A DNA stretch of 64,000 nt from Parvibaculum sp. (GTDB taxonomy: Bacteria; Pseudomonadota; Alphaproteobacteria; Parvibaculales; Parvibaculaceae), in NCBI GenBank assembly GCA_030645235.1, contig JAUSMV010000012.1, forward strand, positions 372,001 through 436,000, written 5' to 3'. The position numbers and the translations under genes are program-made. Shown piece by piece: positions 1 to 64,000 of the stretch. The notes beneath the pieces are model-generated. The model searched no databases. It saw nothing but the letters and a program-made list of their open reading frames with translations, and was not told where the DNA came from. Each line of letters starts with the position of its first letter. Position 1 is the stretch's first letter.

Positions 1-448
1 CGCCGGGCGAGCGCGTCAGATCCCACGGGTTATGTGTGGCACCGTAGAGGCGTGGTTCGGTTGTGGGCGCGAGGCCGAATTCGGGCGAATTGGTTTTGCC
101 GAAAATGACGACGCCTGCTTTGAGATAGCGGTCGGTCAGCGTTGAATTGTGATCGGCCCTGTTGCCCTGAAAAGAGGCCGAGCCGAATGTTGTCACGGTG
201 CCGGTGAGCAGCAGGTGTAAATCTTTCAGCAGGAACGGCACGCCTTTGAACGGACCTTCCGGCAGGCCTTTAGCGATCTGCGCGCGCGCTTCTTCATAGT
301 GCTTGAAGGTAACGGCGTTGATTTTGGGATTTACTTTTTCGGTGCGCGCTATGGCTTCATCAAGCAACTCAGTGGCTGAGACTTTTTTTGTGGCAACGAG
401 TTCGGCAAGGCCAAGCCCGTCATATTGGTCATAGTCACTGATGGTCAT
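1..448 (-). CDS. amidase signature family hydrolase (N-terminal part, cut by window edge)
   Basis: The frame enters from the left edge, so only the first 149 residues are visible. They match the N-terminus of amidase-signature enzymes, which hydrolyse amides with a Ser-cisSer-Lys triad. The KGVPFLLKDL stretch at residues 68-77 carries the presumed catalytic Lys75, and GKTNSPEFG follows at 117-125. The glycine/serine-rich loop with the nucleophile would start just beyond the last visible residues (SPG). The ATG at 446-448 is preceded by GGGGAG at good spacing. The substrate cannot be told from this fragment; the GatA subunit is less likely than a stand-alone amidase but not excluded. Confidence 0.85.
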   Translation of the reverse strand, partial: MTISDYDQYDGLGLAELVATKKVSATELLDEAIARTEKVNPKINAVTFKHYEEARAQIAKGLPEGPFKGVPFLLKDLHLLLTGTVTTFGSASFQGNRADHNSTLTDRYLKAGVVIFGKTNSPEFGLAPTTEPRLYGATHNPWDLTRSPG

Positions 449-562
449 CGTCGCTCCCCAAAATTTTGCGTCACATTTTTGACCATCTTAAGGGGAGAAT
501 GGCGCAGCGTGCGAAATAGTTTGTCGAAACTTTGCCGATCACGCCCCCATAAGTGAGGACAA

Positions 563-919
563 ATGAAAATGAATTTTCGAATTCTATGTGGTGCCGCTGT
601 GATGGCGGTGACCATACTTAATGGCGGACATGGTTTTGCGGCGGAACAGTTTGATCCTGCGCTGATGCCGCATGACAAGGCGGCGCTCGTGGCGGTGAGC
701 GATACGCAGATGGGATTGCTGCGGCGCGCGGTGCGCTTTTGCAATGATCTCGGCCGCTCGCGGCACAATAATAATCTCTGCGTGGTGACGGATCTGGACC
801 GCGTTGTGCGCACGTCCGGTGATGAAGTGCTTAAGGCGTTTCACTGGACGCTGGCGCCGATCGATCGTTATGACGATAAGCGGTCGATGGTGGGATTGAC
901 GAAATATTTGAAGAAGTAG
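563..919 (+). CDS. small exported protein of unknown function
   Basis: This 118-residue protein has a clear Sec signal peptide: Lys/Arg at 2-6, a hydrophobic core to about 20, and a likely cut after GFA near residue 26. The mature part is about 90 residues with two cysteines (RFC and NLC, near 55 and 70) that could form a disulfide in the periplasm. I recognise no family. It stands alone, divergent from the amidase and convergent with wrbA, and a hairpin follows its stop. A start at the second Met (569) is equally possible. Confidence 0.7.
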   Translation: MKMNFRILCGAAVMAVTILNGGHGFAAEQFDPALMPHDKAALVAVSDTQMGLLRRAVRFCNDLGRSRHNNNLCVVTDLDRVVRTSGDEVLKAFHWTLAPIDRYDDKRSMVGLTKYLKK

Positions 920-921
920 GA

Positions 922-946
922 CCCTCTCCCGGATAAAGGGAGAGGG
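922..946. terminator. pyrimidine/purine-rich hairpin between convergent genes
   Basis: Perfect 9-bp arms (CCCTCTCCC and GGGAGAGGG) enclose a 7-nt loop, right after the stop of the small exported protein and before the wrbA stop. There is no strong T-run, so it may be a weak bidirectional terminator. It resembles the pyrimidine-rich hairpins found elsewhere in the window. Confidence 0.6.
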
Positions 947-959
947 CTAAGTAAGAGTT

Positions 960-1565
960 TTACGCTTTCAGCTTCGCGGCAATCTTTGCGACATGCGCGC
1001 CCTGATATTTCGCCATGCCGAGTTCTTTTTCGCTGGGCTGACGTGAACCGTCCGAGCCGGCAATCGTGCCGGCACCATAGAACGAGCCGCCATGCACTTC
1101 GGAAATGTCGCCGATGCCCGGTGCACCGAAGGGGACGCCGACAATGACCATGCCGTGATGGAGGAGTGTCACATGCGTGGTGAGGATCGTGCTTTCATTG
1201 CCGATGCCTGTGCCGGTTGACGTGAAGACGCTGCCGACTTTGCCGATGAGTTTACCACCGGCCCAAAGCGCGCCGGTCTGGTCGAGGAACGAACGCATCT
1301 GGCCTGACATGTTGCCGAAGCGGGTCGGCACGCCAAGGATCACCGCGTCATAGTCGGCAAGCTCGTTCGGGGATGCGACGGGGGCTTTCTGATCCGTCTT
1401 CATGTGAGCGGCTTTCATTGCCTCTTCCGGCATGGTTTCGGGGACGCGCTTGATGTCGACGGTCGCGCCTGCCTCGCGCACACCGGCGGCGACGGCTTCG
1501 GCCATCTTCTCGATATGGCCCCATGAGGAATGATAGAGGACGAGAACTTTTGCGGAATTGGTCAT
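960..1565 (-). CDS. wrbA: NAD(P)H:quinone oxidoreductase, WrbA family
   Basis: A flavodoxin-like enzyme of 201 residues, the normal WrbA length. It makes two-electron reductions of quinones with FMN in the cytosol and is linked to oxidative stress protection. Visible motifs are the FMN phosphate loop ([15 protein letters not shown], about 10-24), [14 protein letters not shown] (78-91), the TSTGTG loop (115-120) and HHGM (136-139). AGGAG lies ahead of the ATG. It is divergent from a LysR gene 108 bp away, which may control it. Confidence 0.93.
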
Positions 1566-1673
1566 GTGAGGCTCCTGCCGGTTTGTGAGTGGCGTCGTTG
1601 GATCAAACCTATTTGCTCTTGATCGCGAAACAATCCATCATTTCAGGAACACTTTGTTTCATGAGGACACCTA

Positions 1674-2615
1674 ATGGCGCTTGATCTCAATGCTTTGGCG
1701 GTCTTTGCCAAAGTGGTGGAACTTGAAAGTTTCACCGCGGCGGCGGATGCGTTGAAGCTGTCGAAGTCGATGGTGAGCCGTCAGATTTCGGATCTCGAAG
1801 ATGAGATGAAGGTTCGGCTTCTGAACCGGACGACGCGCAAGCTGTCGGTGACGGAGGCGGGCGCGGTGGTCTATGCGCGGGCGGCACGGATCGTCATGGA
1901 GGCCCATGAGGCCGAGCGCGATGCCAATTGCATTGAGGGCGCGGTGCGCGGGAAGCTGCGGATCAATGCGCCGATGAGTTTCGGAATTTCGGAACTCGGA
2001 CCCGTGATGCCGAAATTCATGGCGCGCTATCCCGAGCTTGTGGTTGATCTTGCGCTGAGTGATCGCCGCGTTGATCTGATGGAGGAAGGCTTCGATGTGT
2101 CGATGCGGATTTCGACGCTCGACGATTCAAGTCTTATCGCACGGCAATTGGCGCCGGTGCGTCTCGTGCTGGTGGGTTCGCCTGACTACTTCAAAGAGCA
2201 TGGTGTGCCGCGTCATCCGAATGATCTGAAAGCGCATCGCTTCGTGCTTTATTCGCTGCGCTCGCGGCCGGAGTTGATGGAATTTCGCGATCCCGGCGGC
2301 AAGCCGGTTGAGGTGGATGTGAAGGGAAGTTTCTATTGCAACAATGCTGACGCGATGCAGGGCATCCTGCGTGCGGGGCAGGCGATGTGTCTCGCGCCGA
2401 TGTTTCTTTGTGCCGATGCGCTGCGCGACGGCGGGCTTGTCTCGGTGCTTGATGAATGGGAGCCGGAGCCTTTAACGCTGCATGTTATTTATCCGCATAC
2501 GCAGCATTTATCGGCCAAGGTCCGCGCGTTTGTGGATTTTGCGGTGGAGGAATTCGGGCCCGGCAAGGCGCGATGGCTGCTGGATGCGGGGCCGAGGGAG
2601 AAGAAGAAAAAATAA
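1674..2615 (+). CDS. LysR family transcriptional regulator
   Basis: A 313-residue protein with an N-terminal winged HTH (about 1-60, with SFTAAADALKLSKSMVSRQI as recognition region) and a C-terminal effector-binding domain from about 90 on. Size and layout are those of LysR activators/repressors. It begins with ATG after GAGGAC and is divergent from wrbA, the arrangement in which LysR proteins commonly regulate their neighbour. The tail ends in a run of lysines. The inducer is unknown. Confidence 0.9.
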   Translation: MALDLNALAVFAKVVELESFTAAADALKLSKSMVSRQISDLEDEMKVRLLNRTTRKLSVTEAGAVVYARAARIVMEAHEAERDANCIEGAVRGKLRINAPMSFGISELGPVMPKFMARYPELVVDLALSDRRVDLMEEGFDVSMRISTLDDSSLIARQLAPVRLVLVGSPDYFKEHGVPRHPNDLKAHRFVLYSLRSRPELMEFRDPGGKPVEVDVKGSFYCNNADAMQGILRAGQAMCLAPMFLCADALRDGGLVSVLDEWEPEPLTLHVIYPHTQHLSAKVRAFVDFAVEEFGPGKARWLLDAGPREKKKK

Positions 2616-2620
2616 GAAGA

Positions 2621-2657
2621 CCCCCCTCCCTAGCCCTCCCCCTCAAGGGGGGAGGGG
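2621..2657. repeat. pyrimidine-rich palindrome (CCCTCCC...GGGAGGG type)
   Basis: A run of Cs and Ts pairs with a run of Gs and As around a CTCAAG-type centre, immediately after the LysR stop. Similar hairpins occur near 55.0 and 62.4-62.6 kb, always at gene ends or between genes. Confidence 0.6.
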
Positions 2658-2668
2658 ACTTAAGAAAC

Positions 2669-2866
2669 GGGGGATAAGAAAAATTCAGGCTCGAATGAAG
2701 CTCGAAACACTCAGTATTTCTTGCAAGAGATCGAGTGTTTCCATGTCGAGATTGTTAGTCAGTTCGTCGAGCCTTTGAGTGTCGGGCGCGAAAGCCAATC
2801 CCCGGATGAGGATAGATTCGGGCTTTTGGGGGTCTATCCCGCAAGATTATCATCAGGCGGGGATAA
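2669..2866 (+). repeat. three-copy intergenic repeat, copy A
   Basis: This copy starts at a GGGGGATAAG box and ends at GCGGGGATAA. Its conserved core at 2716-2771 begins ATTTCTTGCAAGAGAT and ends GTTCGTCGAG. The core is 56 nt long in all three copies (also 20255-20310 and 50162-50217), with only a few substitutions. The core holds the 10-bp palindrome TCTTGCAAGA and two GAGATYG boxes. TATCCC/GGGGATA boxes near the right end could pair. It is not a known insertion sequence to me. Confidence 0.8.
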
Positions 2867-2872
2867 ATATGG

Positions 2873-2909
2873 AAAAAGGCGCGGAGTTTTTGCTCCGCGC
2901 CTTTTTTTT
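2873..2909. terminator. bidirectional rho-independent terminator
   Basis: A GC-rich stem (GGCGCGGAG paired with CTCCGCGCC) is flanked by five As on the left and eight Ts on the right. It would stop transcripts from both the LysR gene (+) and the SDR gene (-). Confidence 0.9.
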
Positions 2910-2931
2910 AGTCACTCGTGCGTTCAAAGTC

Positions 2932-3846
2932 TCACACAGGTTCCCATGTGAAGACGGAACCCGTTGCGCCGAGGTCCGTGTAGCCGCCTTCCATCGCGGG
3001 GATGCCGTGGCTCAGGATTGTTTCGGGTGTCCAGCCGTCGATGCGGGCGACGCTTTTGACGGGGCGGGGCTGCGAGAAGAGGACGATCTCGTTGCCGCGG
3101 ACGGAGAAGATCTGGCCGCTGGTGGTGCAGGACGGTGCGGCAAGCGCCACGGAGAAGTTGCCGACCTGTTCGGCGCGCATCGCATTTTTCATGCGGTCAA
3201 CGCGCTGGGCGGAGGCTTCGTCCTTCACAGGGATCGTGGCGATCATGCGGGTCCATGCAAACGGCGCGATGATGTTGGAGCGCACGTTCTTGGATGCCCC
3301 TTCCATCGCGATGATGCGCGAGAGACCGGCGATGCCCATTTTGGCGGCGGCGTAGTTGGCCTGACCGATATTGCCGATGAGGCCGGAGGTTGACGTGAAC
3401 AGAACGAAGTTGCCTTCCTGCTGTTCGCGGAAATGATTGATCGCGGCGCGCGTGATGTTGTAGCTGCCCTTCAGATGCACTTCGAGAACGGCGTCCCAGT
3501 CTTCGTCGGGCATTTTGTGGAACATGCCGTCGCGCAGGATGCCGGCGGGGCTGATGATCGAGTGGAGGCCGCCGAATGTGTCGAGCGCCTGCGCGATCAT
3601 GTTTTCAGCGCCGGACTTCAGTGACACGCTGTCGGAGTTGGCCACCGCTTCGCCGCCTGCGGCCTTGATTTCATCGACGGTCTTTTGAGCAGCGGAGGCA
3701 TTGCCTTCGTCGCCGCCTTTGACCGAGCCGCCCAGATCGTTCACGACGACCTTCGCGCCCTGCTTTGCCGCGATCATCGCGCATTCTTTGCCGATGCCGC
3801 CCGCAGCGCCTGTGACCAGCACCACTTTGCCTTCAAGAAGTCCCAT
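2932..3846 (-). CDS. SDR oxidoreductase, 3-hydroxyacyl-CoA dehydrogenase-like
   Basis: This 304-residue short-chain dehydrogenase resembles the dehydrogenase domain of multifunctional beta-oxidation enzyme type 2 (HSD17B4-like). It shows TGAAGGIG for NAD binding (12-19), NDLGG (36-40), the catalytic Ser152, Tyr165 and Lys169 (YAAAK), and GNIGQANY. It is probably NAD-dependent and acts on a hydroxyacyl-CoA or similar substrate in the cytosol. The usual NNAG motif reads SPAG at 99-102, so the structural Asn is missing. The start follows GGGAGA. It is a single-gene unit ending at a strong terminator. Confidence 0.85.
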   Translation of the reverse strand: MGLLEGKVVLVTGAAGGIGKECAMIAAKQGAKVVVNDLGGSVKGGDEGNASAAQKTVDEIKAAGGEAVANSDSVSLKSGAENMIAQALDTFGGLHSIISPAGILRDGMFHKMPDEDWDAVLEVHLKGSYNITRAAINHFREQQEGNFVLFTSTSGLIGNIGQANYAAAKMGIAGLSRIIAMEGASKNVRSNIIAPFAWTRMIATIPVKDEASAQRVDRMKNAMRAEQVGNFSVALAAPSCTTSGQIFSVRGNEIVLFSQPRPVKSVARIDGWTPETILSHGIPAMEGGYTDLGATGSVFTWEPV

Positions 3847-4175
3847 GTGACCGTCTCCCTTGTTCGGTTCTTCGTCTGTTGGGGCGCAAGCTAACCGAAG
3901 CGGGCGGGGCGGTTCCAGATTTTTTTGGGGCCTTGTGGCCTCCCGGACGCTTTACGTTGGCGTTTCATCATGATATCCGGCTCTTATAGGTGACGGATTG
4001 CCGGTTTCGGCACGTTCAGGACATGACATGACGCAGGTGTTTATTCAGCGACGACGAATTGGCTTCGGGGGCTTTGCAGCTTCCGTCGGGCCACGCGCTG
4101 GCGTCAGGGGTTTTGGCTGGTCTTGAATGAGGCCGCGCTGACCCTGCGGCGGGTGCCTCTTTTTCAAAGGCTCAG
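3847..4175. other. intergenic stretch without a supported gene
   Basis: This 329-bp region lies between the divergent SDR and GNAT genes and must hold both promoters. A 32-codon frame at 4028-4126 has no clear ribosome site or recognisable product. No repeat or hairpin of note was seen. Confidence 0.5.
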
Positions 4176-4748
4176 ATGAACCCGTCCGGATCAGGTCCAA
4201 TGCAAGATATCGTCACCGACACTGCGCAACTCAATGCCCATCTTTATGACATCGAACATCAACGGCCAGAACATGCCGCTGACATCGAAGCTTTGCTCGA
4301 CCTCTGCTTTGGTCCGGGGCGCTATGCCAAGACCGCGCAGCGTTTGCGCGAGGGCAATGAGGCTGTGCCGGAGCTTTGCTATGTCGCTTTTCAGGGCGAA
4401 GGAGCGGCGCGCAAGCTTGTCGGCTCACTCACGTTCTGGCCGGTGAATATAGGCGGTGTGCCGGGCCTGATGCTCGGGCCGCTCGCCGTGGTGCCTGCCA
4501 TTCGCGGGCAGGGTATCGGCGTCAACATGATGCGGCGCGGATTGGATGACGCCAAGCGCCTCGGCTACCGGCTCATCATATTGGTGGGCGACGAACCCTA
4601 TTACGTGAAAGTGGGCTTTGGCCCTGTGCCGCCCGGCCGCCTCACCATGCCGGGGCCGGTCGATCCGTCGCGGCTGTTGTTCCGTGAGCTGGATATCGGC
4701 GCGCTCGCCCATGCCCATGGGGCGATTACGAAGCCGGTGACGGGCTAA
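4176..4748 (+). CDS. GNAT family N-acetyltransferase (YhbS-like)
   Basis: A 190-residue protein with the GNAT fold. Motif A, GPLAVVPAIRGQGIGVNMM (101-119), carries the R/QxxGxG acetyl-CoA pyrophosphate loop, and YVKVGFGPVP near 150 is the conserved C-terminal segment of YhbS-type enzymes. It transfers an acetyl group from acetyl-CoA to an unknown amine. The ATG at 4176 follows AAGG; an internal ATG at 4200 is an alternative. It stands alone. Confidence 0.85.
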   Translation: MNPSGSGPMQDIVTDTAQLNAHLYDIEHQRPEHAADIEALLDLCFGPGRYAKTAQRLREGNEAVPELCYVAFQGEGAARKLVGSLTFWPVNIGGVPGLMLGPLAVVPAIRGQGIGVNMMRRGLDDAKRLGYRLIILVGDEPYYVKVGFGPVPPGRLTMPGPVDPSRLLFRELDIGALAHAHGAITKPVTG

Positions 4749-4861
4749 CGGTGCAATTGCCGCCATGTGAAACATGGTTAGGAATTTGTTATCAAATGAT
4801 CTTTATGCTTTCGGAACGGTTAACCGGCCTTTGTATGAGGCCGAGCCGGAAGGGCATGAAA

Positions 4862-5611
4862 ATGGGCTTTGGCGTCAGCGATCTGAAGATGTTTGAAACG
4901 GTGTTCAAGGACCCGTCGGTCAAGGATCGTTCGGAGTTGCAGGTCCTGTCGCTTGGCTATGCCGACGTCATCATAAGCGACGCGGCCTATTTCAAACATT
5001 TTCGCCGTGTGAACTGGAAAGCACTCCTGAAGGGTCGCGACAATCGCGAAAAACTCTTGGCCATTCACAATGGAAATCCGGAACAGGTTTCCGTTGTGCC
5101 GACACTCGATTCATTTTTCACGCTTTACGGCAATGTAAAAGTCGATGTGCTCGACTTTGCCAAATATGAGGGCAGCGAGATCATTCAGGACCTGAATGAT
5201 CCGGTGCCTGATGGTCTTGTCGAAAAATATGATTTCGTCATCGACGGCGGTGCGACCGAGCATGTGTTTGATATTGCGCGCGCGTTGGTGAACTGCGCAA
5301 AGATGACCAAGGTGGGCGGCTTTGTTTATCATGCCGTTCCGATGAACATGCTCAATCACGGCTTTTATAATTTAAGCCCGACATTGCTTTGCGACTTCTA
5401 CGAAGATAACGGTTTTGAAGTCGTCAAATGCCTCGGCGTGCCATCTGGTGCGACGGATGATCCGAAGTTTTTTGATCTGCCGCCGGTGCAGCGCTTCAAT
5501 ATCAATGGTGGTGAAGCTTGCATGCATTTTCTCGCGCGTCGTTTGACAACGCGTGAGACATTCGTCCGGCCGATCCAGCGCAAGTACCGCGACATTGAGG
5601 CCTGGCGCTAA
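4862..5611 (+). CDS. methyltransferase-like protein, class I fold, unknown substrate
   Basis: This 249-residue protein has the second half of a class I SAM-methyltransferase. FDVIDG-like YDFVIDGGATEHVFD, then a helix and GGFVYHAVPMNM, match the motif II/post-motif region, and DLNDPVP precedes it. The glycine-rich motif I is weak (LQVLSLGYADV), so SAM binding is inferred only. The frame is open back to 4751. I chose 4862 because GGAAGGG lies 7 nt ahead, while ATGs at 4835 and 4856 are poorly placed. It stands between two GNAT genes. It could be a degenerate or specialised methyltransferase. Confidence 0.7.
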   Translation: MGFGVSDLKMFETVFKDPSVKDRSELQVLSLGYADVIISDAAYFKHFRRVNWKALLKGRDNREKLLAIHNGNPEQVSVVPTLDSFFTLYGNVKVDVLDFAKYEGSEIIQDLNDPVPDGLVEKYDFVIDGGATEHVFDIARALVNCAKMTKVGGFVYHAVPMNMLNHGFYNLSPTLLCDFYEDNGFEVVKCLGVPSGATDDPKFFDLPPVQRFNINGGEACMHFLARRLTTRETFVRPIQRKYRDIEAWR

Positions 5612-5614
5612 CGG

Positions 5615-6124
5615 CTAGCCGACGTCCAGCACCATGAAGCACGCATCGTCCTCATAGGTGGCAAGCTTTGCCTTGAGCGTGTCATCGCCTGCCAAGATTT
5701 CAAATCCTTGTGCGCTCCAGAACGCCCGCGAATTATTGACCGAGACAAGGCCGAGTTTGGCGAAGCCATGCGTGCGGGCGACATTTTTCAGTAACGGAAC
5801 GATAGCAACGCCGAGGCCCTGACCTCGGGCGGCGTTGGTGAGCGCGATGTCATGCAGGAAGAGGCAATCGGCATTTGCATCGAGTGCGGGGAGTACGGTG
5901 TTGAGCGGTGCGGGGCGTCCGATCTTTGAGGGATGCGCGATCGCATAGCCAATGGCTTTATCGTCATTGTCAGCGACAAAACAACCCGCGCCGAATAGCC
6001 CGAAACGGTTTTCCATTACGGCAATGTCTTCGGGGAAACCGGGATGGACGACAACGCCGATCGCATCCACCACCGGAATATCGGCAGCGGTCATGGAGCG
6101 CCAGCGGGAGGTTATTGTCGCCAT
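5615..6124 (-). CDS. GNAT family N-acetyltransferase
   Basis: A 169-residue GNAT protein. LHDIALTNAARGQGLGVAIV (90-109) is motif A with the RGQGLG acetyl-CoA loop, and NNSRAFWSAQGFEIL (about 130-145) is the motif B region with its usual Asn and Phe. The substrate is unknown. AAGGG lies ahead of the start. It is convergent with the methyltransferase-like gene and its stop is only 3 bp away. Confidence 0.85.
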   Translation of the reverse strand: MATITSRWRSMTAADIPVVDAIGVVVHPGFPEDIAVMENRFGLFGAGCFVADNDDKAIGYAIAHPSKIGRPAPLNTVLPALDANADCLFLHDIALTNAARGQGLGVAIVPLLKNVARTHGFAKLGLVSVNNSRAFWSAQGFEILAGDDTLKAKLATYEDDACFMVLDVG

Positions 6125-6233
6125 TGTCTCGGACCCTTAAAACGAGAGAGGTGTTTTATCGGACGAGACAGATGGCGACAAATGACATGTGGTCGCGGGC
6201 TCAGTTGAGGCTGCTTGTCAGTTCAGCTGCTTG

Positions 6234-7121
6234 TTAGTTCAGCTTCATGGCGGCGACGAGTTTCGGCACATTGTATTCAAACATGGCGGGGTAGCTCGCT
6301 GCGGGACCATCTGCCGGTGACAGAGCGTCTGAATAAAGTTCTCCGCTGAGCGTCGCACCTGTCTCGCGCGTCAGTGTTGTCATCAGGCGCGGGTCGGACA
6401 TGTTCTCGATGAAGAGGGCTTTGATTTTTTCAGTTTTGATCTGGTCGATGAGACCGCCAAGGCTGCCGGCACTTGGTTCGGCATCGGTGCTGAGACCGGC
6501 GGGCGCGAGGAAGGTGACGCCATAAGCGTCGCCGAAATAGCCGAAGGCATCATGGGTGGAGATGACTTTGCGCTTGTCGGCGGGTATGGATGAAATTTCC
6601 GTCCGTGTCCATGTGTCGAGCTTTTTGAGTCTTTCGACGAACCTATCGGCATTGGCTTTGTAGGTTGCGGCATTTTCAGGATCGGCTTTGGCGAGGCCTG
6701 CTTCAATGTTGCGGACATAGATGATGCCGTTTTTCAGACTCTGCCATGCGTGCGGGTCGAGTACGTTTTCGCCGTCTTCATTCATCATACGCGGGGTGAT
6801 GCCGAAGCTTGCGACGACATAGGGGGCTTTGGTGGCGGAGGCTTTGGCAAGTTTCTCTATCCAACCTTCGAAATGTATGCCGTTGATGATGATGAGGCCG
6901 GCATCATGGAGCGTCTTGGCGTCTTTCGGTGCGGGTTCGAATGTATGCGCGTCGCCGTCCGGGCCGACCAATGTTGTCAGCGCGATTTTGTCGCCGCCGA
7001 CTTCCTGCGTCATGTCACCGATGACGCTGAAGCTTGCCACGACTTTAAGTGGCTCTGCGAGTGCAGGTGTTGCGAGGAGAAGGAGAGAAAGAGCAAGCGG
7101 GGCAAAGAGGGTTTTTTTCAT
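6234..7121 (-). CDS. znuA: zinc ABC transporter, periplasmic binding protein
   Basis: A 295-residue cluster A-I (TroA/ZnuA) solute-binding protein with a signal peptide (MKKTLFAPLAL...ALA, cut near 22). The four likely metal ligands are His59 (DAHTFEP), His124 (DPHAW), His190 (STHDAFGYF) and Asp265. A His rather than Glu at the third site favours zinc over manganese. The long His-rich loop of gamma-proteobacterial ZnuA is absent. It is the last gene of a Zur-boxed operon. A TTG overlapping the znuB stop is in frame, but the ATG at 7121 gives the proper signal peptide. Confidence 0.92.
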   Translation of the reverse strand: MKKTLFAPLALSLLLLATPALAEPLKVVASFSVIGDMTQEVGGDKIALTTLVGPDGDAHTFEPAPKDAKTLHDAGLIIINGIHFEGWIEKLAKASATKAPYVVASFGITPRMMNEDGENVLDPHAWQSLKNGIIYVRNIEAGLAKADPENAATYKANADRFVERLKKLDTWTRTEISSIPADKRKVISTHDAFGYFGDAYGVTFLAPAGLSTDAEPSAGSLGGLIDQIKTEKIKALFIENMSDPRLMTTLTRETGATLSGELYSDALSPADGPAASYPAMFEYNVPKLVAAMKLN

Positions 7122-7132
7122 CGCTGTTGCTT

Positions 7133-8008
7133 TCAATGTTCGTGGAAATGGGCACCCGGAAAAAAGCGGGCGCGGATGGAGCCGTGGCGACCCAAAAGGA
7201 TCGAGCAGAGGTAGAACATACCTGCCGTCAGGATGATCGCGGGGCCGGAGGGCAGGTCATAGTGATAAGAAATGAGAAGCCCTGCCCATCCTGAGAAAAA
7301 CGCCATGGCGATGGAGAGGGCGGCGAGCGACCAGACTTCAATCGCCCAGAAGCGTGCGGCGGCGGCGGGCAGCATCATCAGACCCACAGCCATTAATGTG
7401 CCGAGTGCCTGAAAGCCCGCGACGAGATTGAGCACGACGAAGACGAGAAAGATGATGTGATAGAGCGAACCGCGCCCTGCGACGGCGCGGAGGAAACCCG
7501 GATCAAAACATTCAGCGACCAGCGGGCGATAGATGAGCGCGAGTGTGATGAGCGTGAGGGACGCGATGCCTGCAACGAGGAGGAGTGCGTCATTGTCCAC
7601 CGACAGGATCGAGCCGAAGAGGACATGCAGCAGATCGACATTGGAACCGCGTAACGAAACAATGAGGACGCCTGCGGCAAGGCTGATGAGATAAAAGCCT
7701 GCAAAGCTTGCATCCTCACGCTGGTCCGTGATGCGGCTGATAAGACCGGCGAGCAGCGCGACAGCGAGGCCTACGGCGAGGCCGCCGATGGACATGGCCC
7801 AGAGCGACAGACCGGCGACGAGAAAACCGATGGCAGCACCGGGCAAGATCGCATGGCTCATGGAATCACCTATGAGGCTCATGCGGCGCAATACGAGGAA
7901 TGTGCCGATGGGGCCGGAGCCGAGCGCCAGCGCAAAGCAGGCGATGAGCGCGCGGCGCATGAAGCCATAGTCAGCGAAAGGTGCGATGAGATGGGCGTAG
8001 AGGTCCAT
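7133..8008 (-). CDS. znuB: zinc ABC transporter, permease
   Basis: A 291-residue integral membrane protein of the ABC-3 family with about eight or nine hydrophobic helices. It would form the channel that takes Zn2+ from ZnuA. RRMSLIGDSMSHAILPG (41-57) is the family's conserved segment that contacts the ATPase. The start overlaps the znuC stop by one base (TGATG), indicating translational coupling. The C-terminus ends in HFHEH. Confidence 0.92.
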   Translation of the reverse strand: MDLYAHLIAPFADYGFMRRALIACFALALGSGPIGTFLVLRRMSLIGDSMSHAILPGAAIGFLVAGLSLWAMSIGGLAVGLAVALLAGLISRITDQREDASFAGFYLISLAAGVLIVSLRGSNVDLLHVLFGSILSVDNDALLLVAGIASLTLITLALIYRPLVAECFDPGFLRAVAGRGSLYHIIFLVFVVLNLVAGFQALGTLMAVGLMMLPAAAARFWAIEVWSLAALSIAMAFFSGWAGLLISYHYDLPSGPAIILTAGMFYLCSILLGRHGSIRARFFPGAHFHEH

Positions 8009-8760
8009 CAGGCGGCACTCTCATGGTCATGGGCGTGATGATCCGGCTTGTGACGCAGGGCCCATGTATCCGAAATGGCGCGGGCGCGGCGGAAATTTGC
8101 GTCGGTGAGCGTGTCCTGTGTCGGGCCCCATGCCACCAATTCGCGCGCCATGAGGAGCGCCGTGGGGAAATGTTTTTTCACTTCGTCAATATCATGCAGC
8201 ACCGCGACTACTATGCGGCCTGCACCGTGCCAAAAGGCGATGATCTCCATCAGGTCGGCGGTGGTGCGCTCGTCAATGGCGGCGAAAGGCTCATCAAGCA
8301 GAATGACGGGCGCATCCTGCACCAGCAGACGGGCAAAGAGCACGCGCTGGAATTGTCCTGTTGAGAGCTGGGCGATGGGACGGTTCTCGAAGCCTTTGAG
8401 GCCCACTTTTTCGAGTGCATCAGTGACAGTGCGCCAATGCGCGCCGGTGATGGCGCGCCAGATGCCGACATGGCGCCAATGGCCGAGGGCCACAGTGTCG
8501 GCCACCGTGATCGGGAAGCTGCGGTCGATCTCGGCTTGCTGGGGCAGATAGGCAATGTCGCGGGGCTTGAGGCCGTTGAGGTCGATGCGGCCTTCGCTGG
8601 GGCGCATCAGGCCGACAATGGATTTGAGTAAAGTTGATTTGCCTGCGCCGTTCGGCCCGACAATGGCCGTGAGGCTGCCCGCTGCGAAAGTGCCGCTCAG
8701 ATGATGGACGGCGGGGTGGCGGTCATAGGCGATGGTGAGATCGGTGATGGTGATGCTCAT
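8008..8760 (-). CDS. znuC: zinc ABC transporter, ATP-binding protein
   Basis: A 250-residue ABC ATPase with Walker A GPNGAGKST (35-43), signature LSTGQFQR, Walker B VILLDEP and a switch His in VLHD. It powers zinc import with ZnuB and ZnuA. The C-terminus is His-rich (HHAHDH), as in many zinc importers. The frame is open to a GTG at 8772, but the ATG at 8760 overlaps the stop of a small upstream ORF (ATGA) and follows GGTGGG. It is transcribed from the Zur-type operator at 8897-8919. Confidence 0.92.
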   Translation of the reverse strand: MSITITDLTIAYDRHPAVHHLSGTFAAGSLTAIVGPNGAGKSTLLKSIVGLMRPSEGRIDLNGLKPRDIAYLPQQAEIDRSFPITVADTVALGHWRHVGIWRAITGAHWRTVTDALEKVGLKGFENRPIAQLSTGQFQRVLFARLLVQDAPVILLDEPFAAIDERTTADLMEIIAFWHGAGRIVVAVLHDIDEVKKHFPTALLMARELVAWGPTQDTLTDANFRRARAISDTWALRHKPDHHAHDHESAA

Positions 8761-8843
8761 GCGAGAGCCCACCAGACGCCGGACCAGAGGGCGGCAAGGC
8801 AGGCCAGCGCGATAAGCAGCCGGAAGCCGGTGCTTGCGCCCAT
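8757..8843 (-). CDS. 28-residue hydrophobic leader peptide, candidate
   Basis: A short frame between the Zur box and znuC codes for 28 residues: a polar start (MGAST), then a hydrophobic stretch rich in Leu, Ala and Trp that would span a membrane once. Its stop overlaps the znuC start by 4 nt (ATGA), the same coupling used between other genes here. It could be a small membrane partner of the transporter, a leader peptide, or chance. No homolog is known to me. Confidence 0.4.
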   Translation of the reverse strand: MGASTGFRLLIALACLAALWSGVWWALA

Positions 8844-8896
8844 GAAACTACGGGATTCCCGAAATTCAGGCCTGTTATGCGCCATGATCCTGACCA

Positions 8897-8919
8897 GAAA
8901 TGTAATAATATAACATTCG
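8897..8919. promoter_or_regulatory. Zur operator upstream of znuCBA
   Basis: A 23-bp dyad with half-sites GAAATGTAATA and TATAACATTCG closely follows the proteobacterial Zur box (GAAATGTTATA/TATAACATTTC type). It lies about 54 bp ahead of the leader ORF and 137 bp ahead of znuC. Zinc-loaded Zur would repress the operon here. The zur gene itself is not in the window. Confidence 0.85.
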
Positions 8920-9018
8920 CGGGACCATAAGGGAGGTTTTGGTGGGACGCAAGGCGGAGAATGGTGGCGGGGCGGGAAAATTTCCGGGTGGGCACGGTGT
9001 CAGCCCATATTGTATAAA

Positions 9019-9035
9019 TTAACCTAGTAGGTTAA
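9019..9035. promoter_or_regulatory. MqsA operator, 17-bp perfect palindrome
   Basis: TTAACCTAGTAGGTTAA is a perfect dyad centred on one G. It contains the AACCT/AGGTT half-sites known for MqsA binding in E. coli. It sits 2 bp before the mqsR start and just after a TATAAA box. Antitoxin binding here would autoregulate the pair. Confidence 0.85.
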
Positions 9036-9037
9036 AT

Positions 9038-9340
9038 ATGCTCATGGAGAAGAGGAAGCCGCAATATAGCCTCGTGACCATCCGGGCGATGGTTGAAGCC
9101 GGTCAGGTGCGCACGACCGGTGCGGCCCGAAGCGGCGCGGCGGCCCTCGGGTTCGACTTCAAAGGCATGTTGGGCGTCGTGTCGGCCCTGACGATGCAGG
9201 ATTTTTATAAGTCCATGACGACGATGGCGGATCACACCATTTGGCAGGACGTCTATCGTCCGCAGTCCGAAGCGGGCGTTCTCTATATCAAGCTGACGGT
9301 TATTGATGATGTGCTGATTGTGTCGTTCAAGGAGTTGTAA
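9038..9340 (+). CDS. mqsR: type II toxin MqsR (mRNA interferase)
   Basis: At 100 residues it matches E. coli MqsR along its whole length: EKRKPQYSL at the start, AGQVRTT, LGFDF, DFYKSMTT, DHTIWQDVYRP and the end DVLIVSFKEL. The family has a RelE-like fold and cuts mRNA mainly at GCU. The ATG at 9038 has AGG 6 nt ahead; the ATG at 9044 would match the E. coli N-terminus. It lies 2 bp ahead of mqsA, the usual toxin-first order. Confidence 0.95.
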   Translation: MLMEKRKPQYSLVTIRAMVEAGQVRTTGAARSGAAALGFDFKGMLGVVSALTMQDFYKSMTTMADHTIWQDVYRPQSEAGVLYIKLTVIDDVLIVSFKEL

Positions 9341-9342
9341 AA

Positions 9343-9744
9343 ATGAAGTGCCCTGTTTGCGGAAAAGCCGATCTGGTGCGTGACACGCGTGATGTGCCCT
9401 ATGTCTACAAGGGTGAGGCAACGAGCATTCCCGCAGTGACAGGTGATTTTTGTCCGTCATGCGATGAGAGCATTTTGAATGCCGCAGAATCCGAGCGTGT
9501 CATGGCCGAGATGCTCGCGTTCAACAAGCAAGTGAATGCGACGATTGTTGATCCGGCCTTTATCATCCGTGTGCGTAAGAAACTTGCGCTTGATCAGCGC
9601 AGGGCGGGTGAGTTGTTTGGCGGCGGGATTAACGCGTTTTCGCGTTATGAAACCGGTAAGACAAAGCCGCCATTGGCCTTGGTGCAACTTTTCAAAGTGT
9701 TGGATCAGCATCCTGAGTTGCTTAAAGACGTTATTGCCGCCTGA
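9343..9744 (+). CDS. mqsA: type II antitoxin MqsA
   Basis: A 133-residue two-domain antitoxin. The N-terminal zinc domain has CPVC (3-6) and CPSC (38-41), and the C-terminal HTH_XRE domain holds LFGGGINAFSRYETGKTKP. It neutralises MqsR and represses its own operon through the upstream palindrome. AAGGAG for this gene lies inside the end of mqsR. It is convergent with the vWA-like gene, 6 bp away. Confidence 0.95.
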   Translation: MKCPVCGKADLVRDTRDVPYVYKGEATSIPAVTGDFCPSCDESILNAAESERVMAEMLAFNKQVNATIVDPAFIIRVRKKLALDQRRAGELFGGGINAFSRYETGKTKPPLALVQLFKVLDQHPELLKDVIAA

Positions 9745-9750
9745 AAATTC

Positions 9751-11871
9751 TCACCGTCCCTCGCGCCGCCAAGCGAGCGCCAGCGTGCCGAGGATGAGGA
9801 GGAGGGCCAGCGGGCCGACGAGGAGGGGGACCTGGCGCACCGCGCGGACGAAATATTGATTGTTGCGCCGGAGACCGAGCCAGTCTGAACCGGCGGCATC
9901 TTTGTCGGGGCGGGTGGCGCGGATGTCGGGCGTGTCTGTGCCGTTGCGGCCGACCCAATAGAGACCACCGCCCGAGGCGTTGGTAACGGGTTTCAGCACT
10001 GTGTCGGAGGCACGCACGTCGGCAAATTCGCGCGGGTTGAGCGGTCCCGACGCGGCGACCGCTGTGAGCCCGCCTTGCGTGATGCGATAAAGACCAAGTT
10101 CGGTTGCGGGCATTTGCGCATCGAAGCGGCCCGGGCTTTCGGCGTTCAATGTGAGCTTGCTCACTTTGCCGGACGGGGACGTGACTTCCGCTTCGCCCGT
10201 CGTGTCCGACATGCTGCGGCGTTTGAGCGTCAGCGTGCCGCCATTGATGGCGGCGGACAGGTTCTCTTCTTCGAGGTCGGGTTCCTTCATCAGCCAATGG
10301 GCGACGCGGCGCAAGAGTTCCGATTGCGGGCCGCCGCCTTCATAGCCGCGCGACCAGAGCCAGAATTGATCAGACAGGAGCTGCGCCACGCGGCCTTTGC
10401 CTGCGTGATCGAGGACGAGAAGCGGGTGGCCACCCGGTGCGTCCATTACGATGCTGCCACGGCTGACATTGGTGTTGATGACGCGGAACCATGAGCCCCA
10501 TTGCGGTGCGGGCGACGCATCGCCCGGCAGGCCCGCTGTGACGGGATGTTTTTTGCCGAGATCAGTCACATGCGCGCGGAAAGCGCCCACAGAAATTTCG
10601 CCGGTGGGTTCGGCAGGCAGGATGCCGGCAAGGGGTGTGCGATAGAGCGAGTAGGGCGAAGCAAAGCTCGGACCGGCGGCGTCGAGCACCGCGCCGCCCT
10701 CTTCGACAAAGTCGGCGACGTTGGCGAGATATTCGAGCGGCAGTACGCTTTGGCGCTTGTAGCGGTCAAAGATGATCAGATCGAACTCATGCAGCTTGTC
10801 CACGAAAAGCTCGCGCGTCGGGAAGGCAATCAGCGAGAGTTCTTCGATGGGGATGCCGTCGTCTTTTTCCGGCGGGCGCAGAATTGTGAAATGCACGAGA
10901 TCGACGGACGGGTCAGCGCGGAGAAAGTTGCGCCATGTACGTTCGCCCGGATGGGGCTCGCCGGAAATGAGGAGCACGCGCAAACGGTCGTGAATGCCGT
11001 TGGCGACAATGACCGCACGGTTGTTGGCGAGTGTCAGTTCGTCGGGGCCGGGGGCGACATCGATCTCAACGACATTGATGCCTGCATGATCGAGTGTCAG
11101 CGTGAGCTTTGCCGGTTCGCCGATGCGTATATCGGTTTTTTGCACCTGTTTGCCGTCGATGCTGACGGTGACAGTTGCATTGCCGCTCGCGGTGGTTCCG
11201 TTGGCGTCATCAACGCGGAGTGTGAGTGTCACCGGCTTGTTGACGATGCCGAAGCGCGGGGCTTCAAGCACGGTGAGGCGGCGGTCGCGTTCGCCTTTGT
11301 CACCGACAATCAGTCCGTGGACGGGCGCTTTGATGCCAAGGGCTGATAATTTTTGCGGGACGTCATGCACTTGCCCGTCGGTGATGAGAATGACACCGGC
11401 AAGGCGTTCGCTCGGCACGTCGGCCAAGGCTGTTTCAAGCGCGCTGAAGGCTTTGGTGCCTTCGCCGTCATCAGAGGTGCCGCCTGATACGGTGACGATG
11501 CGCGTATTGATGCCCGTCATTTTTTTGAGTTTGTTTTCGACCTGCATCAGCGTCGCGGCGGCGTCGGCGCTGCGTGAACCAATCGACATGCTCTGGCTTT
11601 CATCGACCAGGACAATGGCGATGTCATCGACAGGGTCGCGGTCTTCCTGACGGATGGTCGGGTTGAGGATCGCGAGCAGCGTGATGGTGAGTGCCGCCAA
11701 GCGCCAGCCTGCGCTGCGCGCGCCGCGCCATGCGCCATAGGCGACAACGAGCGCGCCGATTGAACCCAATATGATGATGAGCGCCACGGGCAGCGAGGGA
11801 TCGAAGACGATGTCCCATCCGCTTGTTGTGTTTATGGCACTCGTTGTGTTGACGGCGTTGATCGGGTCCAT
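9751..11871 (-). CDS. membrane protein with von Willebrand A-like domain, MoxR operon
   Basis: A 706-residue protein with two hydrophobic segments at about 28-47 and 57-72, a DESQS (90-94) metal-site (MIDAS) motif opening a vWA-like domain, a beta-rich middle, and a final helix near 682-702 followed by a short positive tail. This is a periplasm-facing, doubly anchored layout. It is the last gene of a MoxR/DUF58/DUF4159 operon; its start is 1 bp after the upstream stop. Some relatives are annotated as glutamine-amidotransferase-like. Its role is probably in envelope protein assembly or stress, which I infer from MoxR context only. Confidence 0.75.
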   Translation of the reverse strand: MDPINAVNTTSAINTTSGWDIVFDPSLPVALIIILGSIGALVVAYGAWRGARSAGWRLAALTITLLAILNPTIRQEDRDPVDDIAIVLVDESQSMSIGSRSADAAATLMQVENKLKKMTGINTRIVTVSGGTSDDGEGTKAFSALETALADVPSERLAGVILITDGQVHDVPQKLSALGIKAPVHGLIVGDKGERDRRLTVLEAPRFGIVNKPVTLTLRVDDANGTTASGNATVTVSIDGKQVQKTDIRIGEPAKLTLTLDHAGINVVEIDVAPGPDELTLANNRAVIVANGIHDRLRVLLISGEPHPGERTWRNFLRADPSVDLVHFTILRPPEKDDGIPIEELSLIAFPTRELFVDKLHEFDLIIFDRYKRQSVLPLEYLANVADFVEEGGAVLDAAGPSFASPYSLYRTPLAGILPAEPTGEISVGAFRAHVTDLGKKHPVTAGLPGDASPAPQWGSWFRVINTNVSRGSIVMDAPGGHPLLVLDHAGKGRVAQLLSDQFWLWSRGYEGGGPQSELLRRVAHWLMKEPDLEEENLSAAINGGTLTLKRRSMSDTTGEAEVTSPSGKVSKLTLNAESPGRFDAQMPATELGLYRITQGGLTAVAASGPLNPREFADVRASDTVLKPVTNASGGGLYWVGRNGTDTPDIRATRPDKDAAGSDWLGLRRNNQYFVRAVRQVPLLVGPLALLLILGTLALAWRREGR

Positions 11872-11872
11872 G

Positions 11873-14710
11873 CTACTGCCCCAACCGTTCGAGGAGCGCG
11901 GGGATGTGAACCTGATCGGCTTTGTAATTGCCGGTGAGCGTGTACATCACGAGATTGACGCCGAAGCGATAGGCCATTTCGCGTTGGCCTTCGCCGCCGG
12001 GCTCGCAGGGAAACATGGGGCGGCCCGACGCATTGCGTGCCCATGCGGCGGCATAATCATTGGAACCGACGATGATGGGCGACACGCCGTCTTTGGACAG
12101 CACGTCCTGTTCATCGTTGCTTGCATCGCCATTGGCGTTGTCGCCGACGACCCAGAGCGTGCCGCCTGTCCAGCGGCCCGGAAAATCCTGCATCAGATAA
12201 AAAGATTTCGTCATTACATGGCGTTTGGAAACGGGCGTCAGCGCAGGCAGATCCAGCTTGCCGATGAGGCGGCGCAGGGTTTGCGTGCCGGGTCCGACAA
12301 GACCTGAAATGTTGCGGTCCTGATCGCGCGTATCAAAGAGGATGGTGCCGCCATGTTCCATATAGGCGTTGACGCGGGCCAGCGCTGCGGGCGTGAGGCT
12401 TTCTTGTCCCGTCGTCATCGGCCAATAGAGAAGGGGGAAGAAGGCCAGCTCGTCGCGGTCCGGATTGACGCCGATGGGGGCGGCGGGATCAAAGGAGGTG
12501 CGGTTGCGCAAAACTTTTGAGAGACCTTCGAGACCGGCGCGGCTGGTCTCATCCACCGTCGCGTCACCTGTGATGACATAGGCAAGGCGCGTGTTGTTCG
12601 CCGCATCGAGTGCGAAGTCGAGCGTGTTTTTGTCATCTGCTTTGGCAGAGCTCGGATGGAGGAGCGAGGCAGCGATGAGGGCGAGTGCCACGGCGGGCAT
12701 GAAGCGGAAGCCACGGCGCGGGCGGCGGATGGGTGTTGTGTCGAACAGGCCCGTCACATAGAGCGAGGCGATGCCGTCAGTGATGATGAGGATGAGCGCG
12801 ATGAGCAGGAACAGCGGACGCAATTGCGTCTCGGATGTTTCAGCATAAATGTAACGTGAGGCGACGCCTGAGAGAGCGCCGACGGGTGTGACGGTGCTGT
12901 CTGCCCGCATGAGGTTGAGCGCGCGCGGGCTGTCGGCGGGGCCATAGAGGCCCGGCGGGTGGCGGGGGCTTGCGGGCGTGGCGTCAAACGTGGCGGCTGC
13001 GACAGGCGTGGCGAGGGCGGGCGGTGTTCCCAATCGTCCGTAGCCGTCAAGCGTGCGCACGGGGGCGAGCGATGTTTGCGGTGTGGCATTGGCGGTGGTG
13101 GCGAGCGCAACACCCTGAGCAAGGCCGATGATGCGGCGGAGTATGTCAACGAAGAGGCCGGAGCGCGGCAGGTTTGACCAATCGCTGTTTGCTGTCACAT
13201 GGACGAGAACAACGAGGCCCTTGTCGCGCGTGGTGGCGGTGACGAGCGGTGTGCCGTCCGCCAATCGTGCCCATGTGTGGTTGCCGAGATCGGCGGTGGG
13301 TTCGGCCAGTACCTGACGCGAGACGGTGACGTCATCGGGCACTGTCAGGCCGTTGAACGGGCTGTCGGCTTCAAAGGGTGCGAGATGTTGCGGTGTGGTC
13401 CATGAGAGCTCGCCACCGAGCGCGCGTCCGCCCATGCGCAGCGGCACGGGCATGAGTTGATCCGATGCCAGCACTTCGCCTTGCGCGGCAAGTTTGGGTC
13501 CGGCAAAGCGCACGAGCACGCCGCCTTTTTCAACCCATTGTGCGACGAGCGTGCGGTCGGTCGGTGTGAGATTGCCGATATCGGCAAGGATCAGCACGGA
13601 GAGCGGCGAGGACAGAAGATCAGCGATTTCGGATTTGCTGGCGCGCTCCGCCGATGCCTCACGGATTTCGGCATAGGGGCCGATGGCGCGGCTGAGATAA
13701 TAGCGGTCCGACAGAAGCTGCTGGGTTTCTTCTTCTGTTGAGCCGGACACAATGCCGACGGTGCGGCGGCGCCAGCGCTCATCGAGCAGGCTCATCGCTG
13801 CGGCGGATGTTTCGCCCGCGATCTCAAGGCGCGAGACTTTGTTGCGCAGATCAAGCGGCAGATCAAGGCGGGCGGATGTTTCGCCTTCATTGGCGTCAAA
13901 CGTGAAGGGCGCTCTGCCCAGCACGGCGCCTTGGGCGTTGAGCGCGATGATGCTGCCTGCGATGGAGTGTTTGTCGGCGGCGCGGATGAGGCGGGTGAGG
14001 AAGCCTTCGCCTTCGATGGCAGGTGGCAGAAGCGCGATGCCGCGTTCATTGGTGTTGGGCTCGACGACGTCGAGACCGGAGGAGCCTGCAATGGCGGAGA
14101 GCCCTGCGGCGAAATCAGTGGCCGAGCCATAGTCAATGCCATCGCTGAGCCAGATCACCTGCGGCGCGGCTTTGGCGACGTTGCTTGATTGGAGGCGTGT
14201 CAGTAGCGCGAGGCGGTCGGGCGAGAGCGGCAACGGCGTCAGTGTCCGGACGCTTGCATCATCGGCGGCGGCGAAATCGAGCGCGGGTACGGTGGCGGCG
14301 GGGACTGTGCCGACGATGAGGATGGGGCGATCGTCGCGACGGGCGGCAGCGATCAGTGTGTCGAGCGCATTGAAGCGGTCGCGCCAATGGGTGGCGGATG
14401 CCCAGCCATTATCCGTGACGATGAGAAGCGGGCCGGAACCCGCAACTGTCGGGGCGGGGTTCCACAAGGGGTTCGCCAGTGCCATGACAATGATCGCGGC
14501 AAGTGTGAGACGCAGTAGCAAAAGCCAGAGCGGTGTGTGGACCGGCGTTTCCTCGTCACGGTCGAGACCCACAAGCAAACGGATTGCGGGGAAGCGCACG
14601 CGCTTTGGCAGCGGCGGGCTGATGCGCAAAAGCCACCAGATGGCAGGCAGCGCGAGAAGGCCCAGAAGCATGAGGGGCGTGGCAAAGGCTAAGGCACCGA
14701 GAGACAACAT
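11873..14710 (-). CDS. BatA-like N-terminal domain / DUF4159 membrane protein
   Basis: A large 945-residue membrane protein. Its N-terminus (residues 1-95) is the double-transmembrane domain of aerotolerance (Bat) proteins, with FATPLMLLGLLALPAIWWLL, then PKRVRFPA. A long periplasmic region follows, then transmembrane helices near 640-700, then a C-terminal DUF4159 domain (from about 720: DFALDAANNTRLAYV, FDTRDQD). The vWA metal motif is degenerate (DNGWA). It lies 3 bp after the DUF58 gene. Probably an envelope partner of the MoxR ATPase. Confidence 0.8.
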   Translation of the reverse strand: MLSLGALAFATPLMLLGLLALPAIWWLLRISPPLPKRVRFPAIRLLVGLDRDEETPVHTPLWLLLLRLTLAAIIVMALANPLWNPAPTVAGSGPLLIVTDNGWASATHWRDRFNALDTLIAAARRDDRPILIVGTVPAATVPALDFAAADDASVRTLTPLPLSPDRLALLTRLQSSNVAKAAPQVIWLSDGIDYGSATDFAAGLSAIAGSSGLDVVEPNTNERGIALLPPAIEGEGFLTRLIRAADKHSIAGSIIALNAQGAVLGRAPFTFDANEGETSARLDLPLDLRNKVSRLEIAGETSAAAMSLLDERWRRRTVGIVSGSTEEETQQLLSDRYYLSRAIGPYAEIREASAERASKSEIADLLSSPLSVLILADIGNLTPTDRTLVAQWVEKGGVLVRFAGPKLAAQGEVLASDQLMPVPLRMGGRALGGELSWTTPQHLAPFEADSPFNGLTVPDDVTVSRQVLAEPTADLGNHTWARLADGTPLVTATTRDKGLVVLVHVTANSDWSNLPRSGLFVDILRRIIGLAQGVALATTANATPQTSLAPVRTLDGYGRLGTPPALATPVAAATFDATPASPRHPPGLYGPADSPRALNLMRADSTVTPVGALSGVASRYIYAETSETQLRPLFLLIALILIITDGIASLYVTGLFDTTPIRRPRRGFRFMPAVALALIAASLLHPSSAKADDKNTLDFALDAANNTRLAYVITGDATVDETSRAGLEGLSKVLRNRTSFDPAAPIGVNPDRDELAFFPLLYWPMTTGQESLTPAALARVNAYMEHGGTILFDTRDQDRNISGLVGPGTQTLRRLIGKLDLPALTPVSKRHVMTKSFYLMQDFPGRWTGGTLWVVGDNANGDASNDEQDVLSKDGVSPIIVGSNDYAAAWARNASGRPMFPCEPGGEGQREMAYRFGVNLVMYTLTGNYKADQVHIPALLERLGQ

Positions 14711-14713
14711 GGT

Positions 14714-15661
14714 TCAACCACCGCTGCGCGGCGGACGGCGCGCTTCGATGGCGCCGGACAGCGCCCCATAAAGAGCGAGCAGCGCTGTGTGAGGCGGGCG
14801 GTCGGTGCGATGTGTGGCAAAGGTAAAGTTGATGCGCTGTGCCGCCGTCATGATCTGATCGCGGTGTTGTGCCAGGCGCTCGTGATAACCCAGACGCAGG
14901 CGCTCGGCACGGCCGATCATCAGACGCAGATTGTCTTCGATCCCTTCAAACTCAGTGCGGCCCGTGAAGGGCAGATCTTCTTCTGCCGGGTCAAGGACCT
15001 GAATGAGATGGCCGCGAATCCCGTCTGCCGCATAGCCTTTGATGCGTGCGATGATTTCTTCGGGTGGCGAGAGAAAATCCGAGATGAGCACGATCTGCGC
15101 ATAACGCGGCAGGCGTGCGGGCGGCGGCAGGCTGTCGAGCGTGAGGCGCTTTGTGGTCTCGTCAGGGTCGTCCATCAACGTATGCGCGATGCGGCGATAG
15201 GCGGAGCGGCCGGTGCCTGGCGGAAAGCCGCTGCCGAGCGCGGCGACGTTTTCGCCGCCCTGCACCAGAAGCGAGGCGAGCGCCAGCGTCAGTACCGTGG
15301 CGCGGTCTTTTTTTGTTTGGGGCGCGCCGTCGGACGCATAGTCCATTGAAGGCGAGCCGTCGCGCCAGAGCCAGACGCTTTCGGCGGATTCATTTTCGGT
15401 TTCGCGCACAAATAAATGCCGTGAGCGCGCGGAGTGACGCCAATCAACGGAGGAGGCGGTGTCGCCTTCGCGGAAGCGGCGATATTGCCAGAAACTTTCG
15501 CCCATGCCTGTGCGGCGGCGTCCATGTACACCTTGCGCGACGGTGTTGGCGATGCGCTCGGCTTCCGTGACGAGCGGCGGCATGGCTTCGGCAAGCGTGT
15601 CGGCCTGTAGCCGCAAGCTTGTCGCCGCCGTTTTGTTGCTCGTCGAAAATGGAAGCCGCAT
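14714..15661 (-). CDS. DUF58 domain protein (vWA-type MoxR partner)
   Basis: A 315-residue soluble protein. The DUF58 signature is at 47-86: GRRRTGMGESFW, RFREGD, SVDWRHSAR. A DGSPS metal motif (101-105) follows, making it a vWA-like domain. DUF58 proteins are found next to MoxR AAA+ ATPases, which are thought to fold or load metal on client proteins. It lies between moxR (12 bp) and the DUF4159 gene. Confidence 0.87.
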   Translation of the reverse strand: MRLPFSTSNKTAATSLRLQADTLAEAMPPLVTEAERIANTVAQGVHGRRRTGMGESFWQYRRFREGDTASSVDWRHSARSRHLFVRETENESAESVWLWRDGSPSMDYASDGAPQTKKDRATVLTLALASLLVQGGENVAALGSGFPPGTGRSAYRRIAHTLMDDPDETTKRLTLDSLPPPARLPRYAQIVLISDFLSPPEEIIARIKGYAADGIRGHLIQVLDPAEEDLPFTGRTEFEGIEDNLRLMIGRAERLRLGYHERLAQHRDQIMTAAQRINFTFATHRTDRPPHTALLALYGALSGAIEARRPPRSGG

Positions 15662-15673
15662 GAGCTTGTTCGG

Positions 15674-16669
<996 letters not shown>

Positions 16670-16769
16670 TGACCTAGGTATAGGATGTGCCATCGCAAAG
16701 GCGACGGGCGCGCGTTACAAGATGTTGGCCTATAGTGACACTATTGGCGTCAGTTCTGGTGGCGATATT

Positions 16770-17438
16770 ATGGCCGTGACGGCCAGAATGCATCAGGAAG
16801 CAGCAGGAAGTTTGAGTGAGATGAAGGTCCCGACGCAAAAAACACCTGCCAACGTGCCGGAAGTGACACAGGCAGGCCTTCTCAGTGCCGCCGAACGCGA
16901 GGGTAAGAAGGCGCGCGGGCTGCCGCCGGTCCATCTGTGGAACCCGGATTTCTGCGGCGACCTCGATATGCGAATCGCTCGCGACGGCACCTGGTTCTAT
17001 ATGGGCACCCCCATTGGCCGTGAAAGATTGGTGCGCCTTTTCTCGACGATCCTGCGCCATGACGAGGACGGCAAATACTATCTCGTGACGCCGGTGGAGA
17101 AGGTCGGCATCAAAGTCGATGACGCGCCCTTCCTTGCCGTCGCCATGAAAGCGGAAGGCGAGGGGCGCGAGCAGGTGCTCACGTTTACGACGAGTGTGGG
17201 CGATGACACGGTGGCGGGACCTGAGCATCCGATGCGGTTTGTGATTGATGAAGAGAGCGGCGAGCCTGCGCCTTACGTTCATGTGCGTGCGCGATTGGAG
17301 GCGCTGATCAATCGTGCGGTGTTTTATGATCTGGTGAACTTAGGCGTTGAAGAGCAACACGAAGGCGCGACGTGGTTTGGTGTCTGGTCTTCGGGTGTGT
17401 TCTTTCCGTTCATGCTTGCGGCAGATATGCGGTTTTGA
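16770..17438 (+). CDS. DUF1285 domain protein
   Basis: A 222-residue protein of the DUF1285 family, with LPPVHLWNPDFCGDLDMRI, DGTWFYMGTPIGR, LVRLFS and a final WFGVWSSGVFFPF. The family has no settled function. It is widespread in alphaproteobacteria, often upstream of a Nudix hydrolase and the CCA enzyme as here. The start is uncertain: the ATG at 16770 follows GGTGG, and ATGs at 16788 and 16821 are also in frame. The stop overlaps the next start (TGATG). Confidence 0.85.
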   Translation: MAVTARMHQEAAGSLSEMKVPTQKTPANVPEVTQAGLLSAAEREGKKARGLPPVHLWNPDFCGDLDMRIARDGTWFYMGTPIGRERLVRLFSTILRHDEDGKYYLVTPVEKVGIKVDDAPFLAVAMKAEGEGREQVLTFTTSVGDDTVAGPEHPMRFVIDEESGEPAPYVHVRARLEALINRAVFYDLVNLGVEEQHEGATWFGVWSSGVFFPFMLAADMRF

Positions 17439-18091
17439 TGATGAAAGACTATCGCAATCTCATTGCCGCCCGTGTCTTTGCCGCGCCGCCTTCGTTGGAA
17501 GATTTGCTCAACGGAAGCGCGCCGCGCGGCGATGGAGACTTGCAGCCGGAGAGCTGGGCGACGCGCGAGCAGCGGCCAAACCTGCGCGCCGCCGCCGTGC
17601 TCGTGCCCATCGTTGAATATGTTGAGGGGCCCAAAGTGCTGCTGACGCGGCGCGCCGATCATCTGGTCAGCCATGCGGGGCAGGTGTCTTTTCCCGGCGG
17701 CAAGATCGAAGAGGGTGAAACGCCCGCTGAAGCCGCGATCCGTGAGGCGGACGAAGAAGTGGGGCTGAAGGCCGAGTTTATCGAAGTGGCGGGCTATCTT
17801 GATGCGTATGAGACCGGCACGGGCTTTCGCATTCTGCCGGTGGTGAGTTTCGTGCGACCGGGCTTCACGCTCAATGTGCATGAAGGGGAAGTGGCGGAAG
17901 TCTTTGAAGTGCCGCTTTCGTTCCTCATGACGTCCAAAAACCATGAGCGTCACAAGGCCACATGGCAGGGCCGCGAGCGCGAATATTATGCCATGCCCTA
18001 TAATGAGCATTATATTTGGGGTGCGACGGCGGGCATGCTGCGGAATATGTATGACCGGGTTTTTGCCGCCCACGATATTGAAGTGCAGTAA
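17438..18091 (+). CDS. Nudix hydrolase, coenzyme A pyrophosphatase type
   Basis: A 217-residue Nudix enzyme. The Nudix box is complete at 88-110 (GKIEEGE, then READEEVGL). Just ahead, LLTRRADHLVSHAGQVSFPGG is the extra signature of CoA diphosphatases (NudL/UPF0035), which cleave CoA to 4'-phosphopantetheine and adenosine 3',5'-bisphosphate with Mg2+ or Mn2+. Translation starts at the ATGATG overlapping the DUF1285 stop. It is followed 16 bp later by the CCA enzyme. Confidence 0.9.
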   Translation: MMKDYRNLIAARVFAAPPSLEDLLNGSAPRGDGDLQPESWATREQRPNLRAAAVLVPIVEYVEGPKVLLTRRADHLVSHAGQVSFPGGKIEEGETPAEAAIREADEEVGLKAEFIEVAGYLDAYETGTGFRILPVVSFVRPGFTLNVHEGEVAEVFEVPLSFLMTSKNHERHKATWQGREREYYAMPYNEHYIWGATAGMLRNMYDRVFAAHDIEVQ

Positions 18092-18107
18092 CAGGAAACG
18101 ATTTCTT

Positions 18108-19346
18108 ATGAGCGAGCCAACCAAAATCCAATATGCCGAATGGCTGACCGATGCTGATACGCGCGCTGTGCTTGCTGCTCTGGGAGATGGGGCGCGGATC
18201 GTCGGCGGTGCGGTGCGCAATGCGCTGATGGGTGAGGCCGTCGCCGATATTGATATTGCCACCATCGCAACGCCGCAAGAGGCGCAAGCACTGCTCGAAG
18301 CCAAGGGCATCAAGGTCGTGCCGACCGGCATTGATCACGGCACGATTACCGCCGTCATGCCGACACGCGCTTATGAAATCACGACGTTGCGCATCGATGT
18401 TTCCACCAATGGCCGTCACGCCGATGTCGCTTTTACCGGCGACTGGATCGAAGACGCCAAGCGGCGCGATTTTACCGTGAACGCGCTTTATGCCGATGCG
18501 GACGGGACTGTGCATGATCCGCTTGGTGGTCTCGACGATCTTAAAGAGCGCCGCATCCGTTTTATCGGCGATGCTCCTGCACGCATTGCGGAAGACTATC
18601 TGCGCGTGTTGCGTTTCTTCCGCTTCCACGCGCGCTATGGCAAGGGCGAGCCGGATGCTGACGGCCTGAAAGCCTGTGCTGATGCGCGCGAAAGCCTGCG
18701 TCAACTCTCAGCCGAGCGGGTGCGCGATGAATTGCTGAAGATCCTCGCCACTGATAATGCGGTCGTCGCGTTCCGTCAGCTTGCGGCTACGGGTATTCTC
18801 TCTGTCGTGCTGCCCGAAGCCTCGCGGCTTGATCGCTTTGATAATCTCACCGACATTGAAGTGAACCAGCTTTTCATCTCCGATCCGCTGTTGCGTCTCG
18901 CCTCGATGCTCGAACTCGACAAGGACGGCATTGCGGCTTTTGCTTCGCGGTTGCGTCTGTCGAATAAAGAGCGGGCGCGCATCACGGCGATGCTGACAGA
19001 TCAAACCAAGATCGTTGCTTATCTGTCGATCAAGGAAGTGCGCAAGGCGCTCTATCGCATTGGTGTTGAGTGTTTCAAAGACCGCGTGATGCTTGGTTGG
19101 GCAAGTGATCGCAAAGGCCATAATACATTCCAGTGGCGCGCGATGCTCGCCATGGCCGATAGCTGGCAGAAGCCGGAATTTCCGCTCACGGGTCAGATGA
19201 TCAAAACAGCAGGCGTGCCTGAAGGTCCAGAGATCGGCCGCGTTGCGCGCGAGGTTGAAGACTGGTGGATCGATGCTGATTTCACCGATGATGATTTTTC
19301 GATTATCGAGCGATTGAAGGCCGTCGTGCAGGCGACGGTATATTGA
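18108..19346 (+). CDS. cca: CCA tRNA nucleotidyltransferase
   Basis: A class II nucleotidyltransferase of 412 residues that adds or repairs the CCA end of tRNA. Visible are IVGGAVRNALMG with DIDIAT (about 28-50), carrying the metal-binding DxD, then RRDFTVNALY and GLDDLKERRIRFIGDA, and the RNA-binding region EDYLRVLRFFRFHARYG. AGGAAA precedes the ATG at 18108; the frame extends upstream into the Nudix gene but without a plausible start. Stop and next start overlap (TGATG). Confidence 0.95.
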   Translation: MSEPTKIQYAEWLTDADTRAVLAALGDGARIVGGAVRNALMGEAVADIDIATIATPQEAQALLEAKGIKVVPTGIDHGTITAVMPTRAYEITTLRIDVSTNGRHADVAFTGDWIEDAKRRDFTVNALYADADGTVHDPLGGLDDLKERRIRFIGDAPARIAEDYLRVLRFFRFHARYGKGEPDADGLKACADARESLRQLSAERVRDELLKILATDNAVVAFRQLAATGILSVVLPEASRLDRFDNLTDIEVNQLFISDPLLRLASMLELDKDGIAAFASRLRLSNKERARITAMLTDQTKIVAYLSIKEVRKALYRIGVECFKDRVMLGWASDRKGHNTFQWRAMLAMADSWQKPEFPLTGQMIKTAGVPEGPEIGRVAREVEDWWIDADFTDDDFSIIERLKAVVQATVY

Positions 19347-19894
19347 TGCATATGGGACTTAGGGTTTTCGCGCTGGCGGTTCTGCTTGTGGCGGGTGGTG
19401 TGTCACAGGCATTTGCCAATGCAGCGACGCCGGCATCTGCGGCGCGGGCGTTCTATGATCTTTACATCAAAGAACAGGTGCGTGATGTGCCGGACGACGC
19501 GGCGCGCAAGAAATTTGCGCCGCTGATTTCAGCGGAGTTGAACAAGGCTCTGGCGGAGGCGGGCGCGGCGGAGAAGGCGCATTTCATCGCGACGAAAAAT
19601 GAAGAGCCGCCTTTATTTCAGGGCGATATTTTCTCGTCTTTGTTTGAGGGGGCGAAGTCCTACAAGCTTGGTCAATGCGCCATTGAGGGCCCGCGCGCCT
19701 ATTGCGATATTGATCTCACTTATGCCGAAGTGCCAAGCGAGAAGCCGACGACATGGACCGACAAGCTCGCGCTTGTGAAACGCGCGGGCGGTTGGAAGGT
19801 TGATGATATTGCTTTCGGTGCGACATGGGATTTCGGTCAGCACGGGCATCTGCGTTCGACGCTTGCCGAGATTGCACAATACGGCAAGGAGTGA
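19346..19894 (+). CDS. exported DUF3828-type protein
   Basis: A 182-residue protein with a signal peptide (hydrophobic stretch to about 20, likely cut after AFA near 25). The mature part resembles DUF3828: an AARAFYDLYI helix, two cysteines (GQC and AYC near 110 and 119) and a final GGWKVDDIAFG strand. It is probably periplasmic, with unknown function. Its start overlaps the cca stop, so it belongs to the same operon. Confidence 0.7.
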   Translation: MHMGLRVFALAVLLVAGGVSQAFANAATPASAARAFYDLYIKEQVRDVPDDAARKKFAPLISAELNKALAEAGAAEKAHFIATKNEEPPLFQGDIFSSLFEGAKSYKLGQCAIEGPRAYCDIDLTYAEVPSEKPTTWTDKLALVKRAGGWKVDDIAFGATWDFGQHGHLRSTLAEIAQYGKE

Positions 19895-19900
19895 TCTCTC

Positions 19901-20203
19901 GTGGCGCTGCAACTCATCTTCTATTTTGCAGCGATCAATGCGGTTTCGTTCATCGCCTTTGGCTGGGACAAGTATTGTTCTGAACACGGACATTACCGTG
20001 TGCCGGAGAAAACTTTGCTGACGCTTGCGGCGATCGGTGGTGCTTTCGGTGCGTTTGCCGGTCAGCATGTGTTCCGTCATAAGACGCAGAAAGAACCCTT
20101 CCGCACCTATCTCAATTTTCTCATGCTGCTGAACGGCGCACTCATTATTGCGCTGTCATCGCCCGAATTTCGTGAGCGGTTGATGCATGAACTGACGCGG
20201 TGA
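19901..20203 (+). CDS. DUF1294 small membrane protein
   Basis: A 100-residue protein with three hydrophobic segments. WDKYCSEHGHYRVPEKTLL, GGAFGAFAGQHVFRHKTQK and the following helix match DUF1294. The function is unknown. It begins with GTG after AAGGAG, 6 bp beyond the DUF3828 stop, and ends the DUF1285-Nudix-cca operon. Repeat copy B follows it directly. Confidence 0.85.
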   Translation: MALQLIFYFAAINAVSFIAFGWDKYCSEHGHYRVPEKTLLTLAAIGGAFGAFAGQHVFRHKTQKEPFRTYLNFLMLLNGALIIALSSPEFRERLMHELTR

Positions 20204-20208
20204 AAAGG

Positions 20209-20388
20209 GCGGGGATAAAAATTTTCAACACGGATGAGGCTCGAATTTCATCGCATTTCTTGCAAGAGATTGAGTGTTTCCATGTCGAGATCGTTAGTCG
20301 GTTCGTCGAGTGTCTTGTCCGGCCGCGCGCAAGTCTATCCTCAGGCGGGGATAGGGATTTGGGGTGCCTCAAAATAAACTTGTCCCCG
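20209..20388 (+). repeat. three-copy intergenic repeat, copy B
   Basis: It opens at GCGGGGATAA, has the 56-nt core at 20255-20310 and continues to a GTCCCCG box. Compared with copy A, the core differs at only four positions. It begins 6 bp after the DUF1294 stop and lies between convergent genes, as do the other two copies. The spacing from GGGGATAA to the core is about 45 nt in all copies. Confidence 0.8.
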
Positions 20389-20410
20389 TGGTAAAGATGA
20401 TTTTTGATTT

Positions 20411-20461
20411 CACCTCCCCACACATCGCGCGTAAGCGCGAACAGAAAGGAGGGGGGAGGTG
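20411..20461. repeat. hairpin repeat with shared 30-nt motif, left of SRPBCC gene
   Basis: CACCTCCCC and GGGGAGGTG form the outer stem, and CGCGCGTAAGCGCG an inner hairpin followed by AACAGAAAGGAGGGGG. This 30-nt stretch (20426-20455) is repeated with one change at 21022-21051, on the other side of the SRPBCC gene and in the same orientation. Confidence 0.7.
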
Positions 20462-20472
20462 AAGTGTAGAAA

Positions 20473-20880
20473 TTACTTCGTCGCCTCCAGTGTCTGCTTC
20501 ATGCAGGCCGCGCCTAAATCCATTTGTCCGCTCATGTAAGGCGCGATGGCGTCGGGCAGGACGTCTGCGGTCCAGACGAAGCGGCATTTGTCCAGGCCGT
20601 CGGTGAAAATTTGTGCGGACGCGCTGTGCTGCGTGATCTGTTCACTGCCTTTGATGGCGTAGGCGATGCGGCGGCGCTCATCATCGAGGCCGACGAGAAT
20701 TTCTTTTGCGACTGAGCCGTTGGAAAAGGTGACGATGCGCGTGTGGCCTTCATCTTCGAGTTTTGTGTCGGTGACAAAACCTGTGGCAAGGCGCGTGTGG
20801 AGTGCGCCGAAGTCGGCGAGCGCTGACCACACTTTGTCGGCGGGTGCGTCGATCAGAATTTCTTTGGTGATGGTGGCCAT
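20473..20880 (-). CDS. SRPBCC family protein (polyketide cyclase/START-like fold)
   Basis: A 135-residue protein with the SRPBCC pattern: EILIDAPADKVWSALADFGAL at the start, an internal RRIAYAI strand and a long C-terminal helix. Such proteins bind hydrophobic ligands in a helix-grip pocket, and their reactions vary widely, so no substrate can be given. It is a single-gene unit with related hairpin repeats on both sides. Confidence 0.82.
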   Translation of the reverse strand: MATITKEILIDAPADKVWSALADFGALHTRLATGFVTDTKLEDEGHTRIVTFSNGSVAKEILVGLDDERRRIAYAIKGSEQITQHSASAQIFTDGLDKCRFVWTADVLPDAIAPYMSGQMDLGAACMKQTLEATK

Positions 20881-21009
20881 GGTGATGCTCCGGTCTGCGT
20901 TTTCTTTGATGAAAAAACGCTACGCTGGTGCATGTCGTGCCGCAATTGACGTTTGGTGATGACGTCCGAAAGTGGCTATTGCTCTCACGCAAGTAAGACC
21001 CTCACCCAA

Positions 21010-21056
21010 CCCTCTCCCGCTCGCGCGTAGGCGCGAACAGAAAGGAGGGGGAGAGG
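21010..21056. repeat. hairpin repeat with shared 30-nt motif, right of SRPBCC gene
   Basis: CCTCTCCC and GGGGAGAGG form the outer arms. The inside holds CGCGCGTAGGCGCG and AACAGAAAGGAGGGGG, the near-copy of 20426-20455. It lies just downstream of hemF, so it may also act as that gene's terminator. Confidence 0.7.
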
Positions 21057-21068
21057 ACTAAGAAAGCC

Positions 21069-21956
21069 TTACGGCCACTTCACTTCCGGTGGCATGGAGG
21101 ACAGGATCGAGTCCACGTTGCCGCCGGTTTTCAGGCCGAAGGTTGTGCCGCGGTCATAGAGCAAATTGAATTCCACGTAGCGGCCGCGGCGGATCAGTTG
21201 TTCTTCGCGGTCGGCCTTCGTCCACGGGTCGTTCATGTGGCGGCGGACGAGTTTGGGGTAGACGTCGAGGAAGGCGCGGCCGACATCCTGGGTGAAGGCG
21301 AAGTCCTTGTCCCAGTTGCCGCTGTCGTGGTTGTCATAAAAGATGCCGCCGGTGCCGCGCGGTTCTTTGCGGTGGGGCAGGTAGAAATATTCGTCGCACC
21401 ATTTTTTGAATTTCGGGTAATAGTCCGCATCGTGACGATCACAGGCGTCCTTCATTGACGCGTGAAAGTCGATTGTGTCGGGATGATCGTCGCGGCGCTG
21501 TTCGTTGAGCACCGGCGTCAGGTCGCCGCCGCCGCCGAACCAGGCTTTGGTGGTGACGACATGGCGTGTGTTCATATGAACGGCGGGGACATGCGGGTTT
21601 TGCATATGGGCGATCAAGGAGATGCCGGCAGCCCAGAAGCGCGGATCTTCTTCGGCGCCCTGCATCTGTTTGCGGAAGTCTTCGGAAAATTCGCCATGGA
21701 CCACCGAGATATGGACGCCGACTTTTTCAAAAACGCGGCCATGCATGATCGACATTTCGCCGCCGCCTAAATCCTCTGTGCCATCGCCGCGTTTCCACAA
21801 GGTCCGTTCGAAGGTTCCCGGTGCGCGGTCCGAGAGCGGGCCGGTGACTTCGCGTTCGAGTTGTTCAAACTCGGCGCAGATTTGATCGCGCAGAGTGCGG
21901 AACCATGCGGCGGCTTTGGTTTTGTGTTGTTCAATAAGGTCGGTACTGGCGGTCAT
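21069..21956 (-). CDS. hemF: oxygen-dependent coproporphyrinogen III oxidase
   Basis: A 295-residue enzyme of heme synthesis that makes protoporphyrinogen IX from coproporphyrinogen III using O2. It matches HemF throughout: [74 protein letters not shown] and [19 protein letters not shown] near the end. The start overlaps the trmL stop by 4 nt (ATGA), so the two are translationally coupled. Confidence 0.96.
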
Positions 21957-22438
21957 CTACTCTCTCCGGGAACTTGTGTTCTGCTTTTAGCGTCAGGAAA
22001 GCCTGCTGTCTGCCTCAGGCCTTCGCCGATCACCATGGCAGCGGCGACGGCGACATTGACCGAGCGGGTGCCCGGCCTCATGGGGATCGTGAGCCGTGCA
22101 TCGGCAGCGTCGTGGACGTCTGCCGGTGCGCCTGCCGATTCACGGCCGAGAAGAAGTACATCGTCCGCTTTGAAGGCGAAATCCGTATAAACCACAGTGC
22201 TTTTGGTGGTGAGCAGAATGAGGCGACCCCGGCGGGCGGCGTTGAAAGAGGCCCAGCCGTTGTGGCGGGTGACATCGGCCAGATCCCAATAGTCGAGGCC
22301 GGCGCGCTTCAGCGCTTTGTCGCTCCACGGAAATCCGGTGGGTTCGATAATGTCGAGAGGCAGGCCGAGGCAGGCACCGAGGCGGATCAGGGTGCCGGTG
22401 TTTTGCGGAATGTCGGGCTCGAAAAGGGCAAGACGCAT
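21953..22438 (-). CDS. trmL: tRNA (cytidine/uridine(34)-2'-O)-methyltransferase
   Basis: A small SPOUT methyltransferase of 161 residues. [20 protein letters not shown] is the TrmL N-terminal motif. [11 protein letters not shown] and [19 protein letters not shown] form the trefoil-knot SAM site. It methylates the wobble ribose of certain tRNA(Leu) species. It is the first gene of the trmL-hemF pair and divergent from petABC. Confidence 0.92.
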
Positions 22439-22766
22439 CGTTCAGATTCCAGTCGCGAATGACTCGCAAAAAAGGCCGGAAAAACCTTGATTTAGCCCCC
22501 AAATGCCCTGCATTCAGCAATGCGGCGATGCGTCATCCTGCCACAATAAATGATCCCCTAGACAAGGCGTTGATTGGATGCCACAAAACCTCGCACATGG
22601 GGCGAAAGTAGGGGATTCGTGTCCGCTTTCTGCGGTAACTTTCGTTCCGACTAAACCGTTTACGTTGCGTTGTTTCCCCATCCTTTGAGGGGTCACTTAA
22701 AGGGTGCCGCCGGGCCAGGCGGATGGGGCGGCAAGGCGGCATAATTCAGACGAGGAGAGCCCAACC
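22439..22766. other. intergenic region between trmL and petA
   Basis: This 328-bp spacer separates divergent genes and must carry the petABC promoter. I saw no gene, repeat or clear operator in it. The last 15 bases before petA hold GAGGAGAG as ribosome site. Confidence 0.5.
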
Positions 22767-23306
22767 GTGGCAGATATCCACGCGGTCGAGCCAACACGGC
22801 GCGATTTCCTTTATGTGGCGACCGGAGCGTTTGCAGCCGTTGGCGCAGGCGCGGCCGTTTGGCCCCTGATCGATCAGATGAACCCCGACGCCTCGGTTTT
22901 GGCGCTGGCCTCGATTGAACTCGACATCGGGTCTGTCCCCGTTGGTCAAGAGATCACAGTCAAGTGGCGCGGCAAGCCGATCTTCGTGCGTCACCGCACG
23001 GAAAAGGAAATCGCCGACGCGGAGGCCGTTGATATTACGACGCTGACCGATCCGCAGACGGACGAAGCGCGCCTCAAGCCCGGTCCGGACGGCAAGGTCG
23101 ATAAGCAGTGGCTCATTCTCGTCGGTATCTGCACCCATCTGGGTTGCGTGCCGCTCGCCTATAAGGGCGAGTATGACGGTTACTTCTGCCCCTGCCACGG
23201 CTCGGTTTACGACACATCGGGTCGTATCCGCAAAGGTCCGGCACCTCTCAATCTTGAAGTGCCGCCCTATGAGTTCGTTTCCGCCACCAAAATCAAAATC
23301 GGCTAA
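22767..23306 (+). CDS. petA: ubiquinol-cytochrome c reductase iron-sulfur (Rieske) subunit
   Basis: This 179-residue subunit carries the Rieske [2Fe-2S] cluster of the bc1 complex in the inner membrane. [19 protein letters not shown] is a twin-arginine signal-anchor (10-32). CTHLGC (122-127) and CPCHG (141-145) hold the two Cys and two His ligands plus the disulfide. Translation begins at a GTG with GAGGAGAG ahead, the only start that puts the twin arginines near the N-terminus. First gene of petABC. Confidence 0.96.
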
Positions 23307-23320
23307 GGGGGGCGAAAACA

Positions 23321-24595
23321 ATGAGCGGTCACAGCACTTATAATCCCAGCAACGGTTTCACACGCTGGCTGGACTCACGCCTTCCCATCATGCGCCTCGG
23401 CCATGATGTCGGTGTGAGCTATCCCGTCCCGAAGAACCTCAACTATTGGTGGACCTTCGGCGGCATTCTGACATTCATGCTCGTCGTGCAGATTATCACG
23501 GGCGTCGTGCTTGCGATGCATTACGTGCCGACAACGGCGCTGGCTTTCGCGTCGGTCGAGCACATCATGCGTGACGTGAACTATGGCTGGGTCATTCGCT
23601 ATACTCATGCCAACGGCGCGTCGATGTTCTTCATCGCCGTCTATATCCATATGTTCCGCGGTCTCTATTACGGCTCCTACAAGGCGCCGCGCGAAGTGCT
23701 CTGGATTCTTGGTTGCCTGATCTATCTCCTGATGATGGCCACAGCCTTTTTCGGCTATGTGCTGCCCTGGGGTCAGATGAGCTTCTGGGGTGCGACGGTT
23801 ATCACCAATCTCTTCGGTGCGATCCCGTTTGTCGGCCAGTCGGTCGCGACATGGCTCTGGGGTGGTTTCTCGATCGGTGATCCGACCATCAACCGCTTCT
23901 TCTCGCTGCACTACCTCTTCCCCTTCCTCATCTTCGGCGTTGTCATTCTGCATATCTGGGCACTCCATGTGACTGGGCAGAACAACCCTGCCGGTGTTGA
24001 AGTGAAGAACAAGGATCAGGATACGGTTCCCTTCACGCCCTATGCGACGGTGAAGGATGCCTTTGGTCTCAGCGTGTTCCTCGTCATGTTTGCTTATTTT
24101 GTTTTCTTCACGCCGAACGCTCTCGGCGACGTTGAAAACTACACAGTGGCCGACCCGCTGAAGACACCGCTGCATATCGTGCCGGAATGGTATCTGTTGC
24201 CGTTCTACGCGATCCTGCGTGCCGTGCCTTCCAAGCTCGGCGGCGTTATCCTGATGTTCGGTGCCATTGCGATCCTTTTCGTTCTGCCCTGGCTCGACAC
24301 ATCGAAAGTGCGCTCGGCGCGTTTCCGTCCGCTTTACAAGCAGTTCTTCTGGCTCTTCCTCGTCGTCTGCCTGGTTCTTGGCTGGTGCGGTGGTCGTATG
24401 CCTGACGAAGTGCTGTTCTCGGTCGGCGGCATCGACATCATCGTCACGCATCTCGCGCGCCTGCTGACCTTCTACTATTTCTTCCACTTCATCGTTCTGT
24501 TCCCGCTTCTGGGTCTGATCGAACGTCCGAAGCCCTTGCCTGAAAGCATTGCGGCCTCGGTGCTCGGCGGTAAAACCGCTGCGGCTAAGGCTTGA
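23321..24595 (+). CDS. petB: cytochrome b subunit of bc1 complex
   Basis: A 424-residue cytochrome b with about eight transmembrane helices. Visible are [33 protein letters not shown] (heme ligand helix B), [19 protein letters not shown] (Qo site), [20 protein letters not shown] (helix D) and the [13 protein letters not shown] Qo motif. It binds both hemes b and oxidises ubiquinol. It starts 14 bp after petA behind GGGGGG. Confidence 0.97.
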
Positions 24596-24609
24596 GTGGG
24601 GGAACGGAT

Positions 24610-25413
24610 ATGAAAATGAAGATGATCCACAAGCTCTCCATCGCTGTTGCTGCCGTTGCTATGGCCGCAGGCTTTGCGCTCCTTCCCGCCGGTTCGGCTC
24701 AGGCGTCGTCTGAAGGCCCGGAACTGGAGCACATTGACTGGTCCTTCAAGGGACCGTTCGGCACCTTTGACCGCAGCCAGCTTCGTCGCGGCTACAAGGT
24801 CTATAAGGAAGTCTGCGCCACCTGCCATTCGATGCAGTATGTGTCGTTCCGCAATCTTGCCGAAGACGGCGGACCGGAATTCTCGGTTCCTGAGATGAAG
24901 GCGATTGCGGCGGGTTACACCGTGCAGGACGGCCCCGATCAGTCCGGCGACATGTTTGAACGCCCCGCCGAAGGCAAGGACAAGTTCCCCTCGCCTTATG
25001 CCAATAATGAAGCAGCCGCTGCCGCTATGGGCGCGGTCCCGCCGGACCTGTCGCTGATTGCCAAGGCGCGTGCCGGTGGTCCTGACTATATCCATGCGCT
25101 GCTGACCGGCTACACAGAGGCACCTGCCGATGTGACGATTCCTGCCGGTGGTAATTACAACCCGTACTTCGCGGCAGGCAGCGGCATCATCGCCATGCCG
25201 AACCCGCTGTCTGACGGTCAGGTTGACTATGAAGACGGCACGCCCAACACAGCAGAGCAGATGTCTCAGGACGTGTCGGCTTTCCTGATGTGGACGGCGG
25301 AGCCCAAGCTCGAAGCGCGTCACCGCATCGGCTTTCAGGTTCTTCTTTATCTGATTGCCCTGGCCGGTATCCTGTACTTTGCCACACGCAAAATCTGGGC
25401 TGACCAGCACTAA
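24610..25413 (+). CDS. petC: cytochrome c1 subunit of bc1 complex
   Basis: A 267-residue cytochrome c1 with a signal peptide (to about 32), the heme c motif CATCH at 69-73, a downstream methionine ligand region and one C-terminal anchor helix (LLYLIALAGILYFA). It passes electrons from the Rieske protein to soluble cytochrome c. GGGGGAACGG precedes the ATG at 24610. Last gene of petABC, followed by a strong terminator. Confidence 0.96.
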   Translation: MKMKMIHKLSIAVAAVAMAAGFALLPAGSAQASSEGPELEHIDWSFKGPFGTFDRSQLRRGYKVYKEVCATCHSMQYVSFRNLAEDGGPEFSVPEMKAIAAGYTVQDGPDQSGDMFERPAEGKDKFPSPYANNEAAAAAMGAVPPDLSLIAKARAGGPDYIHALLTGYTEAPADVTIPAGGNYNPYFAAGSGIIAMPNPLSDGQVDYEDGTPNTAEQMSQDVSAFLMWTAEPKLEARHRIGFQVLLYLIALAGILYFATRKIWADQH

Positions 25414-25442
25414 ACGGTTGCAAAACCAATATAGTTTCGGAG

Positions 25443-25467
25443 AAGGGTCTCAGCTTGAGACCCTTTT
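25443..25467 (+). terminator. rho-independent terminator of petABC
   Basis: AAGGGTCTCA and TGAGACCC(TT) form a 10-bp stem with a 3-4 nt loop, followed by five Ts, 30 bp after petC. Confidence 0.92.
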
Positions 25468-25573
25468 TCATTTCACCGCCCCCCTTTTTATTTCACCGGG
25501 CCGGCGGCAAAGGTTATGTTTCGCCGCCCGCTCGTGAGGCTGAGCCTGAGACGGGGGCGATTACGGGGGCCAA

Positions 25574-26455
25574 ATGGCTAAGACTGTACTGGGTGTTATC
25601 GGCGGCAGCGGCGTTTATGAGTTTCCGGGTCTCAAGAATGAGCGCTGGCAACATGTCTCAAGCCCGTGGGGCCAGCCTTCGGATGACCTGCATTTCGGGA
25701 CGCTGCCGACGGCGAGCGGCGATGTGGACATGGTGTTTCTGCCGCGTCACGGGCGCGGGCATCCCCATTCGCCGTCGAGCATCAATTACCGCGCCAATAT
25801 CGATGCGATGAAACGCTCAGGCGTCACCGACATTATTTCGGTCTCTGCCGTTGGTTCGCTCAAAGAGGAACTTCCGCCGGGCACATTCGTTATTGTCGAT
25901 CAGTTTATTGACCGTAGTTTTGCGCGCGAGAAAAGTTTCTTCGGGCCGGGCCTTGTCGCGCATGTGTCGATGGCCGACCCCGTCTGTCCGCGCCTCGGCG
26001 ACCATATTGAAGCGGCCTGCAAGGCGAACGGTATCGCCCATGTGCGCGGCGGCACCTATATGGTGATGGAGGGTCCGCAATTTTCGACATACGCGGAAAG
26101 CATGCTCTATCGCTCATGGGGCTGCTCGGTGATCGGCATGACGAATATGCCGGAAGCGAAACTCGCGCGCGAAGCCGAGATCCCTTATGCCACCATTGCG
26201 ATGGTGACGGATTATGATTGCTGGCATGAGACACATGCCAATGTGGACGTCGCCTCTGTCATCAAAATTCTTGGCGAGAATGCCGAGAATTCGCGCATTG
26301 TGTTGCGGGCGCTGGCGACAAGCTTTGGTCCCGACCGCACGCCATCGCCCATCGACACGGCGCTCGACTTTGCGCTTATCACAGCGCCTGACATGCGCGA
26401 CCCTGTGCTCATTGCCAAACTGGATGCGGTCGCAGGCCGTGTCCTCAAGTCATAA
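25574..26455 (+). CDS. mtnP: S-methyl-5'-thioadenosine phosphorylase
   Basis: A 293-residue purine phosphorylase. VIGGSGVYEFPG (8-19) and RHGRGHPHSPSSINYRAN hold the phosphate site, and VMEGPQFSTYAES and GMTNMPEAKLAREAE form the purine and MTA pocket. It splits methylthioadenosine (and probably 5'-deoxyadenosine) to adenine and methylthioribose-1-phosphate. The next gene, apt, recycles the adenine, and mtnA plus an aldolase downstream would use the sugar. GGGGG lies ahead of the ATG. Confidence 0.94.
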   Translation: MAKTVLGVIGGSGVYEFPGLKNERWQHVSSPWGQPSDDLHFGTLPTASGDVDMVFLPRHGRGHPHSPSSINYRANIDAMKRSGVTDIISVSAVGSLKEELPPGTFVIVDQFIDRSFAREKSFFGPGLVAHVSMADPVCPRLGDHIEAACKANGIAHVRGGTYMVMEGPQFSTYAESMLYRSWGCSVIGMTNMPEAKLAREAEIPYATIAMVTDYDCWHETHANVDVASVIKILGENAENSRIVLRALATSFGPDRTPSPIDTALDFALITAPDMRDPVLIAKLDAVAGRVLKS

Positions 26456-26469
26456 GAGATTTGTCTTCC

Positions 26470-26997
26470 ATGGATGTGAAACAATTTATCCGCACGATTC
26501 CCGATTACCCCAAAGACGGGATTCTCTTTCGTGACATTACGACGCTGTTGAGCGACCCCAAAGGGTTCCGCACGGCGATTGATGCGTTGGTCCAGCTTCA
26601 TCTGGGGGCGAAGTTTGATGTGGTGGCGGGGATTGAAGCGCGCGGCTTTATTCTCGGCGGTGCGGTGGCCCATCAGCTCGGGCTTGGCTTTGTGCCGGTG
26701 CGCAAGAAGGGCAAGCTGCCTTATTCGACAATCTCGCAGGAATATGATCTTGAATATGGCACTGACGTTGTCGAAATACACACCGACGCCATCGCCAGGG
26801 ATGCACGCGTGTTGCTGATCGACGATCTCATTGCGACGGGCGGCACGGCGGAAGCCGCCGTCAAGCTCATTACGCGGGCGGGTGGCAATGTGCTTGCGGC
26901 GAGCTTTGTGATTGAATTGCCTGCGCTTGGCGGGCGCGAGCGGCTGGAGGTTCTCGATATTGAGGTCTTGTCGCTTTGCTCTTATGAAGGACACTAA
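26470..26997 (+). CDS. apt: adenine phosphoribosyltransferase
   Basis: A type I PRTase of 175 residues. IRTIPDYPKDGILFRDITTLL is the Apt N-terminus, EARGFILGGAVA and RKKGKLP line the flexible loop, and VLLIDDLIATGGTAEA is the PRPP-binding motif. It converts adenine and PRPP to AMP. It lies 14 bp after mtnP, so adenine released there can be salvaged at once. An earlier TTG at 26461 is less likely than this ATG. Confidence 0.95.
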   Translation: MDVKQFIRTIPDYPKDGILFRDITTLLSDPKGFRTAIDALVQLHLGAKFDVVAGIEARGFILGGAVAHQLGLGFVPVRKKGKLPYSTISQEYDLEYGTDVVEIHTDAIARDARVLLIDDLIATGGTAEAAVKLITRAGGNVLAASFVIELPALGGRERLEVLDIEVLSLCSYEGH

Positions 26998-27006
26998 ATA
27001 CCCATC

Positions 27007-28560
27007 ATGGAATGGATAGCTGATCCGACGATCTGGATAGGTCTGGCCACTCTCGTCGTGCTGGAGATTGTTCTCGGTATCGACAATCTCGTTTTCATTG
27101 CGATCCTTGCCGATAAACTGCCACCGGAGCAGCGCGACCGCGCGCGGCTCATCGGCCTCAGTCTCGCGCTCGTCATGCGTCTTGGGTTGCTCGCCAGCAT
27201 CTCGTGGCTCGTCACGCTGACCGCGCCGCTCTTTTCGGTGCTCGGCCTCGGATTTTCCGGGCGTGATCTTATCATGCTGGGCGGCGGTCTATTCCTGCTC
27301 ACCAAAGCGACGATGGAATTGCATGAGCGGCTTGAGCCTGCGCATGAGGAACGCAATTCGCAAAAGGTCCATGCGGGTTTCTGGCTCATCGTGACGCAGA
27401 TCATCATTCTTGATGCGGTCTTCTCCATCGATAGCGTGATCACCGCTGTTGGTATGGTCGAACATCTGCCGGTGATGATGGTCGCCGTTATCATCGCCAT
27501 GGGCGTGATGCTGCTGGCCTCAAAGCCGCTTACCACGTTCGTCAATGCGCATCCGACCGTCGTCGTGCTGTGTCTCGGCTTTTTGATGATGATCGGTTTC
27601 AGCCTCATTGCGGAAGGCTTCGGCTTTCACATTCCCAAAGGCTATCTCTATGCGGCCATCGGTTTCTCGATCCTCATTGAGACGTTTAACCAGTGGATCC
27701 ATCGCAACAGTATCAAGGTGGTCGAGGCGCGGCCCTATCGTCAGCGCACGGCGGAGGCGGTGTTCCGGCTGCTCGGCGGTGCCTATGAAGAAGGCGAGAC
27801 GGCACCCGGTCCTGACGGCAGCAAACCGGAGACGAGCCCGCATGAGTTCGGCGAGGAAGAGCGCAGCATGGTGAGCGGCGTGCTGATGCTTGGCGAGCGT
27901 CAGGTGAGCTCGATCATGACGCCGCGTCTCGACATTGTCTGGGTGTCGCTGGCGGATGATAAGGAAAAAGTGCTGGCGGTGCTGCGCGATTCACCGCACG
28001 GGCTTTATCCGGTGTGCCGCACCGGCGTCGATGATCTTATCGGTTATGCGCGCGCCAAGGATCTGATGGAAGATTTGCTGACCGTCGGCCGGATCGACGA
28101 GGCCCATAGTGTGAGAGAGCCGCTTGTGGTTCACGAAGGTCTCGGCGTGCTGAAGCTTCTCGACATGTTCCGGCGCACGCGCGTGCAGCTTGCCTTTGTC
28201 ACCGATGAATATGGCGGCATTGAAGGGCTTGTGACATCGACCGATATGCTTGAGGCGATTGCGGGCGAGTTTCCTGATGAAGACGAAGATCATTGGCTGA
28301 AGAAGCTCGGCGAAGGCCATTGGCGCGTTGAAGGCTGGGCCGATATGCGTCATCTCGGCGTTGCCATGGGGCGCGAGTTGTCGATGCAGGGCGATGATTA
28401 TTCGACCATTGCGGGCTATGTGATGTGGTTCCTTGGCCGCATACCGGAGCTTGGCGATACGCTCACGCGCGACAACCTTGTCTTCACCGTGACGAAAATG
28501 GACGGGCGGCGCATTTCGGAAATTGACATCAGAGATGCGACAGAAGACGACGCACATTAG
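27007..28560 (+). CDS. TerC/CBS/CorC-HlyC membrane protein (YegH/YoaE type)
   Basis: A 517-residue protein with three parts: a TerC membrane domain with seven or so helices (1-235; [17 protein letters not shown] and [17 protein letters not shown] carry the acidic residues), two CBS domains (about 300-420; [33 protein letters not shown]) and a C-terminal CorC_HlyC domain. Such proteins are linked to metal-ion export or to metalation of secreted enzymes. It sits between apt and mtnA without obvious link to them. Confidence 0.9.
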
Positions 28561-28580
28561 TTTAGCCGGAGGTTGCATCG

Positions 28581-29681
28581 ATGAAAATCAACGGCAAAGC
28601 CTATCGCACGATCTGGGTGAATGAGGACCAGTGGTCTGTCACCGTGATTGACCAGACGAAATTGCCGCATGAATTTGAGACCTTGCGGATTGCGAGCGCT
28701 GATGATGCGGCGCGCGCGATCAAAGACATGATTGTGCGCGGCGCACCCTTGATCGGCGCGACGGCGGCCTACGGGCTTTGTATGGCGCTGCGCGAGGATG
28801 CGTCGGACGCGGCGCTTGAGGCGGCTTACGCGATGCTTGCTGAGACGCGGCCGACCGCGATCAATCTCAAATGGGCGCTTGATGCGATGGTCGATGCTGT
28901 GAAGCCGCTTCCCGCGCGTGAACGCGTGGCGGCGGCCTATGCGCGGGCTGCAAAAATTTGTGATGATGATGTCGAGATTTGCCGTCGCATCGGCGTGCAG
29001 GGGGTTGGCCTCATCCGCGCGATTGCTGACAAGAAATCCGGTGGCGTTGTGAATGTGCTGACGCATTGCAATGCGGGCTGGCTCGCCTGCGTTGACTGGG
29101 GCACAGCGCTTGCGCCGATTTACATGGCGCATGATGAAGGCATTAAAATCCATGTCTGGGTTGATGAGACGCGTCCGCGCAATCAGGGTGCGTCGCTCAC
29201 GGCCTTCGAGCTTGGACGGCATGGCGTGGCGCATACGATCATTCCTGACAATGCGGGCGGGCATCTGATGCAGCATGGGCAAGTTGATATGTGCATTGTC
29301 GGCACGGACCGCACAACGGCGCGGGGCGATGTGGCCAATAAGATCGGCACCTATCTCAAGGCGCTGGCGGCGCATGATAATGGCGTGCCGTTTTATGTGG
29401 CGCTGCCTTATACGACGATTGACTGGACGCTGGATGACGGCGTTGCGGAAATTCCGATTGAGCAACGCTCGGCGCGCGAAGTGACCCACATGACGGGGCG
29501 GACGGATAAGGGCGCGATTGAGACGATTGAGATTTCAGCGCCGGGCAGCGGGGCGGCCAACTATGGCTTTGACGTGACGCCCGCGCGGCTTGTCACCGGT
29601 CTCATCACGGAGCGCGGCGTGACCCCCGCAACGCGCGAGGGGCTGCTGTCGCTTTATCCTGAGCACAAAAATGCCGGATGA
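28581..29681 (+). CDS. mtnA: S-methyl-5-thioribose-1-phosphate isomerase
   Basis: A 366-residue eIF2B-like isomerase that turns methylthioribose-1-phosphate into methylthioribulose-1-phosphate. [15 protein letters not shown] (51-65), the catalytic Cys163 in [20 protein letters not shown] (195-208) and catalytic Asp243 in [18 protein letters not shown] are all present. It also accepts 5-deoxyribose-1-phosphate in characterised systems. GCCGGAGG lies ahead of the start. Its end overlaps the aldolase start by 11 nt. Confidence 0.94.
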
Positions 29682-30318
29682 AAACTGGGCGCGGCAATCG
29701 GTGATCGACACCGCGCTCGATCTCACGCGCAGCGGTCTCTCGCCCCAGCAATCGGGTAATGTTTCGCTGCGCTTTGACGGCGACATGCTGATCACGCCGA
29801 CGGGCATGAATTATCACGATCTGTTGCCGGACGATATTGTGCGCATGTCGTTTGACGGCACGGTAGGGCCAAGGCAACGCGCGCCGTCAAGTGAATGGCA
29901 TATGCATGCGGCCATCTACGCGGTGCGTGCGGAAGCGCAGGCGATTGTGCATGCGCATTCCGATTATGCGACCACACTTGCCGTCATGGGTCGTTCGATC
30001 CCGCCGTTTCACTACATGGTGGCGCTGCTGGGCGGGCGCGATATCCGCTGCGCGCCTTACGCCACTTTCGGCACGGCAGAGCTTGCGGCTCAAGCTGTTG
30101 AGGCCATCAGAGACCGCAAGGCGTGTCTGCTTGCCCATCATGGTCAGATCGCTTTTGGGCGGGATCTCGCCGAGGCCTTGAAGCTCGCGCATGAAGTGGA
30201 AACTCTCTCCGCCCAATATTGGCGGGCGCTGCAGATCGGTGAACCGCCGCTCTTGCCGGATGATGAAATGGCCCGTGTGGTTGAGAAATTTCATGGATAC
30301 GGCCAGGCCAGGAGCTGA
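29671..30318 (+). CDS. class II aldolase, FucA-like (probable methylthioribulose-/deoxyribulose-1-phosphate aldolase)
   Basis: A 215-residue zinc aldolase closely like L-fuculose-1-phosphate aldolase: [18 protein letters not shown], catalytic Glu75 in PSSEWHMH, zinc ligands His94, His96 and His157, and CAPYATFGT. It overlaps mtnA. In Rhodospirillum rubrum and pathogenic E. coli, such an aldolase (Ald2) splits methylthio- or deoxyribulose-1-phosphate to DHAP and an aldehyde. The same role is inferred here from context. MtnB dehydratase, a distant relative, fits less well because the whole length follows FucA. Confidence 0.85.
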
Positions 30319-30431
30319 AATTCTGACTATTTCCGGGGGTTTTTCCTGTTTGTCAGAGGCGGGACTTTGGGCTACCATCACTAATGTAATCCATTAAATG
30401 CCGGTGAACGGCGAAGGCTTGGGAGGGCTTG

Positions 30432-32093
30432 ATGCGGTTTTCAAAATGGGCGGTGGCGGGGCTCGCTGCGCTGGTTGTGGTCGGCGGCGGGCTTATCTAT
30501 GCCACGCAGAATCCTCTGGCGATCGTGAAGTTCATTTCGCGGCTCAAGGATCCTGTCGGACCCAATCAGCCTGTTGTCTGGCAACAGGGACCGGAGACGG
30601 CGCCGGAGGGCAAGCGCCCGCCGAATATCATTCTCATTCTTGCCGATGATCTTGGTTTCAATGACATCACATTGAATGGCGGCGGTGTGGCGGGCGGCGC
30701 TGTGCCGACACCGGCGATCGATTCCATTGCGCATCAGGGCGTTGATCTCACGCGCGGCTATGCGGGCAATGCGACCTGCGCGCCGTCGCGCGCCGCGATC
30801 ATGACGGGGCGCTATGCGACGCGCTTTGGCTATGAGTTCACGCCCGCGCATCCGATTTTTATGAAGATGATTGCGGATTTGAACAAAAGCCAGCACAAGC
30901 CCGTCTATCACGAGGACAATGCGAAGAATTATCCCGACGTGTCGTCTATGGGCATCCCGACCGATGAAGTTACCATCGCGCAGCTGTTGCAGAAACAGGG
31001 CTATCACACGCTGATGTTCGGCAAATGGCATCTGGGCGAGTTGCCGGAGATGCGCCCGCAGGCGAAGGGCTATGATGAGTCACTCGGTTTCCTGATGGGT
31101 GCGCAAATGTATGACGAGCCTGGTGCGCCGAGCGTGGTTGAAGCCAAGCAGGATTACGATCCGATTGATAAGTTTCTCTGGGCGGCACTTCCCTTTGCGA
31201 TCAGCAAAGACGGCGGTCCCCGTTTTACGCCTGACAAATATATGACCGACTATCTGGGCGATCAGGCGGTGGAAGCGATCAAGGCGAACAAGAACCGTCC
31301 TTTCTTTATGTATCTCGCCTTCAATGCGCCGCACACGCCGCTGCAGGCCAAGAAAGAAGACTATGATGCGCTGCCGATGATCAAGGATCACCGTTTGCGC
31401 GTTTACGCCGCGATGATCCGCTCGCTCGACCGCAATGTCGGCAATGTGCTCGCGACGTTGAAAGAACAGGGGCTTGACGACAATACGCTTGTGATTTTTA
31501 CCAGCGACAATGGCGGCGCGCATTATATCGGCCTGCCGGGCATCAACGATCCCTATCGCGGCTGGAAGGCGACCTTCTTTGAAGGCGGTATTCATGTGCC
31601 CTATTTCATGAAATGGCCGGGCGTGCTGCCTGCGGGTGCGAAATACGACAATCCCGTTGCGCATGTCGATATTTTTGCAACCGCTGCGGCGGTTGCCGGT
31701 GCTGTTGTGCCGGGCGACCGTGTGATGGATGGCGTCAATCTCATGCCTTTCATGGAAGGCAAGGAAGCGGGGCGTCCGCATCAGACTTTGTATTTCCGCT
31801 CCGGCGACTATAAAACGCTGCTTGATGGTGATTGGAAATTGCAGGTCGCGGAATTGCCGAAGAAGAACTGGCTCTACAATCTGAAAGATGATCCGACCGA
31901 GCGGAATAATCTGGCGGACAGCGATCCCGCCCGCGTTGAGGCGTTGCGCAAGGTGCTCGACAAGCTCAATGCCGAACAGGCCAAGCCGCTCTGGCCGACG
32001 CTGACGGAAGCGGCCATCGCCATTGATCATCCGGGCGATACCGAACGCTTTCCGGAAAAAGCGGATGATGAATATATCTATTGGGCAAACTGA
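30432..32093 (+). CDS. sulfatase (arylsulfatase family, formylglycine type)
   Basis: A 553-residue sulfatase with an N-terminal hydrophobic signal or anchor (about 6-24). LADDLGFND (70-78) holds the metal Asp residues. CAPSR (116-120) is the sulfatase motif whose Cys116 must become formylglycine, and TGRYATR follows. GKWHLG, DNGGAHYIG and the C-terminal DGDWKLQV are also typical. It acts outside the cytoplasm on an unknown sulfate ester. Start after GGGAGGG. The next gene is its maturase. Confidence 0.94.
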   Translation: MRFSKWAVAGLAALVVVGGGLIYATQNPLAIVKFISRLKDPVGPNQPVVWQQGPETAPEGKRPPNIILILADDLGFNDITLNGGGVAGGAVPTPAIDSIAHQGVDLTRGYAGNATCAPSRAAIMTGRYATRFGYEFTPAHPIFMKMIADLNKSQHKPVYHEDNAKNYPDVSSMGIPTDEVTIAQLLQKQGYHTLMFGKWHLGELPEMRPQAKGYDESLGFLMGAQMYDEPGAPSVVEAKQDYDPIDKFLWAALPFAISKDGGPRFTPDKYMTDYLGDQAVEAIKANKNRPFFMYLAFNAPHTPLQAKKEDYDALPMIKDHRLRVYAAMIRSLDRNVGNVLATLKEQGLDDNTLVIFTSDNGGAHYIGLPGINDPYRGWKATFFEGGIHVPYFMKWPGVLPAGAKYDNPVAHVDIFATAAAVAGAVVPGDRVMDGVNLMPFMEGKEAGRPHQTLYFRSGDYKTLLDGDWKLQVAELPKKNWLYNLKDDPTERNNLADSDPARVEALRKVLDKLNAEQAKPLWPTLTEAAIAIDHPGDTERFPEKADDEYIYWAN

Positions 32094-33058
32094 CTTTGCT
32101 CACGCGGTCTAAAATTCTGATCGTCGCGCTCGTCGCCCTTATCGGGGTGGCGGGCGCGGCGCTCGCGTTTTGGATTGTGAGCGGCGAGCGCGTGGCGCGG
32201 CTTGCGGCGGCTTCACCCAAAAAATGTCTTGAAGCGAATGACACGCGCTCCGGCGTGCTTTCGGGCATGATGCGTGTGCCCGGCGGGAAGTTCGAGATGG
32301 GCGATACGATGTATCCGGAAGAAGGACCGCTCAGGACGCGCGAGGTCAAAGCCTTCTGGATGGACGCGCATGAAGTCACGAATGATGAGTTCGCTATGTT
32401 CGTGCGCGCGACAGGTTATGTCACTGTCGCCGAGCGCGATGTGGACGCGGTAACGCATCCCGACTTGCCGCCGGAGATGCGCAAGGCCGGTGCTGTTGTT
32501 TTCGTTATGCCCAATGATGTCGATGGCAGCGGCGACATTGCGCAATGGTGGCAGTATATCGCGGGTGCCAATTGGCGCCATCCTGGCGGGCCGGATACGA
32601 CAATCGAGGGGCGCGGCGATTTTCCGGTTGTGGCGCTCGCCGGTGCGGATGTTGTGGCCTATGCGAAGTGGAAGGGCCGCGCGCTGCCCACTGAAGCGCA
32701 ATGGGAATGGGCTGCGCGCGGCGGTGCGAAAGGTGCGCCCGACCATGAGCAACCGAAAGCGGCCAATAGCTGGCAGGGTATTTTTCCGGTGATGAATTCA
32801 GGTGACGATGGCTTCGTTGGCCTCGCGCCCGTTGGTTGCTACAAGGCGAATGCTTACGGGCTTTACGATATGATCGGCAATGTCTGGGAATGGACGCGCG
32901 ACGCTTATAACGGCGACCCGAAACGCGGCGTCATCAAAGGCGGGTCCTATCTCTGCGCGCCGAATTATTGCGCGCGCTACCGTGCAGGCGCGCGGCAGGG
33001 TCAGGAACTGGACCTTGCCGCGAGCCATTTAGGTTTTCGCACGGTGGTGAACGAGTAG
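32081..33058 (+). CDS. formylglycine-generating enzyme (sulfatase maturase), membrane-anchored
   Basis: A 325-residue SUMF1-type protein. It has an N-terminal helix (about 11-33), then the FGE-sulfatase domain: RVPGGKFEMGD, FWMDAHEVTNDEF, LPTEAQWEWAARGG, YDMIGNVWEWT and GGSYLCAPNYCARYR. Cys292 and Cys297 match the two active-site cysteines, so it should oxidise the sulfatase Cys. No ATG is near the start: TTG at 32081, overlapping the sulfatase by 13 nt, or TTG at 32096 are the options. Confidence 0.9.
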   Translation: MGKLTLLTRSKILIVALVALIGVAGAALAFWIVSGERVARLAAASPKKCLEANDTRSGVLSGMMRVPGGKFEMGDTMYPEEGPLRTREVKAFWMDAHEVTNDEFAMFVRATGYVTVAERDVDAVTHPDLPPEMRKAGAVVFVMPNDVDGSGDIAQWWQYIAGANWRHPGGPDTTIEGRGDFPVVALAGADVVAYAKWKGRALPTEAQWEWAARGGAKGAPDHEQPKAANSWQGIFPVMNSGDDGFVGLAPVGCYKANAYGLYDMIGNVWEWTRDAYNGDPKRGVIKGGSYLCAPNYCARYRAGARQGQELDLAASHLGFRTVVNE

Positions 33059-33059
33059 C

Positions 33060-33554
33060 TTACCCGGCAATCAGCTTCTTTACTGCCGACTGGAACTTCG
33101 CGCTGTCGGGTGTTGTCACGCTTGAGAACCACGTCTTCAGCTGACCGTCGCGGCCAATGAAATATTTGTAGAAATTCCAGCGCGGTTTGGCGAGGAACCC
33201 GCCTTGTTGTCCCAGCCAGTTGAAGAGCGGATGGGCGTCTGCGCCCTTCACATGAACTTTTTCCGTCAACGGAAAATCAACGCCGAAATTCAGCTCGCAG
33301 AATTCGGCAATCTCCATCGCGTCGCCGGGTTCCTGTCCGGCAAAATCGTTCGACGGCACGCCGAGGATCACGAGGCCTTCGGCCTTGTGGCGCTGCCAGA
33401 TGGATTCCAGCCCCTTATATTGCGGGGTGAAACCGCATTTCGACGCCGTGTTGACGATGATGACGGGACGGCCCGCAAATTCTTTCAATGGCATCGGCTT
33501 GCCCTTGAGGCTTTGGAAATCGAAGTCGAAGGCCGTCTTCTTGTTGCGCGCCAT
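33060..33554 (-). CDS. glutathione peroxidase family protein (Cys type)
   Basis: A 164-residue thioredoxin-fold peroxidase. NTASKCGFTPQYKGLE holds the peroxidatic Cys. GVPSNDFAGQEPG keeps the tetrad Gln although the usual CNQF reads SNDF. KPRWNFYKY holds the Trp and Asn. It reduces hydroperoxides in the cytosol, more often with thioredoxin than with glutathione in this family. It lies in the peroxide block just after ohr on the same strand, 25 bp apart. Confidence 0.92.
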   Translation of the reverse strand: MARNKKTAFDFDFQSLKGKPMPLKEFAGRPVIIVNTASKCGFTPQYKGLESIWQRHKAEGLVILGVPSNDFAGQEPGDAMEIAEFCELNFGVDFPLTEKVHVKGADAHPLFNWLGQQGGFLAKPRWNFYKYFIGRDGQLKTWFSSVTTPDSAKFQSAVKKLIAG

Positions 33555-33579
33555 TTGTTTTTCCCTGTGCTGAAGGTGG

Positions 33580-34002
33580 TTAGACGATAACGAGTTTCAC
33601 GTCGACATTGCCGCGTGTCGCGTTGGAATAGGGGCAGACCTGATGCGTTGCTTCAACAAGCGCCCTAGCCTCTTCCTTGTCCATGCCGGGGATTGAGACA
33701 TTGAGCGTCACGGCAAGGCCGAAGCCGACGCCTGAGTCCTGCGGGCCGATGCCGACATCCGCGCTGATGGTGGTCGTTGCGGGCACGGGCTTTTTCTGCT
33801 GGCCGGAAACGAGCTTCAAGGCTGAGAGGAAGCAGGCTGAATAACCGGCTGCGAAAAGTTGCTCGGGGTTCGTGCCGTCGCCGCCGGGACCGCCGAGTTC
33901 CTTTACGGTCACGAGTTTGACGGCCAGTTGACCATCATCCGACTTTGCTTCGCCTGTGCGGCCGCCTGTGGCGGTGGCGTGGGCTGTATAGAGGATCTTC
34001 AT
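33580..34002 (-). CDS. ohr: organic hydroperoxide resistance protein
   Basis: A 140-residue OsmC/Ohr thiol peroxidase. Cys57 (GYSACFLSAL) and Cys123 (HQVCPYSNATRGN) are the peroxidatic and resolving cysteines. It detoxifies organic and lipid hydroperoxides using lipoyl proteins. The OhrR-type palindrome at 34050-34069 lies 48 bp ahead of its start, so it should be induced when OhrR is oxidised. Confidence 0.95.
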   Translation of the reverse strand: MKILYTAHATATGGRTGEAKSDDGQLAVKLVTVKELGGPGGDGTNPEQLFAAGYSACFLSALKLVSGQQKKPVPATTTISADVGIGPQDSGVGFGLAVTLNVSIPGMDKEEARALVEATHQVCPYSNATRGNVDVKLVIV

Positions 34003-34049
34003 GGGGGAGCTCCTTTCGGGTCTGTGTCTGGATTATATATATGATACAA

Positions 34050-34069
34050 TTATATTGTGCACAATATAA
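34050..34069. promoter_or_regulatory. OhrR-type operator ahead of ohr
   Basis: A perfect 20-bp palindrome (TTATATTGTG/CACAATATAA) lies 48 bp before ohr. Its centre TTGTGCACAA recurs at the same distance ahead of ohrR. Confidence 0.75.
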
Positions 34070-34084
34070 AAATACAAAAAAGTT

Positions 34085-34174
34085 CGTCATGCGCGGGCTT
34101 GACCCGCGTATCCACGTCTTGCCTGATCTCAAGCTGCAAAGACGTGGATGGCCGGATCAAGTCCGGCCATGACG
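34085..34174. repeat. long inverted repeat of the common alphaproteobacterial palindrome type
   Basis: Two arms of about 36 nt (starting CGTCATGCGCGGGCTTGACC, ending with the complement of CGTCATGGCCGGACTTGATC) meet around CTTGCC...GCAAAG. Each arm is itself a small palindrome followed by ATCCACGTCTT. Elements of this GTCATGGCCGG...CCGGCCATGAC kind are frequent between genes in alphaproteobacteria. It lies between ohr and ohrR. Confidence 0.8.
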
Positions 34175-34200
34175 GATAATAATGGGTGAGCGGGTGGGTG

Positions 34201-34638
34201 TTATTCCGCCAGTCCCGCCTGTAATTTCGTGAGTTGTTTCCGAAGCTTAATCAGCTCCAGTATCCCCATGCCGGTCGCTGCCGCCGCTTTGGGAGGTACC
34301 TGCGCTGCCGCCCGTTTCAGTGCGCGGCCCTTGTCGGTGAGGTGAATAAACACCTGCCGCTCGTCCGTTCCGCTGCGCTCGCGCTTCAGGAGCTTCGCCA
34401 CTTCCATGCGCTTTAGCAGCGGCGTCAGCGTGCCGCTGTCGAGATAAAGCTTCTCGCCCAGCGCCCCGACCGTTACGCCGTCTTCTTCCCAGAGCGCCAG
34501 CATGGCTAGATATTGCGGATAGGTGAGGCCGATCTCTTTCAGCAGCGGCTTATAGACTTTGGTCATCAGATGGGATGATGAATAAAGCGCAAAGCAGAGC
34601 TGATTATCGAGGAGCAGGGGATCGAGAGGGTTTTTCAT
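34201..34638 (-). CDS. ohrR: OhrR, MarR family peroxide sensor
   Basis: A 145-residue MarR-type repressor. The sensing Cys15 sits in LDNQLCFALYSSSHLM, as in OhrR proteins, followed by the winged helix with LYLDSGTLTPLLKRME and the wing ERSGTDERQVF. Organic hydroperoxide oxidises the Cys and releases DNA. It is followed on the same strand by ohr, with a palindromic repeat between them, and both promoters carry TTGTGCACAA. Confidence 0.92.
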   Translation of the reverse strand: MKNPLDPLLLDNQLCFALYSSSHLMTKVYKPLLKEIGLTYPQYLAMLALWEEDGVTVGALGEKLYLDSGTLTPLLKRMEVAKLLKRERSGTDERQVFIHLTDKGRALKRAAAQVPPKAAAATGMGILELIKLRKQLTKLQAGLAE

Positions 34639-34685
34639 GCGGGCACCATATGGGTCTGTGCCCCATTATATGGCGATCCAGTCTC

Positions 34686-34695
34686 TTGTGCACAA
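34686..34695. promoter_or_regulatory. OhrR-type operator core ahead of ohrR
   Basis: TTGTGCACAA, flanked by AATTG to the right, lies 48 bp ahead of ohrR and matches the centre of the operator at ohr. This suggests autoregulation. Confidence 0.65.
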
Positions 34696-34745
34696 TTGAA
34701 TTGATGACAAAAAAGGGAGGCCGGAGCCTCCCTCATGTTCTTATC

Positions 34746-35423
34746 TCAGACGCTCTCAAACAATTCCAGTGTCCGCTTCAGTGCGAGGTCTGCTGCCGTC
34801 TTGTCGTAATTGTTGCGGCGGTCGGAGTTAAAGCCGTGGTCGGCGTCATAGACATAGACGGGGACTTTCGGGTTCGCGGCTTCGATGGCGCGGACGTCTT
34901 CCATCGGGATGCCGTGGTCCTTTTCGCCGAAATGGCAGATGGTCGGGATTTTGGGGGCGTCGTTGATGAAGCCCTTTATCATGCCGCCATAGTAGCAGGA
35001 TGCCGCGTTGAGGCCGGTGACGCGCGAGGCGGCCACCCATGCGACCGAGCCGCCGTAGCAATAGCCGGTGATGAAGGTTTTGGCGCAGCCGTCGGCTTTC
35101 AATTTGTTGACGCACATCTGCACGTCATCGACGAAATTCTCTGTTGTGATTTCGGCGCGGTATTTCAGCGACGCGGCGATGTCTTCCTGTGAGTAGGTCG
35201 CTTCAAAGCCTTTGACCTTGCGGTCATAAAGCTGGGGCGAGAGGACATCGTAGCCACGTGCCGCATAGCCGTCACAGAGGTCTTTGATATGGGCGGTGAC
35301 GCCGAAAATTTCCATGATGAGCACGAGGCCGCCTTTACGCGTGCCTTCTGCCTTCACATGGTAGCAATCAACCGATGTGCCATCGGCGCTTTTCAGCGCG
35401 ATCATCTGGCCTTTGTGTGACAT
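34746..35423 (-). CDS. dienelactone hydrolase family protein
   Basis: A 225-residue alpha/beta hydrolase. The nucleophile is Cys122 in GYCYGGS, and Asp in GEKDHGIP and His in DADHGFNSD complete the triad. The start LVLIMEIFGVTAHI is typical. Classical enzymes open dienelactones in chloroaromatic breakdown; most chromosomal copies have unknown substrates. A single gene between ychF and ohrR, start after a GGGAG site. Confidence 0.9.
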   Translation of the reverse strand: MSHKGQMIALKSADGTSVDCYHVKAEGTRKGGLVLIMEIFGVTAHIKDLCDGYAARGYDVLSPQLYDRKVKGFEATYSQEDIAASLKYRAEITTENFVDDVQMCVNKLKADGCAKTFITGYCYGGSVAWVAASRVTGLNAASCYYGGMIKGFINDAPKIPTICHFGEKDHGIPMEDVRAIEAANPKVPVYVYDADHGFNSDRRNNYDKTAADLALKRTLELFESV

Positions 35424-35473
35424 GTCGCTCTCCCTGAATTTTATTTTCCGGGACGCATCATGTCAAAGACGGC

Positions 35474-36583
35474 TCAATTGTTAAACAGGAAGTGCAGCAC
35501 GTCGCCGTCCTGCACGACATATTCTTTGCCTTCGGAGCGCGCTTTGCCAGCGGCCTTTGCGCCCTGTTCGCCGTTGAGTGCCGTGTAGTCGGCATAGGCG
35601 ATTGTTTCAGCGCGGATATAGCCTTTTTCAAAATCCGTGTGGATGACGCCGGCGGCTTTGGGGCCGCGTGTGCCTTCGGTGATGGTCCAGGCGCGGGTTT
35701 CTTTCGGGCCGACGGTGAAATAGGTGATGAGATGAAGGAGGCTATAGCCCGCGCGGATCAGGCGGTTGAGGCCCGGCTCTTCGAGGCCCAGTGTTTCCAA
35801 AAACTCGGTGCGTTCTTCGTTTGGCAGTTGCGCGATTTCTTCTTCGATGCGGGCCGAGATCACAACGCTTTCGGCGCCTTCGGCTTTTGCGCGTGTTTCG
35901 ACGAGTTTGGAATATTCATTGCCGGTGGCGGCTGAGTCTTCTTCGACGTTGCAGACGTAAAGCACGGGCTTGGAGGTGAGAAGGTTCAGACCCTCCCATG
36001 CTTTGATGTCGTCTTCGGCGATCTTGCCGTCCTGAGTTGCAAAGCGGGCAGGGCGACCGTCGCGCAGATAGGTGAGTGCCACGTTGATGAGTTCGACCTG
36101 AAGCTTGGCTTCCTTGTCGCCACCCTTGGCTTTCTTTTCGAGATTGTTGACGCGCTTTTCGAGGCTTTCGAGATCGGCGAGCATCAATTCGGTTTCAACG
36201 ATTTCAGCGTCGGCCAGCGGATCAATGCGCTTTTCGACATGGATGATGTCGTCGTCAACGAAGCAACGCAGTACATAAGCGACAGCATCGACTTCGCGGA
36301 TATTGGCGAGGAACTGATTGCCGAGGCCTTCGCCTTTGGACGCGCCTTTGACGAGACCGGCAATGTCCACGAATGTCAGGCGCGTCGGGATGATTTCTTT
36401 GCTGCCTGCGATGCCCGCGAGCTTTTCAAGACGCGGATCGGGTACGGCCACTTCGCCAACATTGGGTTCGATCGTGCAGAAGGGATAGTTTGCGGCCTGC
36501 GCAGAGGCTGTCTGCGTCAGTGCGTTAAAGAGCGTGGATTTGCCGACATTGGGCAGGCCGACGATGCCGCATTTGAAGCCCAT
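35474..36583 (-). CDS. ychF: redox-regulated ATPase YchF (Obg family)
   Basis: A 369-residue P-loop protein. G1 GLPNVGKST (8-16), [20 protein letters not shown] (G3 region), a coiled-coil insertion (about 130-160) and a C-terminal TGS domain with [13 protein letters not shown]. YchF prefers ATP to GTP and acts with ribosomes and in oxidative stress response. It starts 2 bp after pth. Confidence 0.95.
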
Positions 36584-36585
36584 GA

Positions 36586-37212
36586 CTATTTATCTCCGCT
36601 CTCTTTTGGTGTCTTCGGCTTTTCAGCCTTTATAGGTTCAGGGTTCAGCGCCAGATGCACACGATTGGCGAAGCTGTTGAAGCGGCCTTCGCCGAGCAAC
36701 GGCGCTTCTGCCACAATCGTGTCGAGCAGCGGCTCAACCCATTTCATTTCTGTTTTGCTGAAGTCGCCCAATACGGCGTTCAGCACCTGGTCGCGTTCTT
36801 TCGTTCCGGGATGTCCGATGCCGATGCGGATGCGGCGGAAGTTTTCGCCGATATGCGCAATGATCGATTTGATCCCGTTATGCCCGCCCGCGCCGCCGCC
36901 TGTCTTGATGCGGAGTTTGTTTGCGGGCAGATCAAGCTCGTCGTGAATGACGACAACGTTTTGCGGTTCGAGTTTGAAGAAGCGCAAGGCTTCGCCGACC
37001 GCGCGGCCGCTTTCGTTCATATAGGTCATCGGCTTCATCGCGATTACCTTTTCGCCGCCCAGCGTGCCTTCGTAAGTCAGGCTCTGGAAGCGCTGGCGCT
37101 CCGGCGAAAAGGAATGGCGGCGGACAATCTCGTCCACCGCCATAAAGCCGATATTATGCCTGTTGAGGGCATATTTGGGTCCGGGGTTGCCAAGGCCCAC
37201 GAGCAACAGCAT
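36586..37212 (-). CDS. pth: peptidyl-tRNA hydrolase
   Basis: A 208-residue enzyme that frees tRNA from stalled peptidyl-tRNA. [18 protein letters not shown] holds Asn9 and catalytic His19, [10 protein letters not shown] and [10 protein letters not shown] (Asp near 95) complete the site, and [12 protein letters not shown] follows. The C-terminus carries a short Lys/Pro-rich tail. It lies between rplY and ychF in the usual order. Confidence 0.95.
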
Positions 37213-37251
37213 CGCGCGGGCTCCTTCTTGCTGGTCCCGTTGACCGGGTCG

Positions 37252-37947
37252 TTACTTCTTGCCTGCGGGGGCGGCGGGTGCCGCTTTACCGGCAGCAGCA
37301 GCGGGTGCTGCCTTGCCACCAGCGGCAGGAGCCGCAGCGGCCGCAGCAGGAGCGGCTTCAGCTGTTGTACCGGCCGAGATGACGGCGGCAGGGGCCGCAA
37401 TCGTCGCGACGGTGAAGTCGTCTTTATGCGCAGGACGCACACCGTCCGGGAATTTGACGGACGAGATGTGGATCGATGTGCCCATTTCGTAGCCGGTGAG
37501 GTCGATTTCGATGGTTTCCGGAATCGCATCGGCGGGGCAGATCAGTTCAACTTCGTGCTGGACGATGTTGAGCACGCCACCGGCCTTGAGGCCCGGTGAA
37601 GCATCCTGATTGGAGAAGTGCACGGGCACTTCAACGTGCAGTGTCGCGTTCTTGCCGAGGCGCAGGAAATCGACATGGATGACGAAGTCACGGACCACTT
37701 CGCGCTGAACGTCGCGCGGGATCACACGTTCGATTTTGCCATTGACCTCGATATTGATGGCATGGCTGGTGAAAGCACCCTTCATGTAAAGGTTGCTGAC
37801 CGTCTTTGTATCAACGGAAATCAGTTCAGGGGTCTTCTTGTCGCCATAAATAACGGCGGGAACGCGGCCTGCGAGACGAAGCGAACGAACAGCCCCCTTG
37901 CTGCTCTTCGTACGGGTCTCGGCCTTGAGCGTCAGGATCTCGGCCAT
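37252..37947 (-). CDS. rplY: 50S ribosomal protein L25/general stress protein Ctc
   Basis: A 231-residue long-form L25. The N-terminal 5S-rRNA-binding domain (ILTLKAETRTKSSKGAVRSLR..., GRVPAVIYG) is followed by the TL5 C-terminal domain and an Ala/Pro/Gly/Lys-rich tail of about 40 residues with AAPA repeats. The frame stays open upstream to about 38568, but the ATG at 37947 gives the standard MAEI start. First gene of rplY-pth-ychF; a 273-bp leader separates it from the divergent host-attachment gene. Confidence 0.95.
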   Translation of the reverse strand: MAEILTLKAETRTKSSKGAVRSLRLAGRVPAVIYGDKKTPELISVDTKTVSNLYMKGAFTSHAINIEVNGKIERVIPRDVQREVVRDFVIHVDFLRLGKNATLHVEVPVHFSNQDASPGLKAGGVLNIVQHEVELICPADAIPETIEIDLTGYEMGTSIHISSVKFPDGVRPAHKDDFTVATIAAPAAVISAGTTAEAAPAAAAAAPAAGGKAAPAAAAGKAAPAAPAGKK

Positions 37948-38220
37948 GATGTTGATTCTCCAACAAAAAATGCCCCGAAGGCGGGTTGCCGACGGGCGCA
38001 CCGACGTTTCCTCCAGGGGTGTGGACGTCGATTGGAGCGGGTTATAGCGGCGAAACCCTGAAAACTCAAGCTGGGATAAGGACTTGGGGAAGGGGGTGGT
38101 TTCGCCTGTCAGGACGAGTGTCGGCAGGCCTTCCCAGCCGACCCAGACCTTCGCGGCGCGTGTTTCTGGAGCTTCCGTCGTATTAATGCTACGCTTATTT
38201 GCGACCTTTGAAAGGCTGAT

Positions 38221-38661
38221 ATGGATATTCCGCGCAACACACACATACTCGTGATGGACGGTGGCACGATGCTGCTCTTCAAGAACAGCGGAGATGCGCT
38301 CCACCCAGATATTAACATTGTCGCGCATCACAAACAGGATAGCGCCGCCACACGCGATCAGGGCAGCGCCCAGCCGGGGACGAACCACGAAAGCGTCGGT
38401 GCCCGGCGGTCGAGCTACGAGCAGACCGATTTTCACCAGAAGGACGAAGATCAATTTGCCGCCGATGCTGCCGATATGCTCAAGCGTGAGGTGCTGGCGG
38501 GCCACATCGACAAGTTGATCATCGTTGCGGCCCCGCGGACTCTCGGAGAGTTGCGCAAGCATTTTCATGGGGAGGTTGAAAAGCGCGTGATTGGAGAAAT
38601 TTCCAAAGACCTTGCAGGGCGTCCAACCGATGAGATTGTGGCGGCCATCGTCAACAATTGA
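38221..38661 (+). CDS. host attachment protein family (PF10116-type)
   Basis: A 146-residue protein that matches proteins required for attachment to host cells: it starts THILVMDGG (nucleotide-fold-like), has a polar middle, then FAADAADMLKREVLAGHIDKLIIVAAPRTLGELRKH and ends EISKDLAGRPTDEI. The name comes from plant-associated bacteria. The wide distribution suggests a general stress or RNA-linked role instead (eRF1-like fold has been proposed). It is followed 45 bp later by an HPF/RaiA-type gene. Confidence 0.85.
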   Translation: MDIPRNTHILVMDGGTMLLFKNSGDALHPDINIVAHHKQDSAATRDQGSAQPGTNHESVGARRSSYEQTDFHQKDEDQFAADAADMLKREVLAGHIDKLIIVAAPRTLGELRKHFHGEVEKRVIGEISKDLAGRPTDEIVAAIVNN

Positions 38662-38706
38662 TTTCAGCCGCTCTGATCAATGCCATAAAATTAAAGGTCA
38701 GTTCTA

Positions 38707-39027
38707 ATGCAGATACAGGTAAATACCGACAACGCAATTGAGGGTCACGAACGACTTGTTGAGAAAATCGAGATAGTCATCAGGGAAGGACTAACCCGGT
38801 TTTCCGACAAAATTACGCGTGTGGAACTTCATTTGTCCGACGTCAACGGGGACCGGGGCGGCAATGACAAGCGTTGCGTTATCGAGGTTCGGCCCAACGG
38901 TTTGGATCCCGTCGTCACGTCGGACCAGGCCGATACTGTTGATAAGGCAGTTCGCTCGGCGATCCACAAGATGGTCAGCCTTCTTGACAGCACCTTTGGC
39001 AAATTGTCGTTTCGCAACAATTCTTAA
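38707..39027 (+). CDS. HPF/RaiA family ribosome-associated protein
   Basis: A 106-residue ribosome hibernation-type protein: MQIQVNTDNAI at the start, RFSDKITRVELHLSDVNGDRGG and the CVIEVRPNGLDPVV strand are typical. It likely binds the 30S decoding region under stress. It lacks the long C-terminal domain of long-form HPF. Together with the host-attachment protein it forms a plus-strand pair placed between prs and rplY. Confidence 0.85.
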   Translation: MQIQVNTDNAIEGHERLVEKIEIVIREGLTRFSDKITRVELHLSDVNGDRGGNDKRCVIEVRPNGLDPVVTSDQADTVDKAVRSAIHKMVSLLDSTFGKLSFRNNS

Positions 39028-39158
39028 GAGGCCAGGTGCTTAGAGTTCGGGGATTTGGGGACACAATACCCAATTATCAGCTGTTTCAGTTTTCAGTTCG
39101 GGATTTTGCGGTTTAAGGACGCGGCCCATTGATCATAGGCGAAACTGGCGCGCCTGCC

Positions 39159-40091
39159 TCAGTCGAACAGGCTCGACACCGAGCGCTCTTCGGCCGTGCG
39201 GCGCATGGCTTCGCCGATCAGGGGGGCGATGGTGACGGTGCGGATATTGTGGGCGACGCGGACGGCTTCGGTGGCTTGGATCGAGTCCGTGATCACGAGT
39301 TCCTTGAACTGCGAGGCGGCGACGCGGGCGACAGCGCCGCCGGAGAGCACACCGTGGGAAACATAGGCCGAAACCTGTGTTGCGCCTTTGGCCATCAGGG
39401 CTTCGGCGGCGTTGCAGAGCGTGCCGGCGCTGTCCACGATGTCGTCAACGAGGATGCAGGAGCGGCCTTTGACGTCACCGATGATGTTCATGACTTCGCT
39501 CTCGCCCGCGCGTTCGCGGCGTTTGTCCACGATGGCGAGGTCGGCCCCGATGCGTTTGGCGATGGCGCGTGCGCGCACCACACCGCCGACGTCGGGCGAA
39601 ATGATCATCAGATCCTGACCCTTATAGTGTTCCTCAATGTCATGGGTGAGGACGGGCGCACCAAAGAGGTTGTCGGTCGGAATGTCGAAGAAGCCCTGGA
39701 TCTGACCGGCATGAAGATCGAGCGTCAGCACGCGGTCGGCACCGGCTGTGGTGATCATGTTGGCGACGAGCTTGGCTGAAATGGGTGAGCGCGGACCGGG
39801 TTTGCGGTCTTGGCGCGCATAGCCGAAATAGGGGATGACGGCGGTGATGCGGCGAGCCGAGGCGCGCTTCAGGGCGTCGATGATGATGAGGAGTTCCATC
39901 AGGTGGTCGTTGGCGGGGTAGGAGGTTGACTGGATCACGAACACGTCCTCGCCGCGCACGTTTTCCTGAATTTCGACGAAGACTTCCATGTCGGCAAAGC
40001 GGCGGACGACCGATTTGGTCAGGGGCATATTGAGATAGGCCGCGATAGATTCGGACAGCGCCCGGTTGGAATTGCCTGCGACAAGTTTCAT
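39159..40091 (-). CDS. prs: ribose-phosphate pyrophosphokinase
   Basis: A 310-residue PRPP synthase, the normal class I length. [20 protein letters not shown] starts it, then [24 protein letters not shown] (ATP loop), [13 protein letters not shown] (metal site His), [11 protein letters not shown] and the PRPP motif [18 protein letters not shown]. The product feeds nucleotide, NAD and His synthesis, including the apt reaction. Upstream in-frame codons to 40130 are less likely than the ATG at 40091. Confidence 0.96.
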
Positions 40092-40207
40092 GGCCTCAAA
40101 ACTCCAAGGGATATGCTGTCCCGTGCGCATCTCACGCGCGGTCGAGCGGGTTTTAACAAGGCGATTTCAGGCTGTAAACAGGCAGGCAGAGAGAAGGCAA
40201 AAAGGGT

Positions 40208-40837
40208 TTATGAAGCGTTGCCCTTTGGCCGCGCTTCTGTGGACAAGAGGGCGTAAATGCCCTCGGCAGCGGGTTTGGCAGAGGAACGGGCAAAATCGCC
40301 CCAATAAGCGGCAATCTCGGAGGGCCATGTGTCGCTCAGCTGTTGGACAGCCCCGATTTCGACGCCATCGGCGCGGGCCACCTTCCAATTGATCGTGACG
40401 CGAGCCTCGCCGGAGCCGGTATTTTCAACCGTGACAATGCCGCGCAACTTGTAATTTCCGCTCTGTCCGGCGGGCGCGGCTCTGTCCAGTGCCTCGGTCA
40501 AAGCGGCTTTGAGCGCGTCCGCCCCGTCACCGGGGGCAAAGCTCATGTCGATTTCAAATTTGGGGCGCTTGCTGAGCACGGCGGCGATGCTGGCGGTTGC
40601 CACAGTCTCATCGGGTTCGAGCGAAGGCACTTCCGACTTTGCAGAAGCGGGCATGGTTGTTGTCGCTATGTCATTGGAATAGACGGCACCGCGCAGGCCG
40701 AACGGCACCGTTGGTTTCACGGCGCTATGCAACGCAGCGTCGGGCGCAAGGCAACTGCTCAGTGGCAACAGAATCGCTGCCGCTGTCAGGTGTCTCAAAT
40801 TTTTCCGGTAGCGGTTCAACGCCGACATCACTTTCAA
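40208..40837 (-). CDS. putative lipoprotein of unknown function
   Basis: A 209-residue protein with a lipobox: LTAAAILLPLSSC, where Cys29 would be lipidated after cleavage. The long basic start (RYRKNLRH) precedes it. The mature part has a KPKFEIDMSF strand and GNYKLRGIVTVENTGSGEARVTINWKV, a beta-rich pattern. I recognise no family. It follows pgeF on the same strand after 63 bp and may belong to that operon. Confidence 0.72.
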   Translation of the reverse strand: MKVMSALNRYRKNLRHLTAAAILLPLSSCLAPDAALHSAVKPTVPFGLRGAVYSNDIATTTMPASAKSEVPSLEPDETVATASIAAVLSKRPKFEIDMSFAPGDGADALKAALTEALDRAAPAGQSGNYKLRGIVTVENTGSGEARVTINWKVARADGVEIGAVQQLSDTWPSEIAAYWGDFARSSAKPAAEGIYALLSTEARPKGNAS

Positions 40838-40900
40838 CCCTCAACACGCGAATCGAAGCCGCGCGCCACATGAGGGTAGCAAGATTCGGCGGTTGGCGAG

Positions 40901-41686
40901 TTAGGGCGCGGTTTGTTTGAGTGCAATCACCGACATTTGACGGCCATAGTCCGGTTCGCCGCGATGGGTTGTGCGGCGATAGGAAAAGAATTTCGATTCG
41001 TCGGCGTAAGTGCAGGTGTTGAGCCGCGTGACTGTGCCGATACCGGCCGTTTCGAGGCGCGCTGCGGCATAGGCCGTCAGATCAAACATGAAATGATCCT
41101 CGCGCGCCGAGGGCGTGAACCATTGAGCATTATCGGCGCTTGCGTCGAGAAAGCGGTCACGGAATTCCGGTCCCACTTCATAGGCGTTGCGCGAAATGCA
41201 GGGACCGATAGCGGCCACGATGTTTGCGCGCGTTGCGCCGAGCTTCACCATAGCGTCGATGGTGGCTTCAAGAACGCCGGTGAAAGCGCCTTTCCAGCCT
41301 GCATGGGCCGCGCCGATGATTTTTTTCTGCGTGTCAGCAAAAAGAACGGGTGTGCAGTCAGCGGCGAGCACACCAAGCGCGATGCCGGTACGGTCTGTCA
41401 CCATCGCATCTGCCTTGGGTGCGGTTTCCGGTGTCCATGTGTCGGTCACATGCACGACATCGGGGCTGTGGATCTGATGCACGGTGAGAAGGTGTGTGGC
41501 GCTGACGCCCATCGCAGAGGCAACGCGGGTGCGGTTTTCACTGACTGCACCTTTGTCGTCATCCGAGCCAAGGCCGCAATTCAGTGATGCATAGATACCG
41601 GATGAGACGCCGCCTTCGCGCGTGAAGAAGCCGTGGGTGATATGGCTGATCGCTGTGAGCGGTGCGGCGGTGAGGGGTGTTGTCAT
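40901..41686 (-). CDS. pgeF: peptidoglycan editing factor PgeF (multicopper-type DUF152)
   Basis: A 261-residue protein of the YfiH/DUF152 family. FFTREGGVSSGIYASLNCG near the start, TVHQIHSPDV, LAADCTPVLFAD and AAHAGWKGAFTGV carry the zinc-site His and Cys residues. In E. coli this enzyme keeps L-Ser from replacing L-Ala in peptidoglycan stems; related proteins have purine nucleoside or laccase activity. Its ATG overlaps the midA stop by 4 nt. Confidence 0.93.
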   Translation of the reverse strand: MTTPLTAAPLTAISHITHGFFTREGGVSSGIYASLNCGLGSDDDKGAVSENRTRVASAMGVSATHLLTVHQIHSPDVVHVTDTWTPETAPKADAMVTDRTGIALGVLAADCTPVLFADTQKKIIGAAHAGWKGAFTGVLEATIDAMVKLGATRANIVAAIGPCISRNAYEVGPEFRDRFLDASADNAQWFTPSAREDHFMFDLTAYAAARLETAGIGTVTRLNTCTYADESKFFSYRRTTHRGEPDYGRQMSVIALKQTAP

Positions 41687-42774
41687 AGCTCGAACCCGGC
41701 AGGGATCGGCGCGCCGATAGGCGTCAGCGCCAGTACTTTGAAGAGGCTGCCCATTTCTTCGCGCGCGGTGAGGCGGCGTTCGGCCACATCAATGTCGCGT
41801 GCCTGATCGAGTGTTGCTTTTGCTTTCAGTGTTTCGCTGCGTTCATGAATGCCAAGGGCTTTCAGGAACGTGCCTTGCTCAATCGGGCCGTGCGCTTCGA
41901 CGCCGCCGATTTTTGCTGCACGCACAAGCGCTTCAAAATCAACATGGGTGGTGATGTCGGCTTCGCCCGGTGTTTCGAACGGATCAACGAACTGATGCGC
42001 GCGCAATGCCTGCAATGTATCGCCGATAGCGCTTTTTACATGGCCATAGTCGATGATGAGCGCTGCGCCGCCATGTGTTTTGATGCGGCCTGCAATGTCT
42101 TCGGTGAAGGCGGCGGACGCCATCGAGACTTCGGCCAAACTATTCAACGGCGCATTGCGATGGGCGGGGGCGAGAATATCAAGCGAGGCCAGCGGCACAG
42201 GCATGATGGCGGGCTCAAATTTCGGTGCGTCTTCGGTGCTGTCTTCGCCCAGCATCACAAAGCGTTCGCACCAGCCTTGCTTCAGGCGCACAAACTGGCG
42301 CACGGGGAGCGCATCAAAAAATTCGTTGGCGATGACATAGAGCGGGCCTTGCGGCAATGTGTCAAAGCGGTCATGCCATGTGGCATTGGGCACGTTTTTC
42401 TTTTGTAATGCGCTCAGGACAGGGCTTGTCTCGACGAAATGTACTTCAAGCGCTTCCAATAATCCGGGTACGGAGCGCAGGGCGCGAAGCGCGTCGGCCA
42501 TCAGTGTGCCGCGACCGGGACCGAACTCCGCGAGAATCATCGGCGACGGACTGCCCTGCGCGATCCATGTTTCGGCAATCCAAAGGCCCACAAGCTCGCC
42601 GAACATCTGGCTGATTTCGGGCGAGGTTGTGAAGTCGCCCTGCGCGCCCAGCGGGTCACGCGTCATATAATAGCCGTGCTTGGGGTGGCCCAAGGCCAAC
42701 GCCATGAAATGCGACAGCGGCATGGGACCGGTCTCAGTGATGAGGCGGGCAATATGTTGAGCAAGAGCCGTCAT
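41683..42774 (-). CDS. MidA/NDUFAF7-type SAM-dependent methyltransferase
   Basis: A 363-residue protein of the DUF185/MidA family. PLSHFMALALGHPKHGYYM, DFTTSPEISQMFGELVGLW and ILAEFGPGRGTLMADALRAL (motif I) are typical, as is NEFFDALPVRQF. The mitochondrial homolog methylates a complex I subunit; the bacterial target is not settled. It overlaps both neighbours (TAATG with lgt, ATGA with pgeF), so the three are translationally coupled. Confidence 0.92.
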   Translation of the reverse strand: MTALAQHIARLITETGPMPLSHFMALALGHPKHGYYMTRDPLGAQGDFTTSPEISQMFGELVGLWIAETWIAQGSPSPMILAEFGPGRGTLMADALRALRSVPGLLEALEVHFVETSPVLSALQKKNVPNATWHDRFDTLPQGPLYVIANEFFDALPVRQFVRLKQGWCERFVMLGEDSTEDAPKFEPAIMPVPLASLDILAPAHRNAPLNSLAEVSMASAAFTEDIAGRIKTHGGAALIIDYGHVKSAIGDTLQALRAHQFVDPFETPGEADITTHVDFEALVRAAKIGGVEAHGPIEQGTFLKALGIHERSETLKAKATLDQARDIDVAERRLTAREEMGSLFKVLALTPIGAPIPAGFEL

Positions 42775-43628
42775 TACGCTTTCTTTTTTGCAGGTGATGT
42801 CTTGGCGGTCTTATCAAAGCGGACAAGCGCGGGCGCTTTCCAGACGATGAGAAGTCCGACCACAATCATCGGGATCGAGAGCACCATGCCCATGGTGAGC
42901 CAGCCGCCATAGAGATAGCCGAGCTGAATATCCGGCTGACGGAAAAATTCAACAAAGACACGCGCCGCGCCGAAGCCTGTAATAAATGTGCCCCAGATCG
43001 TGCCGGGACGTTTCAGCGCGTCGAAGTGATGGGTCAGAATGCGCAGGACGATAAAGAGCAGGATGCCTTCGAGGGCTGCTTCGTAAAGTTGGCTCGGGTG
43101 GCGCGGTTCGGGTCCGCCATTGGGGAAGATCATGCCCCATGGCACATCTGTCGTGCGGCCCCATAATTCGGAATTGATGAAATTGGCGATGCGGCCAAAG
43201 AACAGCCCGATGGCGGCGGCCGCACTCACGACGTCGAACATCGAGAGAATGGGAATGCCCTGCTTGCGCGCATAAAGCCCGACGCCGATCAGCGTGCCGA
43301 GCGCGCCGCCGTGAAAGCTCATACCGCCATGCCAGACGGCGAAGATCTCCCAGGGATGGGCAAGATACTGCATGGGATCATAGACGAGCACATAGCCGAG
43401 GCGGCCACCGAGAATGACGCCCAGCGCCGCCCAGAGGAGCGCGTCGTCAATCTGGAGTTGATTGATCGGCGCGGGGCCGTTCCACAGACGCGGCGTATTG
43501 ATGAGGCGGATGATGTAGCGCCAGCCCAGTGTGAGGCCTGCAATATAGGCAAGTGCATACCAGCGGATTGCGAGGGGGCCGATTTGGATAATGACCGGAT
43601 CAATGTCGGGAAAGGGGATGCCAGTCAT
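42774..43628 (-). CDS. lgt: prolipoprotein diacylglyceryl transferase
   Basis: A 284-residue inner-membrane enzyme with seven helices. IRWYALAYIAGLTLGWRY, FAVWHGGMSFHGGALG and the Lgt signature GRIANFINSELWGRTTDVPWGMIFP are complete. It moves diacylglycerol from phosphatidylglycerol to the lipobox Cys, such as that of the lipoprotein in this gene cluster. Divergent from ubiK; first gene of lgt-midA-pgeF. Confidence 0.96.
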   Translation of the reverse strand: MTGIPFPDIDPVIIQIGPLAIRWYALAYIAGLTLGWRYIIRLINTPRLWNGPAPINQLQIDDALLWAALGVILGGRLGYVLVYDPMQYLAHPWEIFAVWHGGMSFHGGALGTLIGVGLYARKQGIPILSMFDVVSAAAAIGLFFGRIANFINSELWGRTTDVPWGMIFPNGGPEPRHPSQLYEAALEGILLFIVLRILTHHFDALKRPGTIWGTFITGFGAARVFVEFFRQPDIQLGYLYGGWLTMGMVLSIPMIVVGLLIVWKAPALVRFDKTAKTSPAKKKA

Positions 43629-43783
43629 GTGGGAAATATCCGCTGTGTTTGAATGTCAGGGTGGGGACCGCCCCTGATTTTCCGCCAGTGTGGCCGTGCG
43701 CGTCGGTGTGTCAAGTTACGCTCTGTTGAGTACACTGTGGTGAGCGGTTAAGCTGCGCTTTGTAATTGCACGGAGTTAGACCA

Positions 43784-44074
43784 ATGACCCAGACGCAAAA
43801 CCGCGTCCTCGACGAAATCGCCAAGCTGTTCACCAATGCAGCAGGTGCCGCGCAGGGCGTGCGTCAGGAAGTCGAAACCGTGATCCGCTCACAAGCCGAG
43901 CGCCTTGTCGCCGATCTCGATCTGGTCCCGCGCGAAGAGTTTGAGGTCGTGCGTGCCATGGCCGCGCTGGCGCGTGAGGAAAACGAAGCGCTCAAAGCCC
44001 GCATTGAGGCGCTTGAAGCCGCGCTTGCCGCCAAACCCGCCGCCAAAGCCAAAGCCGCGAAGCTCGCTGACTAA
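43784..44074 (+). CDS. ubiK: UbiK-like accessory factor (BMFP domain)
   Basis: A 96-residue helical protein: DEIAKLFTNAAGAAQGVRQEVETVIRSQAERLV, then a coiled coil (LVPREEFEVVRAMAALAREENEALKARIEALEAAL) and an Ala/Lys tail. The BMFP family trimerises through its coiled coil, and UbiK assists ubiquinone synthesis. CGGAG lies ahead of the ATG at 43784. Divergent from lgt. Confidence 0.87.
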   Translation: MTQTQNRVLDEIAKLFTNAAGAAQGVRQEVETVIRSQAERLVADLDLVPREEFEVVRAMAALAREENEALKARIEALEAALAAKPAAKAKAAKLAD

Positions 44075-44299
44075 TCTCAAGATTCGCCCACAGATTCGTG
44101 AGGTCCATTAAAGCCGGAGTGTGTCTCAAGGCTTGCGCCGACTCGCCCCGTCCTCCACGTTTGGCTGGTAGGCCCTATTGGCCTGACACACAACATCTTG
44201 TGGATAACTTTTAAGTTGGGGCGCAAGATTGTTGAAGATTCGTGGTGTGACGGGTTGCGGCGCGTGGTTTCAGGCGGGCGGCCATGATGGGGGTGCTTA

Positions 44300-44803
44300 A
44301 TGACCGCTTCTCTCGTTGAAGCTGAGGAATTCGATGCGAACCCCCTGGACCTTCTGGAACAGGTTGCGTCGCTGCGGGACTGGATTTTTGAACGCAGTCA
44401 CGAGGATGAACTGACGATTTGTGTGCGGGGTGAGTGGCGCGACCATCAGATTTCGCTGAACTGGCGTCAGGACTTGTCCGGTCTTCACATCGCGACCACG
44501 CTTGATATGCGCGTCCCCACCGATAAACGCCCGCAAATCCGCCATCTCATCGCACTGATCAATGAGCAGCTCTGGACCGGCCATTTTGATATGTGGTCCG
44601 AAGAGGGCGTGCTTCTGTTCCGCAACAGCCTGTTGCTCGGCGGTGGTGCTACGGCGACGCCCGAACAATGTGAGGCGTTGCTGCGTCTCGCCGTCGAAGC
44701 CTGTGAACGCTATTATCCGGCTATTCAGTTTGTCCTTTGGGCAGGCAAGAGTGCGGAAGAGGCGATTGCGGCGGCGATGTTTGAAACACGCGGCAGTGCC
44801 TGA
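44300..44803 (+). CDS. YbjN domain protein
   Basis: A 167-residue protein with the YbjN/DUF1790 fold: NPLDLLEQVA, a DELTICVRGEWRDHQISL strand pair, LRRLI-type NEQLWTGHFDMW, then LLFRNSLLLGGG. The fold is that of type III secretion chaperones; the general role is unknown. It is followed 53 bp later by proC, an arrangement common in alphaproteobacteria. Confidence 0.85.
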   Translation: MTASLVEAEEFDANPLDLLEQVASLRDWIFERSHEDELTICVRGEWRDHQISLNWRQDLSGLHIATTLDMRVPTDKRPQIRHLIALINEQLWTGHFDMWSEEGVLLFRNSLLLGGGATATPEQCEALLRLAVEACERYYPAIQFVLWAGKSAEEAIAAAMFETRGSA

Positions 44804-44856
44804 TCTCACGCTCGCGCCTGTTTCCTTCGCGGGTTTGTTTCGTTTACAGGTTTGAA

Positions 44857-45684
44857 ATGACACTCACATTGAATGGTCCGCTTGCGCTGATCGGTGCAGG
44901 AAAGATGGGCGGCGCGCTTTTGTCGGGCTGGCTTGCCAAAGGCCTTGACCCCAAAACCGTCTTCGTGCGCGACCCTGAGCCTGCGGCGGAAGTCGGAAGT
45001 CTCATCGCCTTGCGCGGCATCTCGCTCAATCTGCCGCTTGTCGATCTCGCCGCCAAGCGTCCCGCTGTCGTGCTGCTCGCCGTTAAACCGCAATTGATGG
45101 ACATTGTGCTGCCGGAGCTTCAGCCGCTGGTCGCGCCCGACACGCTTTTCATTTCGATTGCGGCGGGTACGAGCCTCCACCGGTTGAAAGAATTGCTGGG
45201 CGGTGAAATGCGTGCGGTGCGCGCTATGCCCAACACACCGTCCGCAGTCGGGCGCGGTATGACGGCCTGCTATGCCAATGCGCTTGTCAGTCCCGCCCAG
45301 CGTGAAACGGCAAACGAATTATTGGCTGCTGTGGGTGATGTCGGTTGGGTCGAGAGCGAACCCCTGATTGATGCCGTCACCGCCATTTCAGGTTCGGGTC
45401 CGGCTTATGTGTTTTATCTTGCCGAGTGTCTTGCCGCTGCCGGTGAAGCCTTGGGTCTTACGCCTGCGCTCGCCATGCAGCTTGCGCGTGCCACGGTTGC
45501 CGGTGCCGGTGAAATGCTGCACCAGATGCCGGACGATGTCACAACCTTGCGCAAGAATGTGACGTCGCCGGGCGGCACTACAGCCGCCGCTCTTGATGTG
45601 CTGATGGGCGAGGGGGGCCTGTCGCCGCTGATGCGCCGCGCCGCTGCCGCAGCGCGCGACCGTGCGCGTGAACTTGGTTCTTAA
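44857..45684 (+). CDS. proC: pyrroline-5-carboxylate reductase
   Basis: A 275-residue enzyme for the last step of proline synthesis. LALIGAGKMGGALLSGWL is the N-terminal NAD(P) motif, VRAMPNTPSAVGRGMT and DAVTAISGSGPAYVFYLAECL form the substrate site, and VTSPGGTTAAALDVL ends the domain. Placed between ybjN and the COQ9/TetR-like gene in one strand. Confidence 0.95.
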   Translation: MTLTLNGPLALIGAGKMGGALLSGWLAKGLDPKTVFVRDPEPAAEVGSLIALRGISLNLPLVDLAAKRPAVVLLAVKPQLMDIVLPELQPLVAPDTLFISIAAGTSLHRLKELLGGEMRAVRAMPNTPSAVGRGMTACYANALVSPAQRETANELLAAVGDVGWVESEPLIDAVTAISGSGPAYVFYLAECLAAAGEALGLTPALAMQLARATVAGAGEMLHQMPDDVTTLRKNVTSPGGTTAAALDVLMGEGGLSPLMRRAAAAARDRARELGS

Positions 45685-45712
45685 GGCCCGCCCGTGCTAA
45701 GAGGGTGTCATC

Positions 45713-46315
45713 ATGGCCAAGCGCACAGACCCGTCCGATAAAATTATTGCCGCGACTTTGAAGCTTGCCGCCAAGCGTGGCTGGCATGAGCTGACGCTTG
45801 CCGATATTGCGACAGAGGCCAAAGTGGCACTGCCGGTGCTCGGCGAATTGTTCGCCACCAAGGCCGCGATCCTCGCCGCATGGTCTCGCCGCGTTGATGC
45901 TGAGGTTTTGAAACTGGCGCAAGCCGAAGACCTGAGCGGCGAGAGTGCACGTGATCGTTTGTTCGATGTGCTGATGATGCGCTTTGACGCGCTGACGCCG
46001 GACAAGGCGGCGCTTGCTGCGATTGCGCGTGATCTGAAACGCGATCCCGTCGCCCTCATTCCGCTGGCAGAGCCCGCGCTGCAATCTCTGGGCTGGATGC
46101 TTGAAGCCGCCAATATTGACAGTTCCGGATTTCGCGGTGCGTTGCGCGTGCGTGGTCTCGCGCTTATCTGGGCGCGTGTTCTTTTGGTTTGGCTTGAAGA
46201 CGGTGAAGACATGGCCAAGACCATGGCCGAGCTGGACCGGCGCCTGCGTCAGGCGGAAGACCTGCTCAATGCGGTCGCGCGTTTTCGGGCGGGTTCGTCA
46301 CGCGACGCCGCGTGA
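45713..46315 (+). CDS. TetR-fold/COQ9-like protein
   Basis: A 200-residue protein. The N-terminal helices (DKIIAATLKLAAKRGWHELTLADIATEAKVALPVL) resemble a TetR DNA-binding domain. The rest, with ARDRLFDVLMMRFDALTPDKAALAAIARDL, resembles COQ9, a lipid-binding partner in ubiquinone synthesis that shares the TetR fold. Given ubiK nearby, either a regulator or a COQ9-like role is possible. It follows proC after 28 bp. Confidence 0.75.
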   Translation: MAKRTDPSDKIIAATLKLAAKRGWHELTLADIATEAKVALPVLGELFATKAAILAAWSRRVDAEVLKLAQAEDLSGESARDRLFDVLMMRFDALTPDKAALAAIARDLKRDPVALIPLAEPALQSLGWMLEAANIDSSGFRGALRVRGLALIWARVLLVWLEDGEDMAKTMAELDRRLRQAEDLLNAVARFRAGSSRDAA

Positions 46316-46337
46316 TATCTGCTCGCCTTCATCACAT

Positions 46338-47666
46338 TCAAACAGGCACATGAATGACGGCGCGCAAGCCCCCCATCGGGCTGCGGGCAAGCTGTATGTC
46401 GCCGCCATGGCCGCGGGCAATATCGCGCGCAATGGCAAGGCCGAGGCCTGTTCCGCCTTCGTCGAGATTGCGTGCTTCGTCAAGGCGATAGAAGGGACGG
46501 AACACTTCTTCGAGTTGTTCGTCGGGAATACCCGCCCCGTTGTCATCCACAATAATATCGATGTCGCCTTCGTCGCGTATGGCGGTCACCCAGACTTCGC
46601 CCGCATATTTGCCGGCATTGTCTATGATGTTGGTGAGGCAGCGTTTGAATGCATTGCGTCGTAAGGGCAGTTCAAGCGCGCCGTGTAATTCAAGCGTGAC
46701 CGTGTGACCCTTGCGTTGGCTATCAAACTGGATTTCTTTCAGCAGCTCGCCGAGATCCGTCATTTGCGAGATTTCGCTCGGATCGCCGCGCACAAAGTCG
46801 AGATAGTCGTCGAGCATGCGTTCCATCTCGCGCACGTCGTTGCGCAACTCTTCGATTTCCGGCCCGTCTTTCAGCATGGCGAGTTGCAGCTTAAACCGCG
46901 TCAGCGGTGTGCGCAGGTCGTGGCTCACGCCCGCGAGCATGGCTGTGCGCTGCTCGATCTGCGCGCGGATGCGACTGCGCATTTGCATGAAGGCAATGGC
47001 GGCGCGGCGGACTTCAGACGCGCCTTGCGGTTTGAAATTTTCAACATCGCGCCCCATGCCGAAATCTTCTGCGGCTTCGGCAAGCCGCTCAATCGGGCGG
47101 ATCTGATTGCGCAGGAATAAAAGCGCGACAATGACCAGCACAATGGATGCGGCCACCATCCAGACGATGAAGATATGGGAGTTCGCCGCATAGACATGAC
47201 TGCGCAGCGGCAATGCGCGCATCACGCCGCCATCATAGGCAATGCGGATGTCGACATAATCATCGTAGCGCTCACCGTCGATCCAGAAGGGTTTGGCGAT
47301 GCGCAGGCGGATTTCATCGGCGAGCGAGCGGTCAAGCAGGCCTTCATAACCGGTATTGGTTTCAGGCAGTTTTTCATCCGGTAAAAAAGCAACCGACATT
47401 TCGAGGAATTCGCTTGCCTGCGCCGCGATGCGGTTGGCTGCTGCTTCGCCCGGGTCCTGCTCATATTCAGACAGCAGCATGGCAATGTCGGCGACCGCGC
47501 TGCGCGACAGGGCTTCTGTCACCATCTGCCAGTGACGTTCCATGAAAACGTAAGTCACAAAGGCCTGCAACATGACCATGGGCAGGACAATGATCATCAG
47601 CGAGCGCCAATAAAGGCCCGATGGCAGCATACGCTTGAGAAACTGAAAGGGCCGGAAGGACATCAA
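46338..47666 (-). CDS. EnvZ-like sensor histidine kinase
   Basis: A 442-residue membrane kinase. Helices near 21-41 and 166-185 flank a periplasmic domain, and HAMP follows. HisKA has His249 in AGVSHDLRTPLTRFKLQL. The ATPase domain shows NIIDNAGKYA, DDNGAGIPDEQ and GGTGLGLAIARDIA. It would phosphorylate the OmpR-like regulator encoded 23 bp upstream. The signal is unknown. Confidence 0.93.
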   Translation of the reverse strand: MMSFRPFQFLKRMLPSGLYWRSLMIIVLPMVMLQAFVTYVFMERHWQMVTEALSRSAVADIAMLLSEYEQDPGEAAANRIAAQASEFLEMSVAFLPDEKLPETNTGYEGLLDRSLADEIRLRIAKPFWIDGERYDDYVDIRIAYDGGVMRALPLRSHVYAANSHIFIVWMVAASIVLVIVALLFLRNQIRPIERLAEAAEDFGMGRDVENFKPQGASEVRRAAIAFMQMRSRIRAQIEQRTAMLAGVSHDLRTPLTRFKLQLAMLKDGPEIEELRNDVREMERMLDDYLDFVRGDPSEISQMTDLGELLKEIQFDSQRKGHTVTLELHGALELPLRRNAFKRCLTNIIDNAGKYAGEVWVTAIRDEGDIDIIVDDNGAGIPDEQLEEVFRPFYRLDEARNLDEGGTGLGLAIARDIARGHGGDIQLARSPMGGLRAVIHVPV

Positions 47667-47689
47667 TAACTTTCTTCAGGTGCGGATGA

Positions 47690-48406
47690 TCAGTCCGGTA
47701 TCAGCACATAGCCTTCGCCGCGCACGGTTTGCAGATAAAGCGGGTTGCGCGGGTCGGTTTCGATTTTGCGGCGCAGGCGATTGATTTGCACGTCGATGGA
47801 GCGTTCCGCCGCTTCATCTTCGCAGAGATCAAGCCGCGAGAGAGTCTTGCCCATTTGTGTGGCGAAAATGCGCATGAGTTGTACTTCGCGCGTGGTGAGG
47901 CGCACCACCTCGCCGTTGCGTTTCAATTCGCCGCGCGCCACGTTGAAGCGCGCTTCGCCAAGGCTGATGTCTTCTTCGCGGGCGGCCTGTGCTTTGGACC
48001 GGCGCAAAATAGTGGCGATGCGCAGCAGCAATTCGCGCGGTTCAAAGGGTTTGCCCAGGTAATCGTCCGCACCGCGCTCAAGCCCGGCAATGCGGTCTTC
48101 TGTTTCGGTGCGCGCCGTCAGCATCAGGATCGGCACAGAGCTTTCACGCCGGAGTGAGGCGGTAAGCTCCAGTCCGCTCTCGCCCGGCATCATCACATCA
48201 ACGACAAGAAGGTCGAAGGTGAGGCCTGCCAGACGCGCGCGGGCTTCGGCGGCGTTTTCGGCTGTCGTGATGCGATAGCCGTTTTCGCTGAGGTAGCGTT
48301 TGATGAGTTCGCGGATGCGCCGGTCATCGTCGATCACCAGAATATGCGGTGCGTCCTCATCGGGCCCGATGGTGTTCTGCTCTGTTGCCTCGGCGGGGAC
48401 GCTCAT
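47690..48406 (-). CDS. OmpR family response regulator
   Basis: A 238-residue regulator. The receiver domain (about 20-135) has IDDDRR and the phospho-acceptor Asp70 in LLVVDVMMPGESG, and the C-terminal winged helix (about 145-236) has GEVVRLTTREVQLMRIF and DVQINRLRRKIE. MarR, OmpR and EnvZ-like genes in this order recall petP-petR of Rhodobacter, although petABC is 22 kb away here. Overlaps the MarR stop by 4 nt. Confidence 0.93.
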   Translation of the reverse strand: MSVPAEATEQNTIGPDEDAPHILVIDDDRRIRELIKRYLSENGYRITTAENAAEARARLAGLTFDLLVVDVMMPGESGLELTASLRRESSVPILMLTARTETEDRIAGLERGADDYLGKPFEPRELLLRIATILRRSKAQAAREEDISLGEARFNVARGELKRNGEVVRLTTREVQLMRIFATQMGKTLSRLDLCEDEAAERSIDVQINRLRRKIETDPRNPLYLQTVRGEGYVLIPD

Positions 48407-48939
48407 TTGCTGTCCTTTGTGATCAGGTGCTCAACTTCGGCGCGGTTTTCTTCGTTGAGCAATGCAAACATAACCGTCCGCCATGCATCTTCCGATCCCG
48501 CACCGGCAGCAGAGAGCGCCTTGCGCACGCGTTCGCGCTGCGGGGCGACGAGGCGATGCAGCAGGTCGGCCCCTTCGCGTGTGAGATAGAGGCGGCGCTG
48601 GCGGCGGTCCTTCTCGCCGGTCTTCTGTTCGACAAAGCCACGCTCGATCAATTGGCGCAGCACACGGGCGAGGCTTTGCTTGGTGATGCGCAGAATATCA
48701 AGAAGTTCGGCGACCGTTATGCCGGGGTTGCGACCGACAAAATGCACGACGCGGTGATGGGCGCGGCCGAATTCATAGGCGCTGAGAATCGCATCCGGGT
48801 CGGAAATAAAGTCCCGATAGCCGAAAAACAGCAGCTCAATCGCCTCGGTGAGGCGTGTTTCGGTGTCGGTCTGGGGCATGGGGGAGCGGTCCTTTGAGGC
48901 GGAAACGCCCTGTTTGCCTTGGTTTTTTGTACTGGTCAT
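48403..48939 (-). CDS. MarR family regulator (PetP-like)
   Basis: A 178-residue winged-helix regulator. The reading head NPGITVAELLDILRITKQSLARVLRQLIERGFVEQ and the wing GEKDRRQRRLYLT are typical. It is the first gene of the MarR-OmpR-EnvZ-like operon. A 21-bp dyad lies directly ahead of its start and is a likely autoregulatory site. The ligand is unknown. Confidence 0.9.
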   Translation of the reverse strand: MTSTKNQGKQGVSASKDRSPMPQTDTETRLTEAIELLFFGYRDFISDPDAILSAYEFGRAHHRVVHFVGRNPGITVAELLDILRITKQSLARVLRQLIERGFVEQKTGEKDRRQRRLYLTREGADLLHRLVAPQRERVRKALSAAGAGSEDAWRTVMFALLNEENRAEVEHLITKDSK

Positions 48940-48944
48940 CTATT

Positions 48945-48965
48945 TATGTCAGCCATGTTGACATA
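48945..48965. promoter_or_regulatory. candidate MarR operator
   Basis: Perfect 7-bp inverted repeats TATGTCA and TGACATA are separated by 7 nt, just 5 bp ahead of the MarR start codon. A repressor bound here would block the start of its own operon. Confidence 0.6.
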
Positions 48966-49146
48966 TTTTTCCTGTGGTGCTACAAAATCGCACGCCGCGA
49001 TATGACAATAAACGAAATGTGGCCGGTCGAATCTTCGAAATTCTAATTGTTTTCGTCGGGCTTTGATCGGGGCAAAGTGGCAAATGATGTTGTGGCCGGA
49101 AACGAATCCCTAAAGTGGGACGGTTGGCCGAGCAAGGATCAGAACG

Positions 49147-50043
49147 ATGGCAGACATTCCTTTCGACAAGCGTGACGGATTCATCTGGTTTAACGGTGAG
49201 CTGGTGCCTTGGGCCGATGCGAAGGTGCATGTTCTGACGCATGGTCTGCATTATGCCAGCAGCGTCTTTGAAGGCTGCCGCGCCTATGGCGGCGAGATCT
49301 TCAAACTTCAGGAACATTCCGAACGTCTGATCAATTCGGCCAAGATTCTTGGTTTTGAAATTCCTTATTCGGTTGAAGAGATCAACGAAGCCTGCCGGTC
49401 GGCACTCGCCGCGCAGAAGCTTGTTGATGGTTATGTCCGTCCCGTCGCGTGGCGCGGCAGCGAAATGATGGGCGTCTCGGCGCAGAAGAACCGCATCAAC
49501 TTCGCGGTTGCCGCCTGGGAATGGCCGTCTTATTTCGATATGGAACAACGCAAAAAAGGCATTCGTCTCAATTTTGCGAAATATAAACGTCCCTCGCCGG
49601 AAACAGCCCCGTCGCATGCCAAAGCCGCCGGTCTCTATATGATCTGCACGATCTCCAAACATGCCGCAGAAAACGAAGGCTATGCCGATGCGCTGATGCT
49701 CGACTATCGCGGCTATGTCGCAGAATCGACCGGCGCCAATATTTTCCTCATCAAAGACGGTGTGATCCATACACCGACACCTGATTGCTTCCTCAACGGC
49801 ATCACGCGCCAGACCGTTATCGGTCTTGCGAAGAAGCGTGGCTATGAGATTATCGAACGCCACATCATGCCGGATGAACTCGGCTCCTTCACGGAAGTCT
49901 TCATCACGGGATCGGCTGCTGAAGTCACGCCGGTCGGTGAAATCGGCCCGCATAAATATGTGCCCGCCGAAATCACAGCTAATCTTTATGCTGACTATAT
50001 GGCCGAAGTGCAGCCCAAAGTGAAGGCCCGCGCCACGGCGTAA
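49147..50043 (+). CDS. ilvE: branched-chain amino acid aminotransferase
   Basis: A 298-residue fold-type IV PLP enzyme. VLTHGLHYASSVFEGCRAY (29-47), the PLP Lys159 in SHAKAAGLYM, GYVAESTGANIF and GSAAEVTPVGEIG are present. It transaminates Leu, Ile and Val. It is divergent from the MarR operon and ends at a strong terminator, so it forms a single-gene unit. Confidence 0.93.
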   Translation: MADIPFDKRDGFIWFNGELVPWADAKVHVLTHGLHYASSVFEGCRAYGGEIFKLQEHSERLINSAKILGFEIPYSVEEINEACRSALAAQKLVDGYVRPVAWRGSEMMGVSAQKNRINFAVAAWEWPSYFDMEQRKKGIRLNFAKYKRPSPETAPSHAKAAGLYMICTISKHAAENEGYADALMLDYRGYVAESTGANIFLIKDGVIHTPTPDCFLNGITRQTVIGLAKKRGYEIIERHIMPDELGSFTEVFITGSAAEVTPVGEIGPHKYVPAEITANLYADYMAEVQPKVKARATA

Positions 50044-50062
50044 TCTCTCTCTTATCGCAATA

Positions 50063-50091
50063 AAAGGCGGCTCCGACGAGCCGCCTTTTTG
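50063..50091 (+). terminator. rho-independent terminator of ilvE
   Basis: GGCGGCTC and GAGCCGCC form an 8-bp GC stem with a CGAC loop, with As before and five Ts after, 20 bp past the ilvE stop. Confidence 0.92.
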
Positions 50092-50113
50092 TTTTTAGCC
50101 TACCCCTTGCGGG

Positions 50114-50303
50114 GCGGGGATAAGTGGTTTTCAGGCTCGAAAGCAACATGTGTCATTCGACATTTCTTGCAAGAGATCGAGTGTTTCCATGCAGAGATCG
50201 TGTGTCAGTTCGTCGAGGGTCCGAGTGGAGGGCGCGGACGACAATCCCCAGGCGGGGATAAGCCCGGTTTGTCTGACTTATCCCCGAAAATAAATCTATC
50301 CCC
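50114..50303 (+). repeat. three-copy intergenic repeat, copy C
   Basis: It starts at GCGGGGATAAG, has the 56-nt core at 50162-50217 and ends with GGGGATAAG...CTTATCCCC (9-bp inverted arms, 50244-50285) and a further TATCCCCG. It fills the gap between ilvE and the convergent cupredoxin gene and touches the latter's stop codon. The AATCCCC and GGGCGCG parts after the core are shared with copy A. Confidence 0.8.
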
Positions 50304-50304
50304 G

Positions 50305-50793
50305 TCACTTTACCATCAGCGGGCCGGTCATGCCGAGTTCTGCGTGGCCGGGATAGTTGCAGGCAAATTCAAACGCACCCGCCTTGGTGAAGGTCCAGAT
50401 CAGCTCTTTCGTTTCGCCGGGTTCGGTGGAAACCGAATTTCCTTCCGCGTGTTCCATCTTCATGCCTGCCATTTCCGCCATCATGTCGCGATGGGCGGAT
50501 TGCTCATCGGCGCTGCCCAATGCGAGTTCATGCGGTTGCTCGCCTTTGTTGATGAGGACGAAGCGGATTGTCTCACCCGCTTTCACGTCAATGTTCTTCA
50601 CATCGAAGGCAATCTCGCTTGCTTCGATGGTGATGGTGCGGTTGACGTCTTTTGCAATGCCTTTATGGCCGATGCTCATTTCAGCCTGTGCGCCGTGATG
50701 CTTCATCCCGTCGGCGCTGGCGGTGGAAAGAGATGTTCTGGCAAATGTTGCAATGAGGGCGGCGGAGAGAAATGTGTTGCGTGTTTTCATCAT
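50305..50793 (-). CDS. exported cupredoxin (type 1 copper protein)
   Basis: A 162-residue protein with a signal peptide (to about 28) and a plastocyanin-like domain. His88 (QPHEL), Cys145 (FACNYPGH), His150 and Met155 are the type 1 copper ligands in the expected order. A His/Met-rich insert (about 101-116) may bind more copper. Last gene of the copper operon, probably a periplasmic copper carrier. The MM start at 50793 is chosen; the upstream frame overlaps copB. Confidence 0.9.
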   Translation of the reverse strand: MMKTRNTFLSAALIATFARTSLSTASADGMKHHGAQAEMSIGHKGIAKDVNRTITIEASEIAFDVKNIDVKAGETIRFVLINKGEQPHELALGSADEQSAHRDMMAEMAGMKMEHAEGNSVSTEPGETKELIWTFTKAGAFEFACNYPGHAELGMTGPLMVK

Positions 50794-50815
50794 GATTTCC
50801 TTTGACGAATGAGGA

Positions 50816-51544
50816 TCAGAAAGCAATGCGAAGGCCGACGCGCACGGTCAGATCGTCTGTGTCTTCGCCATTGTTACGTTTGATGCGGGCGGTGTTGCCT
50901 GTTGCGGTCTCGTAAACGAGATCGACATAGGGTGCGAATTTGCGGGTCACTTCGTAACGCAGTTGCGCGCCCGCTTCGATGCCTGAGATACCGGAACCGA
51001 TGCCGAGTTCGGGCACATCGCTCGCATGGACATTGAGTTCGGCATGTGGTTCCAGGATCAGGCGTTGTGTGATGGCGAGATCGATTGATTGTTCAAGCCG
51101 CGCACTCACATCGCCGCGCGTCGAGACAAACGCATGGGCATGGGTCTCGATGAATTGCGGCAACATGCCTTCAACACCGAAGGCAAGCGACGTTGTCGGA
51201 TGCGGGTCAATGTCTTGTTTGATGCCGAGTTGCATGTCCCAAAAGTCAGACATATTGCGGCTCCACAGACCCCAGAGTTCCGACGCTTCGACATGCCCGT
51301 TTTGAATTTCGCCTTCGGTGCGCAGCACGATCTTGTCGGTGTCGCCACCATAGGACCCTTCGGCGTCCCATGTGACGAGGCCGCCCTCATTGTTCTCTGT
51401 GCCGCCCACCTGCACCCGCACGACATGAAAATTCGTTTCGGACATTTCATGCGCGGACATTTCATTTGCAGACATTTCGTTTGCGGTCAGGGGCGTTGCT
51501 ATTGCTATGCTTGCGACGGCGAGACATGAAAATATGGTTTTCAT
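50816..51544 (-). CDS. copB: copper resistance outer-membrane protein CopB
   Basis: A 242-residue protein with a signal peptide (to about 21), then three Met-rich repeats (EMSAN, EMSAH, EMSET) and a beta-barrel: LVTWDAEGSYGG, GLWSRNMSDFWDMQLGIKQDI, GLRIAF at the end with a terminal Phe. It is thought to bind or pass copper at the outer membrane with CopA. The ATG overlaps the copA stop (ATGA). Confidence 0.92.
   Translation of the reverse strand: MKTIFSCLAVASIAIATPLTANEMSANEMSAHEMSETNFHVVRVQVGGTENNEGGLVTWDAEGSYGGDTDKIVLRTEGEIQNGHVEASELWGLWSRNMSDFWDMQLGIKQDIDPHPTTSLAFGVEGMLPQFIETHAHAFVSTRGDVSARLEQSIDLAITQRLILEPHAELNVHASDVPELGIGSGISGIEAGAQLRYEVTRKFAPYVDLVYETATGNTARIKRNNGEDTDDLTVRVGLRIAF
51441..51485 (-). 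repeat. three 15-bp tandem repeats in copB
   Basis: Units that start GACATTTC on the plus strand repeat three times with few changes and encode five residues each, giving the Met-rich segment of CopB. The number of units could vary between strains by slippage. Confidence 0.8.
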
Positions 51545-53190
51545 TTTGTGACCTCCGCACCGAGACGCGCGACGACGACCTTGTTCATCATACCGCTCTG
51601 CATGTGAAAGAGCAGATGACAATGGAAGGCCCATTCGCCCGCTTCGTCGGCTGTCAGCATGACGGAATAGCTCTGCCCCGGTGGTACGCTCACCATATGT
51701 TTGTTGGGCAGGCGTTCGGCGGGCTGGCCGTTCACGAGTTGCACAAACATGCCGTGCAGATGCATCGGATGGGCCATCATCGTGTCATTGATGAAGGTGA
51801 GCTTCACCCGTTCGCCGTATTTCAGTTCAATCGGTGTCGCGTCGGCTTCCTTTTTGCCATTGAGCGTCCAGATATAGCGCTCCATCGTGCCGCCGAGGCG
51901 AACCACGATCTCGCGTTCTTCGGACCGCGTATCTTTTTGCTTCTTCAGCGATTTGAGATCGGCATAGCTGAGAACCTTCGTGCCGGACGGTGCGCCCGAT
52001 GCCCATCCCATCGGCTTTTTATCCTCAACGGCCTCAGGTTTTTTGGTGCCGTGCATTTTGTGCATGTCGTCCATACTCATCTTGCTGTGGTCCATGCCCT
52101 TCATGTCCATGCCGCTCATGTCGTGGTCCATGCCTTCCATGCTGTCCATGCCCATATCGTTCATGGTGAGGAGCGCGCGGGGCCGCAGCGGCGGCACGGG
52201 GCCGCTCATGCCTTCGCGCGGGGCGAGTGTGCCGCGTGCATAGCCTGTGCGGTCGATTGATTGGGCAAAGATCGTATAGGCTTTGTCGCCCTTGGGCATC
52301 ACGATCACATCGTAAGTCTCGCCAATCGCCATGCGGATTTCATCGACGATCACGGGCTGCACGTTTTGTCCGTCTGCCGCGACGACGATGAGTTTGAGAC
52401 CCGGAATAGCGAAATCGAAATAAGTCATGGCGGACGCATTGATGAGGCGCAGACGCACACGCTCGCCGGATTTGTAAAGTCCGGTCCAGTTCGCGCTTTC
52501 CGATTTGCCGTTGACGAGAAATGTATAGCCCGTGACGTCGGCAAGGTCCGTCGGGTCCATGCGCATCTCGCCCCATGCGAGCCGGTCTTTGATTGTCGCA
52601 CCGATCCCTTTGTCCGACATATCTGAAAAGAAATCGCCGGCGGTGCGGCGCGCATAATTGTAATAGCCGCTGTCGCTTTTGAGATTGGCGAGAATGTCGT
52701 CGGAGGTTTCGGTGGTGAAGTCCGACAGGACGACAACATAGTCGCGATCCGATGGCACGGGTTCCTTGTCGGCGGGGTCAATGACGATGGAGCCGTAAAG
52801 CCCTTCCTGTTCCTGTCCGCCGGAATGGGAGTGATACCAATAGGTGCCGCTTTGCCGGATTTTGAATTGATAGGTGAATGTTGTGCCGGGTTTGATGCCG
52901 TGGAAGCCGTTGAACATGGGCACGCCGTCCATATCGGCGGGGAGCAGAAGCCCGTGCCAGTGAAGCGATGTGTCTTCATCGAGCTTGTTGATGACATTGA
53001 TCGTCACGTCCTCGCCCTCTTTGAAACGGAGGGTGGGGCCGGGCAATTGCCCGTTGATCGTCAGGCTTTCGCCTTTGCGTCCGCCGACATCAACGATTTT
53101 TTTGTCGATGGTGAGCGTATATTCGCCCGCTTGAGCCGCCGTGCTGAATGCAAGGCTGGTACATACGATGGCGAGGATGAGCCGCTTCAT
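51541..53190 (-). CDS. copA: multicopper oxidase CopA (copper resistance)
   Basis: A 549-residue periplasmic oxidase with a Sec signal (to about 21). Copper motifs are HWHG, YWYHSHSGGQ, HPMHLHG and HCHLLFHM. A Met/His-rich insert (about 345-385, with many MDM and GMDH units) lies before the last domain, as in CopA/PcoA. It oxidises Cu(I) to Cu(II). The signal lacks the usual twin arginine. It leads the copA-copB-cupredoxin genes after the His-rich protein. Confidence 0.95.
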   Translation of the reverse strand: MKRLILAIVCTSLAFSTAAQAGEYTLTIDKKIVDVGGRKGESLTINGQLPGPTLRFKEGEDVTINVINKLDEDTSLHWHGLLLPADMDGVPMFNGFHGIKPGTTFTYQFKIRQSGTYWYHSHSGGQEQEGLYGSIVIDPADKEPVPSDRDYVVVLSDFTTETSDDILANLKSDSGYYNYARRTAGDFFSDMSDKGIGATIKDRLAWGEMRMDPTDLADVTGYTFLVNGKSESANWTGLYKSGERVRLRLINASAMTYFDFAIPGLKLIVVAADGQNVQPVIVDEIRMAIGETYDVIVMPKGDKAYTIFAQSIDRTGYARGTLAPREGMSGPVPPLRPRALLTMNDMGMDSMEGMDHDMSGMDMKGMDHSKMSMDDMHKMHGTKKPEAVEDKKPMGWASGAPSGTKVLSYADLKSLKKQKDTRSEEREIVVRLGGTMERYIWTLNGKKEADATPIELKYGERVKLTFINDTMMAHPMHLHGMFVQLVNGQPAERLPNKHMVSVPPGQSYSVMLTADEAGEWAFHCHLLFHMQSGMMNKVVVARLGAEVTK

Positions 53191-53248
53191 AAGCGTTCTC
53201 CTTCAGTCGGTGAATTTGAAATGCAGAAATTCTGTCCGGCGCTGTGCG

Positions 53249-53671
53249 CTAGATCAGCATGCGGTCTGTGGCCGCGAAGAGGTCTGCATAATGTCCGGCA
53301 ACAGGCGCGCGCGGCGGCGGCGTGCCTATGGGCGCGGGCGGGAGCTTTGTCTGCGCCGTCAGATGAAAGGGCAGATCGCCATGTGCTTGTGTTGCCGCAA
53401 TAACGGGCTTTGAAAGACTGTCTGTTGGCTGATGCAGGAAGGCCCAACCGGAGAGTGCGCCTGCCTCCTGCTCATGGTGGCAGGAATGTTCGTCACCGGA
53501 TGTCTGTTCGTCCTGTCCATGATTATGGCCGGATTCATTGGCCGCATGGGTCATGTCGGCCACCACCGACATGCCGAGGCAATGGGCTTCGTTCGATAGC
53601 GTGACAAGACCCGCCAGCACAAAGAAAAGTGCCAGCGTTACCCGCATATATGGGAAGGACAATCGTTCCAT
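53249..53671 (-). CDS. His-rich exported protein, first gene of copper operon
   Basis: A 140-residue protein with one hydrophobic segment near 10-27 and a central His/Glu-rich stretch (SGHNHGQDEQ, HSCHHEQE) that could bind copper. The C-terminal part is Pro-rich. It resembles the small DUF2946-like proteins of other cop operons, but the match is loose. The ATG at 53671 lies 7 bp from the promoter -10 box, so a start at the Met of MRVTLALFF (53647) is more likely in the mRNA. Confidence 0.65.
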   Translation of the reverse strand: MERLSFPYMRVTLALFFVLAGLVTLSNEAHCLGMSVVADMTHAANESGHNHGQDEQTSGDEHSCHHEQEAGALSGWAFLHQPTDSLSKPVIAATQAHGDLPFHLTAQTKLPPAPIGTPPPRAPVAGHYADLFAATDRMLI

Positions 53672-53677
53672 CAGCGT

Positions 53678-53708
53678 AGCCTAGACCTTCCCGTGGGTGG
53701 AAGGTCAA
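53678..53708 (-). promoter_or_regulatory. CueR/MerR-type promoter of the copper operon
   Basis: On the minus strand, TTGACC (-35) and TAGGCT (-10) are 19 bp apart, the long spacer needed by MerR-family activators. The spacer region holds the dyad ACCTTCC-N7-GGAAGGT (53685-53705), the CueR consensus. Cu(I)-loaded CueR would turn the operon on. No cueR gene is in the window. Confidence 0.92.
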
Positions 53709-54505
53709 GCACGATCATCAACCTGTTTCGAGTCTCTTTCTATAACTTTGGACAAAGCAACGTCGTGCATTTCCATAAATTTCGGATTGGTGCGAACATC
53801 TGAAGGTCGAAGGAAAATACGATCTTTTTTTGGCGACAAATAAATGGGTCGTGATCTTTCCGATGGTTTGACTCTGGGTGTAATTAACACAATGAGAAAC
53901 CCTTTAATCGTGAGAAACAAAAGTTTTTGTTTTGATGGTTTGTTCGCGTTTGTCCACGTTGTTGGTTGTAAGATGAATTCGGATAAGCTCACACCGTCGA
54001 ATTGCTTCTTGCTGTCGTAAAGATTGGCAATGCTGAAGGACATCTGCTCGAATGGGTTTCCATTTTCAATTATACTCATTCGCATTATTTCGCGTTCTTG
54101 TTGACTAACAATAAGATTTTTGTACAGATCATTTTTAGAAACAGAAGCTCTCCAAAACATCGACGTAATAAATTTTGCCATCATGGTGCTGTTAACTTCG
54201 ACACTGCCGGACACCGCTCCTTTGAGCAGTTTTTCCTGTGTTGATTTCATCCAATGATATGCTGGGGCATCTAGGTCGTTGCCGAGCTTATTTTCGCATT
54301 CTGAACATAAGAGTCGGTCGGCACCACTATCGTTTGATTTTCTTAGGGGACCGGGGGCTGAAGATATGACAATTGCTTGCCCATTGTTTCGTTGGTGTAT
54401 TTCTCTGAAGAACGAATGCGGTATCGCGTGCGAGTTGCACAACGGGCGTAGGTTTTTGCAAAGATGGCAAATGCCGATGACCTCTTTTTTATTGGCATTG
54501 GCCAT
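53705..54505 (-). CDS. zinc-finger (HNH-like) protein of unknown function, low GC
   Basis: A 266-residue protein. CHLC (13-16), SHAIPHSFF (25-33) and LLCSECENKLGN (66-77) give a CxxC...H...CxxC layout like HNH/zinc-finger proteins of the SHxIPK type found near mobile elements. The rest is polar with a hydrophobic strand (LLFLTIKGFLIVLIT). Base composition is clearly more AT-rich than its neighbours, pointing to transfer. Its stop codon lies inside the CueR promoter. Nuclease activity is only a guess. Confidence 0.75.
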   Translation of the reverse strand: MANANKKEVIGICHLCKNLRPLCNSHAIPHSFFREIHQRNNGQAIVISSAPGPLRKSNDSGADRLLCSECENKLGNDLDAPAYHWMKSTQEKLLKGAVSGSVEVNSTMMAKFITSMFWRASVSKNDLYKNLIVSQQEREIMRMSIIENGNPFEQMSFSIANLYDSKKQFDGVSLSEFILQPTTWTNANKPSKQKLLFLTIKGFLIVLITPRVKPSERSRPIYLSPKKDRIFLRPSDVRTNPKFMEMHDVALSKVIERDSKQVDDRA

Positions 54506-54568
54506 CTGAAAGAATCCGATATTTTGTTTGCGCCATTGAAGTTTCTCACGAGAAGTTTCAGGTGATAC

Positions 54569-54982
54569 TCACTTCCACCGTTCCGCTGCGTCGTCGTCGC
54601 TGGCTTTTGCTTCGACCCATGTGTCGCCTTCACGTTTCCAGAAGGGGGCGCGGGTTTTGAGGTAGTCCATCAGGAATTCAGCGGCTTCGAATGCGTCTTT
54701 GCGGTGGGTGGAGGCTGTGATGACCAGCACGATATTGTCGCCGGGGTTTAGCGTGCCGATGCGGTGGATGATGGTTACGGCTTGCAGCTTCCAGCGGGTA
54801 TTGGCTTCGGCTTCGATCTTTGTGAGTTCGCGTTCTGTCATGCCCGCATAATGTTCGAGCGTCAGCGTCACGTCGCGCACGAGGCCGGAGAAGGTGACGA
54901 CGGCGCCGATGTCGCTGCGGCCTTTGGTGAGCGCGGCGATTTCGGTGCTGATGTCGAAGTCTTCGGTTTGGACGCGGTTCAT
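54569..54982 (-). CDS. moaE: molybdopterin synthase catalytic subunit
   Basis: A 137-residue MoaE. GAVVTFSGLVRD, LEHYAGMTERELTKI, HRIGTLNPGDNIVLV, STHRKDAFEAAEFLMDYLKTRAPFWKRE with the catalytic Lys residues. It moves sulfur from MoaD onto precursor Z to make molybdopterin. It lies 80 bp after moaD, and the gap is filled by a hairpin repeat, unlike the tight spacing usual for moaD-moaE. Confidence 0.95.
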   Translation of the reverse strand: MNRVQTEDFDISTEIAALTKGRSDIGAVVTFSGLVRDVTLTLEHYAGMTERELTKIEAEANTRWKLQAVTIIHRIGTLNPGDNIVLVITASTHRKDAFEAAEFLMDYLKTRAPFWKREGDTWVEAKASDDDAAERWK

Positions 54983-54996
54983 TTTTTATTTCCTCG

Positions 54997-55053
54997 CCTC
55001 CCCCCACCCAAAAAATCTATAGGAGATTTTTTGACCTCCCCACAAGGGGGAGG
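54997..55053 (+). repeat. composite hairpin repeat between moaD and moaE
   Basis: A pyrimidine run is followed by a 9-bp stem (AAAAAATCT, loop ATAGG, AGATTTTTT at 55010-55032) and then GACCTCCCCACAAGGGGGAGG. The same order of parts is seen at 62421-62473 (opposite strand) and 62517-62567. Confidence 0.75.
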
Positions 55054-55062
55054 TGGAGATAG

Positions 55063-55314
55063 TTAGCCCCCCGTCACCGGCGGGAAGAAGGCGACCTCAC
55101 GCGGGTGGCCCAGCGGGGCGTCGAGTTTGGCGTGTTCCTGATCGATGGCGGCGCGGATCGTTATTTTGTTTTCAAAGGCGGCTGCATATTCCGGTCCGCG
55201 CGTCATCAGCCAGTCGATGAGGTCCGCTACATCGCGCACGCTGTCGGGCGGTGTCACATCTTCCTCCGGTAGGCCGATTTTTTGGCGTAGCGATGCGAAA
55301 TAGAGGAGCTTCAC
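55063..55314 (-). CDS. moaD: molybdopterin synthase sulfur carrier subunit
   Basis: An 83-residue ubiquitin-like protein ending in Gly-Gly (PPVTGG), whose C-terminus carries the thiocarboxylate. LLYFASLRQKIGLPEE is the MoaD start. Its ATG overlaps the pgsA stop by 4 nt. Partner of MoaE. Confidence 0.94.
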   Translation of the reverse strand: MKLLYFASLRQKIGLPEEDVTPPDSVRDVADLIDWLMTRGPEYAAAFENKITIRAAIDQEHAKLDAPLGHPREVAFFPPVTGG

Positions 55315-55895
55315 GACGCAGCGTCCTTTTTTTCTATCGGGGCGGTGAGGTGTTTCAGCCCTGCGCGGAAATAATCATAGCCGGTATAGAGCGTCAGGAT
55401 GGCCGCGGCCCAGAGAAGGGTGATGCCGGTTTCGGTGATGCCGGGAATGATCTCGTCGCCCGATGGTCCTGCGATGAGGAAGGCGAGCGCGACCATCTGA
55501 ATGGTCGTTTTCCATTTCGCCAGTTGCGAGACGGGAACGCTGACGCGCAGTTCGGCGAGAAATTCGCGCAGGCCCGAGACCAGAATTTCGCGACTCAAGA
55601 TGACGAGGGCCGCCCAGAAGGAATAGCCGGAGATCATGCCGGTGCGGGTGAGGGCGAGCAGCACGGCGGCGACGAGGAGCTTATCGGCGATAGGGTCGAG
55701 CATACGGCCGAGATTTGATTGCTGCTCCCAGGCGCGGGCGAGATAGCCGTCGAAAAAATCGGTGACGGCGGCGATGACGAAGATGCTGAGCGCCGTCCAG
55801 CGCGCCCAGTCGGTGTCCATGATCGCGAAACCCGCGACAACGGGCACCATGGCGATGCGGGCATAGGTCAGCAGATTGGGCAGGTTGATCGGCAT
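55311..55895 (-). CDS. pgsA: CDP-diacylglycerol-glycerol-3-phosphate 3-phosphatidyltransferase
   Basis: A 194-residue membrane enzyme with four or so helices. The CDP-alcohol phosphotransferase motif DGYLARAWEQQSNLGRMLDP, then IADK, is complete. It makes phosphatidylglycerol phosphate, the lipid donor chain used by Lgt. The frame is open upstream to 55955, but MPINLPNLLTYARIA at 55895 is the standard PgsA start. Confidence 0.94.
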   Translation of the reverse strand: MPINLPNLLTYARIAMVPVVAGFAIMDTDWARWTALSIFVIAAVTDFFDGYLARAWEQQSNLGRMLDPIADKLLVAAVLLALTRTGMISGYSFWAALVILSREILVSGLREFLAELRVSVPVSQLAKWKTTIQMVALAFLIAGPSGDEIIPGITETGITLLWAAAILTLYTGYDYFRAGLKHLTAPIEKKDAAS

Positions 55896-55996
55896 GGGAC
55901 ACTCTTTGGCGGGGGAGGCTCGCAGCGGGGGGCACGAACCACTTTGTCTCAGCATAGCAAAAGATTGGCGTCTGTCAGTCTTATGTCAGCCCAAAG

Positions 55997-57997
55997 TTAC
56001 GACGTAGCGTCGGGGTTTCCGTGAAAGAAATCATAGATTGTGCGGGCCAAAGCGGCTGAAATCCCGTCCACGGCTTCAAGATCGGTGAGGCCGGCGCGCG
56101 AAACGGCGCGGGCCGAGCCGAAATGCTGCAAGAGGGCGCGTTTGCGCCCCGGTCCCACGCCCGGCACTTCGTCCAATGGATTGGTGCCGATGGCCATGGA
56201 TCGGCGCGTGCGATGGCTGCCAATGGCAAAGCGATGCACTTCGTCGCGCAGGCGTTGCAGGTAGTAGAGAACCGGATTGCGCGGCTCCATCATGAAGGGC
56301 GCGCGGCCCTGCATGAAGAAACGCTCGCGGCCTGCGTCACGCTCCGGTCCCTTGGCGATGCCGACCGGCACGACGCTGTCGATGCCAAGCTCGGTCAGCA
56401 CATCGACCGCGACTTTCAACTGGCCCGCGCCGCCGTCGATGAGGATCAGGTCCGGCCAATCGGGCGCGGGGGCGGTCGGGTCGTCCGTTTCGGGCGTGTC
56501 GGGGCGCGGCTCACTGTCTTTCAAAAGCCTTGAGAAACGTCGCGTCAGCACTTCGCGCATCATGGCGTAATCGTCGCCGTCTGCGATCTCGCTCTTGATG
56601 TTGAATTTGCGATATTGCGATTTCATAAAGCCGTCAGGTCCGGCGACCACCATGCCGCCGACCGCTTTGGTGCCGGAGATATGGGAGTTGTCATAGACCT
56701 CGATGCGCTGCGGTGTTTCGGGCAGGCCGAAGACTTCGGCGACGCCTTCCAACAGCGTGCGCTGCGTTGAGCTTTCGGCAAGCCTGCGGCCCAAAGCCTC
56801 GCGTGCATTGGTCATGGCGTGGCCGACCAATTCTTTCTTCTCGCCGCGCCGGGGCAGGCCGACCGCCACTTTGCGCCCTGCAATGATCGAGAGCGCTTCG
56901 GCGAGCAGCGCGCGGCCCGGCACGTCATGGCTCAGCAGCACGAGACGCGGCGGGTGGCGGTCTTCATAAAACTGCGCCAAGAAAGCGTCGAGCACTTCGG
57001 TGACTTCAACATCGCGGTCATGGCGCGGGAAATAAGCGCGGTTGCCCCAGTTCTGTCCGGCGCGGAAGAAGAAGACCTGAATGCAGGTTTGTCCGCCTTC
57101 CTGATAGGCCGCGAACAAATCGGCTTCGGTCAGCGTCTGCGGGTTGATGCCCTGATGCTGCTGCACCTGCGTCAGCGCGCGGATGCGGTCGCGATAGATC
57201 GCGGCGCGTTCAAAATCGAGCGCGGTTGCGGCCTCGTCCATGTGGGTGACGAGATCCTTCTGCGTCTTGCGCGAACGACCGCGCAGGAAGTCGCGCGCTT
57301 CGTTGACGAGTTCGCCGTAGCCCTCCGCATTGATCTCGCCGGTGCAGGGCGCGCTGCAGCGTTTGATCTGGAAGAGGAGGCAGGGCCGCGTGCGGGATTC
57401 GAACACGCTGTCAGAGCATGAGCGCAGCAGAAAGGCTTTTTGCAGGGCGTTCAATGTGGCGTTGACGGCACCGGCATTGGCGAAGGGGCCGAAGTAATCG
57501 CCTTTGCGCGCGCGGGCGCCGCGATGCTTGATGACCTGCACATAGTCGTGGTCGCCGGTGAGCAGGATATAGGGGAAGGATTTGTCATCCCGCATCAGCA
57601 CGTTGTAGCGCGGCTTCAGACGCTTGATGAGATTGGCTTCGAGCAGCAGCGCGTCGGTTTCTGTCGCCGTGGTGATGAATTCCATCGCATGGGTGTTGGC
57701 GATCATGCGGGCGATGCGGTTGGAATGGCCGGTGAGTTTGGCGTAGTTCGCCACGCGCTTTTTTAAGGAGCGCGCCTTGCCGACATAGAGCACTTCGCCG
57801 TCATGGCCGAACATGCGATAGACGCCGGGACTGTCGGGCAGGATTTTGACTTTTTCGGCGATCAGATCCGAGCCGGTCACGGCGTCGGGGGCAAGCAGGG
57901 CCGCTTTGCGGCGCGCCGGTTTTGCGGGCTCCGCATTGACGTCCTTTGCCTCAGTGTTCGTATCCTGAGGTTTGCTGTCTTGTTCCTCGCCCATCAT
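55997..57997 (-). CDS. uvrC: excinuclease ABC subunit C
   Basis: A 666-residue nucleotide-excision repair nuclease. The GIY-YIG domain is near 53-130 ([26 protein letters not shown]), a UvrB-binding UVR motif near 250, the RNase H-like domain later ([31 protein letters not shown]) and helix-hairpin-helix repeats at the end ([18 protein letters not shown]). A Lys/Ala/Pro-rich N-terminal extension of about 45 residues precedes the domain. No LexA-like site was seen ahead of it. Confidence 0.96.
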
Positions 57998-58355
57998 TCC
58001 GATCTATGTCTGCCGCTGTGGATAAGTTTGTTGAAAAGCCGCAAGAGTTAAATGGTCATCATTCCGGCGCGGCAAAAGCCTGTCGCACCGACAGGCGATC
58101 ATTCTAAAGTGTAAGCGGTTGATTCCATTTGTTTTTCTTTTGGCGATCGCGGGATATAAGTGTGATCAAACTGTCATTAAAGCCTGATTTTGCAGGATTT
58201 TTTCGATTTTTCCTGCTGTGCACAAAAGCTCCGTGAACGGCAGTTGCCAATTCAAACTATTGATTTTATTGCAGCTTTTCGGGAGACGGTTACGGCTGTT
58301 CCAATAAGGAGCAATGACCGGGCGGCGGCGCTGTGAACCGGCAGAGCCCAACCGG
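57998..58355. other. gene-free stretch between folB and uvrC
   Basis: These 358 bp hold no supported gene. A stem GCCTGTCG/CGACAGGC with a 3-nt loop (58078-58096) is followed on the minus strand by TTTT and may end folB transcripts. AATGACCGG/CCGGTCATT arms (58313-58321 and 58352-58360) surround the folB stop. The left part must hold the uvrC promoter. The centre is AT-rich for this genome. Confidence 0.55.
58078..58096 (-). terminator. probable terminator of the antiporter-folM-folB operon
   Basis: A perfect 8-bp stem with a 3-nt loop is followed by TTTTG on the minus strand, about 260 bp past folB. The short T-run makes it moderate at best. Confidence 0.55.
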
Positions 58356-58754
58356 TCATTTTGCCCGCTCGATTTCCACACCCACGCTGGCAGCTTCGGC
58401 AATCGCGGCCAACTTTTCCACACGGATGCGCGCGACGCTGACGCGCTCGTCCTTGAGACATTGAGCGGCGATCTGCTCGGCCAAAGTTTCCACGAGATTG
58501 AGATGGCCGCTGGCAACGATGGCTTTGATTTCGTTCACGACGATTTCGTAGCTCACGACATTGGCGAGGCTGTCGCTGTGGGCGGCTTCATGCACGGTGA
58601 GGTCCACATTGACGCGAATGGGCTGGGTGCGGCCCTGCTCATGCGCATAGACGCCGATATGCGCTTCAAGCATGAGGTCGCGCACGAAGACATGGCGGAT
58701 GGCGCGGGCGGCGTCGGCGATCTTCATGGTGGAGACGGTTTCGCTTCTGCTCAT
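58356..58754 (-). CDS. folB: dihydroneopterin aldolase
   Basis: A 132-residue folate-pathway enzyme. IFVRDLMLEAHIGVYAHEQ-like start, RVNVDL, VSYEIVVNEIKAIVASGHLNLVETLAEQIA holds the substrate Glu and Tyr, and RVEKLAAI has the catalytic Lys. It turns dihydroneopterin into hydroxymethyl-dihydropterin. It overlaps the pteridine-reductase-like gene by 4 nt, tying the two steps together. Confidence 0.9.
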   Translation of the reverse strand: MSRSETVSTMKIADAARAIRHVFVRDLMLEAHIGVYAHEQGRTQPIRVNVDLTVHEAAHSDSLANVVSYEIVVNEIKAIVASGHLNLVETLAEQIAAQCLKDERVSVARIRVEKLAAIAEAASVGVEIERAK

Positions 58755-59506
58755 TTCGGAATTCCCACTATGTCAGGTGTCGCCCAGGCCAGATGCTGTC
58801 CGCCGTCGAGCGCAATCATCTGGCCGGTCATCGCGGGCGAGGAGAGAATAAACCGGATCGCGGCGCAAATCTCCTGCGGTGTTGTTCCGCGTTGGAGCGG
58901 CATCGAGGCGACTTCATGCGCGAAATCTTCTTCGGTCTGGTGAATGCTTTGCAGCGTGGGGCCGGGGCCGATGGCGTTGACGCGGATGGCGGGCGCGAAA
59001 GCCTGCGCCATCACGCGCGTCATGTCCCAAAGCGCCATTTTGCTTAATGTATATGAGAAAAACAGCGGGTTCGGTCGCCAGACGCGCTGGTCAATCATGT
59101 TGATGATCTGGCCGCCGCTGGCGGGCAGTTGCGCATGGAGTGCACGGGCGAGGAAGGCGGGCGCGCGCAGATTGACGCTCATATGCTCGTCCCATGTTGT
59201 CTGCGTCATGGTGGCCGCCGTGTCGGCATCAAAGACCGAGGCATTGTTGATGAGCACGCTGACGGGCCCGAGCGCTGAGACCGCATCGGGGATCAGTTTT
59301 TCCACGGCACCGGCATCGCTGAGATCAGCAGGCAGGATCACAACCTTGCCGCCCTTGCTTTCAATGTCGCGTTTCAGCGCCTCGCCGTCCTGATCGGCGC
59401 GGTCGGGGCGGATGCAGAGCGCAAGGTCATAACCTTCGTCGGCCAGTTCCAAAGCAATGTGATGGCCGATGCGCCGTGCGGCACCCGTGATCAGCGCGAC
59501 ACTCAT
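58751..59506 (-). CDS. pteridine-reductase-type SDR (FolM/PTR1-like)
   Basis: A 251-residue SDR. TGAARRIG (7-14) has the Arg of NADPH-dependent pteridine reductases. In the active site Asp139 (NMIDQR) replaces the usual Ser, followed by Tyr152 and Lys156, the Asp-Tyr-Lys set of PTR1. It may reduce dihydromonapterin or dihydrofolate. It overlaps folB and the antiporter gene by 4 nt each. No folA is seen in the window. Confidence 0.85.
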   Translation of the reverse strand: MSVALITGAARRIGHHIALELADEGYDLALCIRPDRADQDGEALKRDIESKGGKVVILPADLSDAGAVEKLIPDAVSALGPVSVLINNASVFDADTAATMTQTTWDEHMSVNLRAPAFLARALHAQLPASGGQIINMIDQRVWRPNPLFFSYTLSKMALWDMTRVMAQAFAPAIRVNAIGPGPTLQSIHQTEEDFAHEVASMPLQRGTTPQEICAAIRFILSSPAMTGQMIALDGGQHLAWATPDIVGIPK

Positions 59507-60498
59507 ACGAGGTCCTTTCCGCTGTGAAAGATGAAATAGAGATAGGCGCCATAGGCGGTAATGAACATTACGCCCTTGCTGCGTGTGATCGTTCCGTGCG
59601 TCCCGATGATCGCCATGATGACAAGAGCTGCCGCGAGCATGACCCAGAGATCAAAATGGAGAAAATTCGCGGCCACAGGCAGCGGCATGATCAGTGCGTT
59701 GATGCCGAGAATGCCGAGAATGTTGACGATATTGCTGCCGACGACATTGCCGATGGCGAGATCGTAACGGTGGCGGAAAGCGGCCATCAGCGATGTGGCA
59801 AGTTCAGGCAATGAAGTGCCGATTGCGATGAGTGACAGGGCGATAACAGCATCGGGCACGCCGAAGAAACGGGCGATTTCCGTACCGCCTTCCACCACCA
59901 GATGCGCGCCGACGGGCAGGCCGATGCAGCCGACGAGAATGAAAGCAATGATATGTGATTTTGCCATATGGACGGGCGTGCCGGCAGGACTGAGTTTGTG
60001 ATCGGCTTCTTCCATCAGTTCTTCGGCTTTTTTCGTCTGAGCGGTCACATCTTCCGGGTGGCGTTGTGCTTCCCATGCAGACCAAAATAAATAGGCCACC
60101 AACAAACCGATCAGGATCAGCCCTTCAGTGAAAGCGAGAGGTCCGAGAAAACACAGGGCGATCAGCAGCAGGCTCGTGCCCAGCATGACGACCGTGTTGC
60201 GACGCAGGCCACGGGCATTGCAGACGATCGGATAGATCAGAGCAGGCAGGCCCAGGATCAACAGGATATTGGCGATGTTGCTGCCCACCACATTGCCGAT
60301 GGCAATGTCGGGTGAGCCCTGCAGGGCGGCGCTGACGGAAATCACGAGTTCCGGCATGGAGGTGCCGATGGCGACCACGGTGAGCGCGATGATCAGCGGC
60401 GACAGACCCGCGCGGGCTGCCAGTCCTGCCGCGCCGCGCACGAGCAGGTCGCCGGCCAGCATCAGGAGAACAAGCCCGAAGGCCAGAGAAAGATACAT
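59503..60498 (-). CDS. calcium/sodium antiporter, CaCA family (YrbG-like)
   Basis: A 331-residue membrane protein with two inverted halves of about five helices each. The alpha repeats are VVAIGTSMPELVISVSAALQG plus GNVVGSNIANILLILG, and IAIGTSLPELATSLMAAF plus GNVVGSNIVNILGILG. A soluble loop near 140-170 separates them. It exports Ca2+ in exchange for Na+ or H+. First gene of the operon with the FolM-like SDR and folB. Confidence 0.93.
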   Translation of the reverse strand: MYLSLAFGLVLLMLAGDLLVRGAAGLAARAGLSPLIIALTVVAIGTSMPELVISVSAALQGSPDIAIGNVVGSNIANILLILGLPALIYPIVCNARGLRRNTVVMLGTSLLLIALCFLGPLAFTEGLILIGLLVAYLFWSAWEAQRHPEDVTAQTKKAEELMEEADHKLSPAGTPVHMAKSHIIAFILVGCIGLPVGAHLVVEGGTEIARFFGVPDAVIALSLIAIGTSLPELATSLMAAFRHRYDLAIGNVVGSNIVNILGILGINALIMPLPVAANFLHFDLWVMLAAALVIMAIIGTHGTITRSKGVMFITAYGAYLYFIFHSGKDLV

Positions 60499-60541
60499 TA
60501 TCGCCTCGTGTCGGATGTGGTTGGTTTATGCCGCAATATGG

Positions 60542-60901
60542 TCATGGCTGATAGATCGCGTAGTGTTTGCGGGTGCGTGTCACGACTTCCCATGTGCCGC
60601 TGAAGCCCACGGGAATGACAAAGGCATCGCCTGCCTGCACGGTGGTCACATTGCCATCGGCATCGGTGAGGCGGCTTTCGCCTTCGATGATGTGGCAGAA
60701 TTCGGCTTCGGTATATTCGATGGTCCAGATGCCGGGTTCGGCCTCCCAGATTCCTGAAAAGAAGGCGCCGTCGCCCGTCTCATAGGCGTTCCATGTCCGG
60801 TTCTGCGGATCGCCGCTGATGACACGGTCTGGCCGCGGTGCGCCTGTTTCCGGCCGCGTCTGTGTCGTGACGGGAATGAGCTTTGGGGAGGGAAGGGGCA
60901 T
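60542..60901 (-). CDS. cupin domain protein
   Basis: A 119-residue single-domain cupin of the (S)-ureidoglycine-type/DUF861 group: GIWEAEPGIWTIEYTEAEFCHIIEGES, then DAFVIPVGFSGTWEVVTRTRKHYAIY. The metal-site His is partly changed (only one of the usual His residues in the first motif). Role unknown. The ATG at 60901 follows AAGGG on its strand; the frame stays open to 60997. It lies just upstream of the antiporter gene, same strand. Confidence 0.82.
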   Translation of the reverse strand: MPLPSPKLIPVTTQTRPETGAPRPDRVISGDPQNRTWNAYETGDGAFFSGIWEAEPGIWTIEYTEAEFCHIIEGESRLTDADGNVTTVQAGDAFVIPVGFSGTWEVVTRTRKHYAIYQP

Positions 60902-61143
60902 TTTGTCCCGTCTTGAGCGGATGCGAAGGGTGGGTAGCGTGCGCGACCGACCATAACACGGATAAAACTGTCCGGTCGCGTGCCTTACTCCAGGCAAATG
61001 GCCGTGTTCCGCCGAAAATCAAGCCTCCGGCAGGGTTCTTGCTCCACAAGTTCGAATGACAGGTCCGCCGTCCGGTTTCGGCACGGGCTTGTCCCGAAAT
61101 GAAGAAACGCGGCCATAGGGTTGGCCGGAATGCGGGCAAGGCA

Positions 61144-62388
61144 ATGAGTTCAGCGATGCAAGACCAGGCGGTCCATCTGCGCGGCGGCTATCAGGGCATA
61201 ATCGAGCTTCCGGCGACGGCAGGCGTGCGACCCTTGGGCGAAATCGTGGCGCGGCGACAGGCGGGCAGTCGCTCCCGTATCGGTGTCACTGTGCATCACG
61301 CCTTGGCCGATGCTGAAATTGCGTGGCGGGCCTTCGAGCACGAAGCCATCGGCCTCGGTTTTCAGACGTTTGACTGGATTAAGGCGTGGCATGTGCAGGT
61401 GGGGGCCGCTGACGGCGTTGAGCCTGCCATTGCTTTTGTCTCGCTTGATGGTGTGCCTGTGATGCTTGCCGCTTTCGGCATTGAGCGCCGCTATGGCCTG
61501 CGCTGCCTCACTTGGTTGGGTGGTAAATTCGTTGATTATAATGCACCGATGCTGTCGCCTGATTTTGCCGAGCGCGTCAGCCCTGAACATTTCGCGGTGA
61601 TGTGGCAGAAGGTGCTCGCGCAGCTTCCGCCGCATGATTTCATTGTGCTGGAAAATCAGCCAAGCCATATCGGCGCGACCGTCAATCCGTTCGTGACGCT
61701 GGCCGGTGATGTCGCGCCCGACAAGGGCTATGTCTTTGAACTGCCCGAAACGGTCGATGAATTTTACGCAGCCTTCCGCTCAGAAACGCGCCGTCAGGAC
61801 CGCGCCAAATGGCGCAAGCTTGAAGCGCTGGGTGCGCTCGAATTTCGCATAGCCGCAAATGGCGAAGAAGCGCGCCGCATGGCCGCCGACATTCTCGACC
61901 GCAAAGCATCCAAGCTGCGCGAGCAGGGCGTGGCCTCGATCTTTGAAGATGCCGGCTATTGCGCCGCTTACATTGCGCTCGCCGCTCTGCCGCCCAAGCG
62001 TCAATTGCTGCAGGTCGCGATGCTGACGCTCAATGGTGAATTTCTCGCAGGTTCCATCGCGCATGTGTTTCGCGGGCATGCGACGCTGATGGTTCACACT
62101 TTTGAAGGCCATCCGCGCCAGTCGCCGGGCCGCTTGCATCTGCTCAGGCTGATGGAAACCAGCATTGAAGCGGGACATCTCTTTTATGATCTCTCCATCG
62201 GCAAACTTCCTTTTAAAGAAAGCTTCTGTGCTGAGCCGATGGCGCTCACCAATTTTGTCGTTGCGACAAAACCATGGGGACTTGCGGCGGCGAACGCGAC
62301 GCGCGCGAAATTTGCGCTGAAGCGCCGTGTTAAAGCGAGTGCCCGATTGATGCAGTGGCTGCGCAGCTTCAGGCTGATGCTGAAGTGA
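61144..62388 (+). CDS. GNAT/BioF2-like acetyltransferase (PF13480-type)
   Basis: A 414-residue protein of the BioF2-like/CelD family: FEHEAIGLGFQTFDWIKAWH, FGIERRYGLRCLTWLGG, then FYAAFRSETRRQDRAKWRKLE and the final GHLFYDLSIGKLPFKESFC. Relatives act in exopolysaccharide or cellulose acylation, some in peptide ligation. The target here is unknown. ATG at 61144 after AAGG; upstream in-frame codons start at 61099. Confidence 0.85.
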   Translation: MSSAMQDQAVHLRGGYQGIIELPATAGVRPLGEIVARRQAGSRSRIGVTVHHALADAEIAWRAFEHEAIGLGFQTFDWIKAWHVQVGAADGVEPAIAFVSLDGVPVMLAAFGIERRYGLRCLTWLGGKFVDYNAPMLSPDFAERVSPEHFAVMWQKVLAQLPPHDFIVLENQPSHIGATVNPFVTLAGDVAPDKGYVFELPETVDEFYAAFRSETRRQDRAKWRKLEALGALEFRIAANGEEARRMAADILDRKASKLREQGVASIFEDAGYCAAYIALAALPPKRQLLQVAMLTLNGEFLAGSIAHVFRGHATLMVHTFEGHPRQSPGRLHLLRLMETSIEAGHLFYDLSIGKLPFKESFCAEPMALTNFVVATKPWGLAAANATRAKFALKRRVKASARLMQWLRSFRLMLK

Positions 62389-62420
62389 AAGCAGAAGACG
62401 CGTTGCTTTCTTTGTCTCAA

Positions 62421-62473
62421 CCCTCCCCTTGAGGGAGGGTCAAAAAAGCTCCTTCAGATTTTTTGGGGCGGGG
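62421..62473 (-). repeat. composite hairpin repeat, opposite orientation
   Basis: Read on the minus strand it has CCCCGCCCC, a stem AAAAAATCT/AGCTTTTTT with loop GAAGG, then GACCCTCCCTCAAGGGGAGGG-type arms. It matches the element at 54997-55053 and forms an inverted pair with 62517-62567. Confidence 0.75.
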
Positions 62474-62516
62474 TCGCGGTCTGTCGTCAGAACACGGCCA
62501 TGCATTGAACTTCGTT

Positions 62517-62567
62517 CCCCCTCCCCAAACGGCGAAGGCGCCGTTTGACCCTCCCTCAAGGGGAGGG
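62517..62567 (+). repeat. composite hairpin repeat with exchanged stem
   Basis: It has the same outer parts, but the first stem is AAACGGCG/CGCCGTTT around AAGG (62527-62546) in place of the A/T stem. Pairing is kept although the sequence differs, which is compensatory change. The CCCTCCCTCAAGGGGAGGG part is unchanged. Confidence 0.75.
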
Positions 62568-62613
62568 TTGAAGGATTCTTTGGGCGGCGATTATCCCGCA
62601 ATGACGATAACGA

Positions 62614-63168
62614 CTATTTCGGCCGTCTCTCCCAGGGCTCCAGCACACCTGCCACCAAGCGCGGCTGAGGGTGCTCCATCTGCGCAATTGCGGCGGCTGA
62701 AATTTCGGCATGGGTGAGCCAGCGTGATGACGCACCTTCCAGCATAAAGCCCAAAATCACCTGCGCATAGGTGAATTCATCCTGCAGGCCAAGTGCCTGT
62801 GCGCGCCGCTCGGCAATGGACGCTTCGCCGTCCTTGCCCAGAAGCAGCGAGCGGCTGCCCATCACTTCAACAAGCCGTCCCTGCGGCGCAATCATCCCGT
62901 CAAGCGCCGCGCGCAAAATATCGGCAGGCGGGTGGAGCCATGTCAGCGCCAGATCAAACGGCGCATGGCGCTCCAACGCATCGAGAAACGCGGCCTCATC
63001 ATCGTAAGACACATTGATCGGTGTGATCTTGTGATCGAGCACGTCATTGTTGAACGAGAATGCATCGGCATTGCGCGAGACGAGCACAGCTTTCTTCGAG
63101 CGCGCGACAGCATGCGCCGCTGCGGCAGAGAGCATGCCGGTGGTGCCGAGGAGGAGGGTGGTGGTCAT
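62614..63168 (-). CDS. Rossmann-fold NAD(P)-binding protein (SDR-like)
   Basis: A 184-residue protein beginning TTTLLLGTTGMLSAAAAHAV, a Rossmann nucleotide loop with an altered glycine pattern, followed by ALTWLHPPADILRAALDGMIAPQGRLVEVMGS. No Ser-Tyr-Lys catalytic set is evident. Possibly a short regulatory or degenerate SDR. It starts 5 bp after the low-GC membrane protein gene, though its own composition is normal. Confidence 0.7.
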   Translation of the reverse strand: MTTTLLLGTTGMLSAAAAHAVARSKKAVLVSRNADAFSFNNDVLDHKITPINVSYDDEAAFLDALERHAPFDLALTWLHPPADILRAALDGMIAPQGRLVEVMGSRSLLLGKDGEASIAERRAQALGLQDEFTYAQVILGFMLEGASSRWLTHAEISAAAIAQMEHPQPRLVAGVLEPWERRPK

Positions 63169-63173
63169 GGGAT

Positions 63174-63893
63174 TCAATTCGCACTTTGGAGTTCTCTGAA
63201 TACTCCTTCCGGTGGTTTACGCCAAATCTTCCATATGGTTCGAGATGCATCCCAAATGGCGATTCCTAACGTAATTGAGAATGCCCCCACTATTGTACGG
63301 AACGTCAAAACCAATGATGAAAAGAAAAAATTCTTGTCGTTGTTTCTGAGTTCGCCCACAAAGAGATTGAAAACTTCCGGATAGTCCAGCAGTGAGCCTT
63401 GTATGATTTGGTTGGTAACAAACCACATGAGCTGCCAATAAGTTGTGTTGGTTGCAGGAAGTCCGTCGTGTAGCCCAATCAGAGCTATTCCCGTTTCATC
63501 AAACCAATAGTAGTTGGTGCAAAATAGGAATAACCCGACCGCCGGAACTGCAAGTCCGAATACAATAATGACCAGAAAGTCTTGAGAAAAACCGAGCCAA
63601 GCAAGCTTCTGATGAGCTTTCATAGCCGTTATCCGAGTTCTTATTGCATCTCTTCGAGTTGGAGATCTGCCTCGATATTTTCGACCAAATGCTTCGTACT
63701 TTAAGTCGCGTATTCTTTCTTTGGCTCTATAGGCTATCCACAAGGATATGAAAATTATGATCAGTGCAGAGAGGAATGCATAGATGCGAATTGCAGTGTC
63801 GGAGACTAGGTAGGGCCATAGTGTGGCCCACCAAGCTCTCACCTGATCCGCCATCCAATAGAAATCACGATAGATGCTGTCGTTCATGCTCAT
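63174..63893 (-). CDS. multi-pass membrane protein of unknown function, low GC
   Basis: A 239-residue protein with helices near 37-55, 104-125, 150-165 and 200-220, and a basic cytosolic loop (RAKERIRDLKYEAFGRKYRGR). I know no family. The gene is visibly AT-richer than its surroundings and uses different codons, so it was probably acquired. Start at either the first Met (63893) or the third codon Met (63887), the latter better spaced from GGGGGG. Confidence 0.65.
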   Translation of the reverse strand: MSMNDSIYRDFYWMADQVRAWWATLWPYLVSDTAIRIYAFLSALIIIFISLWIAYRAKERIRDLKYEAFGRKYRGRSPTRRDAIRTRITAMKAHQKLAWLGFSQDFLVIIVFGLAVPAVGLFLFCTNYYWFDETGIALIGLHDGLPATNTTYWQLMWFVTNQIIQGSLLDYPEVFNLFVGELRNNDKNFFFSSLVLTFRTIVGAFSITLGIAIWDASRTIWKIWRKPPEGVFRELQSAN

Positions 63894-64000
63894 CCCCCCG
63901 AATGAGTTTTACGTGGGGGACATCATCCCTGTTCGGAGCGTTTGGCGCAAGATAATTGCCGGGTGGTTGTCTGTGTGGTGCGTTTTCTGTTTTCGGTGTC

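Follow-up and report, generated by a model that had tools for sequence, protein, structure and literature searches.

According to PMC3733652, REP/BIME sequences of the GTAG and CGTC families are small, dispersed, palindromic repeats that lie mostly 3' of genes, often between unidirectional or convergent open reading frames (ORFs), with some copies inside genes and some families specific to one species; the CGTC REPs likewise come without a dedicated transposase. The bacterial MITEs, such as ERIC, RUP, Correia/NEMIS and the Rickettsia palindromic elements, are small, non-autonomous and both intergenic and intragenic, and some of them are fused to conserved genes (PMC2229807). Small bacterial repeats are usually seen as palindromes or transposon remnants. 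The matS and parS sequences are near-identical DNA sites that occur across a chromosome and are recognized by a protein.

The 64-kb stretch of Parvibaculum sp. DNA analyzed here (the window) contains three copies (A, B and C) of a repeat that is an unusual variant of the small interspersed bacterial repeats, uup-like and with a strongly kept, non-palindromic core. Small size, dispersal and gene-3', convergent and some in-gene positions are common to this repeat and REP/BIME, and the mixture of intergenic and intragenic positions is common to it and the MITEs, as far as the sources describe them. In contrast to REP/BIME, the best-kept part is the non-palindromic, uup-like core of ~38 nt and the hairpin is secondary; compared with the REPs mobilized by RAYT, many copies contain the hairpin TATCCCC..GGGGATA, but no Y1 transposase was found in this genome. 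ERIC, RUP, Correia/NEMIS and the Rickettsia palindromic elements tend to include many decayed copies, whereas the uup-like repeat combines few decayed copies in the sampled DNA with a long near-invariant core, likeness to a housekeeping gene and even spacing. It resembles matS and parS in forming near-identical sites spread over a chromosome, with a putative protein reader, and differs from them in that the motif is longer, embedded in inserted elements and seen in one species only.

The repeat is of interest for its apparent birth from a conserved gene and for the long non-palindromic stretch kept amid near-background surroundings. The central 38 letters may well have a so far undescribed job; among the papers found in a literature search, judged mostly from titles and listings, none was recognized as describing this repeat. 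The function of bacterial interspersed repeats thus becomes testable, with the core as bait for a reader and, as a control, neighboring species in which no copies were found.

The element between ilvE and the cupredoxin gene

The copies in the window, with the evidence for the parts of copy C, are as follows.

50114-50304, + strand (core-sense orientation): copy C, whole element (sequence; insert relative to the syntenic locus L191)
50114-50124, + strand: left end of copy C, GCGGGGATAAG (sequence; GGGGATA position counts across 90 copies)
50163-50200, + strand: core of copy C, offsets -4 to +33, TTTCTTGCAAGAGAT-N5-GTTTCCATG-NN-GAGATCG (column conservation; likeness to uup)
50243-50260, + strand: family hairpin of copy C at offset +76, AATCCCC-AGGC-GGGGATA (motif start and pairing counts)
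50254-50262 and 50277-50285, + strand: 9-bp stem of copy C, GGGGATAAG and CTTATCCCC (sequence; RNAfold)
50296-50304, + strand: right end of copy C, CTATCCCCG, adjoining the cupredoxin stop (sequence)
2670-2865, + strand: copy A, with left end 2670-2678, core 2717-2754, hairpin 2797-2814 and a further GCGGGGATA at 2857-2865
20211-20389, + strand: copy B, with left GGGGATA 20211-20217, core 20256-20293 and hairpin 20336-20353

Copy C lies shortly 3' of a terminator-like stem (~50062-50091) that follows ilvE (Pfam Aminotran_4) and ends at 50304, directly against the TGA stop of the minus-strand cupredoxin gene (50305-50307; assigned by Pfam Copper-bind). The initial annotation had placed the element correctly, after the ilvE terminator and touching the cupredoxin stop, with its end one base short (50303). 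That it is a dispersed repeat is borne out in the form of inserted DNA: in a relative, a Parvibaculum MAG (L191), the sequence to either side is syntenic and the aligned flanks are 38 nt apart, compared with 195 nt here (50106-50300). By IlvE, the closest named relative is a Parvibaculum MAG (94%), which makes Parvibaculum the probable host genus.

The 9-bp stem described at the right end of copy C is located in the sequence and falls within a 10-bp stem (50253-50262/50277-50286) of the minimum-energy structure predicted by RNAfold for 50238-50304. For copy B, the annotation of a degraded stem holds, as RNAfold gives an 11-pair version in which three pairs are G-U. For copy A, a shifted pairing had been described; its two arms, TATCCCGC at 2835-2842 and GCGGGGATA at 2857-2865, are present, but the predicted fold pairs an AUCCCCG further to the left with the far arm.

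A genome-wide family with a near-invariant core

A degenerate pattern of 20 bases has 91 matches in the whole genome (83 exact, five with one mismatch and three with two), 49 on the plus and 42 on the minus strand; one of these is the uup gene itself, which leaves 90 dispersed elements. The same pattern read backwards, used as a control, has no matches in the genome, so that the repetition far exceeds chance. A BLAST-type genome search with copy C gave at least 43 matches (40 of the 107 candidates were scored), and copy numbers are taken from the pattern search instead.

The layout that emerges from the 91 sequences is TTTCTTGCAAGAGAT, N5, GTTTCCATG, NN, GAGAT[C/T]G, a decaying stretch that ends with TTCGTCGAG, a spacer and, finally, TATCCCC-loop-GGGGATA. 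Each column at offsets -3 to +10, +16 to +24 and +27 to +31 is alike in at least 87 of the 91 sequences (uup included), and N5 is CGAGT, TCGAG, TGAGT or CGAGC in all but two of them. The spacer at +51 to +75 reaches at most 0.62 bit, and less than 0.41 bit except in two columns. A block recently copied unchanged was discarded on this profile, with spacers near background and the core far from it, and so was a small ORF, because stop codons interrupt every one of the six frames in 59-81 of the 90 copies. The core of ~38 nt is not palindromic.

Nearly every recognizable core is intact despite the drifted spacers. An nhmmer search of 464 kb (400 kb of contig C36 plus the window) yields 16 full copies along with a clear (E 2e-5) and a weak (E 0.03) partial match; the rows below these are self-complementary or at chance level, and no series of decayed copies appears. 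The flanks on the two sides of the core are correlated (r 0.23), which indicates that the copies share descent; N5 varies independently of flank similarity (r -0.02), and even in the 25 pairs whose left flanks agree at 80% or more, the state is shared in 32%, compared with 40% overall. A left GGGGATA is found at -53 to -49 from the core in 34 of the 90 copies and at another place within the span searched in seven; it was not found in 49. A right TATCCCCG-like end is seen in 26 copies, at scattered offsets.

Likeness to uup

In antisense, the elements resemble a segment of uup, which encodes an ABC-F ATPase: the reverse complement of the repeat core is similar to the Walker B/D-loop codons, and the hairpin, 76 bp away, shows a weaker similarity to the uup sequence at that offset. 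In gapless comparison with uup of the same genome, the 90 elements are 74-99% alike over -10 to +49, 30-36% over +50 to +79, and 57% and 42% over +80 to +99, with background (~25%) beyond +100. At the invariant core positions, uup equals the elements, and the uup core is without drift as judged by eye from the aligned sequences. At the hairpin offset, +76, uup carries AATGCCCGGGCGAGGATA, and it has AATGCCCGGGCGAGGATAAG where the elements have AATCCCC..GGGGATA.

Judging from these alignments, the core and the core-hairpin distance appear to derive from uup and the hairpin probably does so as well; it seems to have been perfected after leaving the gene. The fixed distance of +76 may, then, be inherited from uup rather than selected.

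The core consensus was compared with 146 genomes, of which 12, this one included, have a match and none except this one has more than two. At the loci of these relatives that were inspected, which are part of the 12, the match lies antisense in uup-type ABC-F genes, at LDEPTNDLDMETLDLLQEM; one further match (L049) lies at another LDEPTNDLD-type stretch. The presence of uup in the relatives suggests that the direction was from uup to the element. No copies of the repeat were found in the stretches sampled from two sister genomes (326 kb of G003 and 400 kb of G013), which makes it unlikely that the repeat is essential to hosts in general. Scanning GTDB-r220 contigs and viral contigs, a set from which this or a very near genome may be missing, for exact matches to the pattern gave none.

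The hairpin and its pairing

Among the 90 elements, the motif [ACT]ATCC[CT]C starts exactly at +76 in 54, at +75 in four and at +77 in one, is displaced in six (86, 87 and 87 in three copies, 97 in two, 59 in one) and is absent in 25, which include the copies in the QueD and AddB-like genes; control windows contain it in 13 of 364 cases. Five of the six clearly displaced motifs lie 10-11 or 21 bp further from the core, which is what a helically phased protein-DNA complex would require. The copies in the SDR and TlyA genes have a TATCCCC motif at +87.

In the 54 copies selected for a motif at +76, 271 of the 324 stem cells (pairs +77 to +82 with +87 to +92) are Watson-Crick, 20 are T.G and 33 are unpaired, which supports an inverted repeat in a fixed register. 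The proposal of the initial annotation that pairing is kept as the sequence changes is not supported as a sign of RNA structure. Double-sided changes at the stem are few, and covariation across all genomic copies is no stronger than that of the best unrelated columns, the stem excess over independent columns having a z of 3.8-4.1 compared with 4.35 and 4.17 for the highest-scoring sets of unrelated columns. Mutual information peaks between columns that are neighbors. Across the 90 copies, the paired fraction is 0.54, compared with 0.465 when the 3' arms are re-dealt (0 of 2000 trials as high), an excess that largely reflects copies having or lacking the entire motif. Folding energies lie within two standard deviations of shuffled sequences (z -1.8 for the 67-nt right end and 0.06 for 142 nt including the core), and the window has no Rfam match at gathering score. 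An RNA gene is rejected on these three grounds.

The 9-bp stem of copy C is not a family trait. Of the 90 copies, 32 lack the right arm in place, and in a further 40 nothing downstream complements it over 6 bp or more; a stem complement reaches at least 6 bp in 18, at least 8 bp in five and 9 bp in two. In control windows, a complement of 6 bp is reached in 2.7% of 1160.

Spacing and position in the genome

All 91 matches lie on four contigs that make up 3.37 of the 3.83 Mb. On subtraction, the remaining 82 contigs amount to ~461 kb; they carry no copy, with ~12 expected at the density of the four carrier contigs, and may be foreign or plasmid DNA. The gaps between the 91 sites are more even than those between random positions, with a coefficient of variation (CV) of 0.65 compared with a mean of 0.97 (0 of 20000 simulations as low), and short gaps are depleted, eight being under 10 kb compared with 20.8 for random positions; the minimum is 5089 bp and the mean interval ~37 kb. 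On contig C36 alone, compared with random intergenic positions, the CV is 0.48 against 0.95 (P 0.003). We infer that the even spacing reflects a chromosome-scale role, although it can also stem from target immunity or from recombinational loss of close repeats.

For 50 loci with 3-kb flanks, crude ORF calls, which wrongly mark copy C as in-gene and count the QueD and RimP loci as intergenic, place 40 between genes; by the same calls, the repeat follows a gene in core-sense orientation at 24 of these 40, and 19 of the 24 are convergent.

Insertion loci and copies inside genes

Relatives without the insert, or with much less sequence in its place, are available for several loci besides that of copy C. 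Between the aligned flanks of copy A there are 325 nt here compared with 86 nt in the closer sister, G003 (L154), and at locus L086, there are 312 extra nt between convergent stops compared with a relative (L164); L110 is a short form of ~112 nt. Left aside were L014, where the gap of the sister is longer, and L058, L060 and L125, where a single side is aligned. A check for target-site duplication established none; at L086 only, the BLAST ends overlap by 6 nt, between flanks too diverged for a call.

Copies inside genes occur in both orientations, some of them in conserved genes. The names QueD, TlyA and AddB are our assignments from sequence; Pfam matches at the in-gene loci are PTPS (QueD), S4+FtsJ (TlyA), adh_short (SDR), SpoU and RimP. 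The RimP and SpoU copies fall outside the matched domains, so the true start sites of these genes matter. Three of the in-gene loci are at odds with simple insertion. In TlyA, the core coincides with 21 extra nt, and the sequence to either side is native. QueD is unchanged in length compared with its relative, its core has two changes, and QueD of G003 already has a near-match; the RimP region is ~65 nt longer here, and G003 has a similar native stretch. Equal-length replacement, which QueD would fit, was rejected as a rule considering the G003 near-match at that site, the 21 nt gained in TlyA and the ~65 nt in the RimP region.

Mobilizing machinery

The Y1 transposase (PF01797), which is matched in five of 14 control genomes, and TniQ (PF06527), on which the 14 control genomes are also silent and which is matched in six of 27 genomes, have no matches in this genome, and mobilization of the RAYT or Tn7-like type was rejected for that reason. 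Two proteins of this genome match the reverse transcriptase family RVT_1 (L300 and L301), with no core near either locus, and a retron donor was, accordingly, discarded as well; RVT_1 has no match in G003 and G013. L300 (6399-7343, near 455 kb of contig C55) encodes a reverse transcriptase of 314 aa, a retron-like size, with a gap of ~1 kb upstream.

Origin and maintenance of the core

The reading to which we lean, with a confidence somewhat short of an even chance, is that of a uup-derived, REP/MITE-like family in which the core has been retained as a recognition site in the DNA for a candidate protein. A uup segment, comprising the Walker B/D-loop codons and the DNA to ~100 bp beyond them, would have become a small interspersed element, which measures ~110-310 nt at the loci for which relatives were compared and often has ends of the GGGGATA type. 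It would have spread to ~90 copies, most of them intergenic and many in gaps between convergent genes. Both the core and the hairpin motif would then be preserved as a sequence-specific site for a host or mobile-element protein while the spacers drift. Intactness of the core could be explained by selection, by spread from intact copies only or by conversion among copies; selection on a DNA site is favored by the tolerated changes in two short blocks of fixed length, by in-gene copies in both orientations and by the even spacing. We infer, then, that a protein binds the site and that selection, not homogenization, maintains it. It is rather unlikely, in our estimate, that the more specific version applies in full, namely, that a uup coding segment founded a species-specific, chromosome-wide set of ~90 near-identical bipartite sites (the core and a hairpin about seven helical turns away), largely intact inside TlyA-, SDR-, SpoU- and QueD-type genes, at mean intervals of ~37 kb.

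A plain non-autonomous transposon of the MITE/REP kind, with a transposase that would bind the core, the hairpin and the GGGGATA ends so that intact copies spread and the rest drifts, accounts for the insert-free or much shorter gaps in relatives at copy C, copy A and L086, for the short form at L110 and for the location of GGGGATA clusters on C36, where each of the 11 with at least two occurrences of this sequence sits at a core. Dead copies of such a transposon, however, should decay in the core as they do in the spacers, and only one or two partials are found in 464 kb; PF01797 and PF06527 have no matches in the genome, and some in-gene copies look altered in place, with no length change in QueD and 21 nt added in TlyA. 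We regard this explanation as somewhat unlikely. Under homogenization, exchange among the copies and uup, by ectopic gene conversion or by templated repair of short patches, would keep a functionless core uniform. In its favor, the QueD and RimP sites coincide with native partial matches in G003, core variants are shuffled among flank subfamilies, with the uncoupling of N5 from the flanks also expected from gene conversion, and uup matches the elements at the invariant positions. Yet N5 and NN stay polymorphic within the near-invariant block, ~38 nt is short for RecA-dependent conversion, and a retron donor is at odds with the reverse transcriptase loci, which have no core nearby; this possibility appears improbable. 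An element of transcribed 3' ends, in which hairpin and core act in the mRNA (by affecting its stability or termination, or by pairing in antisense with uup mRNA), would fit the frequent core-sense position after genes and the excess of T.G over C-A in the stem (20 to 6). Against it stand covariation that does not exceed the background maxima, the folding z of 0.06 for 142 nt, the lack of an Rfam match in the window and the in-gene copies on both strands; pairing to uup mRNA would be spoiled by CA in 61 of the 91 sequences where uup has TC and by a shifted N5 in 24. Altogether, an mRNA role seems quite improbable.

Other repeats

A candidate for an analogous repeat in G003 proved to be a CRISPR array (L165, 7400-8500) with a repeat of ~35 nt, GTTGCGGCTGGTCCGCGATTTTCTATCGGCTAAAC, to which a single stretch at 13242, on the opposite strand, is related. 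A near-identical direct repeat of 31 nt, TCGCGCGTAAGCGCGAACAGAAAGGAGGGGG, is found in the window at 20425-20455 and 21021-21051, 596 bp apart, the first just 3' of copy B. The window also contains an inverted pair of a second interspersed family, ACCCTCCCCTTGAGGG...GATTTTTTGACCCTCC, at 55001-55059 and 62415-62473. Counted over C36 and the window, the 16-mers of this family appear 14-16 times, at up to nine well-separated places on C36, compared with up to eight for the uup-like core; the stretches of G013 (400 kb) and G003 (326 kb) each contain only one 16-mer at four or more separate places.
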